Positions 1 through 64,000 of a DNA stretch of 64,000 bases are shown piece by piece. The notes beneath the pieces are model-generated. The model saw only the letters and a program-made list of their open reading frames with translations, had not been told where the DNA came from and ran no database searches. Position 1 is the first letter of the stretch. Every line of letters starts with the position of its first letter. Source of the stretch: Arthrinium phaeospermum (lineage: Eukaryota; Ascomycota; Sordariomycetes; Amphisphaeriales; Apiosporaceae); NCBI GenBank assembly GCA_006503535.1, contig QYRS01000009.1, positions 62,001 through 126,000 on the forward strand, written 5' to 3'. A program made the position numbers and the translations under genes.

Positions 1-2
1 CT

Positions 3-2762
3 CAGACATCCCAATTTCTTTCTGTTCTACCTTTGGAGTCCAGCCAAGAAGTGCAGTCACTTCAGTCAAGCGGCATCTGCTCTCCAGAAGATATCCCCTT
101 ACCTCCCTCCCCTGTGTTGAACCAAGCCCACGTTGCTTTCACACCTGAACCTGTTGTCGTCGAAACCCAAGCTACAGCGCGATTGAGTGATCAAGACCCC
201 GCAAGTCGATCTGTCAGCACCGCTACCATGAGTGAAGCTGTACAGGATCAAATCAAAGCATTGGTGCTCGCCTTGAAAGGCGCACATGCTGTACTGCCCA
301 ACCCAGACTCTGTGCCGTCTCTGCGTTTCGATGGCAAGAATGTCTCCAAGTTCTTGGAACGATGGGACAATCATGCACGTCGTTACGCCATGACAGATGA
401 GGACAGAAAGCATGAGTTGCCCCTCTACGCTGATACACCCGATATGGAGGACTCTGTACGCACGGCAATCAAGGATGCTACCACCTGGAGTGAGATGGTC
501 GATGCTGCGAAGGAGTACTTCAAGATTGAGGACTCTAGACACTGGGGCTCTGGACTGTACCAAGTGAACCAGTACGAGACAGGCCCTATGGTTGCTGCCC
601 CTAAGGATGTCCATCTGTACGTCAGAGGACACAAGGAGAAGGTCTTGGAACATGGGCTACGCTCTACCTACTTTGGTCCTGGCAAGGAAGAGGCCGTGAT
701 CAGAATGCTGCGACGCATTGAACCGTCTGTCCGAACCAGCGTGGCCAATGGCAACATTGATGTGTTCGATATTCTGGACTATGAGAAAGTCTCAACGGCC
801 CTCCTCAAGTGGGCGGAGATAGCCTTACGACTAGACCCTTTCCATGCACCGCCAGAAAACACCACTGTCCAAGCTCAGGGACGCAGAGTTCAAGGCCTTC
901 CTGGATCTCCAGTCCTCTTGACAAGACAAGATACGCAACAGCAGGCAGCTGAAGCGTCAACCCAGGCTACAGCAAAGGCGTCAGACGTTGACAAGTTGGC
1001 CAAAATGTTCGACACTATGAGCATCAACCTTACCAATCGCATTGCAACTCTGGAAGCAGGACTACAGCCTGGTAGTTATCCAAATGGTGCTGTCGAGGTC
1101 CGCGATCATGATGCCATGCCTCAAGCCATAAGTGTCAACGCGGTACGCTTTGATCAGAGAGGTCCACCTCAGTATGGTCCTCGACAAGGTTCCTATCAGA
1201 GTCGGGATCGAGTACAAGTCCCAGAGGAGCTACCTTCCAACCAAGATATGATGCCCGATGGATGCTACTTTTGCGGGTTCAATACCCATCGTGTCAGTCG
1301 TTGCCCAAGCCAATACTTCTGTGACGCCCAAGGAATACTTCATTGGGACCAGGAGGCGTCTCAATTCCGCTACGCTGGCTCGTCAAGACAAGTGCAAGGC
1401 AACCTCATTCCCATGGCTGTACTGAAGAAGGCCCGTGCCGCGAACCGACCATATGTATGGGAATTGCTCAAGTATGTGGCCATGGAGGGAGAAGGCCCGG
1501 ACAATGAGAAGCTCTGTGCGAAGCATGCTCGATATCAACTACACAGAGCCAAGATATGGCGACGGGACGATGGCACTGTCGCATCTCAGTCCGACAAAGA
1601 CATGCAACCTCAGGTTGAGGAGACCGTTGATCAACAAGAACCGCCAGTTGCGGTATCGGTAGTCAATGTGGGTGCTGAACCAAGTGAGGATTTCAGCGTC
1701 GACTATGTATGGACCGAAGAAGAACCTGATTCTGACGGAGTTCGAGTCCTCAATGCTGCTTTCCCTGACGATGTTGTCGTCGAGGTTGACAACTCTGCTC
1801 CCAAGAAAAGAAAGATTGGAGAGACAGGGGAGTCGCGTTCTGTTCCTGTGGACGTCGACGAGGATAGCGGAGAAGACGCGTCTGGATCTCATCAACAGTC
1901 AGATGCCCAAAAGCTTCGGGCCTTCTGGAAGGAGAAGATCGTTGCCAACTCAGCCAAGAAGTTTGAGATCACTTGGGAAGAGCTCCTACTTGGCAACAAG
2001 GAGTTCGCCAATGCCTTGGCGGAATACACCAGCGAAAGTGTCGACAAGCATGATGGTATCGAAGAAACCATTAATGTTGCTACGTCCCGGGACAAGCGAG
2101 ATACGACACGTCCGCGACATGATCAGGTCAATGCACTCCAAGTACCCAACCTACAGGTCAACAGTTTCTCTCCAGAAGCCAATGTCGCGTTCACCCCTGA
2201 AATTGCCTCCCAGGTGAGAGGCAACAGCGACACCCTGTTGATGTACTACCCGCTGGGGAAAATCACAGTGTCCATTGGACACAACCCCGACGGGGAGAGG
2301 ATCAATGGCCTCATCGACACGGGAGCCGGAGCGTGCGTGCTGGTAGAGAGCTATTGCCACCGCAACAACCTCATCATTATGGAACAAACCATTGATATCC
2401 AGAGCTTTTCAACTCAAGGCGGACCCATCAGGACCATCGGAGTGGTGGTTGACAGAGTCTGGATGGGCAACCAACACCTGGATATGATGTTCTTCGTGGT
2501 TCCGGACGGCGCGGTCTCTCAGAAGCTCATCCTTGGCCAGAACTTCATGAAGCGAACAGCCATGAACATCAAGTTTGTAGCAGACGAAGACAAGGTGGCT
2601 GTCACGATGATCGTTGGTGCAGCTCGTCTCAACGTGCCGGTGATGCTGTCAGGATGTGCAAGGAAGCTGGGATCAAAGATGGCATCACTCAAGTCAAGCC
2701 AGGGAAACGAAGTCCAGCTGAGGAGTTCAGGCGCTTCAGCGAGGATTCAGAGCCTGAACTAG
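3..2762 (+). CDS. Gag-protease polyprotein of a Ty3/gypsy-type retrotransposon (5' end possibly outside window)
   Basis: Structural protein plus aspartic protease of the element. The frame is open to the left edge. The first ATG in the window is at 228 (residues MSEAVQDQIK follow), in a good context, so this may be the true start; an upstream start cannot be excluded. The capsid-like region (about 228-900) has the phrase LRFDGKNVSKFLERWD usual in fungal gypsy Gag. A zinc knuckle C-x2-C-x4-H-x4-C (CYFCGFNTHRVSRC) lies at about 1263-1304. The retroviral-type protease active site is LIDTGAGACVL at about 2310. The frame ends with TAG at 2760-2762, inside the overlap with pol. No stop or frame break interrupts the 2.7 kb, so the element looks young. 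Family assignment is sure; the start is not. Confidence 0.9.
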   Translation, partial: QTSQFLSVLPLESSQEVQSLQSSGICSPEDIPLPPSPVLNQAHVAFTPEPVVVETQATARLSDQDPASRSVSTATMSEAVQDQIKALVLALKGAHAVLPNPDSVPSLRFDGKNVSKFLERWDNHARRYAMTDEDRKHELPLYADTPDMEDSVRTAIKDATTWSEMVDAAKEYFKIEDSRHWGSGLYQVNQYETGPMVAAPKDVHLYVRGHKEKVLEHGLRSTYFGPGKEEAVIRMLRRIEPSVRTSVANGNIDVFDILDYEKVSTALLKWAEIALRLDPFHAPPENTTVQAQGRRVQGLPGSPVLLTRQDTQQQAAEASTQATAKASDVDKLAKMFDTMSINLTNRIATLEAGLQPGSYPNGAVEVRDHDAMPQAISVNAVRFDQRGPPQYGPRQGSYQSRDRVQVPEELPSNQDMMPDGCYFCGFNTHRVSRCPSQYFCDAQGILHWDQEASQFRYAGSSRQVQGNLIPMAVLKKARAANRPYVWELLKYVAMEGEGPDNEKLCAKHARYQLHRAKIWRRDDGTVASQSDKDMQPQVEETVDQQEPPVAVSVVNVGAEPSEDFSVDYVWTEEEPDSDGVRVLNAAFPDDVVVEVDNSAPKKRKIGETGESRSVPVDVDEDSGEDASGSHQQSDAQKLRAFWKEKIVANSAKKFEITWEELLLGNKEFANALAEYTSESVDKHDGIEETINVATSRDKRDTTRPRHDQVNALQVPNLQVNSFSPEANVAFTPEIASQVRGNSDTLLMYYPLGKITVSIGHNPDGERINGLIDTGAGACVLVESYCHRNNLIIMEQTIDIQSFSTQGGPIRTIGVVVDRVWMGNQHLDMMFFVVPDGAVSQKLILGQNFMKRTAMNIKFVADEDKVAVTMIVGAARLNVPVMLSGCARKLGSKMASLKSSQGNEVQLRSSGASARIQSLN

Positions 2763-5700
2763 ATCATGGCGAACATGATCAGAGAGCCGCGTTCCTAGAG
2801 TTGGTCCTACAACTTATGGTCGTCTCAGAAGTTGGAGAAGTCGACAACCCACAATCAGATGAGAGGATCCTGTGTACACTCTCAGACGATGACGTGTTGA
2901 AGTCCTTGAACGATCTTAGGACCCTGGTGAAGGAGCAGGCACCCATACTACACCATGATCACAACATTCCGACGTCGTTCTTCAAGCAAGGCCAACCCGT
3001 CAATGATATCCAAGTCAACACCATGTACAAGAAAAAAGGGGTAAAGGTGGAACCAGTTGATGATGTTCTACCGGACGAGGACACTCCAGCTGGTGACCTT
3101 GACTGGAAGAGGGCGGCACTTCAAGCAGCACTACCTTGGTGTGAAGGGGAGGCCCTATCGCGAAGGGATGGACCATTCAGCAACATCATGCCCCGGTTTG
3201 CCCAACAAGACAGGGGTTTTCGACTCACACCTGCCCGCCAAACTGAACTCAAGAGCATGTGGGACGAAGAGGATCTGACTGATCAAGAAAAGGACCTATT
3301 GATGGAAATCTGTCTCCGGAGAGAGAAAGTACTGGCATGGGACTTTGAAGAAGTCAGCACCATCAACCCAAGCGTTTCCCCTCCGTACGTCATCCCAACT
3401 GTGCCGCACAAGGCTTGGCAAGCAAAGGGAGTCAGCATCCCTGGGCCATTGCTGCAGAAGACTATCGAACTGCTCAAGAAGAGAGTCTCAGCTGGAATCC
3501 TGGAAGAGTCACATTCCCCATACCGCAATACCTGGTTCCTGGTCCAGAAGAAGAACGGTGACCTCCGGCTTATCAACTCAGCAACTCGACTCAACGGAGT
3601 GACGATCCGTGATGCTTTACTCCCCAAAGCATGCGATGCGTTTGCGGAAAGATGTTCCATGAGCCAAGTACTGTCACTGTTTGACCTGTTTTCTGGGTAT
3701 GATCAATGTCTACTGGCTAAGCAAAGCAGACCCCTGACAGCAATCATGACCCCGATTGGTCTGCTTCAGTTCACCAGGATACTCCAGGGAGCAACAAATT
3801 CCCCAGCACACTTCCAGCGTATCACGGAGCGGATCCTTCACGACATTCCTATGACAGTATCCGAGTCGTTTTTCGACGACATACCTGTCAAAGGACCCAA
3901 GACAACTTATGATCAGAAAGAAGCACACCCTGGTATCCGTCAATACATTCTGGAACACCTGGAGAATGTGGATCGAGTCTTTGTCAACCTGGAATTGGCT
4001 GGAGCATCCGTCAGTGCTCTCAAGTCGAAATGGTGCAAAAAGTCTACCGAGATTGTTGGGTACATGTGCGGCTCGTACGGACGACAACCTAGCCAAGCCA
4101 AAGTCACCAAGGTAGTCGAGTGGCCGTCGTGCCAAACGTTGGGAGAAGTCAGGTCTTTCCTCGGCCTTGCTGGCTGGTACCGGTCCTGGGTCCGTAACTT
4201 TGGTGCCATAGCGAAACCTCTCTTCCAACTCAGCAGGAAGAACGCAACCTTTGTCTGGGGCCCTGATCAGGAAAATGCGATGCGCATCTTGAAGGAAACG
4301 ATTGCTTCAGCCCCGTGTATCGCTTCTCCCAATTTCGACACTGGCGATATGTTCTACCTCCGTACCGATGCATCTGGAGAAGGCTGGGGTGCAGAGCTTG
4401 GACAGCTTGTCCAAGAAGTCAGGCAAACGATTCGGTTCGAGTCCGGCACCTGGATGGGAACGGAAGAATCCTATGATGCTGGGAAAAAGGAGTGCCTAGC
4501 GGTCGTGAAGACCCTCCGCAGACTGAAGGACTACCTCTTTGGTACGACGTTCTTGCTAGAAACAGATGCCAAGGTGCTGGTGGACCAGATCAACGACGGG
4601 GCAATGAATCTGGTTCCTAGTGCTCAGCTCACCCGATGGTTGGCGTTCATCAAGCTGTTCACCTTCGTGATAAAACATGTTCCAGGAAAACGCAATGTGG
4701 TTGCCGATGCGTTGTCAAGAAAGAGAGCTGGAGCATCTGACGCAGTGGATGACGAGTGGGAAGGAGATGTCGAAGACTTCTTGGACGTTCGAATCAACAT
4801 GATCGTGCCGGTCTGTTTGATCGGGGACTTGGATGAGGACGAGCCGGAACAGCCTGAGGCTTGGGCCAGTGAAGTGGTGACGTTCCTCAAGACACTCACT
4901 ATGCCAAAGCGCCTCATGAAAGACAGCCACGGCAACTTGAGCAAGAAAAGGGTACGATTCAAGTCGATGGCCTTGTCGTTTATGCTGCAAGATGGAGTCC
5001 TCTTCAAGAAGCCAACTCGCCAATACGCAGCAAGGAGAGTGGTGCAAACCACTGATCAGAAGCGTCTTGTCTGGAGACATGTACATGATGAGCTGGGCCA
5101 CAGGGGACGTGATGTGTGCTATCATCGGATCGTTGGCCTGTACTGGTGGCCTGGCATGTACAAGGATATCCGAGCCTGGAAGAAACAGTGCGAGCAATGC
5201 CAACGAGCTGAAGAAAGGAAAATCACCGAGCCCACTCTTTTCAGCGTGATCACAGATATCCTCACTGTTTGGGTCATGGATGTCCAGTATATGCCAAACT
5301 CCAGGGGGTACCTTGCCACGGTTGAGGCACGCTGCCAGGGGAGCGGCTACTTGGAATGCAGGGCTCTGCGAAAGGTCAACAGCGAGGCAGTGTCGAAGTT
5401 CCTACGCCAGCAGATTGTCTACCAACACGGAATGCCTATCAAGGTCTTGGTTGATGGAGGGTCCGAAAACAAGAAAGAAGTGGTCGAGAGCGCTGAGCAG
5501 TTGGGATTCCAAGTAGCTGTCGGACCAGCTTACCACCCCCAGCGCCAAGGACAAGTGGAGGTTGGCCACCGCCCCGTGACCAATGGTCTCAAGAAGGTCA
5601 CGGAAGGGACCGGCAAGAACTGGGTCGACTTCCTCCCTGCAGTGGTGTGGGCAGACCGCACGTCAGTACGCAGGTACGGCATGAGCCCCTACGAAGTGGT

Positions 5701-6319
5701 CTATGGCAGACAACCGATTCTTCCTCTGGAAACGTCGTTACCGTCATGGAGAGTCTTGAACTGGTCAACAAACATGTCAACCGAAGACCTACTGGCGGAG
5801 AAGGCCAGGATGTTTGTGAAGAGGGATGAGGATGTGAGGCGAGTCACGGCATCTCTGACCCGACAACGTCAGCAACAGGCGCGACTTTCTGATCAACGCC
5901 ATCAACATCGTGTACGCCCTAAGCCGTTGGCTGAAGGGGATTTGGTCCTGATGTATGATGTACCCAAGTCAGTTGACATGTCTTCGTCAGTTAAGTTGAC
6001 CTACCGATGGCTGGGCCCTTATGTGGTTGTTCACGACATGGGGAAGAGCAGATGGTCCTTGGCAGAGCTAGACGGGACCAAACTGAGAGGCGTCTACCAC
6101 GGAAATCGACTGAAGGCGTTCGAGCCGGCAGGAGATGGCATCTGGCGGGCGAAAGATCCAGAGAACGACCCCTGGCTGAGCGACCCTGGTGTGCACGACG
6201 AAGCAATCAGGGTTCGGGCAGAAAGAGAAGTGGAAAATGTTGATCACGAAGAGTTGAGTGGTGACATTACAATTTTTGAGGGGAGGACGAGAGCCTCTCA
6301 GGAAAACCTAAAGATGTAA
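2654..6319 (+). CDS. Pol polyprotein (reverse transcriptase, RNase H, integrase), made by -1 frameshift from gag
   Basis: The open frame overlaps the end of gag by about 110 bases and lies in the -1 frame, so real translation should join near base 2708. Reverse transcriptase covers roughly residues 220-450: FDLFSGYDQC near 342, and the catalytic box reads FFDD (near 405) instead of the common YxDD. RNase H follows (RTDASGEGWG near 570, later HVPGKRNVVADALSR). The integrase has an HHCC finger (HDELGH ... CEQCQ, about 808-850), then catalytic Asp in WVMDVQY, Asp in VDGGSE and Glu in QGQVEVG. I count 34 residues between the last two, one fewer than the classic 35. A GPY/F-like GPYVV module follows and no chromodomain is evident. 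The order RT-RNaseH-IN is that of Ty3/gypsy. The frame is uninterrupted. Confidence 0.93.
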   Translation: MCKEAGIKDGITQVKPGKRSPAEEFRRFSEDSEPELDHGEHDQRAAFLELVLQLMVVSEVGEVDNPQSDERILCTLSDDDVLKSLNDLRTLVKEQAPILHHDHNIPTSFFKQGQPVNDIQVNTMYKKKGVKVEPVDDVLPDEDTPAGDLDWKRAALQAALPWCEGEALSRRDGPFSNIMPRFAQQDRGFRLTPARQTELKSMWDEEDLTDQEKDLLMEICLRREKVLAWDFEEVSTINPSVSPPYVIPTVPHKAWQAKGVSIPGPLLQKTIELLKKRVSAGILEESHSPYRNTWFLVQKKNGDLRLINSATRLNGVTIRDALLPKACDAFAERCSMSQVLSLFDLFSGYDQCLLAKQSRPLTAIMTPIGLLQFTRILQGATNSPAHFQRITERILHDIPMTVSESFFDDIPVKGPKTTYDQKEAHPGIRQYILEHLENVDRVFVNLELAGASVSALKSKWCKKSTEIVGYMCGSYGRQPSQAKVTKVVEWPSCQTLGEVRSFLGLAGWYRSWVRNFGAIAKPLFQLSRKNATFVWGPDQENAMRILKETIASAPCIASPNFDTGDMFYLRTDASGEGWGAELGQLVQEVRQTIRFESGTWMGTEESYDAGKKECLAVVKTLRRLKDYLFGTTFLLETDAKVLVDQINDGAMNLVPSAQLTRWLAFIKLFTFVIKHVPGKRNVVADALSRKRAGASDAVDDEWEGDVEDFLDVRINMIVPVCLIGDLDEDEPEQPEAWASEVVTFLKTLTMPKRLMKDSHGNLSKKRVRFKSMALSFMLQDGVLFKKPTRQYAARRVVQTTDQKRLVWRHVHDELGHRGRDVCYHRIVGLYWWPGMYKDIRAWKKQCEQCQRAEERKITEPTLFSVITDILTVWVMDVQYMPNSRGYLATVEARCQGSGYLECRALRKVNSEAVSKFLRQQIVYQHGMPIKVLVDGGSENKKEVVESAEQLGFQVAVGPAYHPQRQGQVEVGHRPVTNGLKKVTEGTGKNWVDFLPAVVWADRTSVRRYGMSPYEVVYGRQPILPLETSLPSWRVLNWSTNMSTEDLLAEKARMFVKRDEDVRRVTASLTRQRQQQARLSDQRHQHRVRPKPLAEGDLVLMYDVPKSVDMSSSVKLTYRWLGPYVVVHDMGKSRWSLAELDGTKLRGVYHGNRLKAFEPAGDGIWRAKDPENDPWLSDPGVHDEAIRVRAEREVENVDHEELSGDITIFEGRTRASQENLKM
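2702..2760 (+). promoter_or_regulatory. Programmed -1 ribosomal frameshift site with predicted H-type pseudoknot
   Basis: The heptamer G GGA AAC (2702-2708) is a canonical X XXY YYZ slippery site and is in the correct phase: GGA and AAC are gag codons. A -1 slip gives exactly the pol frame (the pol codons read GGG AAA CGA). After an 8-base spacer, 2717-2723 can pair with 2734-2740 (7 bp, one G-U). The loop 2724-2732 is perfectly complementary to 2752-2760 (9 bp). This makes an H-type pseudoknot ending on the gag stop codon. The parts are seen directly; function is inferred from known -1 frameshift signals. Confidence 0.8.
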
Positions 6320-6445
6320 CACAACCGCAAATCTCGTCGCCCACCTCTTTACCATGCTGGTACTGTCAACCGATCAAACCTCGCTCCTTCCTTGTTGGAC
6401 AAACTTAGGGTTTTCTACCTTGCCTGGTGTGCTCTCGGAGCTAGT

Positions 6446-7498
6446 TCAGGTGGAATCGTCGTCAGATTCGTTGATGGGACGAAATCCGGATCGATGGCGA
6501 GAACTTGACAACTCGGGTTCTTCAGAGCTTTCGAGAGCGCGTATCTGTTGGGCAGAACTCTTGAGAGCGGTCTGGACACTAGGGTCAGGGTATTCGAGAG
6601 CTTCAAGCTGGACTGGTCGCTGAGGAGGAGCGGTCTTCTTGCGAGGAGACTGGCTCGGACCTCTCGGCTTGGAAGCAGCAGTGGCAGTGCGAGGATCTGG
6701 GAAGGCGTGCAGAGACATCTGGTTCATGGTGTTGGCGTCCAAGTACACCCAGTCTCCAGTGTTCTCCAGTGCCAAGTCGAGCTTCAAGTTGGACTGGTCA
6801 ACGTAGGCTGTCAAGAGTCGACCGTGGGTACGGAAAGAACAAGAGGGGCTCTTGTCAGAGACAACACAATTTCCGCAAGCAAAGGATCCCGACTGACGGT
6901 TCGACACACAACCATGAAACGGAAACCCAGAGGAAGCGCCGTCAGTTCTGGCAGCCATACATTGCTCGCATGGAAAGCTGTTGGGATGACCCGTGCCTTG
7001 GATAACCAGACCGGTCACGCGGTTCGGACGTTGAAGCAGCCGCCATGTGAGGCCACCCCAGACTGTTCCTGTGATGGAAGCCACGAAGATGGGTCGCAGG
7101 TTGACTCGTGAACCAAGCATGTTGACGGCAGGACGTTGAGGGTTCAACACCATGATTGCTTCGCGAGCCATGTCCCAACGCACGTATCCTTGCTCGTTCG
7201 GCTTGGGAGACACAGCTACACGCATGTGGGATGACAACTGTGAAGAGTGATCAGTCAAAGCCACCTACTGTCAGCCTGGAAGAAGTTCGAAACCACTCAC
7301 AGTTGCGGCAGCAAAGTTGAAGGTTGGCATGCCTTTGCGAATTCCACCTGGAAAGAATGCGGAACCTATGTTGTCAAGGTGCCACTTGCGCTGGCCACCC
7401 TTGGTGATCGGAATCAAGTCCTCGTTCTCGGGATGCTCCTGATCGGTCACCATAGAGAATCGAGTCTCCGGGTGAAGGGTTCGAGAGTTCATGGCCAT
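6446..7498 (-). CDS. Antisense accessory gene of the retroelement; Cys-rich, DUF3716-like protein
   Basis: Two exons, 7498-7301 and 7237-6446, give 329 residues. The 63-base intron has donor GTGAGT at 7300 and acceptor CACAG at 7238 and joins in phase 0. The start was chosen at MAMNSRTLHP; upstream residues in the open frame are low-complexity Ser/Pro/Leu. The middle carries CEQCMAA, a Cys in GCVSN, CGNC and SCSF, a C-x2-C ... C ... C-x2-C ... C arrangement reminiscent of the fungal DUF3716 domain, whose function is unknown; that match is from memory and moderate. The C-terminus is Pro/Ser/Glu-rich and acidic, probably disordered. It is transcribed toward pol, with its end 127 bases past the pol stop. 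Its promoter region is shared with the Ulp1-like gene. It might act as a regulator or nucleic-acid binder, but nothing in the sequence proves that. Confidence 0.7.
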
Positions 7499-7990
7499 CG
7501 TGAAAAGTGTGGTGGTGAGGAGCGGGGGACGAGGAGAAACGAGAAAAGAGAGGGAGTTGAGAGGAAAATGTGGTGGTGAGAAGAGAGAAAGAGAGAGAGA
7601 AGTCTGTTTTGGAGGAAGAGTTGTGAGAAGGACCGGAAGGTTGGGGCCGCACCTTCCCTTTTTCTGCATTCAAAGCTCCGTACCTTCCTTCCGTGTTTAC
7701 TTGCATTCAATTCGGCGCCCACCGGTATGAGCTACCATTCAACACCAACTACATTCAATCATTGTTTTTCCTTCCCTCGAAGGACCGGAACTTCTACTGG
7801 TCCAACTGTATAAATTGGAGGTCTAGGACCGCAGTCCTGCACATCCTGCCTCCTCCAACATCAACATACGACGCTGGGAATTCCTACACACTCAACATTC
7901 CATTTGTCCTGCGCAACCAACTTACACCATTTACTTTCGTGTTGTTTGATCAGTCGTTTCCACTCACTGGTGATCGATTAAGTCGACGCA
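7499..7990. promoter_or_regulatory. Divergent promoter region between the two accessory genes, with TATA box
   Basis: This 490-base gap separates the starts of the antisense gene (7498) and the sense gene (7991). A good TATA box, TATAAAT, lies at 7809-7815 on the plus strand, about 180 bases before the Ulp1-like ATG. The part next to the antisense start is strongly purine-rich on the plus strand (7500-7620), giving the antisense gene the pyrimidine-rich leader common in filamentous fungi. This suggests both accessory genes have their own transcription, independent of the LTR. Confidence 0.5.
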
Positions 7991-9520
7991 ATGGCAGAGT
8001 CAGAACTCAGCATCACGGGCTCAGGCCCCGCGACTACTGGCATTGCACCGCACCCGATGGTAGAGTACGGCACCAACTCGTTGATGGCAGTGGCCCAAGC
8101 ACAAGATCATCATTACCGTCAAATGGCAGACCAGATGAGTCAACTCCCCAACCCGCACCCTGCTCCAGCGCCTGCCCTCGTGGAGTTCCCTCCTGACATG
8201 GACGTGGGAACTTTTGTGGATGTCAAGGAAGAGACGCAAGAGCTGCTGATCAGAGCGATGCGACCAAACTGGGTGAATGGAGAATTTTGGGGAAGCTACA
8301 CTGGACCTGCCATCATGCTGCTCATGCAAAGCTTCAGGAAGCGAGAATGGGCTGAGATGGAAGAGATGAACTTGGTGATGCGAGTGGTGACTGGCATGTT
8401 CGGACCATACGTTGCCACCGAAGAGACCCCCAAGATCTTTTCGTCAGGACACAGAGGCATCGACGGCAAGCTGCGGACAGCACTTGAGCATCATACGTTA
8501 CCTGTTGTGCTGTTTGTGCTCGGTCATGCTCCGGAACCTGAGCACTTTTTCTTGCTGATCAACTTTCCCCGCGTCAAAATTACACTCTTCGTGGACTCTC
8601 TCATGGCAGGACAGAACCAACGCGCCGCCTCTGCGTTTCGAGTCTTCAAGGCAAAGCTGGGCGATGAGTTGACGGACAGGATTTGTTCCAGGGAAATCCT
8701 TATTGCTGTTGGGCCCAACCAACGTGATAACTGGAGATGTGGCTATTTTGCAGTGTCAGCGGTCTTTTCTACCCTCAAAACACGGTGCCAGACGCCACAA
8801 TTCCTCAGAGAAGAAAGAGACCCTGTCAAGTTCATGTTCGACAACCTCCAGCTGTGGACTGGTCTGTCGTGTAACCAACCAGAACCTGCCCCACGACCCC
8901 GACAACCACGAGCCCGTGATCAAGGATCTGCACCGAAGGAGTCAGCCCCAACCCGACGATCTTCAAGACTGGAGGCACGACAACGAGGACCCCCTGCACA
9001 AGAAACCAGACAAGAACGAGATGAGGGAGACGATTCTGATGCATCCATGACAGGCGTTTCCCCAGCACCCCAAGCCGGTTATGTTCGACAAGCAGGTGAC
9101 AAACACTACCGCATCTTCAACGGTGTACTGCAAGTTCAGAAACCAAAGGAGAAGAAGAAGGCGCCCATGAACACCAAGATTTACGATGCTAAGGATGGCC
9201 TGTCCTACGACAACTTGATCAACAGAACTTCGACGTTGGCTCCCAGAGGCCCGTTGAGGTACCAGCAAATCTCCAGGACGGCGACGACAATTCCACTGGG
9301 TTACCATGGGGACAGCGCCTCGGATTTGGCTCTAAGACCGATGCATCGAGCTCCCGACGATTTCAGAGGCTGGGATGATATTCGTGCACGGCTGGAAACG
9401 ATCGAGAAGACCAGCAAACCTGAAACCTCTCGACAACGGCAAGAAAGACTCTCGTGGAACGTGGGTGGGCAAGAAGGACTACTCCCGGGTTTCGTGAATA
9501 AGCCGGGCAAGAGATTGTGA
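7991..9520 (+). CDS. Ulp1/C48-like cysteine protease encoded inside the retroelement
   Basis: Intronless frame of 509 residues; the start ATG follows a TATA box by about 180 bases. Residues 90-260 look like a Ulp1 (SUMO/ubiquitin-like protease, clan CE) core. WVNGEFWGSY (about 94-103) resembles the usual W-L-N-D segment. The putative triad plus oxyanion Gln is His185 (EHFFLLINF), Asp202 (FVDSL), Gln244 (VGPNQ) and Cys250 (WRCGYFAV, where the family has DCG). The C-terminal half (about 290-509) is basic, with Arg/Pro/Gln-rich stretches, and unrecognised. If active, it could remove SUMO-like modifiers from host or element proteins. It is plainly not a retroviral envelope. The family call is by motif only and could be wrong. 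Lack of introns fits passage through a sense-strand RNA. Confidence 0.65.
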   Translation: MAESELSITGSGPATTGIAPHPMVEYGTNSLMAVAQAQDHHYRQMADQMSQLPNPHPAPAPALVEFPPDMDVGTFVDVKEETQELLIRAMRPNWVNGEFWGSYTGPAIMLLMQSFRKREWAEMEEMNLVMRVVTGMFGPYVATEETPKIFSSGHRGIDGKLRTALEHHTLPVVLFVLGHAPEPEHFFLLINFPRVKITLFVDSLMAGQNQRAASAFRVFKAKLGDELTDRICSREILIAVGPNQRDNWRCGYFAVSAVFSTLKTRCQTPQFLREERDPVKFMFDNLQLWTGLSCNQPEPAPRPRQPRARDQGSAPKESAPTRRSSRLEARQRGPPAQETRQERDEGDDSDASMTGVSPAPQAGYVRQAGDKHYRIFNGVLQVQKPKEKKKAPMNTKIYDAKDGLSYDNLINRTSTLAPRGPLRYQQISRTATTIPLGYHGDSASDLALRPMHRAPDDFRGWDDIRARLETIEKTSKPETSRQRQERLSWNVGGQEGLLPGFVNKPGKRL

Positions 9521-9615
9521 TCTGGGACCTCTTCAACCTTGTGTACGGGTGCGTTCAGTTGATCAACAAGGTACTTCTCCCTGCTTGGTGAATTCCATCT
9601 TCTGAGGACAGTGGC

Positions 9616-9870
9616 GATGGAATTGGGGGACGTGTAGCAGGGATTCAGGGGTTCAGGGGTTGAGCCACATCAGCCACAAGTGGTATGTGCGCACCAAAAG
9701 GGGCTAATAGAAAATCGATGCATCGGCACACTGTAGAGTAGATTGATCACGAATACACACTCTTTTGCGACTCCTTAAACATGCTTATATTTGTACTATT
9801 CTAATGATAGGCCGCGTTCTGGTTAGGTGCGATACCTGACTAGAGAGTGCCGACCGCAGTCCGTAGCTGT
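9616..9870 (+). repeat. Putative polypurine tract and start of 3' LTR
   Basis: A purine-rich run (gatggaattggggga, 9616-9630) lies about 100 bases after the last accessory gene and is followed by TGTAGCAGGG at 9633, a plausible LTR start. No matching TG...CA end could be fixed, and the 5' LTR is not in the window, so the limits are guesses. The AT-richer stretch from 9690 to 9830 contains no gene. Confidence 0.3.
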
Positions 9871-10183
9871 ACGGGTTGTGTGTTTTCAATACGTACCTAA
9901 AAGCCTGCAAGCACAGCTTCCAGCCTTCAGGTGTGCCTGTAGGCATTGAATCTTATCGACACCAAAGCCTGTTGACAAATTCGCAATTGCAGGCCCGCAA
10001 GCCACAAAAAGCATTTGTTGCGCAAACAACACGTTGGGATTCCTTTGGTTTCTCTTGGGTCAAAAGCAAGGAACCACGCCAAGTACCGCCACCACAGCAG
10101 CACATTCGTTTCCAACGTCGTGTCGCTCGTCGCCTGTTTTCGCTTTTTTCCGTCACTCTCCGCATCGACACAAGCTAGGAAGA

Positions 10184-11248
10184 ATGGCCGCGCCCAACGA
10201 TACTGCGTCCATCCAAACCGGACTTACCCGGGCTCAGCAGCACCGACGTCTCCTTCTCAACCAAGATCTCAAGGCCGACTTCCCCGGCGTTAACGATAAA
10301 GGCTTCGACGATTACGTCGACGTATGTAGCAAAAAGGTCCGGTAATGGCTGTAGGAGGATGGCGGCATTGCCTAGACCGTTAATATCGACTAATACCTCG
10401 ACGAAGTATATAAGGCCGTATAATTCTTTATCCGTAAATGCCTCTACTTTACTCTATCCCGTTTTCGGATTTTCTTTTAATCTATTAATATTAATAATAT
10501 TAAATAAGTACTATTAGATCCTAGCTAAGCCGTTATTATATATCGGCGCTACGAAGAAGTTCGGCTTACCTTTTAGCCGAAAGCTTTTTAAATAATATTA
10601 CTATAAAGCCCTCGATAAAAAAAAAAGTATATATTAATTCGTAGCGATTTCGACAATCTCTTTAATTATTAATTACGCAGCCGAAACCGTATATTAATAT
10701 ATAAAAGCGGCCAAGTCGGCGGGCTCGTCTACGACGCCCATATCTATCCTCAATTCGGCATAATCTAAATCCCCCAAGTCGAACAAGTTAGCTTTAAGTC
10801 GTGCGTCGGCGCCAACGCAGACCAGACCAAGTCGATGCTGGATGAGGCCGAGAAGCTCGTTTGCGGACGCAACCTGGTCTTGGCCCACGGATTTCTGCCC
10901 AACAACGGCCATAGGGCGTTGGTCCTGGACTTTGCGGACGGGGCAGACGGCAAGAGCCCGGTCGTTTGGGCCGACTACAAGCGGGCTTTCCTGGATCTGC
11001 TGGAGTGGCAGATGCGGCTGCTGGTGGAGCAAAAACCGGTAAAGCTGGCCGGCTTCCTGCGAGACACCATGATGACACGGCTCGGGACCGAGTTGCAGGT
11101 GCAGTCCGCCCCGGTCCCCAGAGAGAAGCGAGCCACTCTGGTCCGAAGATACTGGGCCTCGATCGACTCGGTGCTGCTTGCGGCCCAGCAGGCGGCCATC
11201 ACGGCTGGAATCCACGAGCAAGGGCGTTATCTTACCACGCCCGTCTAA
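10184..11248 (+). pseudogene. Broken hypothetical gene, middle destroyed by RIP-like change
   Basis: Left piece: ATG at 10184 (MAAPNDTASIQTG...), open to a stop at 10343-10345, with a possible GTATGT donor at about 10323. Right piece: a GC-rich frame from about 10769 to 11248 in which residues such as VSFKSCVGANADQTKSMLDE are readable, ending GRYLTTPV. Between them the sequence becomes very AT-rich with stops in all frames. Neither piece resembles a family I recognise. The right piece has a balanced, protein-like composition (for example VVWADYKRAFLDLLEWQMRL). The most economical reading is one gene whose centre was mutated. Two unrelated pieces flanking a decayed insertion is the alternative. 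Confidence 0.45.
10350..10780. repeat. RIP-altered AT-rich island
   Basis: About 430 bases are packed with TpA (for example runs such as attaatattaataatatta) while CpA and TpG are almost absent and CpG persists. This dinucleotide bias on both strands is the signature of repeat-induced point mutation, which converts CpA to TpA in duplicated DNA. Flanking DNA on both sides is GC-rich. A second copy elsewhere in the genome, now or in the past, is implied. Confidence 0.7.
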
Positions 11249-12744
11249 ATCGTATGTAGACGAGTTATTTTGGGCGTGCTGGACGGTGGGGAAAAGTCCA
11301 TCGACCGTCTGAATCTCCATAAGAAAGAACAGATTCAGATCCAGATTCAGATTCAGCAGATGCTATGATACAAGCTGCTCTATCTTCCTAATCCCATGCC
11401 ATGCCTAGATAGAGTGCTTTTTTCCCTATGAGAATACAACAATTTATGTGTATGCAAAACCCATATCATCAGGCAAGATATGGGTGCTTCTTCTCGGGCA
11501 TCATGCACGAGGATTGACATAAGCATGGACGAATTTTGCGGACAGTCCCCTGCTTGCTCCCCGTAGCCCCTCCTTGACGGTGGGGAAGCTGATTACCCCA
11601 TTGGGATGGACAGACCTAAATCTACCAATTGAAATGCCAAGTCAGGAAGACCAGTCCCCCATCAACATGCTGCAATCATTGATGCCTGGTGAAGGAGGAA
11701 GGGTTCACTTGTCCTAATTAGGCGTCCATAGAGTTATATTTGAAGAAGAGGCCAATAAATGGCGAAAAAGCGCAATGCAACAATCTGTTGCGCAATCCTA
11801 ACGACCCTGCGACGACTGCATTGTACCGAACTTGATTTGAGGCCACCTGCTATCGATAAGCTCAGACAGGGGCGACTGAGAATGTTCAGGTTTCAGACCC
11901 ATGTCGAGGGGGAACGCGCACCCTTTGCAGCAGGCAATTGATTAGTAATTGAGATTGTTTAACGATTATATTAAAACACGCGATCGAGTTTGCTATAAAG
12001 GTAAGGAATGTGACTTGGGGGCGTTAATGTGTATCTAGTCCGGGACCTGACTGACCTTAGGTGGATTTTGCGGGGTGTCGCAGCTAAGCTTATTTTCCCC
12101 TGGACGATCAAAGACCAGCCCCGCCTCACCTTAGCGCTTGCGATGGAATGGACGATCGATGATTCCGTTTGCCCATCAGCCGCTCGATCGAAGCGTCGCT
12201 TGCTGGAAGGACGATGAAAAACACTAGATCTAGATCGAAAATGGTGGTGATAGGATAAGAGCTCGTACCAGTTCATATGTCATGTTTGGTGCTCGATTGA
12301 GGTGCCGATGTCCACTCAGCCGTAGTGCCTGGCAGATGACTTTGCCAAAACCGGTCAAGGATTGCGCGAGAATCTTTCAAGAACAAGTTCCTCAGACGCC
12401 CACGCGTTTACCGCTCCTCGCCTGAATCGACCATCATTCGCGCGCTTGCTTGCTTTTCCTGGTCCTTTGTCTCGGTGACGATCGGCGCCAGCTTAGCTCC
12501 CGCCGCTAAGGTGGGATTGGCAGCCGGGTCGATGAATCATCAGTCCATGATGCAATGAAACAAGTCTATATTGACATCACTGTTGTCTGGGTCACGATAA
12601 AGCCTGGATCTTTCCAGCGCATCTTTTCTTGCTGTTCTACATTCTGCTTGTCTTTTTAGCGAATCCTTGCGCATCAACCACAAACTGCATTGCAACGCTT
12701 GCGACGCCTGCGATAACAGCTACAGCTCCCAACTTCCTCAAAGC
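11249..12744. other. Intergenic stretch, no gene recognised
   Basis: Roughly 1.5 kb between the broken gene and the Tudor-domain gene. Only short frames without family features occur. A direct run of CAGATT units lies at about 11330-11357. The last 300 bases serve as promoter and leader of the gene at 12745. Confidence 0.6.
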
Positions 12745-13496
12745 ATGGCAGGCGGCAAGAAACCGGAGAAGGGAGACGAAGGTAAGACTTTCACTCGTAT
12801 ATCCTACCTTGTTGAGCTGACCTCTTGGCAACAGTCTCGTGGAACTGGGGCGGCGGCGCTCCCGGAGGCACCGTGGCCGAGACGAAAAACGAGGGCGAAA
12901 TCGCCATCAAGTCCAAGCGCGGCAACACCATCAAGAAGAAGGCCGACCCGGAGAACCCTGCGGTCCACGTCGAGCGGTCCGGCAACGACGTCGTCAAGCG
13001 CGCCTCGGAGTTGACGGTCGAGAAGAAGGGCAAGAGCAATTCCGAGGAGGGTAAGGAGACCCAGAGCAACAAGCGCAAGGCGGACAAAGAGAAGCCCGAA
13101 AACGAGGACGAGCATGGCGAGAACGGGGCCGAAGAACCACACACGAAGAACAAGCAGGGCAAAGAGGTGAAGAAGGGCGGCAAAGCAGCCAACAAGAAGC
13201 AGAAGAGAGAGCAAGAGACCGGCAACGGACAGGATGCTGAATCTGACACGGACGAAGGGAGGGAGACCGGTCACAGCGAAGACGAGGCCAGCGCCGGAGA
13301 AGACCAAGAGATATCAGCCACCACACCCAAGAAGACGACCAACAAGAAGAAGTCCGGAACCAAATTGAAGAAAGATAGCGCTGATCAACCCAAAAAGTCG
13401 GCCCCCAAGGCCAACGAGAAGACGAAACGCGACCCGGCGCCGCGCAAGCAGGGAGATCTCGTGAGCACGCGGACGAGGAGTCAGGGCAGCAAGTAG
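12745..13496 (+). CDS. Hypervirulence-associated (HVA1/DUF2945-type) Tudor-domain protein
   Basis: Exons 12745-12781 and 12835-13496 give 232 residues; the 53-base intron (GTAAGA...CAACAG, branch GCTGAC) splits a Val codon. Residues about 13-70, beginning VSWNWGGGAPGGTVAE and including IKSKRGNTIKKKADPENPAV, match the small Tudor-like fold called hypervirulence-associated protein domain (PF11160) in fungi and bacteria. The rest is a long Lys/Glu/Asn-rich tail with nuclear-signal-like basic clusters, probably disordered. The start was chosen because it gives MAGGKKPEKGDE directly before the domain, as in relatives. Molecular role unknown; a chromatin or nucleic-acid role is only a guess from the Tudor fold and charged tail. 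Base use and introns look native. Confidence 0.75.
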
Positions 13497-13792
13497 AGAT
13501 TAAATGTCAGATTTATTTAATTCATACGTGGCTTTGGCTACTGACTGTAATTGGCCTTCGTTGTCCCCGTAAAGCCAAAACGGCGACTTCATGGAACAAA
13601 GCGGTCAATATTGTGCATCGTTGGCAGACTTCAGCTTCTTTGTCACTCCACTGCATCCGTCACACAATGGGTTCCTCCCACTTAACTCATGTAATCTGCG
13701 GATTGCACCATCTGCGCCATACGAGAGAAGTTACTTCCGACGAGCGGGACCTGAATTCCACGATAGACTTGCTCTTTCCCAGCATCCCCACC

Positions 13793-15171
13793 ATGGGTTT
13801 CTTCCGCAGGTTTTTCGGAATCGAGAAGAAGAAAAAGGAGAAGCGGTCCCGTACCAGGAGGCGAAGGGACGACGACGACGACGACCAAGACGCGAATCTA
13901 GACCCTTGGTCCAAAGAAGGGATCGCCGCGGCTCTCCGGAAGCACTTCGATGGAGGCCGCAAGCGGCACGGCCTCAAGTATCGGCGCGTCGTGGGCGAGG
14001 GCGCGGTCGGCGTCGCCGCCCTCCTCCAGGACGTCCGGAAAGACCCGGCAAAGTTGTACATCATCAAGCGCGCCCGAAAACGCGAGTACATGGACCAGCT
14101 CCGCAACGAAATGAATATCTTGAGGGTAGGAGGGCCTCTGGTCGATCGCAGGACAATCAGCTAACAAGGCAGCAATTCCGAGGGGCGGCCCACATCAGCA
14201 AAATCGTCAAGTTCAAGGACCGCGGCTACGACCAACGGGACGAGCTGCCCGGGCCGTACTTCATCACCGAATACCTGGAGAACGGGACGTTTGACGACTT
14301 CTTTAAACGGACCTGCCGCGCGAGGGTGCGGGTGCCGAACCGTGTTCTTTGGCACCTTCTCCTGTGCTGTAAGTGTCGGCATCACTCATAGTATCTCGAG
14401 TAAGCCTCTGACATGACAGTCATCCGGGCTTGTGTCGGTCTCACGTGGCCGCCGCGGGGCGGAGAAGGCGCGCCGGACGAGCTCGAGCGTGTTCCGGGAC
14501 AACGCGGGCCGACGGCCGCCTACGCACACAACGATCTGCATACGGAGAACGGTAGGAGAAGAACCAGGACACGCTCAAGATGTGCGTGACGCTGACAGTT
14601 GTTAGTCATGATTGGAGGCCTGCAGCCCGACGTGAGAGAACACGAAAAAGTGCCCGTCATCAAGCTCATCGATTTCGGCGCAGCCTCACAGATCGATAGG
14701 TGCCGAAGGCCTCCCGACCAAGTAAACTTCAACCCGATGCAAGGCCACGCTTCCAACATGCGAGATATTGGAGAGGTAGGTCGTGAACGCGTCTTCTTCC
14801 AGATGGAGTTGCCTCGGCTAACGGAACAGATGCTGATGCGGCTCATCACCGGCATTCCCTTCGCCCTGCCGCCCTGGAAGCCCGTCATGTTCGGCAACGC
14901 CCAGACGGACGCGAGCCTGCTGTGGGAGCCCAGGGCGCAAGAGCGGTACCCTCTGCTGGACGAGCCGATCCGGCAGGCGGTGGGGATCATGATGGCCTGT
15001 CGCTACGAGCACCGCCCGACCTTGCAGCAGGTCCTCGACATCGCCTCCCGCGCCGTCCGCAACAAGCGCTCGACCGACTACCCCCGCCGCATCCAGCGGG
15101 AGGAGTCCAGCAAGGGGATCCGCGACTTTGTGAACCGCTACATGTTCGACGCCGACGAGGAGGAGTTTTAG
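13793..15171 (+). CDS. Protein kinase-like protein, five exons
   Basis: Exons 13793-14125, 14173-14368, 14420-14551, 14606-14775 and 14830-15171 give 390 residues; every junction has consensus sites and keeps frame. The N-terminus MGFFRRFFGI is followed by a Lys/Arg run and an Asp run. Kinase features: glycine-loop-like GEGAVGVAAL, Lys in YIIKRARK, hinge FITEYLENGT, catalytic loop HNDLHTEN (H-x-D-x4-N) and metal-binding DFG in KLIDFGAA. It lacks the Lys usual two residues after the catalytic Asp, and the activation segment has no clear APE, as in many fungal kinase-like proteins of lineage-specific families. A catalytic role is likely because Asp, Asn and DFG are kept. Substrate unknown. Its position beside the FAD monooxygenase (convergent, 90 bases apart) does not by itself make it part of the cluster. 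Confidence 0.75.
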
Positions 15172-15263
15172 GTGGCTTTATGATGTTACAACGATACATA
15201 GTGAGATCCCAATTGAGACAATATATATAATTTCTTTTCTGACGTACAAATTAAATCATTGTC

Positions 15264-16616
15264 TCATTGACTGCCGGGCGGGCTATTCTTCCAAGGCACC
15301 CGCACATCCCGATCCTCAAAGGGCACGTAGTCCAGCAACTGCCCCCGGACAATGAGCTTGCTAAAGAGGGCCACCACTGTCTCGACGCCGATCCAGGGGT
15401 TGACGAACCGATCCCACAGCCAGTCCGTCCAGGTCGCCCAGGTGACGCCCCGAACCTGGCGTCGGCCGTTGGTATGCAGTCGGCTGGCCTCGAAGCTGCG
15501 GATCTGCTGGTACCGGGCGAAGGCGCCCTCGAGCGCTGGTGTATCTGGGTTCGGATCGGACCGCAGGGTGTGGTACAGCTGGTTGGCCAGCACGGCGGCC
15601 GAGTTGAGGCCCGTGTTCACGCCCAGGCCCGTCACCGAGGTGGATTTGTGCACGGCATCGCCCGCGAGCACGATACGCTCGTGATACCACTTGTCACAGT
15701 ACCCTTCCTCCTGGTCCACCATCGCCGCCGTCTCCTTGTCTGTCGCCGCCCATACGTCTCCAAAACGAACTCCCGGCCCGACCATGATGTCTGCCAGCTC
15801 TTCGGCGAGGCGGTCTCGGTCCTCGGGGGTGTACCGTGTTGACTCGGCCGTCGGCGACAACTTGGGCCGTACGATAGCAAAGTGGCCCTTCTTCGCACCG
15901 ATCATGATTTGCGACACAATCCCACTGCCACGTGACTGGTAGAAGGTACCCGGCTCGGAGCCGTGACAGGGACGGAAACACCCGTAAAGGCCTTGGTAGG
16001 TGGCAGTCATAGGCCAGGTGTCGGGCAGTGTTTGGCCCAGCTGTTGCATGATCTGCCGCGCCTTGCTGTGGACGCCGTCAACGCCGATAAGCACAGTACC
16101 CTCTTCTGCACTGCCGTCTTTAAGATGGACCTTGACTCCACTCTCATGGGTTTTGATGTCAACAACGGCGGCATTGGTTCTGACCCTTGCCCTCTCTGGT
16201 AGATTCTCGTAGAGGAGAGCAATCAGCTGTGCGCGGGAGAGGACCGCCATCGGGTATGTATGACTGGTTCTTAGATACAAGGGCCTCTACTGCATGGTGA
16301 TTGGCACTCACTGTTCTTGCAGCCTTGACCAGAGAGGAGTTGACTTGATGACTCGACCATTCCCAGTCAGCAGATCTTTCATGGTGTGGCTTATCATCAA
16401 ATCCTTCTCGACCTTTTCGTAGAGGCTAATCTGGTCGAGTAGTCTCAGTGTCTGTGGATACATGAGCACGCCGGCACCCTGATAGCGTAGGACGGTATCG
16501 TGTTGTTCCAGCACAATGTAATCGATGTTGGCACGAGAGAGGGCGTGGGCCAGATATAAGCCCACGGGGCCGGCGCCGACGATGATGGCCCGAAACTTGG
16601 GAGTAGGCTGGACCAT
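15264..16616 (-). CDS. FAD-dependent monooxygenase (PaxM/salicylate hydroxylase-like)
   Basis: Exons 16616-16312 and 16263-15264 give 434 residues; the 48-base intron has GTGAGT and ACCAG and joins in phase 2. The Rossmann dinucleotide motif is IIVGAGPVGLYLAHAL near residue 10-25. A second FAD motif is GVDGVHSKAR, and the flavin-binding GD motif lies in LAGDAVHKSTSVTGLG. These are the hallmarks of class A aromatic or isoprenoid hydroxylases and epoxidases found in fungal polyketide and meroterpenoid clusters. It would hydroxylate or epoxidise the PKS product or a later intermediate using NAD(P)H and oxygen. No clear membrane segment. It is the left-most enzyme of the candidate cluster, divergent from the DUF829 gene (275 bases between the starts), so the two may share a promoter. 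Substrate cannot be read from sequence. Confidence 0.88.
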
Positions 16617-16890
16617 GGCTGGGAAAGTGCAGAGATGGATGCGGGGCTCTGAGCGAGACCGCAAATGGGATTTAATAACGAGTGGTCGGTTGGTTGTTGG
16701 ACGCGAAGGATCCAGCGTTGCATTGCACGTCCCGACCGCATGTTTTCTTTCCAACTGGCCAATCAGGTATCGCCATGTACTGTAGACTCAATGCAAGGGG
16801 TAGATGTTTCTCGTGTAAATCTGCCAGACCAACTTGCTTTTCTGCAGCTCATTTTCATCCCACAACCATCTCAGCGTCAGCGACACGTCC

Positions 16891-17691
16891 ATGGCTCTTC
16901 GCGGGTTCGTCCATCTGGGACCCAACATCCTTTTATACACGCCATCGCAGCACCTAGCCGGTCAGCTCATCATCATCTGCGCTTGGATGGGTGCTGCAGA
17001 CAAGCACATCCAGAAATACACCGACATGTACCGCCAGAACGCCCCAGGCGCCAAGATCCTGCTGATCAAGTCAGTGGTAGGCAGCATGATCAGCTCCTAC
17101 GCGAGCCAACGGCGCGCCATGAAGCCAGCTCAGCTAGTAGTATGTCGGGTCTTGCAGGAGCATGAGAAGCCCCGGCTTCTACTGCAAATGATGTCAAATG
17201 GAGGGGCCAACTCGGCCACGAACCTGCTGGTCGGTCTAGAACAAGAATTGAAGGTGCCTCTGCCCCTAGTCGGCCTAGTCTGCGACAGCACGCCAAATGC
17301 CTCGTCTTATGGAAAGACGTGCAACGCCTTCATGTATTCTTTTCCGTGGGGCTTTCCATCCAATCTGATCGCCGCGGCATTTGTGCACATTACCATCACG
17401 CTGCTCTACCTATGGATCGCCGTGGGGAACGAGGCCCCGGAAGACTACTGGAGAAGGTCTGTCTTGGAGAAAGAGCTCATTCGCTGCAAGAGGGCATGCT
17501 ACATTGCATCCAAGGCAGACAAGTTGACGGAGTGGAGGGACGTGGTGTCGCACGCCGACGAGGCCCGCCAGAAAGGCTGGGCGACGAAGGAGATCATTGT
17601 GGACGACACCCCGCATTGCAACCACATCAGCAAGCATGAACAGGCTTACGTCGAGGCTGTCCGTGACGTCTGGGAGGGCAGGCAACTTTGA
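16891..17691 (+). CDS. DUF829 (TMEM53-like) alpha/beta-hydrolase-fold protein
   Basis: Single exon, 266 residues. The start at 16891 gives MALRGFVHLGPNILLYTP; an upstream in-frame ATG at 16834 is less likely. IIICAWMGAADKHIQKY near the N-terminus is the usual DUF829 opening (strand, then W-x-G/A-x3-K-H). MMSNGGANSA sits where a nucleophile elbow would be, with possible Asp (SKADKLTEW) and His (PHCNHISKH) partners near the C-terminus. A hydrophobic segment (IAAAFVHITITLLYLWIAVG) could be membrane-associated. Members recur in fungal secondary-metabolite clusters and some are reported to act on polyketide products, but for this protein the reaction is unknown. Divergent from the FAD monooxygenase gene. 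Confidence 0.75.
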   Translation: MALRGFVHLGPNILLYTPSQHLAGQLIIICAWMGAADKHIQKYTDMYRQNAPGAKILLIKSVVGSMISSYASQRRAMKPAQLVVCRVLQEHEKPRLLLQMMSNGGANSATNLLVGLEQELKVPLPLVGLVCDSTPNASSYGKTCNAFMYSFPWGFPSNLIAAAFVHITITLLYLWIAVGNEAPEDYWRRSVLEKELIRCKRACYIASKADKLTEWRDVVSHADEARQKGWATKEIIVDDTPHCNHISKHEQAYVEAVRDVWEGRQL

Positions 17692-18267
17692 ATTTCTTTA
17701 TACCCGGCATGCAAAGGTGCTGGGAAGCCGTGTGTCAAATGATGTCTTGAATTGAAAACGGAGGAATTTGAGGACAGTGGGTTGGGTTGGTATCGGTAGC
17801 GCCGGTGCGAACTGATTGAGTTCAGTGGCTGGATGAGGCAAGCGGCCGCAGGAATAAACCGTCTTGATTATTCCACTTACTCCAGGGAATAACAGTGGAA
17901 TAAGCCAACACTACTGGAATAATAGGTGTTCTGTAGACCTGCTTATTCCTCAGGAGACTTGGCCGGTTCATTCTCGCAGGGTGTTGCTGTTTGCTCACTT
18001 TGCTCGCTTTGCTCTTCATGGCAAACTCGATCGCGTGTTCTGGTATAATCGTCAAACAATCTCAATTGCCATTTAATGGCCTGCTGAAAAGGGCACGCGT
18101 TTCCCCTCGACCTGGGTCTGAAATTTGAACATTCTCAATCGCCCAAGCCAAAACACTGCACCGATGAAATATAGAACCAAATCAGCCCCTGAGAGCAATG
18201 ACTACGGCCATGATGTCGGTTATGGCTAGCCAATGGCTTATTCCTCTGACAAGACATCCTTTCCCAA
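17692..18267. other. Intergenic stretch with a 10-bp perfect inverted repeat
   Basis: Convergent 3' region between the DUF829 gene and the methyltransferase. TTATTCCACT at 17868-17877 is perfectly complementary to AGTGGAATAA at 17894-17903 (16-base loop). The surrounding 100 bases are rich in GGAATAA/TTATTCC words, the same vocabulary as the two introner-like introns of the PKS. No gene seen. Confidence 0.55.
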
Positions 18268-19011
18268 TCACTTCCGCGGTTTCCTGGCCTTGAACAGCAA
18301 GACCATGCCCACCAGCCACGTCTGCACCTCCTCGAAGGCCTCGTCCAGCGCCTTTTCGATCTCCTCCCGGTTGTCGCCCAGGTTGTGAAAGATGCCCACG
18401 CGGTTCATGTGCCGCAGCCCCAGCCGCCCCAGCCGCCACGTCGCGTACGGCTCTCCCAGCACCGTGCAGCCCGTCAAGACTCCATCGTGCGGGTCCAGCA
18501 CTCGGCCCAGGTTGTGGAACGACTGCAGCTTGTGCGCCATCCCTCCCGGGACGCAGTGCAAGACGTTGAACATGGAGATGGAGCTGAACATGCGGGCGTC
18601 CTGCAGCAGCGCCTGGGGCAGCGGCGCCGTGACGTCGGCCTCGACGCATTGCAGCTCCACTTTGCGCCGACTACCGCTTGATGCTTGTTGGGACCGGATG
18701 ATCCGCTCGGCGGCGCGCAGGCTGTTGGGGTTGAAGTCCAAGAGCGCCAGCCGTTGTACCCCCTTCTGATTCAGGTTGTTGTTGATGCTGCTGCTGCTTC
18801 TCAAGCAAGCGGCGGGAAAGTAGCCAGTGGCGACGCCGCAGTCCAGGTGGTTGGCCGAGAAGTTCTCTCGGAAGAAGGGGAGCAACACGGTCCGGGTAGG
18901 GCACCGCCATAGGAACTTCATGTTGAACCCGAGAACGACCCAGTCGTAGAAGTAGTGAAGGAGCCGCTGGGAGTATATCTCCCGGGAGAGGGGGCCTTTG
19001 GTGGGCGACAT
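18268..19011 (-). CDS. Class I SAM-dependent methyltransferase-like protein
   Basis: Single exon, 247 residues. The SAM motif I is LDCGVATGYF (family usual D-x-G-x-G-T-G-Y), so the fourth glycine position is Ala. The acidic partner is seen in LALLDFNPNSLRAAERI (Asp, motif II position), followed by VEADVTAPLP, and SISMFNVLHCVPGGMAHKL as motif IV/post region. The C-terminus GMVLLFKARKPRK is typical of a last strand. It lies head to head with the PKS (976 bases between the starts), a layout suggesting co-regulation. It may O- or N-methylate the product. Because the PKS already carries a C-methyltransferase domain, a heteroatom is the likelier target, but a non-methylating role is also possible given the altered motif. 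Confidence 0.75.
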   Translation of the reverse strand: MSPTKGPLSREIYSQRLLHYFYDWVVLGFNMKFLWRCPTRTVLLPFFRENFSANHLDCGVATGYFPAACLRSSSSINNNLNQKGVQRLALLDFNPNSLRAAERIIRSQQASSGSRRKVELQCVEADVTAPLPQALLQDARMFSSISMFNVLHCVPGGMAHKLQSFHNLGRVLDPHDGVLTGCTVLGEPYATWRLGRLGLRHMNRVGIFHNLGDNREEIEKALDEAFEEVQTWLVGMVLLFKARKPRK

Positions 19012-19987
19012 GATGCGCTATGTGTATTGGACGTCAAGATTCTGGCCAGCAGACTGAGCAGACAACGACGGAGAGACCAAAGGGGCAGTGGGATCCAGAT
19101 AACGAATATAGCGAACAGGTATGTGGGCAGGACAGGAACCCCATACTTCACTTGGGGGGGCGACCTCGGGGGAAGGCGAGGAGACCGCGGCGCAGAACAC
19201 TATTGAAGCTAAAATGTGCAAGGCATGGGGTGGGTTGCACCGAATCTCACTGCATACTTGGTCGTTGGGTAATATCTGGCAGCCTATGCGAGGTCAGCAT
19301 CCGGTGCTCCGGAGTAGTCCTCGCTGCAATAAAACGTGGAGACTTGCGAGCGTCGAAAGATCTGCCAAGTCGAGAAGCCATAGCCTGGAGAGAGTTGGCA
19401 GCTTTGGAAGTGCGCTTGGTTCCTTTGCTACCGCCCTGTCAGAGATTGCACCTGGGCATTCCGGTATTAGGCCTCTGCCATCGGCAATTGCCGTTTCATG
19501 GGATTGACCGGCAACTGCGCCGGAATAGGACACGTGCCCCGGATGGCTATGACGACCCGCCAATGGTGTGGCCGACAGTGGCCCCGCTAGGCGCATTAGC
19601 TGGGGGCGGGGGCAGCTCCGTGGTCAGCCGTGTCAGCAGCGTCAGCTGCCAAGATGTCGGTAAGATGCAACCCTCCCTGTTGGCTATACTATCACGGAAG
19701 GCCAATCTGTGTCTGTGGGGACTTGACCGTCTGAGCCGTCCTGGTCCCCGCTCCACCCATCATTCTCCTTTCACTGGCCACCAGATGCCATCCGACAAGA
19801 GTAGTGATCTACCCGAAGTCTCAGCCCGCCTTGCTGCAGAACTACGAGTGTGTCAGCTCGATGACGATGAGCATGCATGTATATAATCCGTACCCCAGCC
19901 TGAGGTGCGCCGTAGCCAGTTGGTTGATTCCAGCTGCCTGCCTTGTCGCACCGACTTTCTGATCGCCCCCGCCCAACAATCAAAGAC
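19012..19987. promoter_or_regulatory. Divergent promoter between methyltransferase and PKS
   Basis: About 970 bases without a convincing gene. A TATA box (TATATAA, 19880-19886) lies about 100 bases before the chosen PKS start. Short frames here do not resemble proteins. Any cluster-specific regulator site would be expected here, but I see no repeated motif I can name. Confidence 0.5.
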
Positions 19988-22900
19988 ATGAATGAGCCCA
20001 TAGCCGTCATTGGCCTGGATGCCGTCTTCCCTGGAGAGGCCGATACGGCGGAGAACTTCTACCAGTTGGCTCTAGGAGGCAAGTCGGCTCGGACGTCTCT
20101 GCCCCCTGATCGGTACCATGCCGAGGCCTACTGGCACCCCGACCTGGAGAGGGCCGGTGCAGTAAGTGGTCAAATCTACCAGTAGCCTCATCCCGGTCAC
20201 AGTACAGGCTGGTGTTGACTGCATAGGTTCGAAACACTACCGGCCACTACTTGGCCCAAGACGTGGCCGCCTTTGACGCCCCTTTCTTTTCCATCACGGC
20301 CCAAGAGGCAGGTGCCATGGACCCGCAGCAGAGGGGCTTGCTGGAGGGAACGTACCGCGCACTCGAGAATGGCAAGTATGCAACAGACTTGATCCTTCTA
20401 CATACGCTAACCCCTGCACCAGCGGGCATCCCTCTGGGCTCGGTCAAAGGGACCCAGACGGGCGTCTACGTGGGCTGCTTCAGCCACGACTACCAAGGGC
20501 TGCTCCAGAAAGACATTGACGCCCGCTCCAAGTACTCGGGCCTCGGTACCGGTGCCAGCATCCTTAGCAACCGGATCTCCTGGTGGTATGATTTGCGGGG
20601 GCCGAGTGTCACCGTCGACACGGCCTGTTCCAGCAGCCTCGTCGCGGCCCACCAGGCCTGCCAGGACCTGCGTGTCGGGGAGACGGACCTGGCCATTGCC
20701 GCCGGCTGCAACTTGATCCTGTCGCCGGACGAGACCCTGGAGCTCGACGCGCTCGGCGTTCTCAGCCCGGACGGCCGCTCGTACAGCTTCGACGCCCGGG
20801 CCAACGGCTACGGGCGCGGCGAAGGCTTTGGCGTCGTTGTTCTCAAGAGGGTGTCGGATGCTATTCGGCATGGCGACACGATCCGGGCCGTGATTCGCGG
20901 CTCGGGCGTCGGCCAGGACGGAAGGTCTCCGGGCATCTCCCAGCCTAGCAGGGCAGCCCAGCTCGCGCTGATGAGGCATGTCTATTCGAAAGCTGGCCTG
21001 GATCCATCACTGACACGGTTCTTTGAAGCGGTAGGTCTCATATCTTGCTCACAAGGCACTGTCTCTCCGATGCTGACCACTTCATGAGTAGCATGGTACG
21101 GGGACTATGGTTGGGGATCCCATCGAGGTCGGTCACTTTTTCCCTTTCCCCTTACCCATCGCCTTGCTGAAAGCTAGTGATTGCTAAATGGCCCCAGGCT
21201 AGCGCCATTGCCGACATGTTTGCTTCGCACCGATCCAAAGACCAGCCTCTCTACATCGGTGCTCTGAAAAGTAATATCGGCCACCTCGAAGGCGCGGCCG
21301 GAATCGCGTCCATCATCAAGGGGGTGCTCACCCTCGAAAAAGGTGTGATACCCCCCAACATCAACTTTGAGCATCGAAACCCGGCCATTCTGGACGAATG
21401 GAACGTCGACTTTCCCACCAAACCATGCCCCTGGCCTGTGACGGAGGGCGGGCTGCGCCGAATGTCCATCAACTCCTTTGGGTTCGGGGGCACCAACGCT
21501 CACATGGTCCTGGACGACGCCGAGCACTATCTTCAAAGCTATCTTACGTCAACCGGAATGGATGGGACCAGCTCCGGGACGTCGAGCCAGCTCGGCCACA
21601 AAGACTCGGGCTTGGCTTCCGAGGTGGACTCCGAGCCAGAGGCCCAAATGCCGAGTCATGCTGCATTGGTCAGTCACCCTGCCCAATTCGTCGTCCGTTC
21701 CCGGCAAGAGGGTCCCCGTATTTTCGTCTGGTCCGCCCACGACCAAGCCGGTATCGCACGCATCCGAGCATCCTACCGTGCGTATGCAGCCTCCAAAGCG
21801 CAGAATGGTTTATCGAAGGAGGAGGAACAGTCCTTTCTTCGCGATCTGAGCTACACGCTGACAACCCGTCGAACCCACCACGATTGGCGATCGTATACCG
21901 TTGCTCAGTCTATCGAGGACCTGGGCAGGTCTGCTGATGACGAGTACACTATTCGTGTCCATCCCGATCCCAAGCTTGCACTCGTGTTTACCGGGCAGGG
22001 AGCTCAGTGGCCCGCCATGGGCAAGGAGCTGTTCGCATACCCCGTCTTCCAAGAAAGCCTGGTGGAAGCGGACCGCTACCTAGCGAGTCTGGGATGCCAG
22101 TGGTCTTTGATTGGTAAGTACTCTTTCATTTTGATGATTACCTACTCTTATTCCCCTTGGGTTTCAAGTCAGTCACACTAACACGTATGCTTGTTTAGCC
22201 GAACTACTCAGCCCTGCAGAGACATCCAAGATTGATGATCCCACCTACAGCCAGCCCATCTGCACCGCTCTCCAGGTGGCGCTGGTGGATCTTTTGGAGT
22301 CCTGGGGCGTTGTCCCCCGCGCAGTCATTGGTCACTCGTCGGGGGAGATTGCGGCGGCGTACGCGGCTGGTCATCTCTCGAAATCCGCGGCGTGGAAAAT
22401 CGCCTATTATCGCGGAAAGCTTTCGGGCCAGCTAAGTAACAACTCGGGGCCGCTGCAGCAGCCGAAGACGACCATGGCAGCCGTTGGGTTGGATCTGGTC
22501 CAGTTGGCTCATTATGTCGACGAGGTGCAAGCTCTGAAACTCACGCCGGGCGGCGGAAGGCTCGAAGTGGCCTGCATGAATAGCCCCCAAAGCCAAACCA
22601 TCAGCGGCACGGTGGCCGAAGTTGATGCTCTGGTAAGCGACTTTCGGTGTTTATTCCTTTCTGTTCTAGTGTTTATTCCACGTTATTCCAGTGTCTCACG
22701 AGGGATGGAATAACCGCTTATTCTAAAAATTCCACTATTCCCTCTTGGGACATTTTATTCGCCCCAAGAAGAGTAATTGCTGACGACACCGAGAGCCGAT
22801 AGGTAGCGATGCTGCGGGAAGACGATATTTTCGCGCGGAAACTCAAAGTGTCGGTTGGCTACCATTCTCGATTCATGATGCCCCTTGCAGAGGAATATGC

Positions 22901-25900
22901 CATGCTTATTGGAGACGGCGGCATCGAGGGCCGAGGCTCGGATACGATGGCTGCCGCGCACCCTCGGTTCTTCTCGTCCACCTACGGCAGCTCTGACTTC
23001 GACCTGGCGGAACTCCGGCAAGCCTCATATTGGGTGAGGAACCTGGTGTCCCCGGTACGGTTCCATGAGGCCGCCGCCGCGATGCTGAAAGGGGAAGAAG
23101 CGGACAGCCGGTTCTCATTGAATACGATCACAGACCTGCTCGAGGTTGGTCCGCATGGCGCAATGAGTGGACCCCTTCGTAGCATTATGAAGCACCAAGC
23201 CAGCAGTAAGGCGAGTCGATCGGCGACCTATCAGTCCATCTTGACCCGGAACCGGTCCGCGCAAGCTACGGCGCTCCAAGCTCTGGCGGCGCTTGTCTGT
23301 CACGGGCATGATGTTGATTTGACTGCCGCTGGACAATGTCGCCAGTCTTCGGCTGCCGCCATGCTGACCGACCTGCCTTCCTACCCCTTCAACCACACCA
23401 AGCGGTACTGGTCCGAATCGAGGCTGGCCAGGAACTTCCGCTTCCCCTCGGCGGGCCGTCACGAGCTGCTCGGACGGCCCCTGACAGACGACATGGGGCC
23501 CGAGGCTCCCAAGGTTTGGCGCAATTGGATGAGGGTCTCCGAGAATCCCTGGATGCTGGACCACAAGGTCCAAGGCGAGGTCCTATATCCGGCGGCCGGC
23601 ATGCTGGTCATGGCCATCGAGGCCAGTCTACAGGTACACGGCGGCGGTAGCAGCAGCAAGAAGAGACTCAAGGCACTCCGCATGAAAGATGTGTCGTTCC
23701 ATCTCGCCTGCCGCATCCCGGAGGACTCCAAGGGCATTGAGGCTTATTTCTCCCTGACGCCGCCCCGTTCTGGCGGTCTGGCCAACAGGTCGGGCTGGAG
23801 CGAGTTCCAGTTCCTCTCCCGTGACGACGAACAAGATTCTGAATGGAGAGAGCACTGCCGCGGTTTTGTTCAGCTCGAGTATGAAGCAGACCCCAGTGCC
23901 GTGGACAACGGTCTGGATGAGCATCTATTTCGGGAGGCCATCCGTCAAGAAGTCCAGAGGAATCAGCAGGCGTGTGGTCAAAGCTATACAGCCCGCCAAG
24001 TGTATCACGCACTGAGACGATCCGGCCTGGAGTACGGAGCGGCCTTCCGGGCCATCCGACAAGCCTCTGTGGCGAGTGAAAATACCGTGCATGCGCTCGT
24101 GGACAATGCGGTTCCGAAGCTCCTCCCGTCTATGCCCCATCAATACGTGCAGCCCCACATGCTACATCCGACGACGCTAGACTGCGTCTTCCAGGGCAGC
24201 TTGCTGCCCCTGGTGCTGAGGGTCCCAGGTGAGTCGGCCAAACGACGAGGCGCCTTTGTACCCACCCACCTGGACGAGTTGTGGGTAGCAACATCTCCCC
24301 AACACGGTTCCTATTGCGCTTCGGGAACCGCCACATCGACAACAACAAATGAAGTACGTCTAGACATCAGTGCCGTGGATGAACAATCGGACGAGCCCAT
24401 GATCAAGGCGGTTCTGCGTGCCGCCGCCCAGCCAAGCCAAAGCCCCTGGATGATGATGGATGATCAAGAGCAGAAGCCGCTCGCTTTCAAGGTGGAATGG
24501 AAGAGCGACCCGGGCCTTTTCGGCGATAGGGAAATGGAATTGTTCTTTCAGGGCGCCTCGCAATCCACGAGTAATACAGTAACCGAAGGGTTCACATCCA
24601 ACGACCTCGAGCTCCTTTGCCGGCTCTACTTACGCCAGCTGCTCATCTCCCTCGAACAAATCCCGGTCTCAGTGGCCGCTCCGCACATGAACCAATACTT
24701 GACCTGGGCCCGGCATCAAGCAAGCTTGCTTCGAGATGACGAGCCCTCGGGCGTGAGCATCCAAGAGTTGGAGAGCAAGTTCGAATCGTCACCGGATCCC
24801 CACCCCGAGGCACGCCTGGTTGCAGCGGTCGGTCCCTCCTTGTATGACATTGTCTCGGGCCAGAGAGAGGCCCTCGAGGTCGTTTTCCGGGACAATCTGG
24901 CCGACGACGTGTACCGATACGGCTTCGGCGCCGACAAGATCTATGCGCGTCTGTGCGCCTACCTGGATCTGCTGGCCCACAAGAACCCCGGGCTGCGGAT
25001 CCTCGAGGTGGGCGCCGGCACCGGCGGCACTACGGCGCCCGTCCTCGAGTCGCTTTCCTCCGGCTCCAGCGAGGGCCACGGGGGCTGCCGGTTCGGCCAC
25101 TACGACTTCACCGACATATCACCCTCTTTCTTCGAGCAGGCCCAGGACAAGTTTGCGAAGCTGGCACCCCATGGTCGTGTCCGCTATCGGGTTCTGGATA
25201 TCGAGAAGAGCGCCGTCGACCAGGGGTTCGCGGCCGGGTCGTACGACGTCGTCATGGCCGCCAACGTGGTCCACGCCACCCATTCCATTCAGGCGACGCT
25301 GGGCCACGTCTTGCCGCTGCTCAAGCCGGGCGGAAAGCTGATATTGTACGAGGTGTCCGACACCGCCGCCGTGGGGCCTGGCTTCTGTTTCGGCATCTTC
25401 CCCGGCTGGTGGCTCGCGCAGGAGCCGGAGCGGTCGACGTCGCCGCTGCTGGGCGTGGACGCCTGGAGGTCGCACCTCCGGTCTGCGGGGTTCGCCGAGC
25501 AGGTCGACAGCTTCAGCTGGAAGCAGTGCTCCCTCATCGTCGCCACCAAACCGGACCTCCCCGTGACGCCAGACTCGATGCGGCCCGTCCACATCGTGGT
25601 CCAAGACGGCTCCGAGATGCAGCGTTCCCTGGCCCAGCGTCTGTCGGAGTGGATGCTCCCCAGGGTGTCGTCATCTGTCTCGATTCTGACGAGCTCGGAG
25701 GCCCGACAGAGAAAAGTCTCGCTGGGTATGTGCATCTTCGCTATGGAATGGGAACACCCGGTCTTGGGTAATATGACAGAAGAGCAACTGGACGCGATCA
25801 AGCATATCGTGAGCCACAGCGACGAGGTAGTGTGGCTCTCTAGACTAGATGAGATGGCCGATCCGGACAAAGACTTGATCCAAGGGTGGGCGCGGGTCAT

Positions 25901-28750
25901 CCGGTCCGAACACCCCCACCTGAAACTCCGCACCATTTCATTTGAGGGTCGGGACCTAGACTACGCTGCCCGAAAGATGGCCGAGATCATTTCTAGTGGT
26001 GCTCGGAGCGAGGAGAACAGCTTCCGGGTCACCGAGAGCTCCGTTTTGATTCCGCGGCTGACGGAAGCCCGTGGCGTGGACTCGCATCTTCGGAAATTCG
26101 GCGCGAGGACGACGGGCCCGCAGCACACCGTGATGGAGCCCCTGAGCATGCACCAAGACCGACCCTTGGCCCTGACCATGGGCACGGTCGGCTTGTTGGA
26201 GACATTTTACTTGGAGGACGATCCGCGGGCCGACAGTCCCCTGCAGCCGGACGAGGTCGAGTTCCGCGCCATGGCGTGCGGGATCAACTCCAAGGACTTG
26301 GCCCTGGCCCTGGGCAAAGTACGCAACGAGTCCTTCTCGGCGCTTGAGGCTTCGGGGGTGGTTACGCGGGCCGGCGCGTCCTCCACGTTCCGGGTGGGCG
26401 ACAAGATCTTGGGACTGGCTATTCGTTCGGGCAGCGCTCTCGGGGGTGGCTTCCAAACACGCGTGCGGAGCCACGATGGGCTCCTGTTCAGGCTGCCGGA
26501 CGACGATGGCAACATTAGCTGGGCCCAGGCGGCCGGCATCCCGCTGGTTTACACGACCGTCTTTGGCTGTCTGTGCGAACGGGAGCACTTACGCGAGGGG
26601 GACAGCATTCTTATCCATGCAGCCACGGGCGGCGTGGGCCAGGCGGCGATTCAGATAGCCCAGAGTGTGGGCGCCGAGGTCTTTGCTACCGTGGGAAGCG
26701 TCGAGAAACGCGACTTTCTAGTAAGTCCAGCCACAGCGGCGGATCACCCGTGTTTGAAGCCCAGGTGGTGGTATATCGGTTACGATGCTAACGACATGAC
26801 AGGAATCGACCTATGGCCTCGCGCGCGACCACATCTTCTCCAGCCGCGACCTCACATTCAAGTCCCAACTCCTCCGCCAGACGGGCGGGCGCGGCGTCGA
26901 CGTCGTGCTCAACTCCCTGGCGGGCGAGTCTCTGAAGGCGTCTTGGGACTGCGTGGCCCCCTTCGGCCGGTTCGTCGAGCTGGGGACCGGCGACATCGCC
27001 GCCAACGCCCAGCTGGGCATGGCCAATTTCGCACGGCACACACGTTTCGAGGCCTTCGACCTGTCCTACCTCGTCCGACAGACGGACCCGGCCGTCCGCC
27101 AGCGGACGCAACGCATGTTCCAAGGTGCCATGGAACTGGTGCTCGGGCCCCACTTCAGGGGCGTTCGGGGCAAGATGCCCGTCACCGTCTTCCCCATGTC
27201 GGACGTGCAGGGGGCGTTCCGACACATGCAAGCCGCCAAGCACATCGGAAAGCTGGTAAGCGACTTTCGGTGTTTATTCCTTCCTATTCTTCTGTTTATT
27301 CCACGTTAGTCCAGTGTCTCGCGAGGGATAGAATCACCGTTTATTCTACAAACTTCCACTACTCCCTCGCGAGACATTCTATTACCCCAAGATTAAATGC
27401 TGACACCGAGAGTCGATAGGTACTCGAGCCTCAAGGCGACCAGGTAGTGGCGATCGTGTCCCGGAACGAGATGCCGCGGCAGAAGACGACGAGTTTCGAT
27501 GCAGATGCCTCATACGTCATTTCGGGTGGGCTTGGCGGCCTGGGCAAGGCGATTGCGAGGTGGATGGTTTCTCGAGGGGCCAAACATCTGATATTGCTGT
27601 CTCGATCGGGTGCCGAGACAGATCCGGAGCGTCAGGGCTTTGTGCAATCCCTCGAGGCCCAGGGCGCGACAATAGCGGCACCCACCTGCGACGTATCGTG
27701 TCGTGACACCCTCCAGAGCGTCATACGCGAGTGCTTGGAGGTCAAGGGGATGCCACCCATTAAGGGTTGTGTTCAGGGGTCGATGGTACTGAAGGTGAGT
27801 GGCCACTTAGTGAGTCTGCGGACATGATGCTGACCACGTCTACCTAGGACAATATGTTCTCCGACATGTCACTCGAGGAGTGGCATGCCGCGATCAAGCC
27901 CAAGGTAGACGGCTCCTGGAACCTACACCACGTCTTGGGTCCCGCTCTGGACTTTTTCGTCCTGCTTTCGTCCGCCACCGGCGTCATTGGCCTGCGGGAA
28001 CAATCCAACTATGCTGCCGGCACCGCTTTCCAAGACGGTCTGGCCCGCTATCGAGTCAGCCAGGGCTCCTATGCCGTGTCGCTTGACCTGCCTCCCGTGG
28101 CGGATGTGGGATTTGTCGCCGAGAGACCCGAGCTTCTCGAGTCCCTCCGACGTCAGGGGCTGGACTTGCTTCCATTGGAAGATCTCTTGGCGGTCCTGGA
28201 CTACTACTGCAGTCCCGCAGAGAGGACGAATCTAACGGTCTCGGACTGCAACGTGGTCCTCGGGCTAGCCCCTCCACGGGAGCTGGAGGCGGAGGGTATC
28301 GTGGCACCCCGCTACCACCAAGATCCGCTGTTCCGCCATCTCCTCCAAGCAGGAAGCTCTACCACTGAACGTCAGCTCGTGAGCAACAAACAGGAGCCGA
28401 GACATTACGCCATCTTGACGGCAGCGGCGTCGCCCGAAGAGGCACACAAGATTGTCCTCGACGCCCTCGTCCGCAAGCTCGCGCGCATCCTCAGCGTGGA
28501 GACCGAGGCGCTCGACCCGTCCCGTCCCCTGCACTCCCTTGGCATCGACTCGCTCGTGTCGGTCGAGCTCCGGTCCTGGCTCGCCCGGGAGCTAGGCGTG
28601 CAGATGACGGTGCTGGAGATGACCGGCAAGGCCAGCGTGAGACAGCTGGCCGAGTCGGCGGTGGCAAAGAGTCAGTACACGCCCAAGTTTGGGGGCGATG
28701 GGGCAAAGGATACAGATTTGAAGATGCAAGAGCCAGGTTCAAGTTCTTGA
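19988..28750 (+). CDS. Highly reducing type I polyketide synthase (KS-AT-DH-MT-ER-KR-ACP)
   Basis: Ten exons: 19988-20161, 20227-20371, 20423-21030, 21092-21127, 21198-22113, 22199-22632, 22803-26720, 26803-27255, 27420-27794 and 27848-28750; 2,653 residues, all junctions in frame. KS: Cys near 175 in DTACSSS, His in EAHGTGT and NIGHLEGAAG. AT: FTGQGAQWPAMG and GHSSGE (Ser near 671). DH: His near 1023 in MLDHKVQG with LHPTTLDCV. C-methyltransferase: LEVGAGTGGTT near 1505, intact. ER: IHAATGGVGQAA near 2042. KR: SGGLGGLGKAIA near 2264 and Tyr in NYAAG. ACP: Ser near 2586 in LGIDSLVSVE. No thioesterase or reductase follows, so release must be in trans; the nearby alpha/beta hydrolases are candidates. 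Expected product: an iteratively built, reduced, alpha-methylated chain. Introns 6 and 8 are copies of one element; intron 2 starts with GC. Confidence 0.95.
22633..22802 (+). repeat. Introner-like element A (PKS intron 6)
   Basis: A 170-base intron between CTG and GTA codons in the AT domain (phase 0). It is by eye about 80-85% identical to PKS intron 8 along its whole length. It has near-terminal inverted repeats CGACTTTCGGTGT (22638-22650) and ACACCGAGAGCCG (22786-22798), 11 of 13 matching. GGTA flanks it on both sides, as a target duplication would. Confidence 0.8.
27256..27419 (+). repeat. Introner-like element B (PKS intron 8)
   Basis: A 164-base intron between CTG and GTA codons at the ER-KR junction (phase 0), a near-copy of intron 6. 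Terminal inverted repeats are CGACTTTCGGTGT (27261-27273) and ACACCGAGAGTCG (27403-27415), 12 of 13 matching and fully pairable in RNA with one G-U. It also holds a perfect 14-bp inner inverted repeat, 27315-27328 with 27363-27376 (TGTCTCGCGAGGGA). GGTA flanks both ends. Confidence 0.85.
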
Positions 28751-28889
28751 AACTGGTGGTTACTAGAAGCTGACAGGTAGCGCTACCAAGATGCCCAGAC
28801 GTCCCAAATCTTCGTATCTGCAACTCTGAGTCCGTTACAATAAAAACATAATACGAAACTGCAGTCTCTTAAACGATGCCCCTTGCTTC

Positions 28890-30098
28890 TCATGCAGTAG
28901 GTGTTAGACTCTTCATAGTGATGGATTCGTTGGCTCGCTCGTTTCCAAGCGAAGAGTACAGCATTTCCTGGCTCGTCCAGACAGTAGCATCCGTCACCCG
29001 ATACGGGTCCCTCCCCCCAGCATGTTGCCGTCTTCCCCGCCCCTTCCAACCCGCCAAGCTATCCCAGTCCTGGCGTAATCTGCGCGACGTGGCGTTCAGG
29101 CCGTTCTTGGCCGCCCCCATCTTCCCCTTGAGCTGAATGAGCCAGGAGCTGATGACTGGCAGGCTGCCCACAATGATGCCCACCACTTGCTCCGCGTTGG
29201 CCAGGATGCCGACCATGAGGTACACAACCGTCTTGTCCTTGCTTTGGGCCGTGACGACCTGGTAGACGAGCCTAGCAATGCTAACAAACGGCGCCAGGGT
29301 GCCGAAGGCAAACAAAGAAACCACGGCCCACTTCTTGCTCCTGTTCATCTGCAGTCTCCAGACCGAGGCCACGGGGATGAGAAAGACGGCCAGGTCGCTA
29401 ATAATGTTGATGATGGAGGCGAAGACGATGACGAGCCACTGGTTGGTGCAGCTGGTGCCCCATGGAAGCCCGTACGGGACGCACTGCAGGGCCAGGGCCA
29501 GGACGAGGGCCACGGTGTAGAGCACGTTCATCCAGAGGACGACGTGGATCAGCCACCAGAAGGTGCCCTTGTGGTCCACCCCGACGGGGAAGAAGATGCG
29601 CATGTAGAGGAACAGGATGGACAGCTTCACGAACAGGATGGAGATTCTCGCCACCATCTGGTAGATGTTGAAGACCTAGAGAAACATTGCCATGGCAAAT
29701 GAACAAAGCACTCTTAACAGTAGATGGACCAAGCAAGAGCGACTGCCTACCTTGATGAAGACCCGGAGCTCTGAGTCAGGAACGTCGCCGATGGCCAGAC
29801 CGCCGCCGTGTCGCATCATGATCAGGTCCAAGACGCACATCCCCAGCGTCCCCGCCGCTCCCACCGCCATGGTCCCTGCTGGACGTTAGAGTTCAATCAG
29901 GCGGGATCAGGACAGTGTTGCGGTATTACAGTCATCCCACCAGAACTGCCGATGGATACGGAACCGGGTATACATCCGAGCCATCACCACAATGGTGACG
30001 AGCACAATGTACGTGATGGTGACGCCAATCGTGGCCACGTGGGGAGTAGGTGCGCGATGGTCGGCATCTGGGTCTATTATTTGCTCTAATACAGCCAT
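28890..30098 (-). CDS. Rhodopsin-like fungal integral membrane protein (PF20684 type)
   Basis: Exons 30098-29930, 29875-29751 and 29675-28890 give 359 residues; introns of 54 and 75 bases have GTAATA/GCAG and GTAGGC/CTAG sites and keep frame. Several hydrophobic helices are visible: VATIGVTITYIVLVTIVVMA, WTMAVGAAGTLGMCVLDLI, ARISILFVKLSILFLYMRIF and others, seven in all by family expectation. Family marks are the RxxxR-F-WWDDW motif after helix 1 and the conserved FVKLSILFLYMRIF. The C-terminal tail of about 80 residues is cytosolic-like and Ser-rich. Such proteins lack the retinal lysine of true opsins and their role is unknown; several fungal metabolite clusters contain one. Convergent with the PKS, 139 bases apart. 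It may sense or transport a ligand, but that is speculative. Confidence 0.85.
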
Positions 30099-30669
30099 AG
30101 TGAGATGGGGTATTCGACTAACAATGTATGGCAAGTCTAGAGTACAGCAGTAAGTGATCTAGAGAAAAGACAACATCCTTCCTGTGGCGATTGGATAGCG
30201 CAGGTTTGAATAGGAACACCAGGCACAAGTATGAAACCGAATCGTCTCCTTTGTCAGTTGGTTCATGATTGCCATACTCGGTCGCTCCGTGGAATTGGAT
30301 GCAACTCAACGTGACAGTTTGCCTGGACGAGACCATGCAAGGCACCCTCATGGAGTGTGGGAGAAACATGCACGTAGCCTACCAGATCTTGGAATTGGAC
30401 ATGGAATTGGCCCTGGCAACATTTATTTGCGCAATGCGCACCCTTGCACTCTTGCAAACATGGTTGGATACGAGCATGCAAGCTTGTTTGCTCCCCGCGT
30501 TTGCTTCATGCAAGGGCGTGTTGGCAGCAGCGGGTGGCTGGGACGGGTTCAACGGCGTCCCACCGGCACTTTTTAATCAGAACACCATTCCGTTCCACTT
30601 CAATTCTGTTCGTACGTCGTCTCCAAATCCAGGTCAACCCCCTTTGTTTCCATCTCATCCCTCTGCAAG
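30099..30669. other. Intergenic stretch, divergent promoter region
   Basis: Lies between the starts of the rhodopsin-like gene and the small secreted protein. Short frames here show no protein features. The final 60 bases before 30670 are pyrimidine-rich, as expected for a leader. Confidence 0.5.
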
Positions 30670-31269
30670 ATGAAGTCAAACTCTGTGATCAGTGCATCCT
30701 GGCTACTGGCCTTCGCCACCCTCACGAGCGGCGTCAAGCTCAACATCACAGCTATTGGAACCTCCGAAGGCAAGTCCACGTTGGAGTGTTGGCAGCTGGA
30801 CGCCCCGTTCGAGGTCTCCAACGCGGCAGGCACCAAAGGCTCCGTCACAGCGCAGCTTGGAAACGTCGCCAGCGCCAGCTTTCTGGTTGTGCCCGCCGAC
30901 TTTGACGGCGGCCTGCACAATGCGCCGGCAAACCAGTAAGTCGAGTCCCTTCAAGCAACCTGATCAACTTTCCTGTACTAACTGCAAACCAGATGGGTCA
31001 TGTTCACCTCGGGCCTAGCCCACATCACTGTTCCCGGCGGCGACTCGCACGGTGCCTACATCCGAGGAGGCGAGTTTGGCCTGATCTTCGCTGCCGATAT
31101 AGTCGGCCTCAGCGAGGGCCACTACACGACGTACCCCGGCATCACCGAGACTACGGGCCTCCAGATCCCCACTCAGGATGGCTCCGTCCCGGCCCACCAG
31201 GTCGTGCGCTCCGGGCCTTGCCAATGCAACCATACAGAAGGACTGAAGGCGTTTGCGGGAGGGCCATGA
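30670..31269 (+). CDS. Small secreted protein of unknown function
   Basis: Exons 30670-30935 and 30993-31269 give 180 residues; the intron (GTAAGT, branch ACTAAC, ACCAG) splits a Gln codon. A signal peptide is evident: MKSNSVISASWLLAFATLTSG. The mature part is small and beta-rich in appearance (ITAIGTSEGKSTLECWQLDA, ASFLVVPADFDGG, AHITVPGGDSHGAYIRGG), ending CQCNHTEGLKAFAGGP. I recall similar fungal secreted proteins with a jelly-roll look but cannot name a family. Only three Cys, so it is not a disulphide-rich effector of the classic kind. It sits inside the candidate cluster; a role in handling the product outside the cell, or no link at all, are both open. Confidence 0.75.
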
Positions 31270-31402
31270 AGGGGAAGTCGATGCCCCTCGACTGATTGTC
31301 ATCAGAACTTGATTTGATTCTTTCACCCTGTGGAGATACCAGCTTGGCCTCATGTACAGCTTCATCTACTAGATATTGAGTCCACAGTCTTATTTTAACT
31401 TT

Positions 31403-32413
31403 CTATTTTGACCACATACTCCGGAGCCAGCTGTATGCGAGCACGCCCTTGCCCACTATGTGACCAAACCCGAGCGGGAGCCCGTACCGCAACCAGGTGA
31501 GCGGCTGCCAGAACCGGGCCACCGGCAGCAGGGCACCGCTGCTCCGTTTGCTGAGACCGCCCCGCGCCGCGGCCACCACCTCGTGCCCCGTAAAGGCCTC
31601 GACGGCGTCGAGGATGATGCGGGCCGTCTCGCGGGGCTGGCTGAGGAAGGGCGAGTGGCTGGTGGGCAGCTCGCGGTGCTGCACGTCGGCGCCCATGGCG
31701 CGGGCCATGCCGACGCTCATGCGCTGCGCCGCCACGGGGTTGCCCTGGTCCTCGGAGGTGCCGAGGTACCACGCGGGCACGTCCTGCCAGCCGGCGTAGG
31801 CGTGCTCGCCGCCCTCGAACAGGGACTTGAGGCTCTGGCGCGTGAGCTGCGAGACCCAGTACTCGCCCTCGTCTTCGGGGAGGTCGTGGTAGAAGAGCTG
31901 CCGCGTGTCGGCGGTGAGCTCGGCGTAGCCCGTGGCCTTGTTGACGCGCCAGAAGGGCGGCGGCTGGCCGAGGAAGAGGTCCATGAAGGCGAGGCCCGTG
32001 AGGGTGAAGCCGGACGCGATGAGGACGAGGCCCACCACGTGGCCCGTCGCGCGGGACGACGACGACTTGCTCCTCGGGAACAAAAAGGGCATGTTGCTCT
32101 CGTCGTCGTCGTCCTCAGAATCAACAGACTCCCGCGGCTCGGTGAAGCCCCGGATGGCGCTGTTGGCCACCATGCCGCCGTAGGAGTGGGCGACGACGAC
32201 GACGTCGCGGCCCTTGCGGAACTCCCTGGTCATGGCCTCGCGGACGGCCTCAATGTCGTGCTTGAGCCCCGCGGCCGGGTTGTCCGACGCCGACGGCAGG
32301 GTGACGGCGACGCACTTCAGCCGGTAGGTGCCGTGCAGGATCCGGACGAGCTTGTCGTAGCAGGCGGGCTGGTGCCACGCGCCGGGCACGAGGATCAGAG
32401 TGGGATGCGACAT
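31403..32413 (-). CDS. Alpha/beta hydrolase
   Basis: Single exon; the start is at 32413 (MSHPTLILVPGAWHQPACYD); an in-frame ATG 33 bases upstream is possible. 336 residues. HGxW-like oxyanion region VPGAWHQPA, nucleophile elbow VVAHSYGGMV (Ser), acid candidate in GTSEDQGNPV, and His in PTSHSPF give a complete-looking triad. A Ser/Asp-rich insert (ESVDSEDDDDESN) interrupts the core after the nucleophile region. The C-terminal about 60 residues (FWQPLTWLRYGLPLGFGHI) are hydrophobic and may form a lid or membrane contact. As the PKS lacks a release domain, this enzyme is the best local candidate for hydrolysing the chain from the ACP or opening a lactone; that is inference from context. Confidence 0.85.
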   Translation of the reverse strand: MSHPTLILVPGAWHQPACYDKLVRILHGTYRLKCVAVTLPSASDNPAAGLKHDIEAVREAMTREFRKGRDVVVVAHSYGGMVANSAIRGFTEPRESVDSEDDDDESNMPFLFPRSKSSSSRATGHVVGLVLIASGFTLTGLAFMDLFLGQPPPFWRVNKATGYAELTADTRQLFYHDLPEDEGEYWVSQLTRQSLKSLFEGGEHAYAGWQDVPAWYLGTSEDQGNPVAAQRMSVGMARAMGADVQHRELPTSHSPFLSQPRETARIILDAVEAFTGHEVVAAARGGLSKRSSGALLPVARFWQPLTWLRYGLPLGFGHIVGKGVLAYSWLRSMWSK

Positions 32414-34077
32414 GTTGTTTCGAATAAGTGTTGCTGAACAGGTCAAACGTCAGAGGGCCTCTGACAGAGGCAGCTGGTTGCTTTTGTCCATGGCGCTGAC
32501 CGACTTTTATCCAAGCCATTACTAGCTTTGCAGCTAGCCATTGGGCTGAAAAGGATAAGCACGAGGCAAAGTTGGCCCGAAGTGCGCTAATGACGAGAAG
32601 CTGATGAAGTCGGCCCCGTGATTGGTTCGTGGAGTGCTATAGTGGGACAGGGCGAGCAACGGTCAGGACTAGCCTGGCACGACTTCATGCGGTTTCTAGT
32701 GTTATCGAAGAATTATCTAATGCCGCAATGCAACGACAACGTAAAAACTTTATCTCCCCTGATCCCTGTCGTTGAGGAGCACCAGATGGGGACTCGTCGG
32801 TGTGGGTTAAACTTGAAGATCTTCCACGTAGGGCTGTGATGAGATCGTGAGGGGTCGACAGAGAGGCTTCATGATGCAAATTGGAAGTTGCAACAAAAAG
32901 AAGAAGAATGAATTGCTGAGTGTTTCCACAATGCTGTCATGGGCTATTCGACGCAACTAGTGCTGGTTCTGCAGGCTTTCATGGAGTGGAACGAGATAGT
33001 AGAAAACGGTATAGCAGTCAAGTTCTCCAGATATCATCTCGCTCCTTAGTCGGGAAAAAAGGGGGTGCCCCTGAGCGACACGGCTGAGATGCGGAGTTTG
33101 TGTTGAGAAGGCTTGAGGAAGACCACTCATAAAAGTCATCCCGCGGCCGGAATCATCTCCTAATCTGATTGGTCAAGCCAATGCCAGATCTGTGGGAACG
33201 TCATATATCGCATTATGCAGGCTACACAACCAGCTTTATGCCCGGCCGTGCCGCCAATGCAACCACCACACCCGTTCCTCTGGGCCAGTGCTACAACGGC
33301 ACGAGCAATATATGCGAGACCGAGTATGACGACCCGCGTGCTGTAGGGGATGAGCTGATTTCAGGTAACGACGGCCCGGCGGTACCTAGATCGCTCATTT
33401 CGGCGGGAGGGCCTCCGAACCAAGATTCTTGAGCAAAAGCTCGTCCCGTGCCGAGAATCGTGCAAGATCGTCGGGGTGCTGGGGAGGTGGGTGGGGAGCC
33501 CAAGGAATGATCTTACGTTCGGAAAGCTTCTGCGGAGGGGGGGGGCATTTACCCGGCAGGCGCGCGACGCCGATCCCCAGCCCGTTGCGGACGGAAAGCC
33601 GGGGCGCCCACTGCACGCGGTCGCGGCGCCAAGGCCAATCGTGGCCCGCCAGGCGCTACCCTAAAGTCCCAAGACTCTCGGCGAGGGGGAATCCTGGCAA
33701 TTTTGGCTCCAACCACCGTCCGTCGACTTCTCATTTCGCGTCAGCTTACCATTGCGTCGACGTCAAGCCGTCACAGTCGTCAACGTCAAGCCGTGTGGCC
33801 AACGCGCATGGGGCTTCACAGCTGATCTCCCGGAACAACTCGGTCCTATCCCCAAGTCCAAAACCACAGTCCGCGACGAGAGAGGAAGATTATGGACCCT
33901 GGAATCACCCTCGCCTAACGGGACAAGATGGAGGTGCCTCCGTGATCTGTTAGGCAAGCGATGAGCAGGGAGCATCGTGTATAAGTAGCGACGATGAGAA
34001 TGAAGAATGCATCTCGTCTCGACTCCAGACATCAGACACCTCAGCACCCCTTTACTTCATACCAGACCACTTCCACC
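32414..34077. other. Intergenic stretch and promoter of the GH7 gene
   Basis: About 1.66 kb with no convincing gene. A frame at 33169-33432 (87 codons) has no family features. A TATA box TATAAG at 33980-33985 lies about 95 bases before the GH7 start. A long G run occurs near 33539-33546. Confidence 0.5.
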
Positions 34078-35547
34078 ATGCTGTCCAAGATCGCCATCCT
34101 GGCCTCGCTCGTGGCGGGCGGGCACTCGCAGCTGGCGGGCACGGAGCAGGCCGAGGTGCACCCCAAGCTGACGTGGCAGAAGTGCACGGGGCCCGGGGCG
34201 TGCAGCAACGTGGCGGGCTCCATCGTCGTCGACGCCAACTGGCGGTGGGCGCACGGCACGGGCGGCTACACCAACTGCTACACGGGCAACACCTGGAACG
34301 CCGAGCTGTGCCCCGACAACGAGGCCTGCGCCGCCAACTGCGAGATCGAGGGCGCCGACTACGCCTCGACGTACGGCATCACGACGTCGGGCAACGCCGT
34401 CAGCCTCAAGTTCGTCACGCCCAACGACAGCGGCACCAACGTCGGCTCGCGCGTCTACCTGCTGGCCGACGACGAGAACTACGAGATGTTCACCATGAAC
34501 GGCAACGAGATCGCCTTTGACGTCGAGAACGGCGAGATCGGCTGCGGCCTGAATGGGGCCGTCTACTTTGTCTCCATGGACGAGGACGGCGGCAAGGCCC
34601 GCTCCCCCGGCAACCAGGCCGGCGCCAAGTACGGCACCGGCTACTGCGACTCGCAGTGCGCGCGCGACCTCAAGTGGATCGACGGGAAGGTAGGTCCACA
34701 GTTCTCAAGTTGAATTCCGTGGTCACCGTCTAACACTAACACAACCAGGGCAACGCCGAGGGCTGGCAGCCATCCGCCGACGACGCCAACTCCGGAGTCG
34801 GCGCCCTGGGCCCCTGCTGCGCCGAGATGGACCTGTGGGAAGCCAACAGCATGTCGTTCGCGCTGACGCCCCACCCGTGCGAGGACTCGGGCTACGTCGT
34901 GTGCGAGAACGAGACGTGCGGCGGCACCTACAGCGAGGACCGCTACGCCGGCCAGTGCGACCCCGACGGCTGCGACCTGAACCCCTACCGCCACGGCAAC
35001 ACCGACTTCTACGGCAAGGGCAAGACGGTCGACACGAGCAAGAAGTTCACCGTCGTCACCCAGTTCCACGGCTCCGGCTCCACCCTCGACAGCATCTCGC
35101 AGTACTTCATCCAGGACGGCGCCCGCATCGACGTGCCCGAGTCCAAGGTCGTCGACGGCGGCTCTGTTATTGACGACGCCTTCTGCGACGCCTCCAAGGA
35201 GCTCTTTGCCGACAACCTGCGCTACCAGGAGCTCGGCGGCCTCACGCAGATGGGCGACGCCACCGGCAAGGGCATGGTCCTGACCATTTCCATCTGGGAC
35301 GACGTAAGTTTCCTGATTCTTGACTCATCCAAGCAATGGCTAACTGGCCCAGCTCTACTCCAACATGCTCTGGCTCGACGGCGTCGTCTACCCCACCGAC
35401 CGCAACCCCGGCGACCCCGGCGTGGCCCGCGGCGAGTGCGAGCTCACGGGCAGCGAGCCGGCCACCGTCCGCGAGAAGTTCGCCAACGCCAAGGTCACCT
35501 ACAGCAACATCAAGTTCGGCCCCATCGGCTCCACCTACGATGTCTAG
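34078..35547 (+). CDS. GH7 cellobiohydrolase (exoglucanase), secreted, no cellulose-binding domain
   Basis: Exons 34078-34689, 34749-35303 and 35353-35547 give 453 residues; introns of 59 and 49 bases keep frame. Signal peptide [18 protein letters not shown]; the mature enzyme would start at the Gln. The GH7 catalytic motif is [12 protein letters not shown] (nucleophile Glu, assisting Asp, acid/base Glu), followed by ALTPHPC as in cellobiohydrolases rather than endoglucanases (which usually read EMDILEGNS). [13 protein letters not shown] and the C-terminal [14 protein letters not shown] are also typical. There is no linker or CBM1 after the core. It hydrolyses cellulose to cellobiose by a retaining mechanism outside the cell. 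Its position between cluster-type genes is odd and is probably chance. Confidence 0.95.
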
Positions 35548-35749
35548 GCGCTACCCCAACGTTTGCTGATCATGTTGAGCAAGGGACGCCTTCCTACCTG
35601 GCAACGCTAGGTTTTTGTAGATAGTTTTAGCCAGTCGCTCTCGGATGTGTCAAGAGGATGGAATGCAGATTGTATATAGTTGTGGAATTATGAACATGTA
35701 TTTCCCATCTCGTATTATGCATTGAACTCTCACGCAATCATAATCAGCT

Positions 35750-36958
35750 TCAGTCCCTTCCAACGCGGTCGGAGAGTCCGCCGCTCTTCTGCAAGTCGGC
35801 GTAGACTTGCACCGCGTCCGGCGACAGCGCCTCCAGGACCGCCCGCGTCTCCTCCCAGATGACCTTGCGCATCTCACGGGTCCTCTTCGAGGTCATGAAA
35901 CTCGTAGGTCTGTGGTTTTAGTTCGTGAGCATTCGTTGGCTTTCAGATGTTGTCAAGGACATACTTCTCCACTTCGTAGTCCCAGAGCATGGCGCCGTGG
36001 GAACCCTCGACCGGCAGACACGAGTTGGCGATGGCGCGGCCGCAGATGAGCGGCGAGCGGCCGAAGACACCCAGGTAGAGGCGCGAGACGACGGAGCTGG
36101 TGCTCAGGGGCGACTTGGTGCAGCCCGGGTCGAGCGAGTGGACGTGGACCTGGCCCGGGTCCAGCACGGACGCCAGGCTCTCGAACCAGCAGTACGAGAC
36201 GATCTTGCAGATGCCGTACTGCCCGAGCTGCCCCAGCACCTTGTCGTCGCTCACGTGCCGGAGGTAGTCGACCGGGCGCTGGCTTGGGAACCGGATCCAG
36301 GGCGACGTCAGGCGGACGGCCGCCGACGAGACGTTGCTGATGACGGTGGGGGCCCGGTTCTCATCGGCCGACGCTTGCAGTTTGGGGAGCAGCAGGATGG
36401 TCAGCAACGCGCAGGAGAGGTGGATGACCTGGAGGTCTAGATGGCAAGTCAGATCAACGGCCCTGATTTCCAGTAGTGAACGTCTTACTCTCTTCCCACC
36501 CGTCCCCCGTCACGAATCGCTTGGTGTTGTTGGTGGCAGACCCGATCAGCAGGACGTCCAGGCGAGGCAGGCTCTGGAGATCGGCCGCGAAGGCCTGGAT
36601 GCTCTCAAACGAGACGAGGTCGACCTGCTTGATCAGTATGCGCTCGCGAGGCAGGCCGTAGTGGGAGACGATGTCGTCCGCCAGCTTCTCGGCCTTGGCG
36701 ATGTTCCGGATGCCAAAGACCAGTGTGCCGACGTCGAGCTGGGCCAGGACCTTGGCCGCCTCGGAGCACATGACCCCCGTGGCACCTGTAGGTATAGTGA
36801 ATTATTAGCAACCACATCAAAACGATCGATCAAGGGACTACGACGCTACCAATGATCACGACCGTCTCGCCCTTGAAGGAAGCGGTGGGGTGGGCCAGTT
36901 TCGCCTTGGCCTGACGCCGGATCGCCCCGAAGGGATATGATTCGCGGAGCTTTCCCAT
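35750..36958 (-). CDS. Short-chain dehydrogenase/reductase
   Basis: Exons 36958-36850, 36785-36489, 36436-35965 and 35909-35750 give 345 residues, all in frame. The cofactor motif is VVIIGATGVMCSEAA (G-x3-G-x-x variant: GATGVMCS). Catalytic Ser in VISNVSSAAV and YxxxK as QYGICK are present. The start MGKLRESYPFG was preferred because the same arrangement (short basic lead, then strand 1) is usual for retinol-dehydrogenase-like fungal SDRs; a longer upstream start is possible. The last exon (TREMRKVIWEETRAVLEALS) is the typical helical end. It would oxidise an alcohol or reduce a ketone with NAD(P)(H). Convergent with GH7. It may tailor the polyketide, or be unrelated. Confidence 0.85.
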
Positions 36959-38020
36959 CGCGACTTGCTATGCTGCCCTGGATGAGGTTGGTCTTGGGGA
37001 AACTTGGTAAGAAGAAAGGTTGGAAGTCTGCTGCAAAACGCCATGGTGAAGTCCTCCATATCCTGCGCCGTTTTCGCTTAACCAGGCATGACTCGGCCTT
37101 AAGTTCACCGCAGGCCTAGTTCTCGTTACGAAGCTACACTCTGTTTGGACAATCTGTAGATGCAAAGTGTACTTTGCGACGGCTGCATGGCCAACCACTC
37201 GGTAGCGCGTTGTCCTGCAGTAGCAGCACCAGCGTCGTCCGATATAAGCTACGGCCTGGCAGCGGGTAGCAAACCCTCCGGACGGCTAGGCCAAAGCCGA
37301 CCGAATTATTCTTTCTTCAGAATGTGATGACAGTCACACTGCAACGGCCAGTAACATTGACAGGAGAATATTGTTTGGTGTTTTGACGTGACCCTACCCG
37401 CCATTTCGGAACTATATCTGGTCGTATAACCTCCCCTGCCTCACTTATACGCAGCTCAATTCTTGCCGAGATCCCATAACTACGCAGAGAATGGTAGCAT
37501 GATCACTCCTCATGAGCGTGTGACGTGCTTTCTACAAGAGCCTGTAGTGCGATGCCTCGAAGCCAGGCACCCCATTCTGCCTTGTCCTAGACAGGTCGAC
37601 AGCCACGTGTTTGTCACAAAACCCAGGCTTTTCCTATCCGACCAAATCTCATGGGAAACAAGATACCACTAGGCATAATATCATGCCTTGGATCCTATAG
37701 TCCGTAAGCTCTAGTAGCTGCACCGCCTTGGCATAGCCTCTCCGCCCCGTTGTCTGGTTGGACAGCGTCAGCCTGGAATGCCAAGGCCCTACTAAACACG
37801 TCACAAGGACCCAATCGCTCGGTGACCTATTCGAGACGACGCTCTTGGGGGTGTAGTAAAGTCACATACAGACGTTGCGCGGATGGGCGAGTATATATAT
37901 CACCACTGTCGCGTTACACGACGACACATTCACCAGTTTGTCCGTGTCCGGCTTCCCGTTTCGCCTTGAACGTTTAAAGACCAGATCAAACATCCCTACC
38001 GGTCAAGGGTCAAGAAGACC
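36959..38020. other. Intergenic stretch with TATA box for the next gene
   Basis: About 1.06 kb without a recognisable gene. A strong TATATATAT box at 37892-37900 lies about 120 bases before the gene at 38021. Confidence 0.55.
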
Positions 38021-38559
38021 ATGTGCTTCACTGTGAGTCACCACATCCAGGTCCGCCGTTGCCCAGCGCTAATCACCGTTGGTGTCTCAAGTTCGGGAAG
38101 AAGGGGGCAGTGGTTGACGATGCACCTCCTCCGCGGCGCATCCCGGCCTCGCAGCCGCCGGTTATGAGCGTGAAGCAGAAGCCGGTACAGCTGCCACCGA
38201 AGCAGAGCAAGCCACCCAACAACCAAGGCGGCTCATCTGTTCTGGGGACCTCAACCTCCACCGGCGGCGGTGGTGGTGGCGGTGGCGGTGGCACGAACAA
38301 TCAAGCCGCCTACACTACTTTGGTGGCCACGGCGGACGTAGTTGATTGCGGCAGCGGCAACAATCATAAGGACTGTTCTGGGAACGTTGATGCTGCTGCT
38401 ACCCATGCCCCTGCTGCCACTCATGCTCCTGCTGCTGTTAGCAGTAGCGGAGGCCATAGTTACAGCGGAGGCCACAGTCACAGCGGAGGAGATCACAGTA
38501 CCAGTAGCGGCGGAGGGGATTTCAGTAGTAGCAGTGGAGGATGCGGAAGCAGTTGGTGA
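38021..38559 (+). CDS. Small Gly/Ser/His-rich protein with MCF start
   Basis: Exons 38021-38032 (only four codons, MCFT) and 38092-38559 give 159 residues; intron GTGAGT...CTCAAG with branch GCTAATC. Its N-terminus MCFTFGKKG resembles a group of small fungal proteins beginning MCF that I know only as hypothetical; the early Cys could be lipidated, which is speculation. The middle is Pro/Lys/Gln-rich (KQKPVQLPPKQSKPP), then a run of ten Gly, a double THAPAA, and a tail of GGHSYSGGHSHSGGDHS type ending GGCGSSW. No fold is expected. A strong TATA box suggests inducible or high expression. Confidence 0.65.
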
Positions 38560-39302
38560 TGATGGGGCTTGCGCCGGAGGGGGCGATTGACGATTAGAAG
38601 CATTCCAGAAAAGACAATCGCTGATACTCCATCCAAATCGAAAGGATCTGAATGCGCATCACCGTTTCTCATGACGCGAATCCGCCTCTCCAGCCATAGC
38701 GTGGTCTCGGACTGGAACCCGAACCACCACTTCAATCACATTCCAGCCATTGCCTCTTCCCAACGCCTTCGTTCGGCGCCGGCCCAACCGTGGCGACTCA
38801 GTAGAACCTAGCCGTCCATTTCGATTCGAGCGCGTTCGTTGCGGGCGAAACTGTAAAGCGCCAAACTGTCACATAACGTTTCGCGAGGCGTTTTGTGCTG
38901 CGGGCGATGGCTTGCGTGAGTTTGGGCCCCCACGCCACTCCTGTCACAGGCTGTCAGCCCCTGTCAGGCCTGAAGTCACCTGAAGTTAGGCGGGTTTGGG
39001 CGCAACAGGAACGAAGTTTGTTTCTCAGCAGAAACGCCGAAATCTGCGCCAATCGTCTATGAAGTCGTTACAGCGGATGCAAGGGGGAGAGAACAAATGA
39101 TATGTAATGTAGACCGTCATTTTCATGTCGACCTCTTCTACTGAAATCTAAAACAAATATAGGTAATAATTAAGTATTAGACGTAAGGGGTATCTCTCTA
39201 AATGTATCTATCGTCTAACGAAAGGAAAACTTTTGGTCTAAATCTGCCGCAACGTCAATTGACGTTGGTCAAGTAAACGCCCAAATCAAATCTAGTTGAC
39301 GT
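38560..39302. other. Intergenic stretch with an 18-bp perfect palindrome
   Basis: No gene seen. The right part (39120-39300) is AT-rich and lies in the 3' region of the kinase-like gene. CAACGTCAATTGACGTTG at 39250-39267 is a perfect palindrome. Confidence 0.55.
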
Positions 39303-40442
39303 CTAGTTGGCGACGTCCCGAAACCAGGCGTGGTCGAGGGCCTGCTGGGCCGTGATGCGCTTGCGGGGGTCAAAGTGCGTCATCTTGCGGATGAGGTCCT
39401 TGAAGTCGGCGTCGAGCACGTCGCTCTTCCACATGGCAAAGGGGCGGCGCGGGTTGCCGGACCCGAACTTGCGGGCCATCTGGTCGAAGCTGGACCGCCA
39501 CGCGTGGCTGCGGCCCAGGTACTCGAGGAAGTCGTCGAGGTCGTCCCACTCGGCAAAGTGCGAGATCTGGCGCTCCAGGATGGCGAAGCTGGGGTCGGTG
39601 TTGGCGGCGCCCTGGGGCATGTCCATCCAGAAGATGACGCGGCGCAGCAGCAAGAAAATGCTGACGATGGCAAACGAAAAGATGTCGGTCTGCTTGTTGA
39701 TGGCGCCCTTGACGTGGGCCTCGGGGCTGCGCCACCAGTGGTTGCCGACCTGGATGCCGCGCAGGGCCTGGCGGGGCGGGATGTGCGTCGAGTCCTCGAG
39801 GTCCGACAGCTGCACCCGGTCGACGACGATGCCGCGGTCGGCCGTCTCGTGGTAGTCGACCATGATGTTGTTGGCCTTGATGTCGAGGTGGGCCACGTCG
39901 TGGGCGTGCATCAGCGCCAGGCCGCGCAGGGCGTCGCGCAGGACGCGCTTCTGGGTGGCGAGCGAGATGTCCTTCCAGGCGAAGTTGAGCAGGTGGTCGC
40001 TGAGGTACTCGTTGACAAACATCTTCTCGCCGGGGATGGTGTCGCGGACGGCGCGCAGGTACGGGCTATCGGCGAACTTTTGCTGCAGCGAGAGGGCGTA
40101 GTTGTACTCGGGCTCGAAGAGCGTCTTGAGCACGAACTTCTGCCGGTCGTCGGCACTCTCGGCCAGGTAGACGTGGCGGTTCTGGCGGTCCTGGAGCACC
40201 TGCTTGATGACGTACTGGCGACCGGAGTGCCCGTGCAGCGAGGCCCCGATGTGGGCAAAAGCGTCAGTCCCCGACGAGGTGGTCGGCGTCTCAATGGCGG
40301 TGGCAAAGGTGCGAGGGCGAGCCGAGTCGGCTCGGGCAAGGGAGGCGACACATGGTCGGCAGGCCAGGCGGGCGGCCGGTGTGGTGAGCGAAGAGCGCAG
40401 AAGTCGTGATCCAAATGTAGAGGTCACGGTTCGTAGTTGCAT
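39303..40442 (-). CDS. Mitochondrial kinase-like protein with altered DFG motif
   Basis: Single exon, 379 residues. The N-terminus (about 45 residues, Arg/Ser/Thr/Ala-rich, no acidic residue until Asp39) looks like a mitochondrial presequence. Kinase features: Lys in KFVLKTLF, hinge FVNEYLSDHLL, catalytic loop HLDIKANNIMV (H-x-D-x-K-x2-N complete), activation-segment SPEAH with WRSPEA, Asp in QTDIFSFAIV, and the C-terminal HFDPRKRITAQQALDHAWF. The metal-binding DFG is replaced by SDLED (DLE). It may be active with unusual metal handling or a pseudokinase. Fungal genomes contain many such single-exon kinase-like genes. Substrate unknown. Confidence 0.85.
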   Translation of the reverse strand: MQLRTVTSTFGSRLLRSSLTTPAARLACRPCVASLARADSARPRTFATAIETPTTSSGTDAFAHIGASLHGHSGRQYVIKQVLQDRQNRHVYLAESADDRQKFVLKTLFEPEYNYALSLQQKFADSPYLRAVRDTIPGEKMFVNEYLSDHLLNFAWKDISLATQKRVLRDALRGLALMHAHDVAHLDIKANNIMVDYHETADRGIVVDRVQLSDLEDSTHIPPRQALRGIQVGNHWWRSPEAHVKGAINKQTDIFSFAIVSIFLLLRRVIFWMDMPQGAANTDPSFAILERQISHFAEWDDLDDFLEYLGRSHAWRSSFDQMARKFGSGNPRRPFAMWKSDVLDADFKDLIRKMTHFDPRKRITAQQALDHAWFRDVAN

Positions 40443-43007
40443 ATTATTGGTCTTCTAGTGCAGATGGGTGTTGTTGCGAACGAAATGGCTGTTGTCTATG
40501 TTGTTGTATGAAGTCGATAAAGTGGAATGGAAAAGACCAAGACGTGGAGGTGGAGGATGGGGAAATATAAGCAAGTCAGTCAGTCACTAAGGCCGATGGA
40601 TCCGAAGGCGGGCCACCCCCAAAAACAAGCCAAAAATAGGCAATCCAACAAAGCGAAGATCCAATTGATTGCCACTGCCAGGTTCTGGGTTTCCGGTTTG
40701 TGTTACTCGGGTTTCAGACTTTTCCGTCTTGTTCTTTCAGGGCGCTCAGCTCAGCAGGCTGGCCTAGAAGTGATCGACATTGGGGGTGCTTCGTGGAGGA
40801 TGCCAGTGGAGGCCATGGGGTGCTAGTGAAGGTCCACTGAGCAACGGGGTTCCTGGGCCGGGGAAGTTGGGTCCAGTGGGAACTACTGCCGGCGCTGGGA
40901 ATGCTACGAAGATTGGCCAGGAATGGAGGCTGATGGCGGTTGCCAAGTAGCCAAGTGTCGCTTAAACCCTCGGCCAACCTCTCATCTCCATGGCTCGTGT
41001 TCTAGAGCGCCAGAAGGTGTGCGGCAGCAGAGTTGGAGGGTGGCAACCAAACCCACTACCCGTCCTGCCCGTGAATGATAACCTTGAGGTCGGTGTGCAA
41101 TTCCAAAGTCGAGACTCGCAATCTCCCCATTTGCGCTGCCGGTCTCCCATAGACCGGCAGACCTACATAGACCCTGCATGCCTTGCTTATCGCTTGCTTG
41201 GCTCTGAAGGCGACGGGCAGCTTTTGTCCTGCCTGCCAACCTCGACCAGCCGTTTCGAACGGTGTCCGATAATCATCTGAACCGCCTTGGTCATCGCAGC
41301 TGTCAGGTGTGTGTTTGTGCCTGAATTAGAATTAGCATTTGGGGGGACGCGCCAGCCAGTGCAGGCTGTCGTGTCATGTCAGCCCGTGTTGCCCGTGTTG
41401 CCCTGGCCCTCGTACTACTGCTCCTACATACTGTACCTTGCGAGCTTGCTCATGGCCTGCTCCTGGCCTGCTCATGGCGCCCTGTTGCGCCTCATGCGCC
41501 CACGTTGCTAGACGATTGCTTGATTGATTGACGGCTTGCTTTTGGTCTCGCCACAAAACTGGGAACAGACACACACGAAAGCCTGATGGCCGCTGGCCTT
41601 CCTTCACCGCCGACTCGCCAGATGGCTGCATGTGCACATCCGACTGGCTGCGTCTCATGCGAGATTACTGCTGCAGCCTGCATGCCTTGCCCCGAGTTCG
41701 GTAGGTAGCAGGTCGTAAGCTCGGTGAACGGAATGAAGGTTAAATTGATGGCTACAGGTCACACGGTCGCATGGATGCCGGTACTCTGCTCGTTTCAAGG
41801 CGTGGGGGGTGAATCCTGCTGGTCTTGGCGGCGCGGGCTGGCATGGGGGTTGGCAGCCAGGCAGACTGAACATTGTCGACTTTTAACAGCCAGCATTGCA
41901 TTCCAAAACGTGGCGCCGTCGTCAGAGTCCATTGGAACGAATCAAACATGCACTGCATCATGTCTCATCGCCGCATTGTGATGTTTCGACGGGCAACGGG
42001 CTCTGTTTCCCACCGCCGCGTCGCAACCATCAAGTAAGGGGCCCAAGATGGGGGACACCCAAAAACGCCGCCGATGACCGGAGCCTTTTGCGACCGCCAT
42101 CTGTGACCACCCTTATATCCGGCATACTGATGGTACCTGCCTTCTTAATCTCCTTCGGACTTGTCCCAATGGGGTAGCATCTTTCTACCGTGGTGGCTCG
42201 GGGAACTCGAAGCCGCTGTGGGAGTCCGCCTGCATACACCTATGCAGCCCCCGGACCGGTCACCAAGTCACCTGTCCAGCATCCCACCTCGCGCCTGCAT
42301 ATGTCACATAGTTTGGGTTTGTGAATGCATTGAGTGGCTGCATCTCTCACGATGTTTGTTGAGGACCGATCAGAGAGCAATTGATGCCAAGTAGAATGAG
42401 CATCCTCCACAACTAACAGCTTGGTCAGACTTACTGCATCGCCGACTGTGATCGATTATCTCGCGTCAGCTACCTTCGCCCTCCGGCGCATCCGCATTCC
42501 GGTACAGCCGCAACTGCGAGGAGAGGGAGGTGGTCTTCGTGCCAATTCCTGGTGTTGTCCATACCTAACAAGAACTGTCAAGTCTACCTATGCAACGCTT
42601 TAGAATCTCAATAGAACGATTGATGAATAGCGCGTCGAAACCTCCATCGTAGTCGGTCATCTCTCCAGACTGTCGTACCTCCAGCGGTTGTCATTATCCC
42701 ATAGTGTCGCTAGAAAAAACCGCCGATAATAGTCGCTCCGTTTTCCCAGATGCAATTGCAAGTACAGAGTATAGTCATGTATCGATTTGGATGCCTGGCG
42801 CAATTGGTGTTCAGCCCGTTTTAAGTTGCCCTGGTCGCTGTCGCGTCTCGACATGGTTGCGGGGTATCGTGAGCGAGCGTGTCGTCAGAGCGCGCAGGCC
42901 CATCTGCGATCTGATCAACGAAAGATCGGTCGCATCATGACGCCCTCTCATCTCGCTGCTTCTACTGATTCTTCAATCCTCCCTTTCTCATGACAAATAC
43001 TCTCACC
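40443..43007. other. Long intergenic stretch, no gene recognised
   Basis: About 2.56 kb between divergently transcribed genes (39303-40442 on minus and 43008 on plus). Only short frames without family features. A small imperfect repeat of CTGGCCTGCTC words lies near 41450-41480. Its length and lack of coding character fit large promoters. Confidence 0.55.
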
Positions 43008-44469
43008 ATGGCGGAAACATCACGATTGGTAAGTTGCGATGAGCTTTGCTCCGACTTGGACAGCGGCAGCGTCTGATTGGTTGCAGCCACCACCCCAGAG
43101 AGCGCTAGAGCGCCCCCATAACCACGGCCATCAGCTGCCAAACCCGGCCGCGTCGTCTGGGCAACGTAGAAGGCAGCAAGACAATGAAGACGCCCTCTGG
43201 CGTTTCGAAGAAGAGTTGGAGCAGCGCGAAGCCTGGCTACGGGCCGAAGGCGGCAGTGGGTGGGGGAAGGAGAGCCTGGGCGACATCTACCGAGACAGCG
43301 CCCTAGATGAGCTCCGCCACAGCCGGCGCAACGGGGACCGCTTCAACCTGATGCGGGTCGCCTCAAGCGAGAACAAACGCTACGACGCGAAGCACTCGGT
43401 CGCTTATGGCGTGATTAATGAGGCCAACGCGGCTGCCGTCGTCCGGGCAAAAGCGGCGCACCAGGCCGCCACCGCCGGGAGGAGGAAGCGCAAGTCGTCC
43501 AGTCTGCAGGACGACATGGACGACTTCAAGCAGAGCCTCCCCCACATCGATACTTCGGGCATGCAGATCGACCTCGACTGCAACCAGGTCCGCGACAAGA
43601 TCAACAAGGTCGTCGAGGGCGGCGTCATGAAGAAGACCGAGTTCTGCAGCGCCATCGGGGTCAGCAACGCGGCCGTCAACGCGTTCCTCAAGAAGCATGG
43701 GCCGTTTGAGGGCGGCAAGAGCGACACCTTCGCCAAGGCGTGGGACTGGTTCAAGCAGCGGGAGATTGCCGGTTTGAAGTTGCCCAACGTGAACAAGCGC
43801 CGCCAGACCGAGGCCGCCCGTGCTGCTGCAGACAGACCTAACAACCCAGGTGCGAGCTCGGGCGCAAGTACCGGATCGAGTGCTGGTACAAGTGCCGCCA
43901 GCACGACTGCCAATGTACCGGCCTCATATGCCCCCGTCTCAGGCGGCACTAGCAACACATCTGCGATCCCGGACATCAGCGGTATCCATCTGCCAGGAGA
44001 AGATACCGACAAGGTCCCTGTCTTCGAGACCTGCGACGTGGTCCGCGAGAAGATCGACGAGCACCTCGCGGCCCACAAAGTCACCCAGGCCCAATTCTGC
44101 CGCGACATCCACGCCCACGGGCTCAAGTCGCCCACGCGGTGCAAGGCCATCCAGCCCAAGCAGCTGGCCGACTTCCGCCACAGAGAGGGGTCCAACGCCG
44201 GCGCCACCAGCAGCGTCTTCTACGCGGCCTATGTCTACTTCGAGAAGCTCCGCCTCGCGCGGAACCAGCCCAAGTCGGAACACCGCCTCGAGATGGAGAG
44301 GCGCTGGCCCGACGGGTTCGACCGGGAACACGATGACAGGGTGCCGTGAGTTCAGACATGACCCCTTTTCACTAGCTGACACTGATCCCTCAACAGGCTT
44401 ACCTTGCATGTCAGCGAGACGGCGTGGTGGGACGAGTATGGCGAGTTGCAGATTACGAGACGACGATAG
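43008..44469 (+). CDS. Protein with two DUF7726-type repeats, possible DNA-binding protein
   Basis: Exons 43008-43028, 43087-44345 and 44397-44469 give 450 residues; introns GTAAGT/TTGCAG and GTGAGT/CAACAG keep frame. The ATG at 43008 has a better context (ACCATGG) than the in-frame ATG 18 bases upstream. Two similar helical units are seen: CNQVRDKINKVVEGGVMKKT followed by EFCSAIGVSNAAVNAFL, and CDVVREKIDEHLAAHKVTQA followed by QFCRDI, each ending in an aromatic FAKAWDWF or FYAAYVYFEKL. This resembles the DUF7726 module of fungal nuclear proteins, which looks like a helix-turn-helix. The N-terminal third is Gln/Arg-rich, and a Ser/Thr/Ala/Gly linker separates the units. Function unknown. Confidence 0.75.
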
Positions 44470-44881
44470 GTGCCGTGTATTCTACGTTGGTTGCGTGTAC
44501 GATAGGGAAAGGGATATACTGGCGGGCTTGCGTCGGCAGACTGTATAACAAGATGACATGCCCTTTGTAGGGATAGCTAGCTGTGGAACCGTCCCTGGTG
44601 TTATTCCCATGATGTTTGATATCTGATCCGGACTACTGGTACCACATGATCATGTTTGAGCAACGCAGGAACCAGTCTGCTCCGATATAACCCCGGCAGA
44701 GACCGAAATCTTGACCCACTTGACCGGTGCAGTTGATGCTTTTCCGTAAGTACTAGACCAAACCCGGGGCCGGGATACGGAGTCCGGGAAGCTGGTGGGT
44801 CAAGAGTATGGGGTAACGATCTAGTATTCATCTTCGTTGCACTTGCTCTATCAGCACAAAGCCAAGCCCCCTGCATAGTAT
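44470..44881. other. Convergent 3' intergenic stretch
   Basis: Between the DUF7726-type gene and the SnoaL-like gene, both ending here. No further feature seen. Confidence 0.6.
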
Positions 44882-45417
44882 CTAGTGGCACGCATAGTCT
44901 GCCTCCTTGACAATCCTCCAGTCCGAGACCTCGCCGCCGTCTTTCCCGGGCTGCAGCCTCCACCAATGCAGCGAGCACCCCCGCAGCACCACTTCCTTTC
45001 CCTTCAGCAGCCCGCGGATGGGGTCGTCGGCGTCGGCCACTATGCGCAAGGTCCACTGCATGCAAGCTGGTAAGTGCCTCTTCTCCGGGCTTGCAATTAG
45101 GAGTGTGGATGCTTACCTCCCATGCACAAAACTCCTTGGTGCCGGTGATGCCGTGCGTCTCCATCCGCAACGAGAGCGAGGTTTGGTACGTCGAGCGGAG
45201 GAACTCGACAAACTCCTCGTACGTCTTGTCCACGGCCTTCCACGCTGTCACATCTAAACGTCAGCTTTGCGGTGTTTAGTACGAGACAAGATCCCATACC
45301 GTGGTCGGAGAAGCTCAGGTCCGGGTCATAGTACTCCAAGATCTTGGGTACATCCCCCGATTCGAAGGCGGCGGTCAAACCTGCTTGACGTCTCTGCAGA
45401 AAGTCTTCGAGCGACAT
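44882..45417 (-). CDS. SnoaL-like (NTF2-fold) small protein
   Basis: Exons 45417-45300, 45253-45117 and 45055-44882 give 142 residues; introns of 46 and 61 bases keep frame. The opening MSLEDFLQRRQAGLTAAFES, then YYDPDLSFSDH (after which the first intron falls) and EFLRSTYQ, MKETHG-like RMETHGITGTKEFCAWEWT, and RIVADADDPIRGLLKGKEV fit the cone-shaped NTF2/SnoaL fold used by polyketide cyclases, scytalone-dehydratase-like proteins and many unknowns. Length is right for a single domain. No catalytic assignment is possible; His and Asp in FSDHD could be functional. Lies 8 kb from the last cluster enzyme, with unrelated genes between, so I do not include it in the cluster. Confidence 0.75.
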
Positions 45418-45954
45418 TTTGGGCAATTCCTAATACCCACGAAGAGATGGTGTTGATAGATAAAGCATCTTGAGTCTTTTTTGTCGTACTTATATGTGAG
45501 TTGGTGCCATGTGTCCCCCTGCTAGTTGCATCATATGACATGGAGTCCTACGGGCCCACAGGAGACACTCTTCCCAATCAGGATCCATGCTGCGATGGAG
45601 TATGCGCATCTAGACCCATAAGCACCTAAAACAGTTCGGCACATTCACACTATATAAAGAGGGGAAGTGGTTTGATCGTATATTTGCCAAGATATATACA
45701 GTTGGCATCGCCCAGATGGACAAGAGCAAGTATAGAATGGCAAGGTATGTACAAACATGGCCACGGTTCATCCGAGAACCCCGGGCCCAGCATCGTATCT
45801 CCGTATCTCATCACCGCGTCTCAAGAACCCTATGATAAACATTTCCCATCCAAAGAAGTGAAGAAGATCAGAAGCCTCTGAAGGTGTATCATGAGAAAAG
45901 GGGGTGACAACAAGAACGTCTCAGGCAATCATGCATGCAGTTTGTCGTCATCGC
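45418..45954. other. Intergenic stretch with a plus-strand TATA box
   Basis: A clean TATATAAAG lies on the plus strand near 45651-45659, but no convincing plus-strand gene follows; the next real gene (GH16) is antisense to it. It may serve an untranslated transcript or be chance. Confidence 0.4.
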
Positions 45955-47119
45955 TTAGCCGCGGAACATCCGGGCCATGCGGGCGACGGTGCCCTCGGTG
46001 ATCAAGGGCGCCTCCTTGTCGAGCAGGGCCATCATCTCGGGGGCGACGGGCGCGTCGGTGTTGGGGAAGTCGGTGACGTTGTTGATGCTGTAGGGGTCGG
46101 ACAGCAGCGCCATGTTGTTGCGCTGGTAGTGGGCGACGTAGCCGACCTCCATCATGGCGCCCCAGCCGTCCTGGGTGGCGCCGTTGGGGTTTCCGGGCCC
46201 TATTCTCGTTAGCTTTGATCATCCTTCACAGGTCCGGGGTTTCACTTACAGCCTCCGCCGACGGCCATGTTGAGGATGAAGAACATGGGCGAGCCGGCCA
46301 GCGAGTTCCAGACGGCCGGGTTGCCAATGTTCTGGCCCGTCAGGACGTGGTAGACCTGGCCGTCCATGGACCACTTGATGGACTGCGCCTGCCAGTTGTT
46401 GGAGGTGAGGTCCCACTCGAGGCGCCAGGTGTGGAAGTCCTGGTTGGGGATGCCGATGTTGGCGCCGAGGCCCTGCGTCTCCTGGCAGATGCCGCCGGGG
46501 GCGCGGTCGCAGTGGACGGTGCCGTAGCCGCGCAGGAGCCCGTTGACCGTCTCCATGATGTCGAGCTCGCCGCAGCCCGGCCACTGCACCCCGTTGCGGA
46601 TCGAGTTGCCCAGCATCCAGAACGCCGGCCACATGCCCTGCTTGGTGCTGATGTCGTTGCCGCCGAACCGGATGGCCGCCTCGACGCGCGTCACCACGCC
46701 GGGGGCCGGCTGGAAGGTGTACTTGCTCTCGATGCGGCCCGAGGTCCATCCGTGCGTGCCGGCGCCCCTCCACGGCACGATCTGCAGCGTGTTGCCGCCC
46801 GAGAGCTGGAGGTTGCGGTTGCTCGCCGAGTCTGGGTTGTTAGGACATGCATAATAGAAATCAAGAGTCAAGACTTACTAGATGACGGTTAGCGAATGGA
46901 TGGATAGAAGACAGAGACAGATACGCACCAGGTTTCCAACTCGTTGTTGACGTTCAGGTCGCCGGTGATGATGTTCCAGTTGCCCTGGTTGGGGCTGGAG
47001 CCGCCGTTGCCACCGAAGCCGTCATTCCAGCGCAGGTTGAAGCCGGTGTAGGACGGGGGGTTCCAGGCCGCCGTAGAGGCCACCAACGGGGCGAGAGCCA
47101 GGAGAGTGTTGGACCACAT
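45955..47119 (-). CDS. Secreted GH16 beta-glucanase (laminarinase-like)
   Basis: Exons 47119-46930, 46831-46250 and 46199-45955 give 338 residues. Signal peptide MWSNTLLALAPLVASTAAW. The GH16 catalytic motif is CGELDIMETVNG (nucleophile Glu, Asp, acid/base Glu), preceded by GMWPAFWMLG and followed by WDLTSNNWQAQSIKWSMDG and NMAVGGGWPGNPNG, as in endo-beta-1,3(4)-glucanases of the laminarinase branch. No GPI signal or CBM visible. The first intervening sequence cannot be removed as one ordinary intron (a stop results) but works as a stwintron, giving ELETYSASNRNLQLSGG. The second intron (46249-46200) is ordinary. It acts outside the cell on fungal, algal or plant glucans. TATATAA is present on this strand at 47257-47263, about 140 bases upstream. 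Confidence 0.92.
46832..46929 (-). other. Stwintron (intron within an intron) in the GH16 gene
   Basis: Read on the minus strand, the 98-base unit starts with G at 46929. An internal intron (46928-46878, 51 bases) starts GTGCGT, has branch GCTAAC and ends ATCTAG. Its removal joins that G to TAAGTC, making a perfect donor GTAAGT for the external intron, which has branch CCTAAC and ends CCCAG at 46832. The product restores a Tyr codon; a one-step removal from GTGCGT to CCCAG would create TGA. Confidence 0.8.
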
Positions 47120-49315
47120 GTTGGGGGTATTAGGTGATTAGGTAAAAGAATTAGGTAGTATAGTATAAAGTCGAACAAGGGAGTGTGGTAGACAAGTGAT
47201 CGTTGCCGGGTTGGTGTCCTTCTCTGGATAGGATCGACAGGAAGAGGGACGACGAGTTATATACCCCGATGGATGATGCTTGCCCGACGGATGATGCTTG
47301 CGGCTCGCGTAGACGCTTCTGCCATCTGGGTCTCGCCTGGGTAGGGTGTGAATGGGAGCCTGACGGTAATGAAAGAGGGCAATTTTCCATGGTCCAATAG
47401 AACGTTGCCAACGACCCTTTATGACCACCCATGGCTGCGTCAAGGTAAGGAGCCGAGCCTCTAGTGTGCCCCCGGTGGCCTGGGCTTGGCTGGCTGGCCT
47501 GGGTCAGGGGACGGAAGCAGGTGAGAAGCCAAGGTGAGTGTGAGGCTCAAGGAAGGCGGATGAGGGAGTTGGTCTCAGAGAATCCCGCCAATCAGCGGAA
47601 CCCAAGTCTTGGGACCGCCTGCAGGATCGCCTATGGGATCGCAGATGGGATCACATATGGGATGCATATGGGACGATTTGTTCAAACGTTGCATTGCTGC
47701 TGGATTCCATGTGCGTTACCCCAGATCGGCCTTGCGCCGGCGGGTTTGGGGAGCAAGGGGCGGCTCTTGGGGGGTGCAAACCTGGTTTTGGGGGCCTTTG
47801 CCCATCCACAACTCTGCTCATTTCGGTGAGCTCTGTCGGTTTTCCTGGTACCGAGCTGCTTCTTCTCTGGTAGCGAGCTGCTTGCATCGGTGTCGAGGTC
47901 AGAATGTCGGCGTCGCTTGACGTGATTACTGACGGACACTTGACATGGCCTGGTCCCGTGGAGGGAAACCGATTACTGAGCGTCGGCGGTCTCATGGCGG
48001 CCAAGACATGTTGGGCCTGCCCCTTTCGGATAGCTGCTGAGTGCAGGTCGGGTCATGCTTAATTCGTCCGTCCTGTCCGCACCGCCACCAGCGGGCAGGG
48101 CGTGTAGGGCGGCAGGCTATACTCGATGCGGACTGGCCGACCCCTGGCCGACCCTGAATCATCCTGGCCCCAATTCCCACTTTGGACCAATCTCTGGCCT
48201 CCTTTGGGCTGTGACGGGCGCAGAGTGCGACACGCGACCAGGAACTGCCTTCGATTGGATCAATTGCCTTTTTGGCCCAGATGAAAACACCTTTTCCCTT
48301 GTTTTCTTCTTTTCATCGCCTGCTTGTGATGCGACGCCATGAATCGCAGTTTTCCCCTGCTAAGCTGGTTCGAGACATCCGGTTCCTTTTGGGCGGCGGA
48401 TCCACCCATGACGACGCCTGGTTCCGGAGCTCCCCTCCCAGATTATTTGCGCTGTCTAGGCCGGGCCAGAACGACAGACGTCAACCAGGTTCGGCGGCTG
48501 ATTGGTTACCAGGTTTAATGGCATCATGATGTCTCAACGTCAGAAGGAAAATAAGAGAAATTGCGCTTTGATGCGCCCAGATTATCTCAGACAGGAACTT
48601 GAGAATGCGCAAAAGTTCCAAGCGGAGGCGACGGCGATTGGCCAACTACCAGATTGGCCTCTAGATGGCATCTTGCTTTGCCAAGGAAGCGGCTTAGGTA
48701 GAAGAAAGTGTGGAAGGATTCTAGAAAAAAGGGGCCCCAACGCGCCCGTCAGAGTTGCTTTTTCTTACAGTGCTAGGTTGGAAAGGATTCTAGGCCCGTG
48801 TGGCACATCAAGAAGAGAGGATCGCTCACATGTCAGCAAAACGCCTGATTGTAAGATTCTCTGATATTGCTTACGCACATGTCTTGTCTTCACGTCGTCG
48901 TCTAGCCATGTAACCATGAGAGTAAGGGGTCAAGTGAGATATGCAGTCACCACAGAAGGTGATGTGATTACTGAGCGGACGCCGGCCGGGAGCCGTACTC
49001 GCTCGGCGTCCAAATCGGGGAAGCGGCTTTCATCCCGGCCTCTGTGAATGCAACGTATTCAATGTGGACAAATGCAGGGCTACGTGTCAAGGTGTGCATT
49101 TTATCGTGACATCGAGTGACCGACGGAAAGAATGCGTAGTAATCAGCTTACTGTATCTAGTCCCTGGTGAATCTTTCATGAGTATAGCCAGGCAATTGAA
49201 GCTACATGGCCGATCACATGTTCTAAGGGGAATGGCGGGCATTTCTTCTACCGAGGCTTAAAGTAGTTATGGGTTACTTTGTCTCTCTTCAACAGATTGG
49301 TTCCTTCCTTACGGC
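47120..49315. other. Long intergenic stretch with short tandem words
   Basis: About 2.2 kb with no recognised gene. Near 47621-47675 five imperfect copies of an ATGGGATC-type 10-11 base word lie in tandem. The frame at 48502-48864 has no family features. Confidence 0.5.
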
Positions 49316-50261
49316 TTATTCTTTCGACCGCCCTTCTTCCATAAGATAAGAAGAGGTTCCGCTGGCCGCCTTTCCACAGCTGCTGACCACACAGCTCGGG
49401 TGCACCCAGTTGAACAGGACCGACACGGCGAGCATGGGCACCGAGTCGAGAATGTACAGCCAGTACTCGTGGCCCTGCAGACCGCCGCCCTGTCCCTGGG
49501 CGTACTCGGCCACGCGGTACAGCGACCGGACCATGATGAGCAGGCTGGCGGCGTACAGGACGTACACGAGCAGCGTCCAGGGCGCCGTGACCGCGTAGGA
49601 CTTGCTGGTGGGCTCGCGGCGGATGCGCAGGTGGAACACGGCGGTCACGAGGCAGAAGCCGCCGAAGAAGAGGATCTGGATGCCCAGGCCGCCGAGGATG
49701 ATGTTCTCGCCGCGCTGGACGTCGGCTTGCGTCTTGGCCGTCGTCAGCATGCCACCTCCTGAGAACTGTCAGCTTTTGTTTCCCCTGATCGCCCTTTTAT
49801 ATCAATGCGTATGTAACATCAAACAACTACTCACCACCACCTTGAGCAAAGAAGGAAAGCACATCCCCCATAACAAAGACTTTGGTCAGCCAACGAGGCG
49901 GGATCATGGAGTACGCGTCGGCGTCCAGCAGGCGGATGAGCCGGCCCAGGATCATGTAGATGGACGCGGCGAAGAGCGTGGGGCCCAGCAGGAGCAGGAC
50001 GGACTGGACGATGTACGGGTTCTTGGTGAAGTCGGGCGACTCGGACGACGACAGGGCGCGGCCGATGTAGCCGACCGTCTCGACTGTGGTCCTCGTCAGT
50101 AAACGTTATCCCGTGATGATGCCTGCCCAACCCGGAGATCACTTACACAGGCAGCCGACCACAAAAGGGATGAAGTACCACGACCGGCTTTGGACCATCT
50201 GCTTGACGTGCCATGCAGACGAGAGGCCGAAGAGGACGGCTAGGATGACTGCCCCGGCCAT
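49316..50261 (-). CDS. RTA1-like lipid-translocating membrane protein (start unresolved)
   Basis: Exons 50261-50147, 50083-49835 and 49758-49316 give 268 residues from the Met used here. Introns have GTAAGT/CCACAG and GTGAGT/CTCAG sites. Seven-helix RTA1 features: LFETVGYIGRALSS, FAASIYMILGRLIRLLDADA, KVFVMGDVLSFFAQGGGG, GIQILFFGGFCLVTAVF, RSLYRVAEYAQGQGG, and YILDSVPMLAVSVLFNWVHP. Family members are linked to resistance to toxic sterols, sphingoid bases and drugs in yeast. The conserved opening FYAYQPS lies in frame just upstream of the Met, but a TGA precedes it and I see neither an ATG nor a splice solution. So either a short first exon is missed or the 5' end is damaged. Divergent from the Zn2Cys6 regulator. 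Confidence 0.8.
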
Positions 50262-50493
50262 GGAGGGCTGGTAGGCATAAAAACAAACTTCTCGGGTGAC
50301 GCCATAATGTGTAAAAGGGGTGATTCACTCCTTATAGTCGTGTTGCAGGACGTATCTTTGTTGAATCAGGACTTTGGTGAGCTTAGAGATGGTTATGGAA
50401 GACATATTAGAATGCATTCTGCTGGGCTAGTTATATAGCAAGCCTATGACTTCGATACGATGCCCAGGAGGAAGTTTTCGAGCCCATATGTGT

Positions 50494-50811
50494 ATACGCG
50501 TATTCTATACGCGGGTAGAGGCTATACGCGTATCCGGGCCCCATTTCCCCCTACCGGCCACTAGCTCAAGCGCACCTCAGGCCAAGCTAGCAGCCTGCAT
50601 GTAGCAAGCACTAGGCAGACACTACTTCTTGCTCAACCCTTCTGGGATGATTGGGTCAAAGATAGTCTCTACTGGCTTTATTTGCCGTTTTGTGGCTTTC
50701 TCTGTGGGTTTTCTACGGCCCAAAGCTGTCTAGCTGAAATACGAGCATGCTAGAGTCGACCCCAACTAATGTCCAATACGCGTATCGCCGTTTCTTCAAT
50801 TTCCGCGTATA
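50494..50811. promoter_or_regulatory. Repeated ATACGCGTAT palindromes in the RTA1 / regulator divergent promoter
   Basis: ATACGCGTAT occurs at 50494-50503, 50524-50533 and 50776-50785, with partial copies TATACGCG at 50506 and CGCGTATA at 50804. All fall in the 620 bases between the RTA1-like and the Zn2Cys6 genes. The core ACGCGT is the MluI-box; TATACG is also close to the TATACGA sterol-response core bound by Upc2-type Zn2Cys6 factors. Which protein binds is inference. Confidence 0.5.
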
Positions 50812-50884
50812 ACACAAGTGAATCAGCCAAAAGTCAAACCAGCTACGAAGGAAACCTCTTTTAGAACACCGAAGCCCCCTTGTC

Positions 50885-52459
50885 ATGAAACGACGCGGCC
50901 ACCGGAAGTCCCGTCACGGCTGCCAAGAATGCAAGCGGCGGCACATCAAGGTGGGATAAGCTGCTTCTCTGATATACCAAAATCTACATCCTTACGCTCT
51001 CTCATGTGCAAGTAGTGTGATGAGGGACGACCCCAGTGTGCGAACTGCACCATTACGAGCCGTCGTTGCGACTTCGGGGACCGACGCACGCGGCATGGCT
51101 CTGCTAATGTCACTGCCACTGAGCCGGCAGCTTATGATCACCAAACAAGCCCGAGAACACCGGTAGTTACGGCAGAAGAACAAGAACCCTCAGGTATTAT
51201 ACCGCAAGGGGGTCATGACGACGTCCGACACCCGCCGCCGGCTCCAGACGCATCCGGACCGGTGAACCTGCACCACATGGAGCTCCTGGCCCACTACACG
51301 TTCGCCGTGTCGAACCCCGAGATCGACCCGGACCTCGACCGCGCCGCCACCAAGATGGTGGTCCAGACGGCGCTCGACTTCCCCTGGCTCCTGTACGAGC
51401 TCCTGGCCATCTCGTCGCGGCACCTCGCCACCTTGGTTCCGCCCGGCGGATCCGGACCGCGCGGCGCCGCCTTCTACCGGGCCCAGGCGTCGCAGCTGCA
51501 GACGCAGGCGCTCCACCTCTTCAATCGGCGTGGGGGCAGCAGCGGTAGCGAAGGCATGCCGTCTGCTATTGACGAGACCAACTGCGCGGCCGCGGTGCTC
51601 TTTTCGTCCACGCTGGGACGCCACCTGCTCGCCGACACGCTGGAGGATCTTTGTCTTGATCGGCAACGGGACGACATTGATGGTAAGCAGCTTCTGATCT
51701 AATCCTCGCTGTCCCAGTGTTCTGGAGAAGAAGAAGAAAAGGAGAGTGGCACCGTTCATTCCAATAATACTACTAACATCAGGATCGGTAGACAGCCACG
51801 AACCAGAAAGACCTGACGCCGAGGCCGCGTTGGACCGCTACTGCCGCTACCTCCAGGTCCACCTCGGCCTGCGCGCCGTCGCCTCGAGCTCGTGGTCGCA
51901 CCTGATGGAGTCAGACCTCTGGCCGCTGATCGCGCTGGCGGGGCGCATCCACACGTCGCGGTCCGGCGTCCGGGGCACGGAGCTGCGGGCCCTCTCGCGA
52001 TGGGTTGAGGGGGCGGAAGGGGGAGAGCAAGGGGCGAGGAGGAGCACGAGGGCGTCAGGTACTGCAGAAGCCAATAACGAAGAAGAAGAAGAAGAAGAAG
52101 AGTGCCGCAAGACCTGTTTAGAAGCCATTGATCTCCTGCAAATCGGCCTCGACGAATCCTCCCCGACCGGCATGTCCAAAACTCCATCCCCATCGTCGCA
52201 GCACCAGCAGCACCAGATGACCTTCACCTGGCCCGTCCGCTGCCCGGCCAAGTTCGGCGAGCTGATCCGACGGCGCTCGCCCCGGGCGCTGGTCGTCCTG
52301 GCGCACTACGCCGTGCTCCTCCACCGGAGCCGGGACCTGTGGCCGATCGGGCCCTCGGCGCCGCGCTTCCTGCAGGTCATCTCGGATGTCTTGGGGCCGG
52401 GGGAGTACGAGACCCAGCTCGCGTGGCCGCGGGCGGTGTTGGGAATGCAAACGGCATGA
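50885..52459 (+). CDS. Zn2Cys6 transcription factor (Upc2-like type)
   Basis: Exons 50885-50950, 51016-51682 and 51783-52459 give 469 residues; introns of 65 and 100 bases keep frame. The binuclear zinc cluster starts at residue 13 with spacing C-x2-C-x6-C-x6-C-x2-C-x6-C (CQECKRRHIKC, then CANCTITSRRC), and is split by the first intron after HIK. The preceding KRRGHRKSRHG is basic. No long coiled coil follows; the remainder (LHHMELLAHYTFAV, TALDFPWLLYELLAISSRHL, and so on) resembles the helical ligand/regulatory region of sterol-uptake-control type factors. A GAA repeat at about 52078-52100 codes nine Glu in an acidic Ser/Thr-rich stretch. It faces the RTA1-like gene and may control it through the palindromes between them, which is inference. 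Confidence 0.88.
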
Positions 52460-52982
52460 ATGAGGCATCAATGCAGTTCCATTTGCTATATACGATACAT
52501 AGTAGTACATAGGATCGGATGTATTTGATGTTGAGTAAAATTAGACAGAGCCAGCTAAGAACCCAATTGAAATCACAGTCGTACACAATTAGGATGATGG
52601 AACGAGATCTCATCGATTGACAGCCAGCACCGGATTACCAATTAAAATCACAGTCATACACAATTGATCGAACGAGATTCCGATTGAATATCCGACGATC
52701 TGCTGACTGTTACAGACATAATCACCAAGACGGAGTGCGGGGCTGACAGCCACCTGCATGGAGCGGGGTCAGTCACGAAAACCAGAGATTGTCCGAAAAT
52801 GTCTAGTTCATTCGTCTGTCTAGTGTAGTCTATCGCAATATGCCATGATCGTCTATGCCGAAATCCACGAGCCAAGTCTTTGTCTCTCTAAAGCCCCAGC
52901 GTAGGTATCATTCTATCACACGTTTCTATAACAGCAGGAGTTGCAAGCATAAGAGCAGGAAATCCTTGGTGCAGGATCCTCT
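52460..52982. other. Convergent 3' intergenic stretch
   Basis: Between the regulator and the desaturase. A direct repeat is visible: AATTGAAATCACAGTCGTACACAATT (near 52564) recurs as AATTAAAATCACAGTCATACACAATT (near 52640), followed by similar GAACGAGAT words, a 75-base-spaced tandem duplication. Confidence 0.55.
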
Positions 52983-54259
52983 CTATGCGCGCTTGTTCCA
53001 CTTCATGACGCCGGGCATGGCGGGGTCGTTCTCGACGAACTTGCAGTGGTTGAAGGTGGACCACAGGTCGCCGTAGAAGGAGCCGGGGGCGCGGTGGTAG
53101 AGGTCGCCGAGCATGGGCTTGATGGCCTCGGTGGCGTCCTCGGCGTAGTAGAAGGGGATGCGGCTGGGAAATTGGTCAGTATGGAAACAACAGCAATGGG
53201 AATGAATGAAACCTACGCAAATAGGTGGTGGACGACGTGGGTGCCGATGATGCCGTGGAAGAGGTGGCGGTCGATCCAGCCAAAGTCGCGGTCGACGGTG
53301 GCGAGGGCGCCCTTGACAAACGTCCAGCCGTTCTCGTCGTAGTGCTCGACCTCGGGGTGGTTGTGGTGCAGGTACGTGATGGCAATCAGCCAGTGGTGCA
53401 CCCAGAACCACGGCACGCCCCAGAGCAGGAACACGGTCGACCAGCTGTTCAGGGCCTGCGCGGCGTAGTACAGTCCCAGACCGACGAGACCGAGGCCGAT
53501 GTCGGTCAGCAGGACGTAGCCGGCCTCGTTGGGGCGGAAGACGGCGCCGAAGGGGTCGAAGTGGCTGAGGCGGTACCAGGCCGTGTTCTTCTCGGGCTGC
53601 AGGCTGCGGGGGCCGGACGAGACGTTGAAGAGCAGGTAGGTGGGCCAGGCGAAGAGCTGGTGGGCGATGAGCTTGACCAGCACGAAGGCGGGCGCGTCCT
53701 CGAGCAGGTCCGAGTGCCACCACTGCGTCTCGCGCTTGCGCTCGTGGTCCTCGCGCGTCGCCGGCACGAACGCCATGTCCTTGTGCATGTGCCCCGTGAA
53801 CTGGTGGTGCCGCGCGTGGCTGAACTTCCACGAGAAGTAGGGGACGCCCAGGATCGAGTGCAGCACCCAGCCCATGAAGTCGTTGAAGCCGCGGTGCAAA
53901 CTAAAAGCGCCGTGGCCGCACTCGTGGGCCAGGATCCAGATGCCGGTGCCGACCAGGCCCTGGGCGAACGTGTAGGCGGCCCAGGCGGCGGCGCGGGCGT
54001 AGGGGTTGGACAGCTGGGGGATGAAGGTGAGGGCGCCGTAGACGAGGGCGCCGGCGAGGGCCAGGTCGCGCACCACGTACGACATGGAGCGGGCGACGGT
54101 CGGCTGGAAGCAGTACTTGGGGATGGCCCGGCGGATCTCGTTGACGTCGGGGAACTTGGGCTCCGTCGACGCCGCCTGCTTGTTCAGGCTGATGACCCCG
54201 GCCGTCGTGGTGGTGGCGGTCGAGGACATGGTAGCCGTGGTGGTGGCGGTGGTAGCCAT
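52983..54259 (-). CDS. Delta-12-type (oleate) fatty acid desaturase, ER membrane
   Basis: Exons 54259-53217 and 53163-52983 give 407 residues; the 53-base intron lies just after the third histidine box. The three boxes for the di-iron centre are complete: AHECGHGAF, HARHH (in FSHARHHQFTGHM) and HVVHH (in GTHVVHHLF). Hydrophobic pairs flank them, as in acyl-lipid desaturases. DFGWIDRHLFH before the third box and NHCKFVEND near the end are family-typical. It would turn oleate into linoleate on phospholipids in the ER, or act at delta-15 or both; sequence alone does not decide. The start at 54259 (MATTATTTATM) is followed by a Thr/Ala/Ser-rich lead; a longer in-frame extension upstream is low-complexity leader sequence. 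Confidence 0.9.
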
Positions 54260-57200
54260 GGTGCTGACTGACAGGTCGACCTCGCAGAGGCAACGGTCTG
54301 TCTTTGTGTGAATGGAAGAGACAAAAATGAACGACGCCCAGGACACACACTCAGGCAATGGATCAGGAATGAGGGGAGGAAAGAGAGAAGGAAGGAAGCA
54401 GACAGCGACCGAGGGGAGACAGGTCGCTTTTGTTCTGGGCTGGCTAGGGAAGGGGAGAAGAAAATCTCCCACTCGTTCTCCTTATCGGCTTTTTTTTTAT
54501 TGTATTTTTTTTCTCGCTGACCACCGCACACACACACAGTCTGGCACATGTGAACAGATCTTTATCCACGCACATGGGTTCTAGATCTAGGGGTCTTGTA
54601 AGGTTAGGCGGAACTAGGGTCCCTCTGGTCCCTTTCAACGGTTCCAATGCATCTGCAATGCTGGATCCCGGCCCACATGGCTGATTGGGAAAAAGCACCC
54701 AAGGCCTCTCTTCTCCTGTCTATCAGGGACCATTCGGCTTACGAGGACAAGGCTGTGCCCTGTTGCGAGACCGCTAGGCAATGCGAGTCGCTCTCCAGCG
54801 ACGATACGACTCACCTTCCCCTCTCCTTTGGCAGCGTGGACTCGCTCAAGCTCCGACATTTCCCATCGGTCAAGTCATGAATAGCTGTGGCTGGTCGAAC
54901 AAACAGAATAATCTAGGTGTGTTAGTCTTTTCTAGTGGCAGCGGGATGTCAGCCAAACGTTGTACCTTGCCGCATGTACCAGTGAACATGTACGTTGTCG
55001 GTTGTAGCAGTAACAGAACGTAGGACAGCACTGAACAGTTCAAATGCCAGCACGGAATTGGGAACTGCCAGCAAAACTGCCATTCGTACCCTTATTGCCA
55101 CCCCGCTTCGACCCCCATGCTCCTCAACGCTTTACCTGGTCGCAGATCTCTGGTAGGGTCTCTCTGGAGACACTGCGGGTTTTTCACTGGGATGGAGTCG
55201 GAATTTTCGTTGAGAGGCAAGCTAGGCCGCGTTCTGTTCTCTGGGAGCTTGGGGCAGGCAGTAGGTACTTGGGGGGGGGGTTTTCTCAGGTGGCTTGGGA
55301 GCTTGGTGGGGCCCCCCATTCATCCCAGATTTTTTGGTTTCATGGTGTTTGGGAAAACTCGTCTCGTCTAATTTTGTTCGAGGGCAAACGAAGGGCGCTC
55401 TCCTTTTAGCCGTTAGCGTTGCCGAGGATTGACACGACGCTTCCATTGGCCAATGGGCCCTAATTGAAATTCAATCTCAGATAAACTGCGGCTCAATCTC
55501 AGGGCCATCGTAGCGAAAACCAAAAAGCAGAGACAAGCGACACTGCTAGAGGGCTAATGCTATTTTCATTTTCCATTCGGCGGCCGGCTCTGGTTCGTTC
55601 CTGGACGGCAGCAGGCCACACAAGCAAGACATAACGGCCTTGGCTTGTCCCACGTCGACCCTTTTCCTTTTCTCCTCCTCTCTCCATTCACCGTATTCGC
55701 ATTCCCGACCACGGACCATGTATGGGCAAGCAAGTACCTACTGTACTGTACAAGATACGCGACTTGGAAAGTTACGAGTCGTCTAGCTCAACAAGCCAGG
55801 CTTGGCTCAGTGCAGTGCAAGTTGCTAAGTACCGCGCAAGCGAGTGCGTGGGGCAGGGATGAACGATGGGCAAGCGAGGGGTCTTGGTCTCAATTCTTCG
55901 CTCTGGCAATGGCTGCTGGCAACTAACTGGCTTTCTGGAGCTGGTCTCGCCTGCCAATCCAATGCCTCAGGCTCCTATGTAGACCCTCATGCCCTCAGGC
56001 CTCAGGTTAGGGGTTCCTAGGGGTTCTGGGTTCTGGGTTCCGACCCGTCGGTTGTCGTCTCCCCGACCCTAGTCGGTGTTCCATGCCCACTACGGAGTAC
56101 TCACTGACCTCCCTGCACCCTGGGCACCGGCGGCTTTCGAGGCGGTCTGTCCTGGGGGGCGAGGGGGTTCTGGAGGTCTGGACGGGGCATTTTGCTGTTA
56201 GAGCAGACTTGCTGGCGGCCGAAAGATTATTTCAGTGCCCTATGATTTGGCACGAGCCGGTGGGACGACCTTCGATTGCTTGCGGTGGAATATCGATCGG
56301 CACTCCTCATTGGACAACGAAACACTAGGCGCCTCTAGCACGGCCGACATCTACACATCAATGTGTTGTACATACATGTACGGCAAAGCCTTAGGGTAGA
56401 TGTTAGTTCTTTCTTCCTCTTTCACCTTCAACGCAAATGCGACCCTGAAGCTCACACAGTGTGGCCGCCGTCGCCACCAGGGACTGACAAGCCAAGAATC
56501 GCACCGAGGCAGAGTCAGGCTGTCTTGAAAGCAGCTGATACAGACCTGGAAGAACCTGGAGAACAGAGAAGACGTCCCCGGCAGAACACAGCCAAGTCCG
56601 GGGATGCTCAATTTGTCAGAACGCAAAACTGCTCGTAATGATGTCTAACGCTACTGACTCGGGATGATCAATTACTCGCCCGGATGGCGTTTGACGCCAC
56701 TTGGCGTAGAGAATTCGTGGATGAACAACCTACTTTGCCATTGCTTGTAAAATGCCAGGGGTACTGATGCTGATTATCATCTTAGATAAGATAAAGTTGA
56801 TAAGATAAGACATATTGGTGAGCCCCGCCGTGCCCTGCAAGCCTACGGGCATGTACCGTATGTGCGGATACCTGTAGACACAACAGTCTGCAGTGCTACA
56901 CTCGGCCGAAGATGCTGTGGCAGGCCTTTTCGAGCACAATAGGGCATCTGTCAGGGACCGAAGCCCAAGGTTCTTGTGCAGCCCGGGAGCCCCCAACCCT
57001 GTGTAATGGCACAGCCGTCTGCATCCCTCCGCTTCCTGGATGGATGTTGAGTGTGGAACCTACACTGACCCCGAGTATCTGCCGTATCTATATCATTACA
57101 CCCTTTCTGCCATCGGGTGTCCAGGAACGCAAAACTTCAAACGAGATGGGCAGAATGCGGGTTCAACGTAACATGCAGCTCTAGAAAACTTTAACGCACG

Positions 57201-57509
57201 TCGTCATTGAGGAAACTTTAGACGTGATGCCCCTCGCCGAAGCCGCCCGTCAATATTTGATGCCGGCAACCGAAAACTCGGGTCCCTTCCGATCTAGAGA
57301 GGCCAAGGGCCAAGATGAATCGAGTCAATATGACTACATTGTAGAACCCAAGGAGTTCCAAGAATCATCTCTACAACGGTGATGTCCCACGCAGTATGAA
57401 TCACATGTGACGAGTAGTGTAGAGGCCACCACCTGAAACGGGTTCTTCGTCTGCTTCCCGTGCCCGTCCCGGAAATGGAACCAAGCCTCCCCATCTATCT
57501 GCATCTCAC
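54260..57509. other. Long intergenic stretch with a GATA-motif cluster
   Basis: About 3.25 kb with no convincing gene. Just upstream of the desaturase (54260-54540) the minus strand is pyrimidine-rich, as in strong fungal promoters. Five GATAA motifs fall within 36 bases at 56774-56809 (one inverted, four direct, some overlapping). Runs of GGGTTC words occur near 56005-56045 and a G run at 55269-55278. Confidence 0.5.
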
Positions 57510-58853
57510 CTAAGCACCCCCCACCTGGTACACCTGCGCCGCCCCGACGCCGTCGAAGAAGGTCTCGTCGAGCAGCGAGAACAGCACCTTCTGCCCCTCC
57601 CACATCTCCTCGGCCGCGGGCCGGATCTGCTCGGGCGGCAGCACGAACCCGAACCGGCCCGTGTCGCGCAGCTCGACAGTGAAGGACCACTCGGCCCGCC
57701 CGACGCTGTAGACGTGGTCCGGCGCCGACCCGCTGGTGGCGTAGAGCGTCGCGCCGCTGGGGCCGAACGTGTAGGTCGTCCCGTTCGAAGAAGAATCCCG
57801 GATGGCCTCGCTCACCATGCTGGCGGCTTTGGTCCATTTGCCCAGCTGCGGCGCGTACAGCGTCTCGGCGTACCCGAAGGGGAAGAGCAGCAGCTGCCCG
57901 TAGCTGTGCCAGTCGATGTACAGCTTGATGCCCTGGGCGTCGCGGACCCGGCGCACAAAGGCGTCGAGCCCCGCGTTCTCGGGCGCGTCGCCGGGTTTGG
58001 CGCCCCGGTACGTCTGCGAGCACGGGTTCGTCGAGGACCCGCGCGGGTTCGAGTCCCAGCCGGCCTCCCAGTTGCGGTTGATGTCGCGGCCCAGGCAGGT
58101 CGCGTTGGCGCTGTCGGCGGGCGGCGGCTGCCGGTTCTTGCGCCACAGTCGGTCCGTGGTCTGCGTGTAGACGAAGCCGTCCGGGTTCACAAAGGGGAAG
58201 ATGTAGTAGTCGTACCGATCCAGGAAGGACCGGGTCTGGTTGTCGCCCGCGTTGTAGCCCCGGATCAGCTGCAGGGTGATGTACTCCACCACGGGCGCGG
58301 CGATCCATTCCCGGGCGTGGACGGTGCCGTGGTAAATCACCGCCGGCTTGGTCCCCGGGCCGCCGGAACCCCACAGGTGGATGCCGAAGATGTCGCGGCC
58401 CTGGTACGACTTGCCCGACGACACCATGGCCGAGTTGTTGGGGAAGGCGGCCTGCAGGTCGCGGACGTACTGGATGTGGTCCTCATAGTTGTGGTAGCTG
58501 TCGAACCATGCCAGGGGGTCCTCCTGTCTCTTTGTTTTCCCTTGCGAGGCAGACGATTCGGCCGAGATGGAGGTCCCCAAGTCCTCGTGCATGACGCGGT
58601 AGTCAAACCCGAGGCCCTGGAACGCTTCCGCCTCGTCGGGTGCGACAAGTACATCTAGGTGTCCAGCATCCTCGTGCCACTGTTCGTAGGATGACAGGCC
58701 GGCGGCGAGCTGCTCTCGGATCGCCGACGTCCTACCGAGCGTGTTGATGCGGTACACTTTATATCCATTGTAGGACACTACGGCCTCATCCTGCTTGGGC
58801 AGGGCCGTGACACTCGTGAGGAGCGTAGCCAACAGAGCAAGAAGAATCCTCAT
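57510..58853 (-). CDS. Secreted M14 metallocarboxypeptidase (carboxypeptidase A-like)
   Basis: Single exon; the start at 58853 (MRILLALLATLLTSVTALP) gives a clean signal peptide, better than the ATG eight codons upstream. 447 residues, the usual length with propeptide. Residues about 25-110 (YNGYKVYRINTLGRT ... DVLVAPDEAEAF) form the inhibitory propeptide; KRQ near residue 120 may be the activation site. Zinc ligands: His and Glu in HAREW and His in DWHSYG. Substrate-carboxylate Arg in RNWEAGWDSN (DINRNW) and general base Glu in TVELRDTG. It removes C-terminal residues from peptides outside the cell. The C-terminal 15 residues after LLDETFF are variable. No introns. Confidence 0.93.
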   Translation of the reverse strand: MRILLALLATLLTSVTALPKQDEAVVSYNGYKVYRINTLGRTSAIREQLAAGLSSYEQWHEDAGHLDVLVAPDEAEAFQGLGFDYRVMHEDLGTSISAESSASQGKTKRQEDPLAWFDSYHNYEDHIQYVRDLQAAFPNNSAMVSSGKSYQGRDIFGIHLWGSGGPGTKPAVIYHGTVHAREWIAAPVVEYITLQLIRGYNAGDNQTRSFLDRYDYYIFPFVNPDGFVYTQTTDRLWRKNRQPPPADSANATCLGRDINRNWEAGWDSNPRGSSTNPCSQTYRGAKPGDAPENAGLDAFVRRVRDAQGIKLYIDWHSYGQLLLFPFGYAETLYAPQLGKWTKAASMVSEAIRDSSSNGTTYTFGPSGATLYATSGSAPDHVYSVGRAEWSFTVELRDTGRFGFVLPPEQIRPAAEEMWEGQKVLFSLLDETFFDGVGAAQVYQVGGA

Positions 58854-60077
58854 GGCGCTGAAGAGATCGAGGCACAAAACACGACTCGTGGGTTCGGATA
58901 TTCTTGGAGAATGCAGGTCACTATCCCCTTTTTATAACTGCCATTCCCTGAAGTGACCACTCCAACTGTCTTGGCTCTCTCGTCCGAACCTGCGTGTAAT
59001 GATAAAGCCCCTCACTCGCTTCCGAGCTCTGCATGCGACTGCAGAGTGGCATCGCATAGCCTGTAAGTGATGCTCCTTCCTCATCCAGGTTTGCCATCAA
59101 GCAAAGCAAGCTTATATCACGTATCAATCAGCTTGCCACGTCCTGTGCTACGATTTGCTTATCGGCTATTTGGCACTTGGCCTGCAGTCTGACCTTCCGT
59201 TTTGCAACTCGCGTCCTCCTGGGCAGAAACCTTTGGGGTATGATTGAGCACCTGTGATTCTAGAACCGATATTCGCGATACCCCGCCACGAAGGCGTCAA
59301 GCCTGGAAGCCAAGGAAGAGAATGAGGGGAAGCACTGATTCTGCAAGGCAACACCCGTTGATTTGCCTGATTCTGGATTGCCAAGGAGGTTACCATGCAT
59401 GGTGTTTCTTCAACGACATCTAACCAAATAGCTAGTCACGCCAAGACTGTTTGCTTGCTTACCTGACTATCCATTCGCAGGATGCTAGTCGTACTCTTCT
59501 TACTGTTCCAGTAGATCGTCCCATCACCATCCCTAGCCACTTGTTCGAACCGCCACTAAGAAGTGAGGTTACTTGACTAGTAACAACATATTGGGCGATC
59601 CTGTAAATGAGACCATGACTTGAAAATGCTGACCGAGCATGAGAGCAACCGTCACGAGCATCATTACATAACGGCCAAGTTGATCATGCCACGAATAAAG
59701 GTCATTATCCAGAGCGTACTCAAAGCTCGCATATCCTTAACAGGAAGTAGTGCCTGAAGTGGAAACCAAGCCTTTCGTGATAGCTACAACGCAAACACGA
59801 CACAAACACTCTCACACGTCACAGTCTCCAGATCGATGTTTTGTTCATCAGGGAATTCATGATTCTCATAGCCCGTTATGCACGGAGGGTACTAGTAGCC
59901 GTGACGTAGCATCGCGGCCTCTTCTCCCCGACCCAAGTCTTGACTGTGGGTTCAATTCACAGCCCCAAACGCAAACAAAAGACCCTCGTAACGCCAAATT
60001 TTGTCATGTCGCCAGATGCTGCTACAAAAACTGGCCTCATTCCGTCCATCTTAACCACAGCTTATGCCTTCCTCTGC
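58854..60077. other. Intergenic stretch, no gene recognised
   Basis: About 1.2 kb: promoter of the carboxypeptidase gene and the 3' region of eIF3k. A TTCAATTC-type tRNA B-box-like word at about 59949 has no matching tRNA fold. Confidence 0.55.
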
Positions 60078-60975
60078 CTATGCGGTCTCCTCCCAGGCTC
60101 TCCGGACGACCCGGGAGAACATGTCGACGTTGACGTCCTCGCGCACCTCGGCCTTCTTGGCCTCGTTCTCGGCGTTGCGGGGCACCTGGACCTTGTCGCC
60201 CTCGATCTTCCAGCCGACCGTCTCCTGGATGAACTTGCGGGCGGCGCCCTCCTCGAGGCCGAGCCACTCGGCCAGGACGCCGACGTCGACCTCGCGGAAG
60301 GCGTGGCTGACGAGGGTGGCGATGCGGATGCGGATCATGTCCTCGAAGCCGTCAATGTCGGCGACCAGGTCGGCGCACAGGTCGTCGCCCTCGAGGTTGC
60401 GCCAGAAGCGGGCGTACTGGGCGCCCTGCAGCTGCGTGTTGAGCTCGCGCAGCTTGGCCAGGGCCTCGGGCAGCTCGGCGCGCGAGTTGGGGGCCAGCGT
60501 CGAGGGCGGGATGATGTGGAGGGCGAGCGAGAACTGGGGCGACGGGAAGCACGTCATGGCCTTGACGAGCACGTTGGTGACGACCTCATCCTTCATGCGG
60601 TCGGGGTTCAGCTGGTACCTGGGGAGGGGTGAGTTGTAGAGGTTAGCGATGATCAGGCAAAATAGGCACAGCATACAGAACAGAGTAGGGTGGTCAGAGT
60701 TAATAAGTAGACATCAGAGCGGCGTGTCGGCCATGTCAGGTAATAGGAAACGTTGACATATGAATCGTCATCCCAGGGCATAAAGAAAGCAACAGCGACA
60801 AGAAGACTCACAGCTTGAGCAGGGTGCGGTTGGCGTTGCAGTCGCAGAATCTCGACTCGCACTGCTGGCGCAAGTAGTCCTCGAGCAGGCCGACGGCTTC
60901 GGGGTTGTATCGCTCGAGGCCGTTGATGATGGCGGTGATGGCCTCGGGCCGCTCCTGGGTGTCTTCGCACTCCAT
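60078..60975 (-). CDS. eIF3k: Translation initiation factor eIF3 subunit K
   Basis: Exons 60975-60812 and 60618-60078 give 234 residues. The intron is 193 bases (GTGAGT...CCCCAG), longer than others in the window; it splits a Leu codon. The N-terminal RPEAITAIINGLERYNPEAV and LLEDYLRQQCESRFCDCNAN are the recognised opening of eIF3k; the second exon has YQLNPDRMKDEVVTNVLVKA, RFWRNLEGDDLCADLVADI, and the winged-helix end FREVDVGVLAEWLGLEEGAA ... GWKIEGDKVQVPRNAENEAK. It is a non-core subunit of the eIF3 complex that helps assemble the 40S pre-initiation complex in the cytosol. Length and composition are normal for the family. A well-kept housekeeping gene, useful for placing the species. Confidence 0.93.
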
Positions 60976-61263
60976 CGTGGCAGAGCAGTGGTGTGAGGGC
61001 GTGGGTGGGAGAAGGAAAGTGAGTAGCAGAGTCAGTCTGCTGCAAAAGTTGGTTTGTTTGAGCCACGGTTAGCTGGGCGGGCAGCGGTGCTGGTGGTTTG
61101 GTGGGGTTGCTCTTTTTTCGTTGCGATTTGTGCTGTGGGGCGTGACAATTCGCTGGCGGGGCAGCTGATTGGCCGAGGTGGCCTTGGGCTCAGGCGGTCG
61201 GCGAAATGGGTTGGTGCCGACCCGATGTACCTGGCCTGAGGTAGCGGGGCAGTGTGGCTTACG

Positions 61264-61589
61264 GACTTGAAGCTTGAGGCACCTGTCAGTAGTAGCTGTA
61301 CATATGCCCTGTGTAAGAAGACGTTGATCAACAAGATATAACCGTTGCAACACGTGAATCACAATATTTGATCAATACATAAACAAGAAGCAGTAGTTGT
61401 TCAAGTTCAGATTCCATTCGCTAGCGACTTCAAGCTTGAGGCACCTGTCAGTATGCCCTGTGAGCGACATACGAACATATCCTGCTAAATATGCCGTGTA
61501 AGAAGACGTTAACATGACAGAACCGGTGAACATGAATCACAATGCATGAAAGTCATAGTAGTTGTTCAATTCAAATTCCATTCGCTAGC
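61264..61589. repeat. Tandem duplication of about 163 bases
   Basis: Unit 1 (61264-61425) and unit 2 (61426-61589) both begin GACTT-AAGCTTGAGGCACC, share GTGTAAGAAGACGTT in the middle, and end ATTCCATTCGCTAGC. They have diverged by substitutions and small gaps. The array lies between the 3' end of the phosphoglycerate mutase gene and the start of eIF3k, so it could overlap a 3' UTR or a promoter. Confidence 0.75.
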
Positions 61590-61658
61590 TCTATGTTCGT
61601 TATCTATGTCATGTCTATTTTGATAGCCTCTTAGACTCCAGTGCTTCTAAGGCACAGT

Positions 61659-63233
61659 CTACGACTTCACCAGCAGGCTCTTGCCCGACATCTCCTCAGG
61701 CTGGGGCAGGCCCATGCAGGCCAGGACGGTCGGCGCGACGTCGCCCAGCACGCCCTCGTCGCCCTGCTTGAGGCTCCAGCCGGCGGGGGCGTTGGCCATG
61801 ATGAAGGGCACCTTGTTGGTCGTGTGCGACGTCTTGGGCTTGCCGTCGGGGAACTTCATCTCCTCGGCGTTGCCGTGGTCCGACGTGATGAAGAGCACGT
61901 AGCCCTCCTTCTTGCACGCCTCGAGGATCTTGCCGATGGCCTTGTCGGTAGCCTCAACACCGACGAGGGCGGCCTCGTAGACGCCCGTGTGGCCGACCAT
62001 GTCGGGCGGGGCAAAGTTGTTCATGACGAAGGGGAACTGCTGCTCGCCGAGGCGCTTGGCCACCTGGTTGGCGACGCCGTCGGCGCTCATCTCGGGGGCC
62101 TGGTCGTAGGTGGCGACGCTCTTGTTGGAGGGCACGAGGTCCTGGGACTCGTCGCGGGCCTCGAGCTTGAAGACCTTCTCGACGCCGCCGTTGAAGAAGA
62201 AGGTGACGTGGGCGTACTTCTCCGTCTCGGCAATGTGGACCTGCTCGACGTCCTGGACGCCCAGCCACTCGGCCAGGACGTTGTCCATGGTCTGGGGCTT
62301 GAAGGCGATCTCGAAGGGGTAGCCGCCCTTGTACTGCGTCATGGTCACGTAGTTGGCCTTGGGGTAGGCAAAGTCGGGCAGCGGCGAGCGGTCGACGTCG
62401 CCGAGCAGCTGCGTGATCTGGCGCACGCGGTCCGAGCGGTAGTTGAAGAAGAAGACCTCGTCGCCGTCCTGGATGCGGGCCTCCTGGCCGCCCACGATGA
62501 TGGGCTTGAGGAACTCGTCGTTCTCGCCCTTCTCGTAGCGCTCCTTGACCGTCTTGACGGGGTCGGAGCTCGCCTCGCCCTCGCCCAGAATCAGGCCCTT
62601 GAGGGCGAGCTCGACGCGCTCCCAGCGCTTGTCGCGGTCCATGGCGTAGTAGCGGCCGACGACGGTGGCGATCTGGCCGATGCCGAGCTCCTGCGTCTTG
62701 GCCAGCAGCTCCTCCATGTAGCCGGCGCCCGACTTGGGGTCGGTGTCGCGGCCGTCGCCGAAGAAGTGGATGAAGACCTTGGGCACGCCGACGGCCTTGG
62801 CGGCCTCGAGCAGGGCGTAGAGGTGCATCTGCTTGGCGTGGACGCCGCCGTGCGAGACGAGGCCGCAGAGGTGCAGGCGGCCCTTCTGCTTGGCCGACTC
62901 GAACTGCTTCTTGATGACCTGGTTCTGCAGCAGCTCGCCCTTCTTGATGGTCTGGTCGATGCGGACGACGTCCTGCCAGACGACGCGGCCGGCGCCGATG
63001 TTGAGGTGGCCGACCTCGGAGTTGCCCATCAGGCCCTCGGGCAGGCCGACGGCGAGCGACGAGGCCTCGAGCTGGGTGAAGCCGGCGCCCTTGTAGAGCT
63101 GGTCCATGACGGGCGTGTTGGCGTTGGTGATGGCATCGCCGTTCTTGGGGCTGTCGGCGCCCGGCACACCCCAGCCGTCAATGACGATGAGGCACGCCTT
63201 CTGCTCGGTCTTCTTGTGGGTGGTGTTGGACAT
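61659..63233 (-). CDS. gpmI: Phosphoglycerate mutase, cofactor-independent (2,3-BPG-independent)
   Basis: Single exon, 524 residues, the normal length. The two-manganese alkaline-phosphatase-like fold is evident: LIVIDGWGVPG (first metal Asp), catalytic Ser in GLMGNSEVGHLN, HFFGDGRDTDPKSG, GRYYAMDRDKRWER, FFFNYRSDRVRQI, and the C-terminal metal ligands NNFAPPDMVGHTG and ITSDHGNAEEM. It interconverts 3- and 2-phosphoglycerate in glycolysis in the cytosol. The leader upstream (63234-63300) is pyrimidine-rich on this strand, common in highly expressed fungal genes. The end LPQPEEMSGKSLLVKS is typical. Confidence 0.97.
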   Translation of the reverse strand: MSNTTHKKTEQKACLIVIDGWGVPGADSPKNGDAITNANTPVMDQLYKGAGFTQLEASSLAVGLPEGLMGNSEVGHLNIGAGRVVWQDVVRIDQTIKKGELLQNQVIKKQFESAKQKGRLHLCGLVSHGGVHAKQMHLYALLEAAKAVGVPKVFIHFFGDGRDTDPKSGAGYMEELLAKTQELGIGQIATVVGRYYAMDRDKRWERVELALKGLILGEGEASSDPVKTVKERYEKGENDEFLKPIIVGGQEARIQDGDEVFFFNYRSDRVRQITQLLGDVDRSPLPDFAYPKANYVTMTQYKGGYPFEIAFKPQTMDNVLAEWLGVQDVEQVHIAETEKYAHVTFFFNGGVEKVFKLEARDESQDLVPSNKSVATYDQAPEMSADGVANQVAKRLGEQQFPFVMNNFAPPDMVGHTGVYEAALVGVEATDKAIGKILEACKKEGYVLFITSDHGNAEEMKFPDGKPKTSHTTNKVPFIMANAPAGWSLKQGDEGVLGDVAPTVLACMGLPQPEEMSGKSLLVKS

Positions 63234-64000
63234 GGTTGCGGATGTGGTGGATGGAGAGGAATAGAAAGAAAAAAAGTCGGGAGTGAAAGGGGGACGAGAG
63301 AACTTTATGACTTGGCTTTAGGGGGAAAAAACGCACGACAATCACGAGCAGTGTGGCTTTCTTTGCTTCCACTAGACAGATCAACGATTGAGAGACGTTT
63401 TTCTGGGATGGTCTGGTATTCGCGCAAGCGTAGTGTGGTAGTGGGAGAGGTTGCCAGGTGGGATGGAGGGGTCGGACGGAGGGGTCGGGCCTACTATTGC
63501 GTCGATGCTACCCTATCGGGTTAAACGTTTCAAGCACGGGGGCATCTGGAACTCGTTGGAATGTTGCTTCTACTTGTATGCTTGGATAGGTAGGCAATCT
63601 CAATATTGCGCGTTGAGTAACATTAGCATTTCCAGATACAAACCTTCGAATCAATTGACTTTGATTTATTTCTAAGTTAGGCATCTAGCATCAGAGGTAA
63701 ATGCCCAGGTAAGCCAAGGACCCGACTGCAAGCGTGACTTTGCATGAGATACACGTAGCTGTCAATTGATTCATTCAATGTTGCATGTTTCTGGCGCCCA
63801 CTTAGTAATAATGCCGGGTGCCTGCTCTAGTCCGTTCCGGGCGAGGCCTCGTCGCAGCTTTTCTCAATGACGGGCTCCAGAATAACCAGCAGATCTGAAC
63901 CGACAATCAGGCGACCGGCGCAGCAACAGGCGATTTTCGAATGGGCTCAATCGGACCTGCAGCCAAACACTAAAACCGATTGAACTCTGCAAGCTAGCCC
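63234..64000. other. Upstream region of phosphoglycerate mutase and edge of window
   Basis: Promoter and leader of the mutase gene on the left. The last 200 bases become GC-rich; on the minus strand a short open stretch ending at a TAG near 63827 (LLVILEPVIEKSCDEASPGT) could be the end of a gene beyond the window, but an in-frame TGA about 40 codons before it leaves this undecided. Confidence 0.35.

What the first reader, a model, noticed from the sequence alone, without database searches (positions are those of the whole stretch)
22633..27419. Two PKS introns are near-copies with terminal inverted repeats: introner-like elements
Introns 6 (22633-22802) and 8 (27256-27419) lie in unrelated parts of the gene (AT domain; ER-KR junction), so domain duplication cannot explain them. 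They share the first 26 bases exactly and are about 80-85% alike throughout by eye. Both have 13-base near-terminal inverted repeats (CGACTTTCGGTGT / ACACCGAGAGTCG) and intron 8 has a perfect 14-bp inner stem. Both interrupt CTG|GTA in phase 0 and are flanked by GGTA on each side, as if a 4-base target duplication supplied the donor GT. This is what a DNA-transposon-like, intron-generating element should look like. Introner-like elements are known in some fungi (Dothideomycetes) and algae; a family in this lineage, active in a secondary-metabolite gene, may be new.
Basis: partly seen in the sequence, partly recalled or inferred. Interest (0 to 1): 0.88.

Follow-up and report, generated by a model that had tools for sequence, protein, structure and literature searches.

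The report
Self-copying introns in an Apiospora-like fungus
Two introns in a polyketide gene of a fungus close to Apiospora belong to a genome-wide family of copied introns that have slipped precisely into genes at a preferred short sequence, a rare view of how new introns may arise in fungi.

Summary
Introns 22633-22802 and 27256-27419 are 84% alike and are two of 115 loci found in the 48.4-Mb genome (109 with a profile match, 81 near full length, median 168 nt). The fungus is Apiospora-like. Exact GT...AG removal restores frame and protein where tested. At the four sites tested, relatives' frames or paralogues run through uninterrupted, so these look like gained introns: an introner family.

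The proposed mechanism, a DNA transposon whose 4-base target duplication supplies the donor GT, is only partly supported. The family has a 13-pair near-terminal inverted repeat and a sharp site preference (T)G|GT: the 3' flank starts GT in 61 of 81 copies, and in 13 of 13 copies mapped as non-coding or antisense. But no locus-specific duplication was found, and all 20 copies whose 3' flank is not GT still start with GT. So the unit seems to carry both splice sites and to insert seamlessly.

Its layout matches the near-terminal repeats of Xylariales stwintrons; it differs in sequence, in being a canonical intron, and in its site preference. A survey says ascomycete introners lack inverted repeats. 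New variant of a known kind; whether it moves by RNA or DNA is open.

The parts
22633..22802 (+). introner copy 1 (intron 6, inside the AT domain of the PKS), 170 nt, GTAAGC...ATAG
   Evidence: exact excision gives an AT-domain Pfam match across the junction; related frames P0002, P0004, P0005, P0018 run through the site
22638..22650 (+). 5' near-terminal inverted repeat of copy 1
22786..22798 (+). 3' near-terminal inverted repeat of copy 1 (ACACCGAGAGCCG)
22780..22784 (+). predicted branch site CTGAC of copy 1 (A 19 nt before the 3' end; 16 nt in most copies)
22692..22705 (+). inner stem, 5' arm, copy 1 (12 of 14 with 22739-22752)
22739..22752 (+). inner stem, 3' arm, copy 1
27256..27419 (+). 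introner copy 2 (intron 8, end of the ER domain), 164 nt
   Evidence: homologues read HIGKL-VLE or alike without interruption
27261..27273 (+). 5' near-terminal inverted repeat of copy 2
27403..27415 (+). 3' near-terminal inverted repeat of copy 2; its first A is the predicted branch A, so this arm lies between branch site and acceptor
27315..27328 (+). inner stem, 5' arm, copy 2 (14 of 14 with 27363-27376)
27363..27376 (+). inner stem, 3' arm, copy 2
22630..22632 (+). target flank CTG before copy 1 (followed after the element by GTA, 22803-22805)
27253..27255 (+). target flank CTG before copy 2 (followed after the element by GTA, 27420-27422)
20251..28747 (+). host gene: reducing polyketide synthase, KS-AT-DH-MT-ER-KR-ACP (domain-bearing part, introns included; gene start not determined)
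   Evidence: ER from the Pfam lists of homologues; the searched part is 86% to Apiospora marii and 67% to A. hydei

Best explanation
These are two members of an introner family in an Apiospora-like fungus. The mobile unit is exactly one canonical U2 intron of about 168 nt: donor GTAAGC, branch site CTRAY 16 nt from the end, acceptor ATAG. It carries both of its own splice sites. It inserts seamlessly, preferentially at (T)G|GT, mostly in the sense orientation in genes, and is then spliced out so that the protein is unchanged. SHOWN by sequence: the family, its boundaries, the site preference, the lack of a locus-specific duplication, restored frames in most long-flank copies, absence from relatives or paralogues at four sites. 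INFERRED: splicing itself (no RNA data). INFERRED, about 50%: copies move through the excised intron RNA, whose near-terminal stem (nt 6-18 with the 13 nt that start at the branch A and end 4 nt before the 3' end) holds the two ends together while it is inserted into transcribed DNA by reverse splicing or RNA-templated break repair.
For: Family: 97 5' ends, control 0; 76 3' ends, control 1; union 115 loci, 51 of them seen by one end only, 109 with a profile hit; 81 near full length. Ends coincide with splice sites: GT 75, AG 70, both 65 of 81. Site: G at +1 in 77, GT in 61, TG|GT in 25, AG| in 2 of 81; background GT 5.2%, TGGT 0.5% of coding positions. In the 13 copies mapped as non-coding or antisense GT is 13 of 13, so splicing selection does not make the motif. 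Frame: exact excision leaves a sense frame with both arms >=90 nt in 39 of 50, against 4 of 50 with the element kept; 33 of 50 lie in one continuous sense frame by a codon model. Pfam matches cross the junction in 6 of 10 proteins tried (of 38 candidates), 5 above the curated cut-off. Gain: P0002, 80% identical across the intron 6 site, is one frame there yet reads on into the place of ordinary intron 7; intron 8 is absent from P0121, 57%; paralogues of an MFS and an S53 gene run through their sites. No duplication. Own GT: 20 of 20.
Against: No RNA-seq. 10 of 50 copies map as non-coding and two have no coding call within 1.4 kb, unexpected for a purely transcript-linked process. Antisense frames with arms >=90 nt are also common, 30 of 50, and excision shifted by 1 or 2 nt still gives 31 and 35 of 50. 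Short-flank coding tests are weak: 46 of 81 sense, 14 antisense, 21 neither; 37 of 75 sense, 8 antisense, 30 neither. Frame consistency across the junction, 46 of 75 (61%), is little above 57% for random window positions; inside long ORFs it is 85%. Antisense copies in exons would be purged, so sense bias alone does not prove RNA. The terminal stem shows no compensatory change beyond shuffles (882 of 952 cells paired, shuffled mean 881). Reverse splicing would predict AG|G rather than TG|GT (recalled). One copy has a 13-bp flanking repeat.
Confidence: 0.57

Rival explanations
1. MITE-like DNA transposon: a transposase recognises the inverted repeats, inserts the element at GT with a 2-bp (or GGT) target duplication, and the 5' copy becomes the donor.
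For: 13-pair near-terminal inverted repeat, less diverged than the rest even in 29 copies found without using the ends (3.2% v 8.9%); sharp target motif, also in copies mapped as non-coding or antisense, 13 of 13; non-coding copies exist; no RNA covariation.
Against: No clear locus-specific 5'/3' match; all 20 copies with non-GT 3' flank start with GT, two at codons that homologues suggest were not GT; 4 of the 20 most consensus-like copies have a non-GT flank; among 81 exact repeat cores the only inward pairs wider than 155 bp within 20 kb are the 466-bp copy and the outer cores of the two PKS copies, so no candidate partner; sense-coding enrichment, 34 v 10 non-coding (p 0.0007 against 0.52 from the window map).
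Confidence: 0.3
2. Microhomology-driven template switching during DNA break repair copies an intron from another gene; TG and GT flanks of the donor copy pair with TG|GT in the target.
For: The target motif equals the flanks that many copies already carry; it allows non-GT targets with intact donors.
Against: The 40 closest pairs do not share more flanking bases than all pairs (4.45 v 4.21 of 16); it does not explain why this intron family is favoured over other introns.
Confidence: 0.1
3. Ordinary old introns made alike by gene or domain duplication, or by chance.
For: None beyond the shared host gene of the two copies.
Against: 115 loci, in genes with unrelated domains where tested; i6 is closest to a copy on contig 11, 94%, and i8 to one on contig 1, 87%, not to each other; relatives lack them.
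Confidence: 0.02

Closest known systems
Sister stwintrons and cropped sister introns of Hypoxylaceae/Xylariaceae, with NTIRE-10 elements (PMC8469720 and PMC12403724, sections read)
   Same: Same subclass, Xylariomycetidae; short copied introns at new positions; near-terminal inverted repeats starting inside the donor, the 3' arm between branch site and acceptor with a very short spacer; internal symmetry; seamless insertion.
   Different: Different order (Amphisphaeriales v Xylariales). Here canonical introns, not twin introns; different repeat sequence (theirs 5'-GUAUAAAAAC); the 10-nt palindrome is all but absent (TTTCTAGAAA in 0 of 81, ATTCTAGAAA in 1); a strong (T)G|GT site preference, whereas those papers report random sites. 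Their elements were not available for a direct sequence comparison.
Introner-like elements of Dothideomycetes (PMC4457414, abstract and passages seen; van der Burgt 2012 only as quoted in PMC8469720)
   Same: Canonical fungal introns multiplied at new positions.
   Different: The quoted AG/GY preference is not seen here (AG| in 2 of 81). Sequences not compared.
TIR-bearing introners of algae and dinoflagellates, e.g. Symbiodinium (PMC9860276, sections read)
   Same: Inverted repeats at the ends, biased target.
   Different: The Symbiodinium family co-opts the 5' splice site from a 4-bp target duplication; here both splice sites seem to belong to the unit.

Membership tests
Introner (PMC9860276 sense) | At least five introns in one genome alike up to both splice boundaries | tested here: met
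   81 near full-length copies, 65 of them with both GT and AG
Introner (PMC9860276 sense) | New intron position, absent from relatives | tested here: met
   Four sites tested. i6: P0002, P0004, P0005, P0018; i8: P0121, P0122, P0124, taking these database proteins as unspliced frames; an MFS and an S53 site by paralogues
Introner (PMC9860276 sense) | Spliced from mRNA | not testable with these tools
   No RNA-seq; frame and protein continuity only
DNA-transposon introner | TIR of 6 nt or more within 20 nt of the ends | tested here: met
   12 pairs counted at nt 7-18, a 13th at nt 6 by reading
DNA-transposon introner | Target site duplication with locus-specific match | tested here: not met
   Offsets -8 to +8: best is -1, 0.70 v 0.65, p 0.033 uncorrected; next +3, p 0.075
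DNA-transposon introner | One splice site co-opted from the duplication | tested here: not met
   20 of 20 non-GT-flank copies start with GT
DNA-transposon introner | Autonomous partner with the same ends | tested here: inconclusive
   Exact 13-base core only; no new wide pair within 20 kb
Dothideomycete ILE | AG/GY insertion preference (as quoted in PMC8469720) | tested here: not met
   AG| in 2 of 81, TG| in 34 of 81
Dothideomycete ILE | Sequence similarity to described ILE families | not tested
   No ILE sequence was at hand
Xylariales [D1,2] stwintron | Two nested introns, unit starting GGT | tested here: not met
   Base -1 is G in 70% only; removing GT...AG alone restores the protein at i6 and i8
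Xylariales NTIRE layout | About 10-nt near-terminal repeats, 5' arm from the donor, 3' arm between branch site and acceptor | tested here: met
   against the text of PMC12403724
Xylariales NTIRE layout | NTIRE-10 sequence | tested here: not met
   GACTTTCGGTGT v GUAUAAAAAC, by reading

The most novel reading that the evidence does not exclude
An ascomycete introner family that combines a spliceosome-exact mobile unit carrying both splice sites, near-terminal inverted repeats and sequence-specific seamless integration at TG|GT, in and out of genes. That combination would need either a site-selective reverse-splicing route or an unrecognised no-duplication recombinase, and would bridge the RNA-type fungal introners and the DNA-type algal ones.
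Probability: 0.4. Interest if true: 0.82.

Novelty: new variant of a known kind. Interest (0 to 1): 0.64.

Why it matters
[quoted passage not shown] This family has both repeats and a sharp site preference, 115 loci, and pairs up to 96% alike, so insertion into defined targets and splicing can be tested. It also sits in genes with clear protein homologues, from a PKS to a GMP synthase.

Tried and rejected
A nested insertion that would reveal the target duplication: the 466-bp copy on contig 10 turned out to be internal tandem duplication. RNA covariation of the stem: none beyond shuffles. Segmental duplication as source: flanks of close pairs do not match more than others. The Hypoxylon palindrome: all but absent. 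Relatives of the introner by its open frame in the protein database: no candidate shared enough words. Rfam over the window: nothing at gathering threshold. The family was not sought in other fungal genomes: the tool states that this genome has no relatives held, and the other DNA collections are described as prokaryotic, viral, plasmid or without scans left; I did not scan them.

Rows dropped: of 119 profile hits, 81 were kept (30 bits or more, model start 5 or less, end 160 or more); the rest are fragments, rearranged copies or weak reverse-strand self-matches. The coding map and the ORF test used the 50 of 81 copies with long flanks; the coding model was trained partly on the same loci and the window. 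Stem conservation over 81 copies (7.3% v 16.6%) is biased because many were found by their ends; the 29 BLAST-found copies are the fairer figure. Of 38 spanning frames, 10 went to Pfam; 4 of these gave no match across the junction, and the condensation match is below Pfam's cut-off.

On checking I mended two things: the inner stem of intron 6 is 12 of 14, and Apiospora belongs to another order than the stwintron fungi.

Full report
OBSERVATION. Introns 22633-22802 and 27256-27419 of the PKS gene are 83.6% identical, share their first 27 bases, and have the inverted repeats described; the inner stem is perfect in intron 8 and 12 of 14 in intron 6. No other full copy lies in the window.

GENOME. 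The window is contig 9, 62001-126000, of a 48.4-Mb assembly in 19 contigs. The PKS part searched is 86% identical to a protein named Apiospora marii and 67% to A. hydei, so the fungus is Apiospora or a near relative; the species is not known to me.

FAMILY. BLAST with intron 8 scored 40 of 89 candidates and gave 41 matches; with a divergent copy, 43 matches from 40 of 106 candidates. The 5' 25-mer with up to 3 mismatches gives 97 places (control 0), the 3' 22-mer 76 (control 1). Merged these make 115 loci; 51 of them rest on one end only (35 on the 5' end, 16 on the 3' end). A profile of 29 copies matches 109 of the 115 on the same strand and gives 81 near full-length elements, median 168 nt. 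Nearest-neighbour identity has a median of 88% and a maximum of 96%. Intron 6 is closest to a copy on contig 11 (94%), intron 8 to one on contig 1 (87%), so the two are separate insertions and not copies made within the gene.

INTRON ANATOMY. Donor GTAAGC; branch site CTRAY in 65 of 81, with the A 16 nt before the end in 63 of these 65; acceptor ATAG. The near-terminal stem pairs nt 6-18 with the 13 nt that begin at the branch A and end 4 nt before the 3' end (12 pairs counted, the outermost by reading). The whole element is partly self-complementary (mean identity to its own reverse complement 55%, z above 3 in 46 of 81). The stem does not covary among copies.

ARE THEY INTRONS? Excision of exactly GT...AG leaves a sense frame with both arms at least 90 nt in 39 of 50 long-flank copies; with the element kept, 4 of 50; antisense 30 of 50; excision shifted by 1 or 2 nt, 31 and 35 of 50 (Wilcoxon p 0.003 and 0.001 against the shifts, 0.0003 against antisense). 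A codon-model map puts 33 of 50 in one continuous sense frame, 1 in sense with a frame change, 2 sense on the left only, 1 mixed, 3 antisense and 10 non-coding; the window itself is called 64% coding. Short-flank tests are weaker: 46 of 81 sense, 14 antisense, 21 neither; 37 of 75 sense, 8 antisense, 30 neither; and frame consistency is 61% against 57% at random window positions and 85% inside long ORFs. Pfam matches cross the junction in 6 of 10 proteins tried: acyltransferase (intron 6), epimerase, amidohydrolase, amidase and MFS above the cut-off, condensation below it; 4 of 10 gave none. Solved GMP synthases cross another junction, and tripeptidyl-peptidase 1 weakly another. Splicing itself is inferred.

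GAINED? P0002, from a database contig, aligns at 80% straight through the intron 6 site, and its end reads into the position of ordinary intron 7, so it looks like an unspliced frame that lacks intron 6 but has intron 7 (the last step is my inference). P0004, P0005 and P0018 also run through. For intron 8, P0121 (57%), P0122 and P0124 run through. In the same genome, paralogues of an MFS gene and an S53 peptidase gene align across sites where the query gene is split. The other 77 near full-length copies were not tested for this.

TARGET SITE. Over 81 copies: exon +1 is G in 77, +1+2 is GT in 61, -1 is G in 70%, -2 is T in 49% and A in 9%. GT is 5.2% and TGGT 0.5% of coding positions. Phases of the 33 sense copies are 18, 5, 10 for phases 0, 1, 2; G|GT sites in coding DNA are 48, 29, 23% (no test made). 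Among the 13 copies mapped as non-coding or antisense GT is 13 of 13, among 34 sense coding copies 25 (Fisher p 0.047), so the motif belongs to integration and not to splicing.

DUPLICATION OR NOT? The survey's test for duplications (PMC9860276, section 23 read), redone here, finds no clear locus-specific match: the best offset is -1, p 0.033 uncorrected. Direct repeats across the junction are about as long as in shuffled pairs, except one 13-bp case on contig 4. All 20 copies with a non-GT 3' flank start with GT. In GMP synthase the codon after the site is GAG here and Lys in the three solved homologues whose alignments were shown, so position +2 was A either way. In the S53 gene the split codon is TAC, Tyr also in TPP1, so +1 was C or T. 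The GT is therefore part of the element, at least there.

MECHANISM. For RNA: the unit equals an intron, insertion is seamless, sense coding sites are over-represented (34 v 10 non-coding, p 0.0007 against 0.52), and the layout matches the NTIRE elements that Fekete and co-workers link to an RNA intermediate (PMC12403724, section 16 read). For DNA: inverted repeats, target motif, non-coding copies, no covariation. Among 81 exact repeat cores no new wide pair was seen, so no partner element is in view. I put RNA at about 50%, transposase-like at 30%.

LITERATURE. PMC9860276 states that ascomycete introner families have no TIRs or TSDs (section 8 read; also section 4 part 1 and section 23). PMC8469720 (section 9 parts 1-2, section 17 part 1, section 28 part 1) and PMC12403724 (sections 11, 14, 16) report Xylariales stwintrons with inverted repeats at random sites. 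PMC4457414: abstract and passages. Full-text searches for introner with Apiospora and with Arthrinium returned no paper; supplementary tables could not be read, so an unlabelled earlier listing cannot be excluded.

Noticed in passing
window 33-6319 (+): Two long ORFs just upstream of the PKS gene; the second holds reverse transcriptase, RNase H and integrase zinc-binding domains of a retroelement.
   Followed up: no
P0001, Apiospora marii PKS model: The model lacks about 65 residues around the intron 6 site; perhaps a misprediction around an intron there.
   Followed up: partly
G000 C9:200532-200972 (-), L087: An introner copy carrying about 270 bp of other sequence, some 470 bp from an S53 peptidase reading frame on the same strand.
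   Followed up: partly
G000 C10:1057481-1057946 (+), L047: A 466-bp introner made of repeated internal segments, about 2.8 times the usual length.
   Followed up: yes
G000 C4:117785-117952 (+), L078: Of 81 copies the only one flanked by a long direct repeat, 13 bp.
   Followed up: partly
G000 contig 17 (517 kb): Seven introner loci where 1.2 are expected; possibly a different kind of chromosome region.
   Followed up: no
G000, pairs of loci: Six pairs of loci lie within 6 kb, five on the same strand, where 1.6 pairs are expected; the PKS pair is one.
   Followed up: no
window 61659-63230 (-): Phosphoglycerate mutase of the cofactor-independent type.
   Followed up: no
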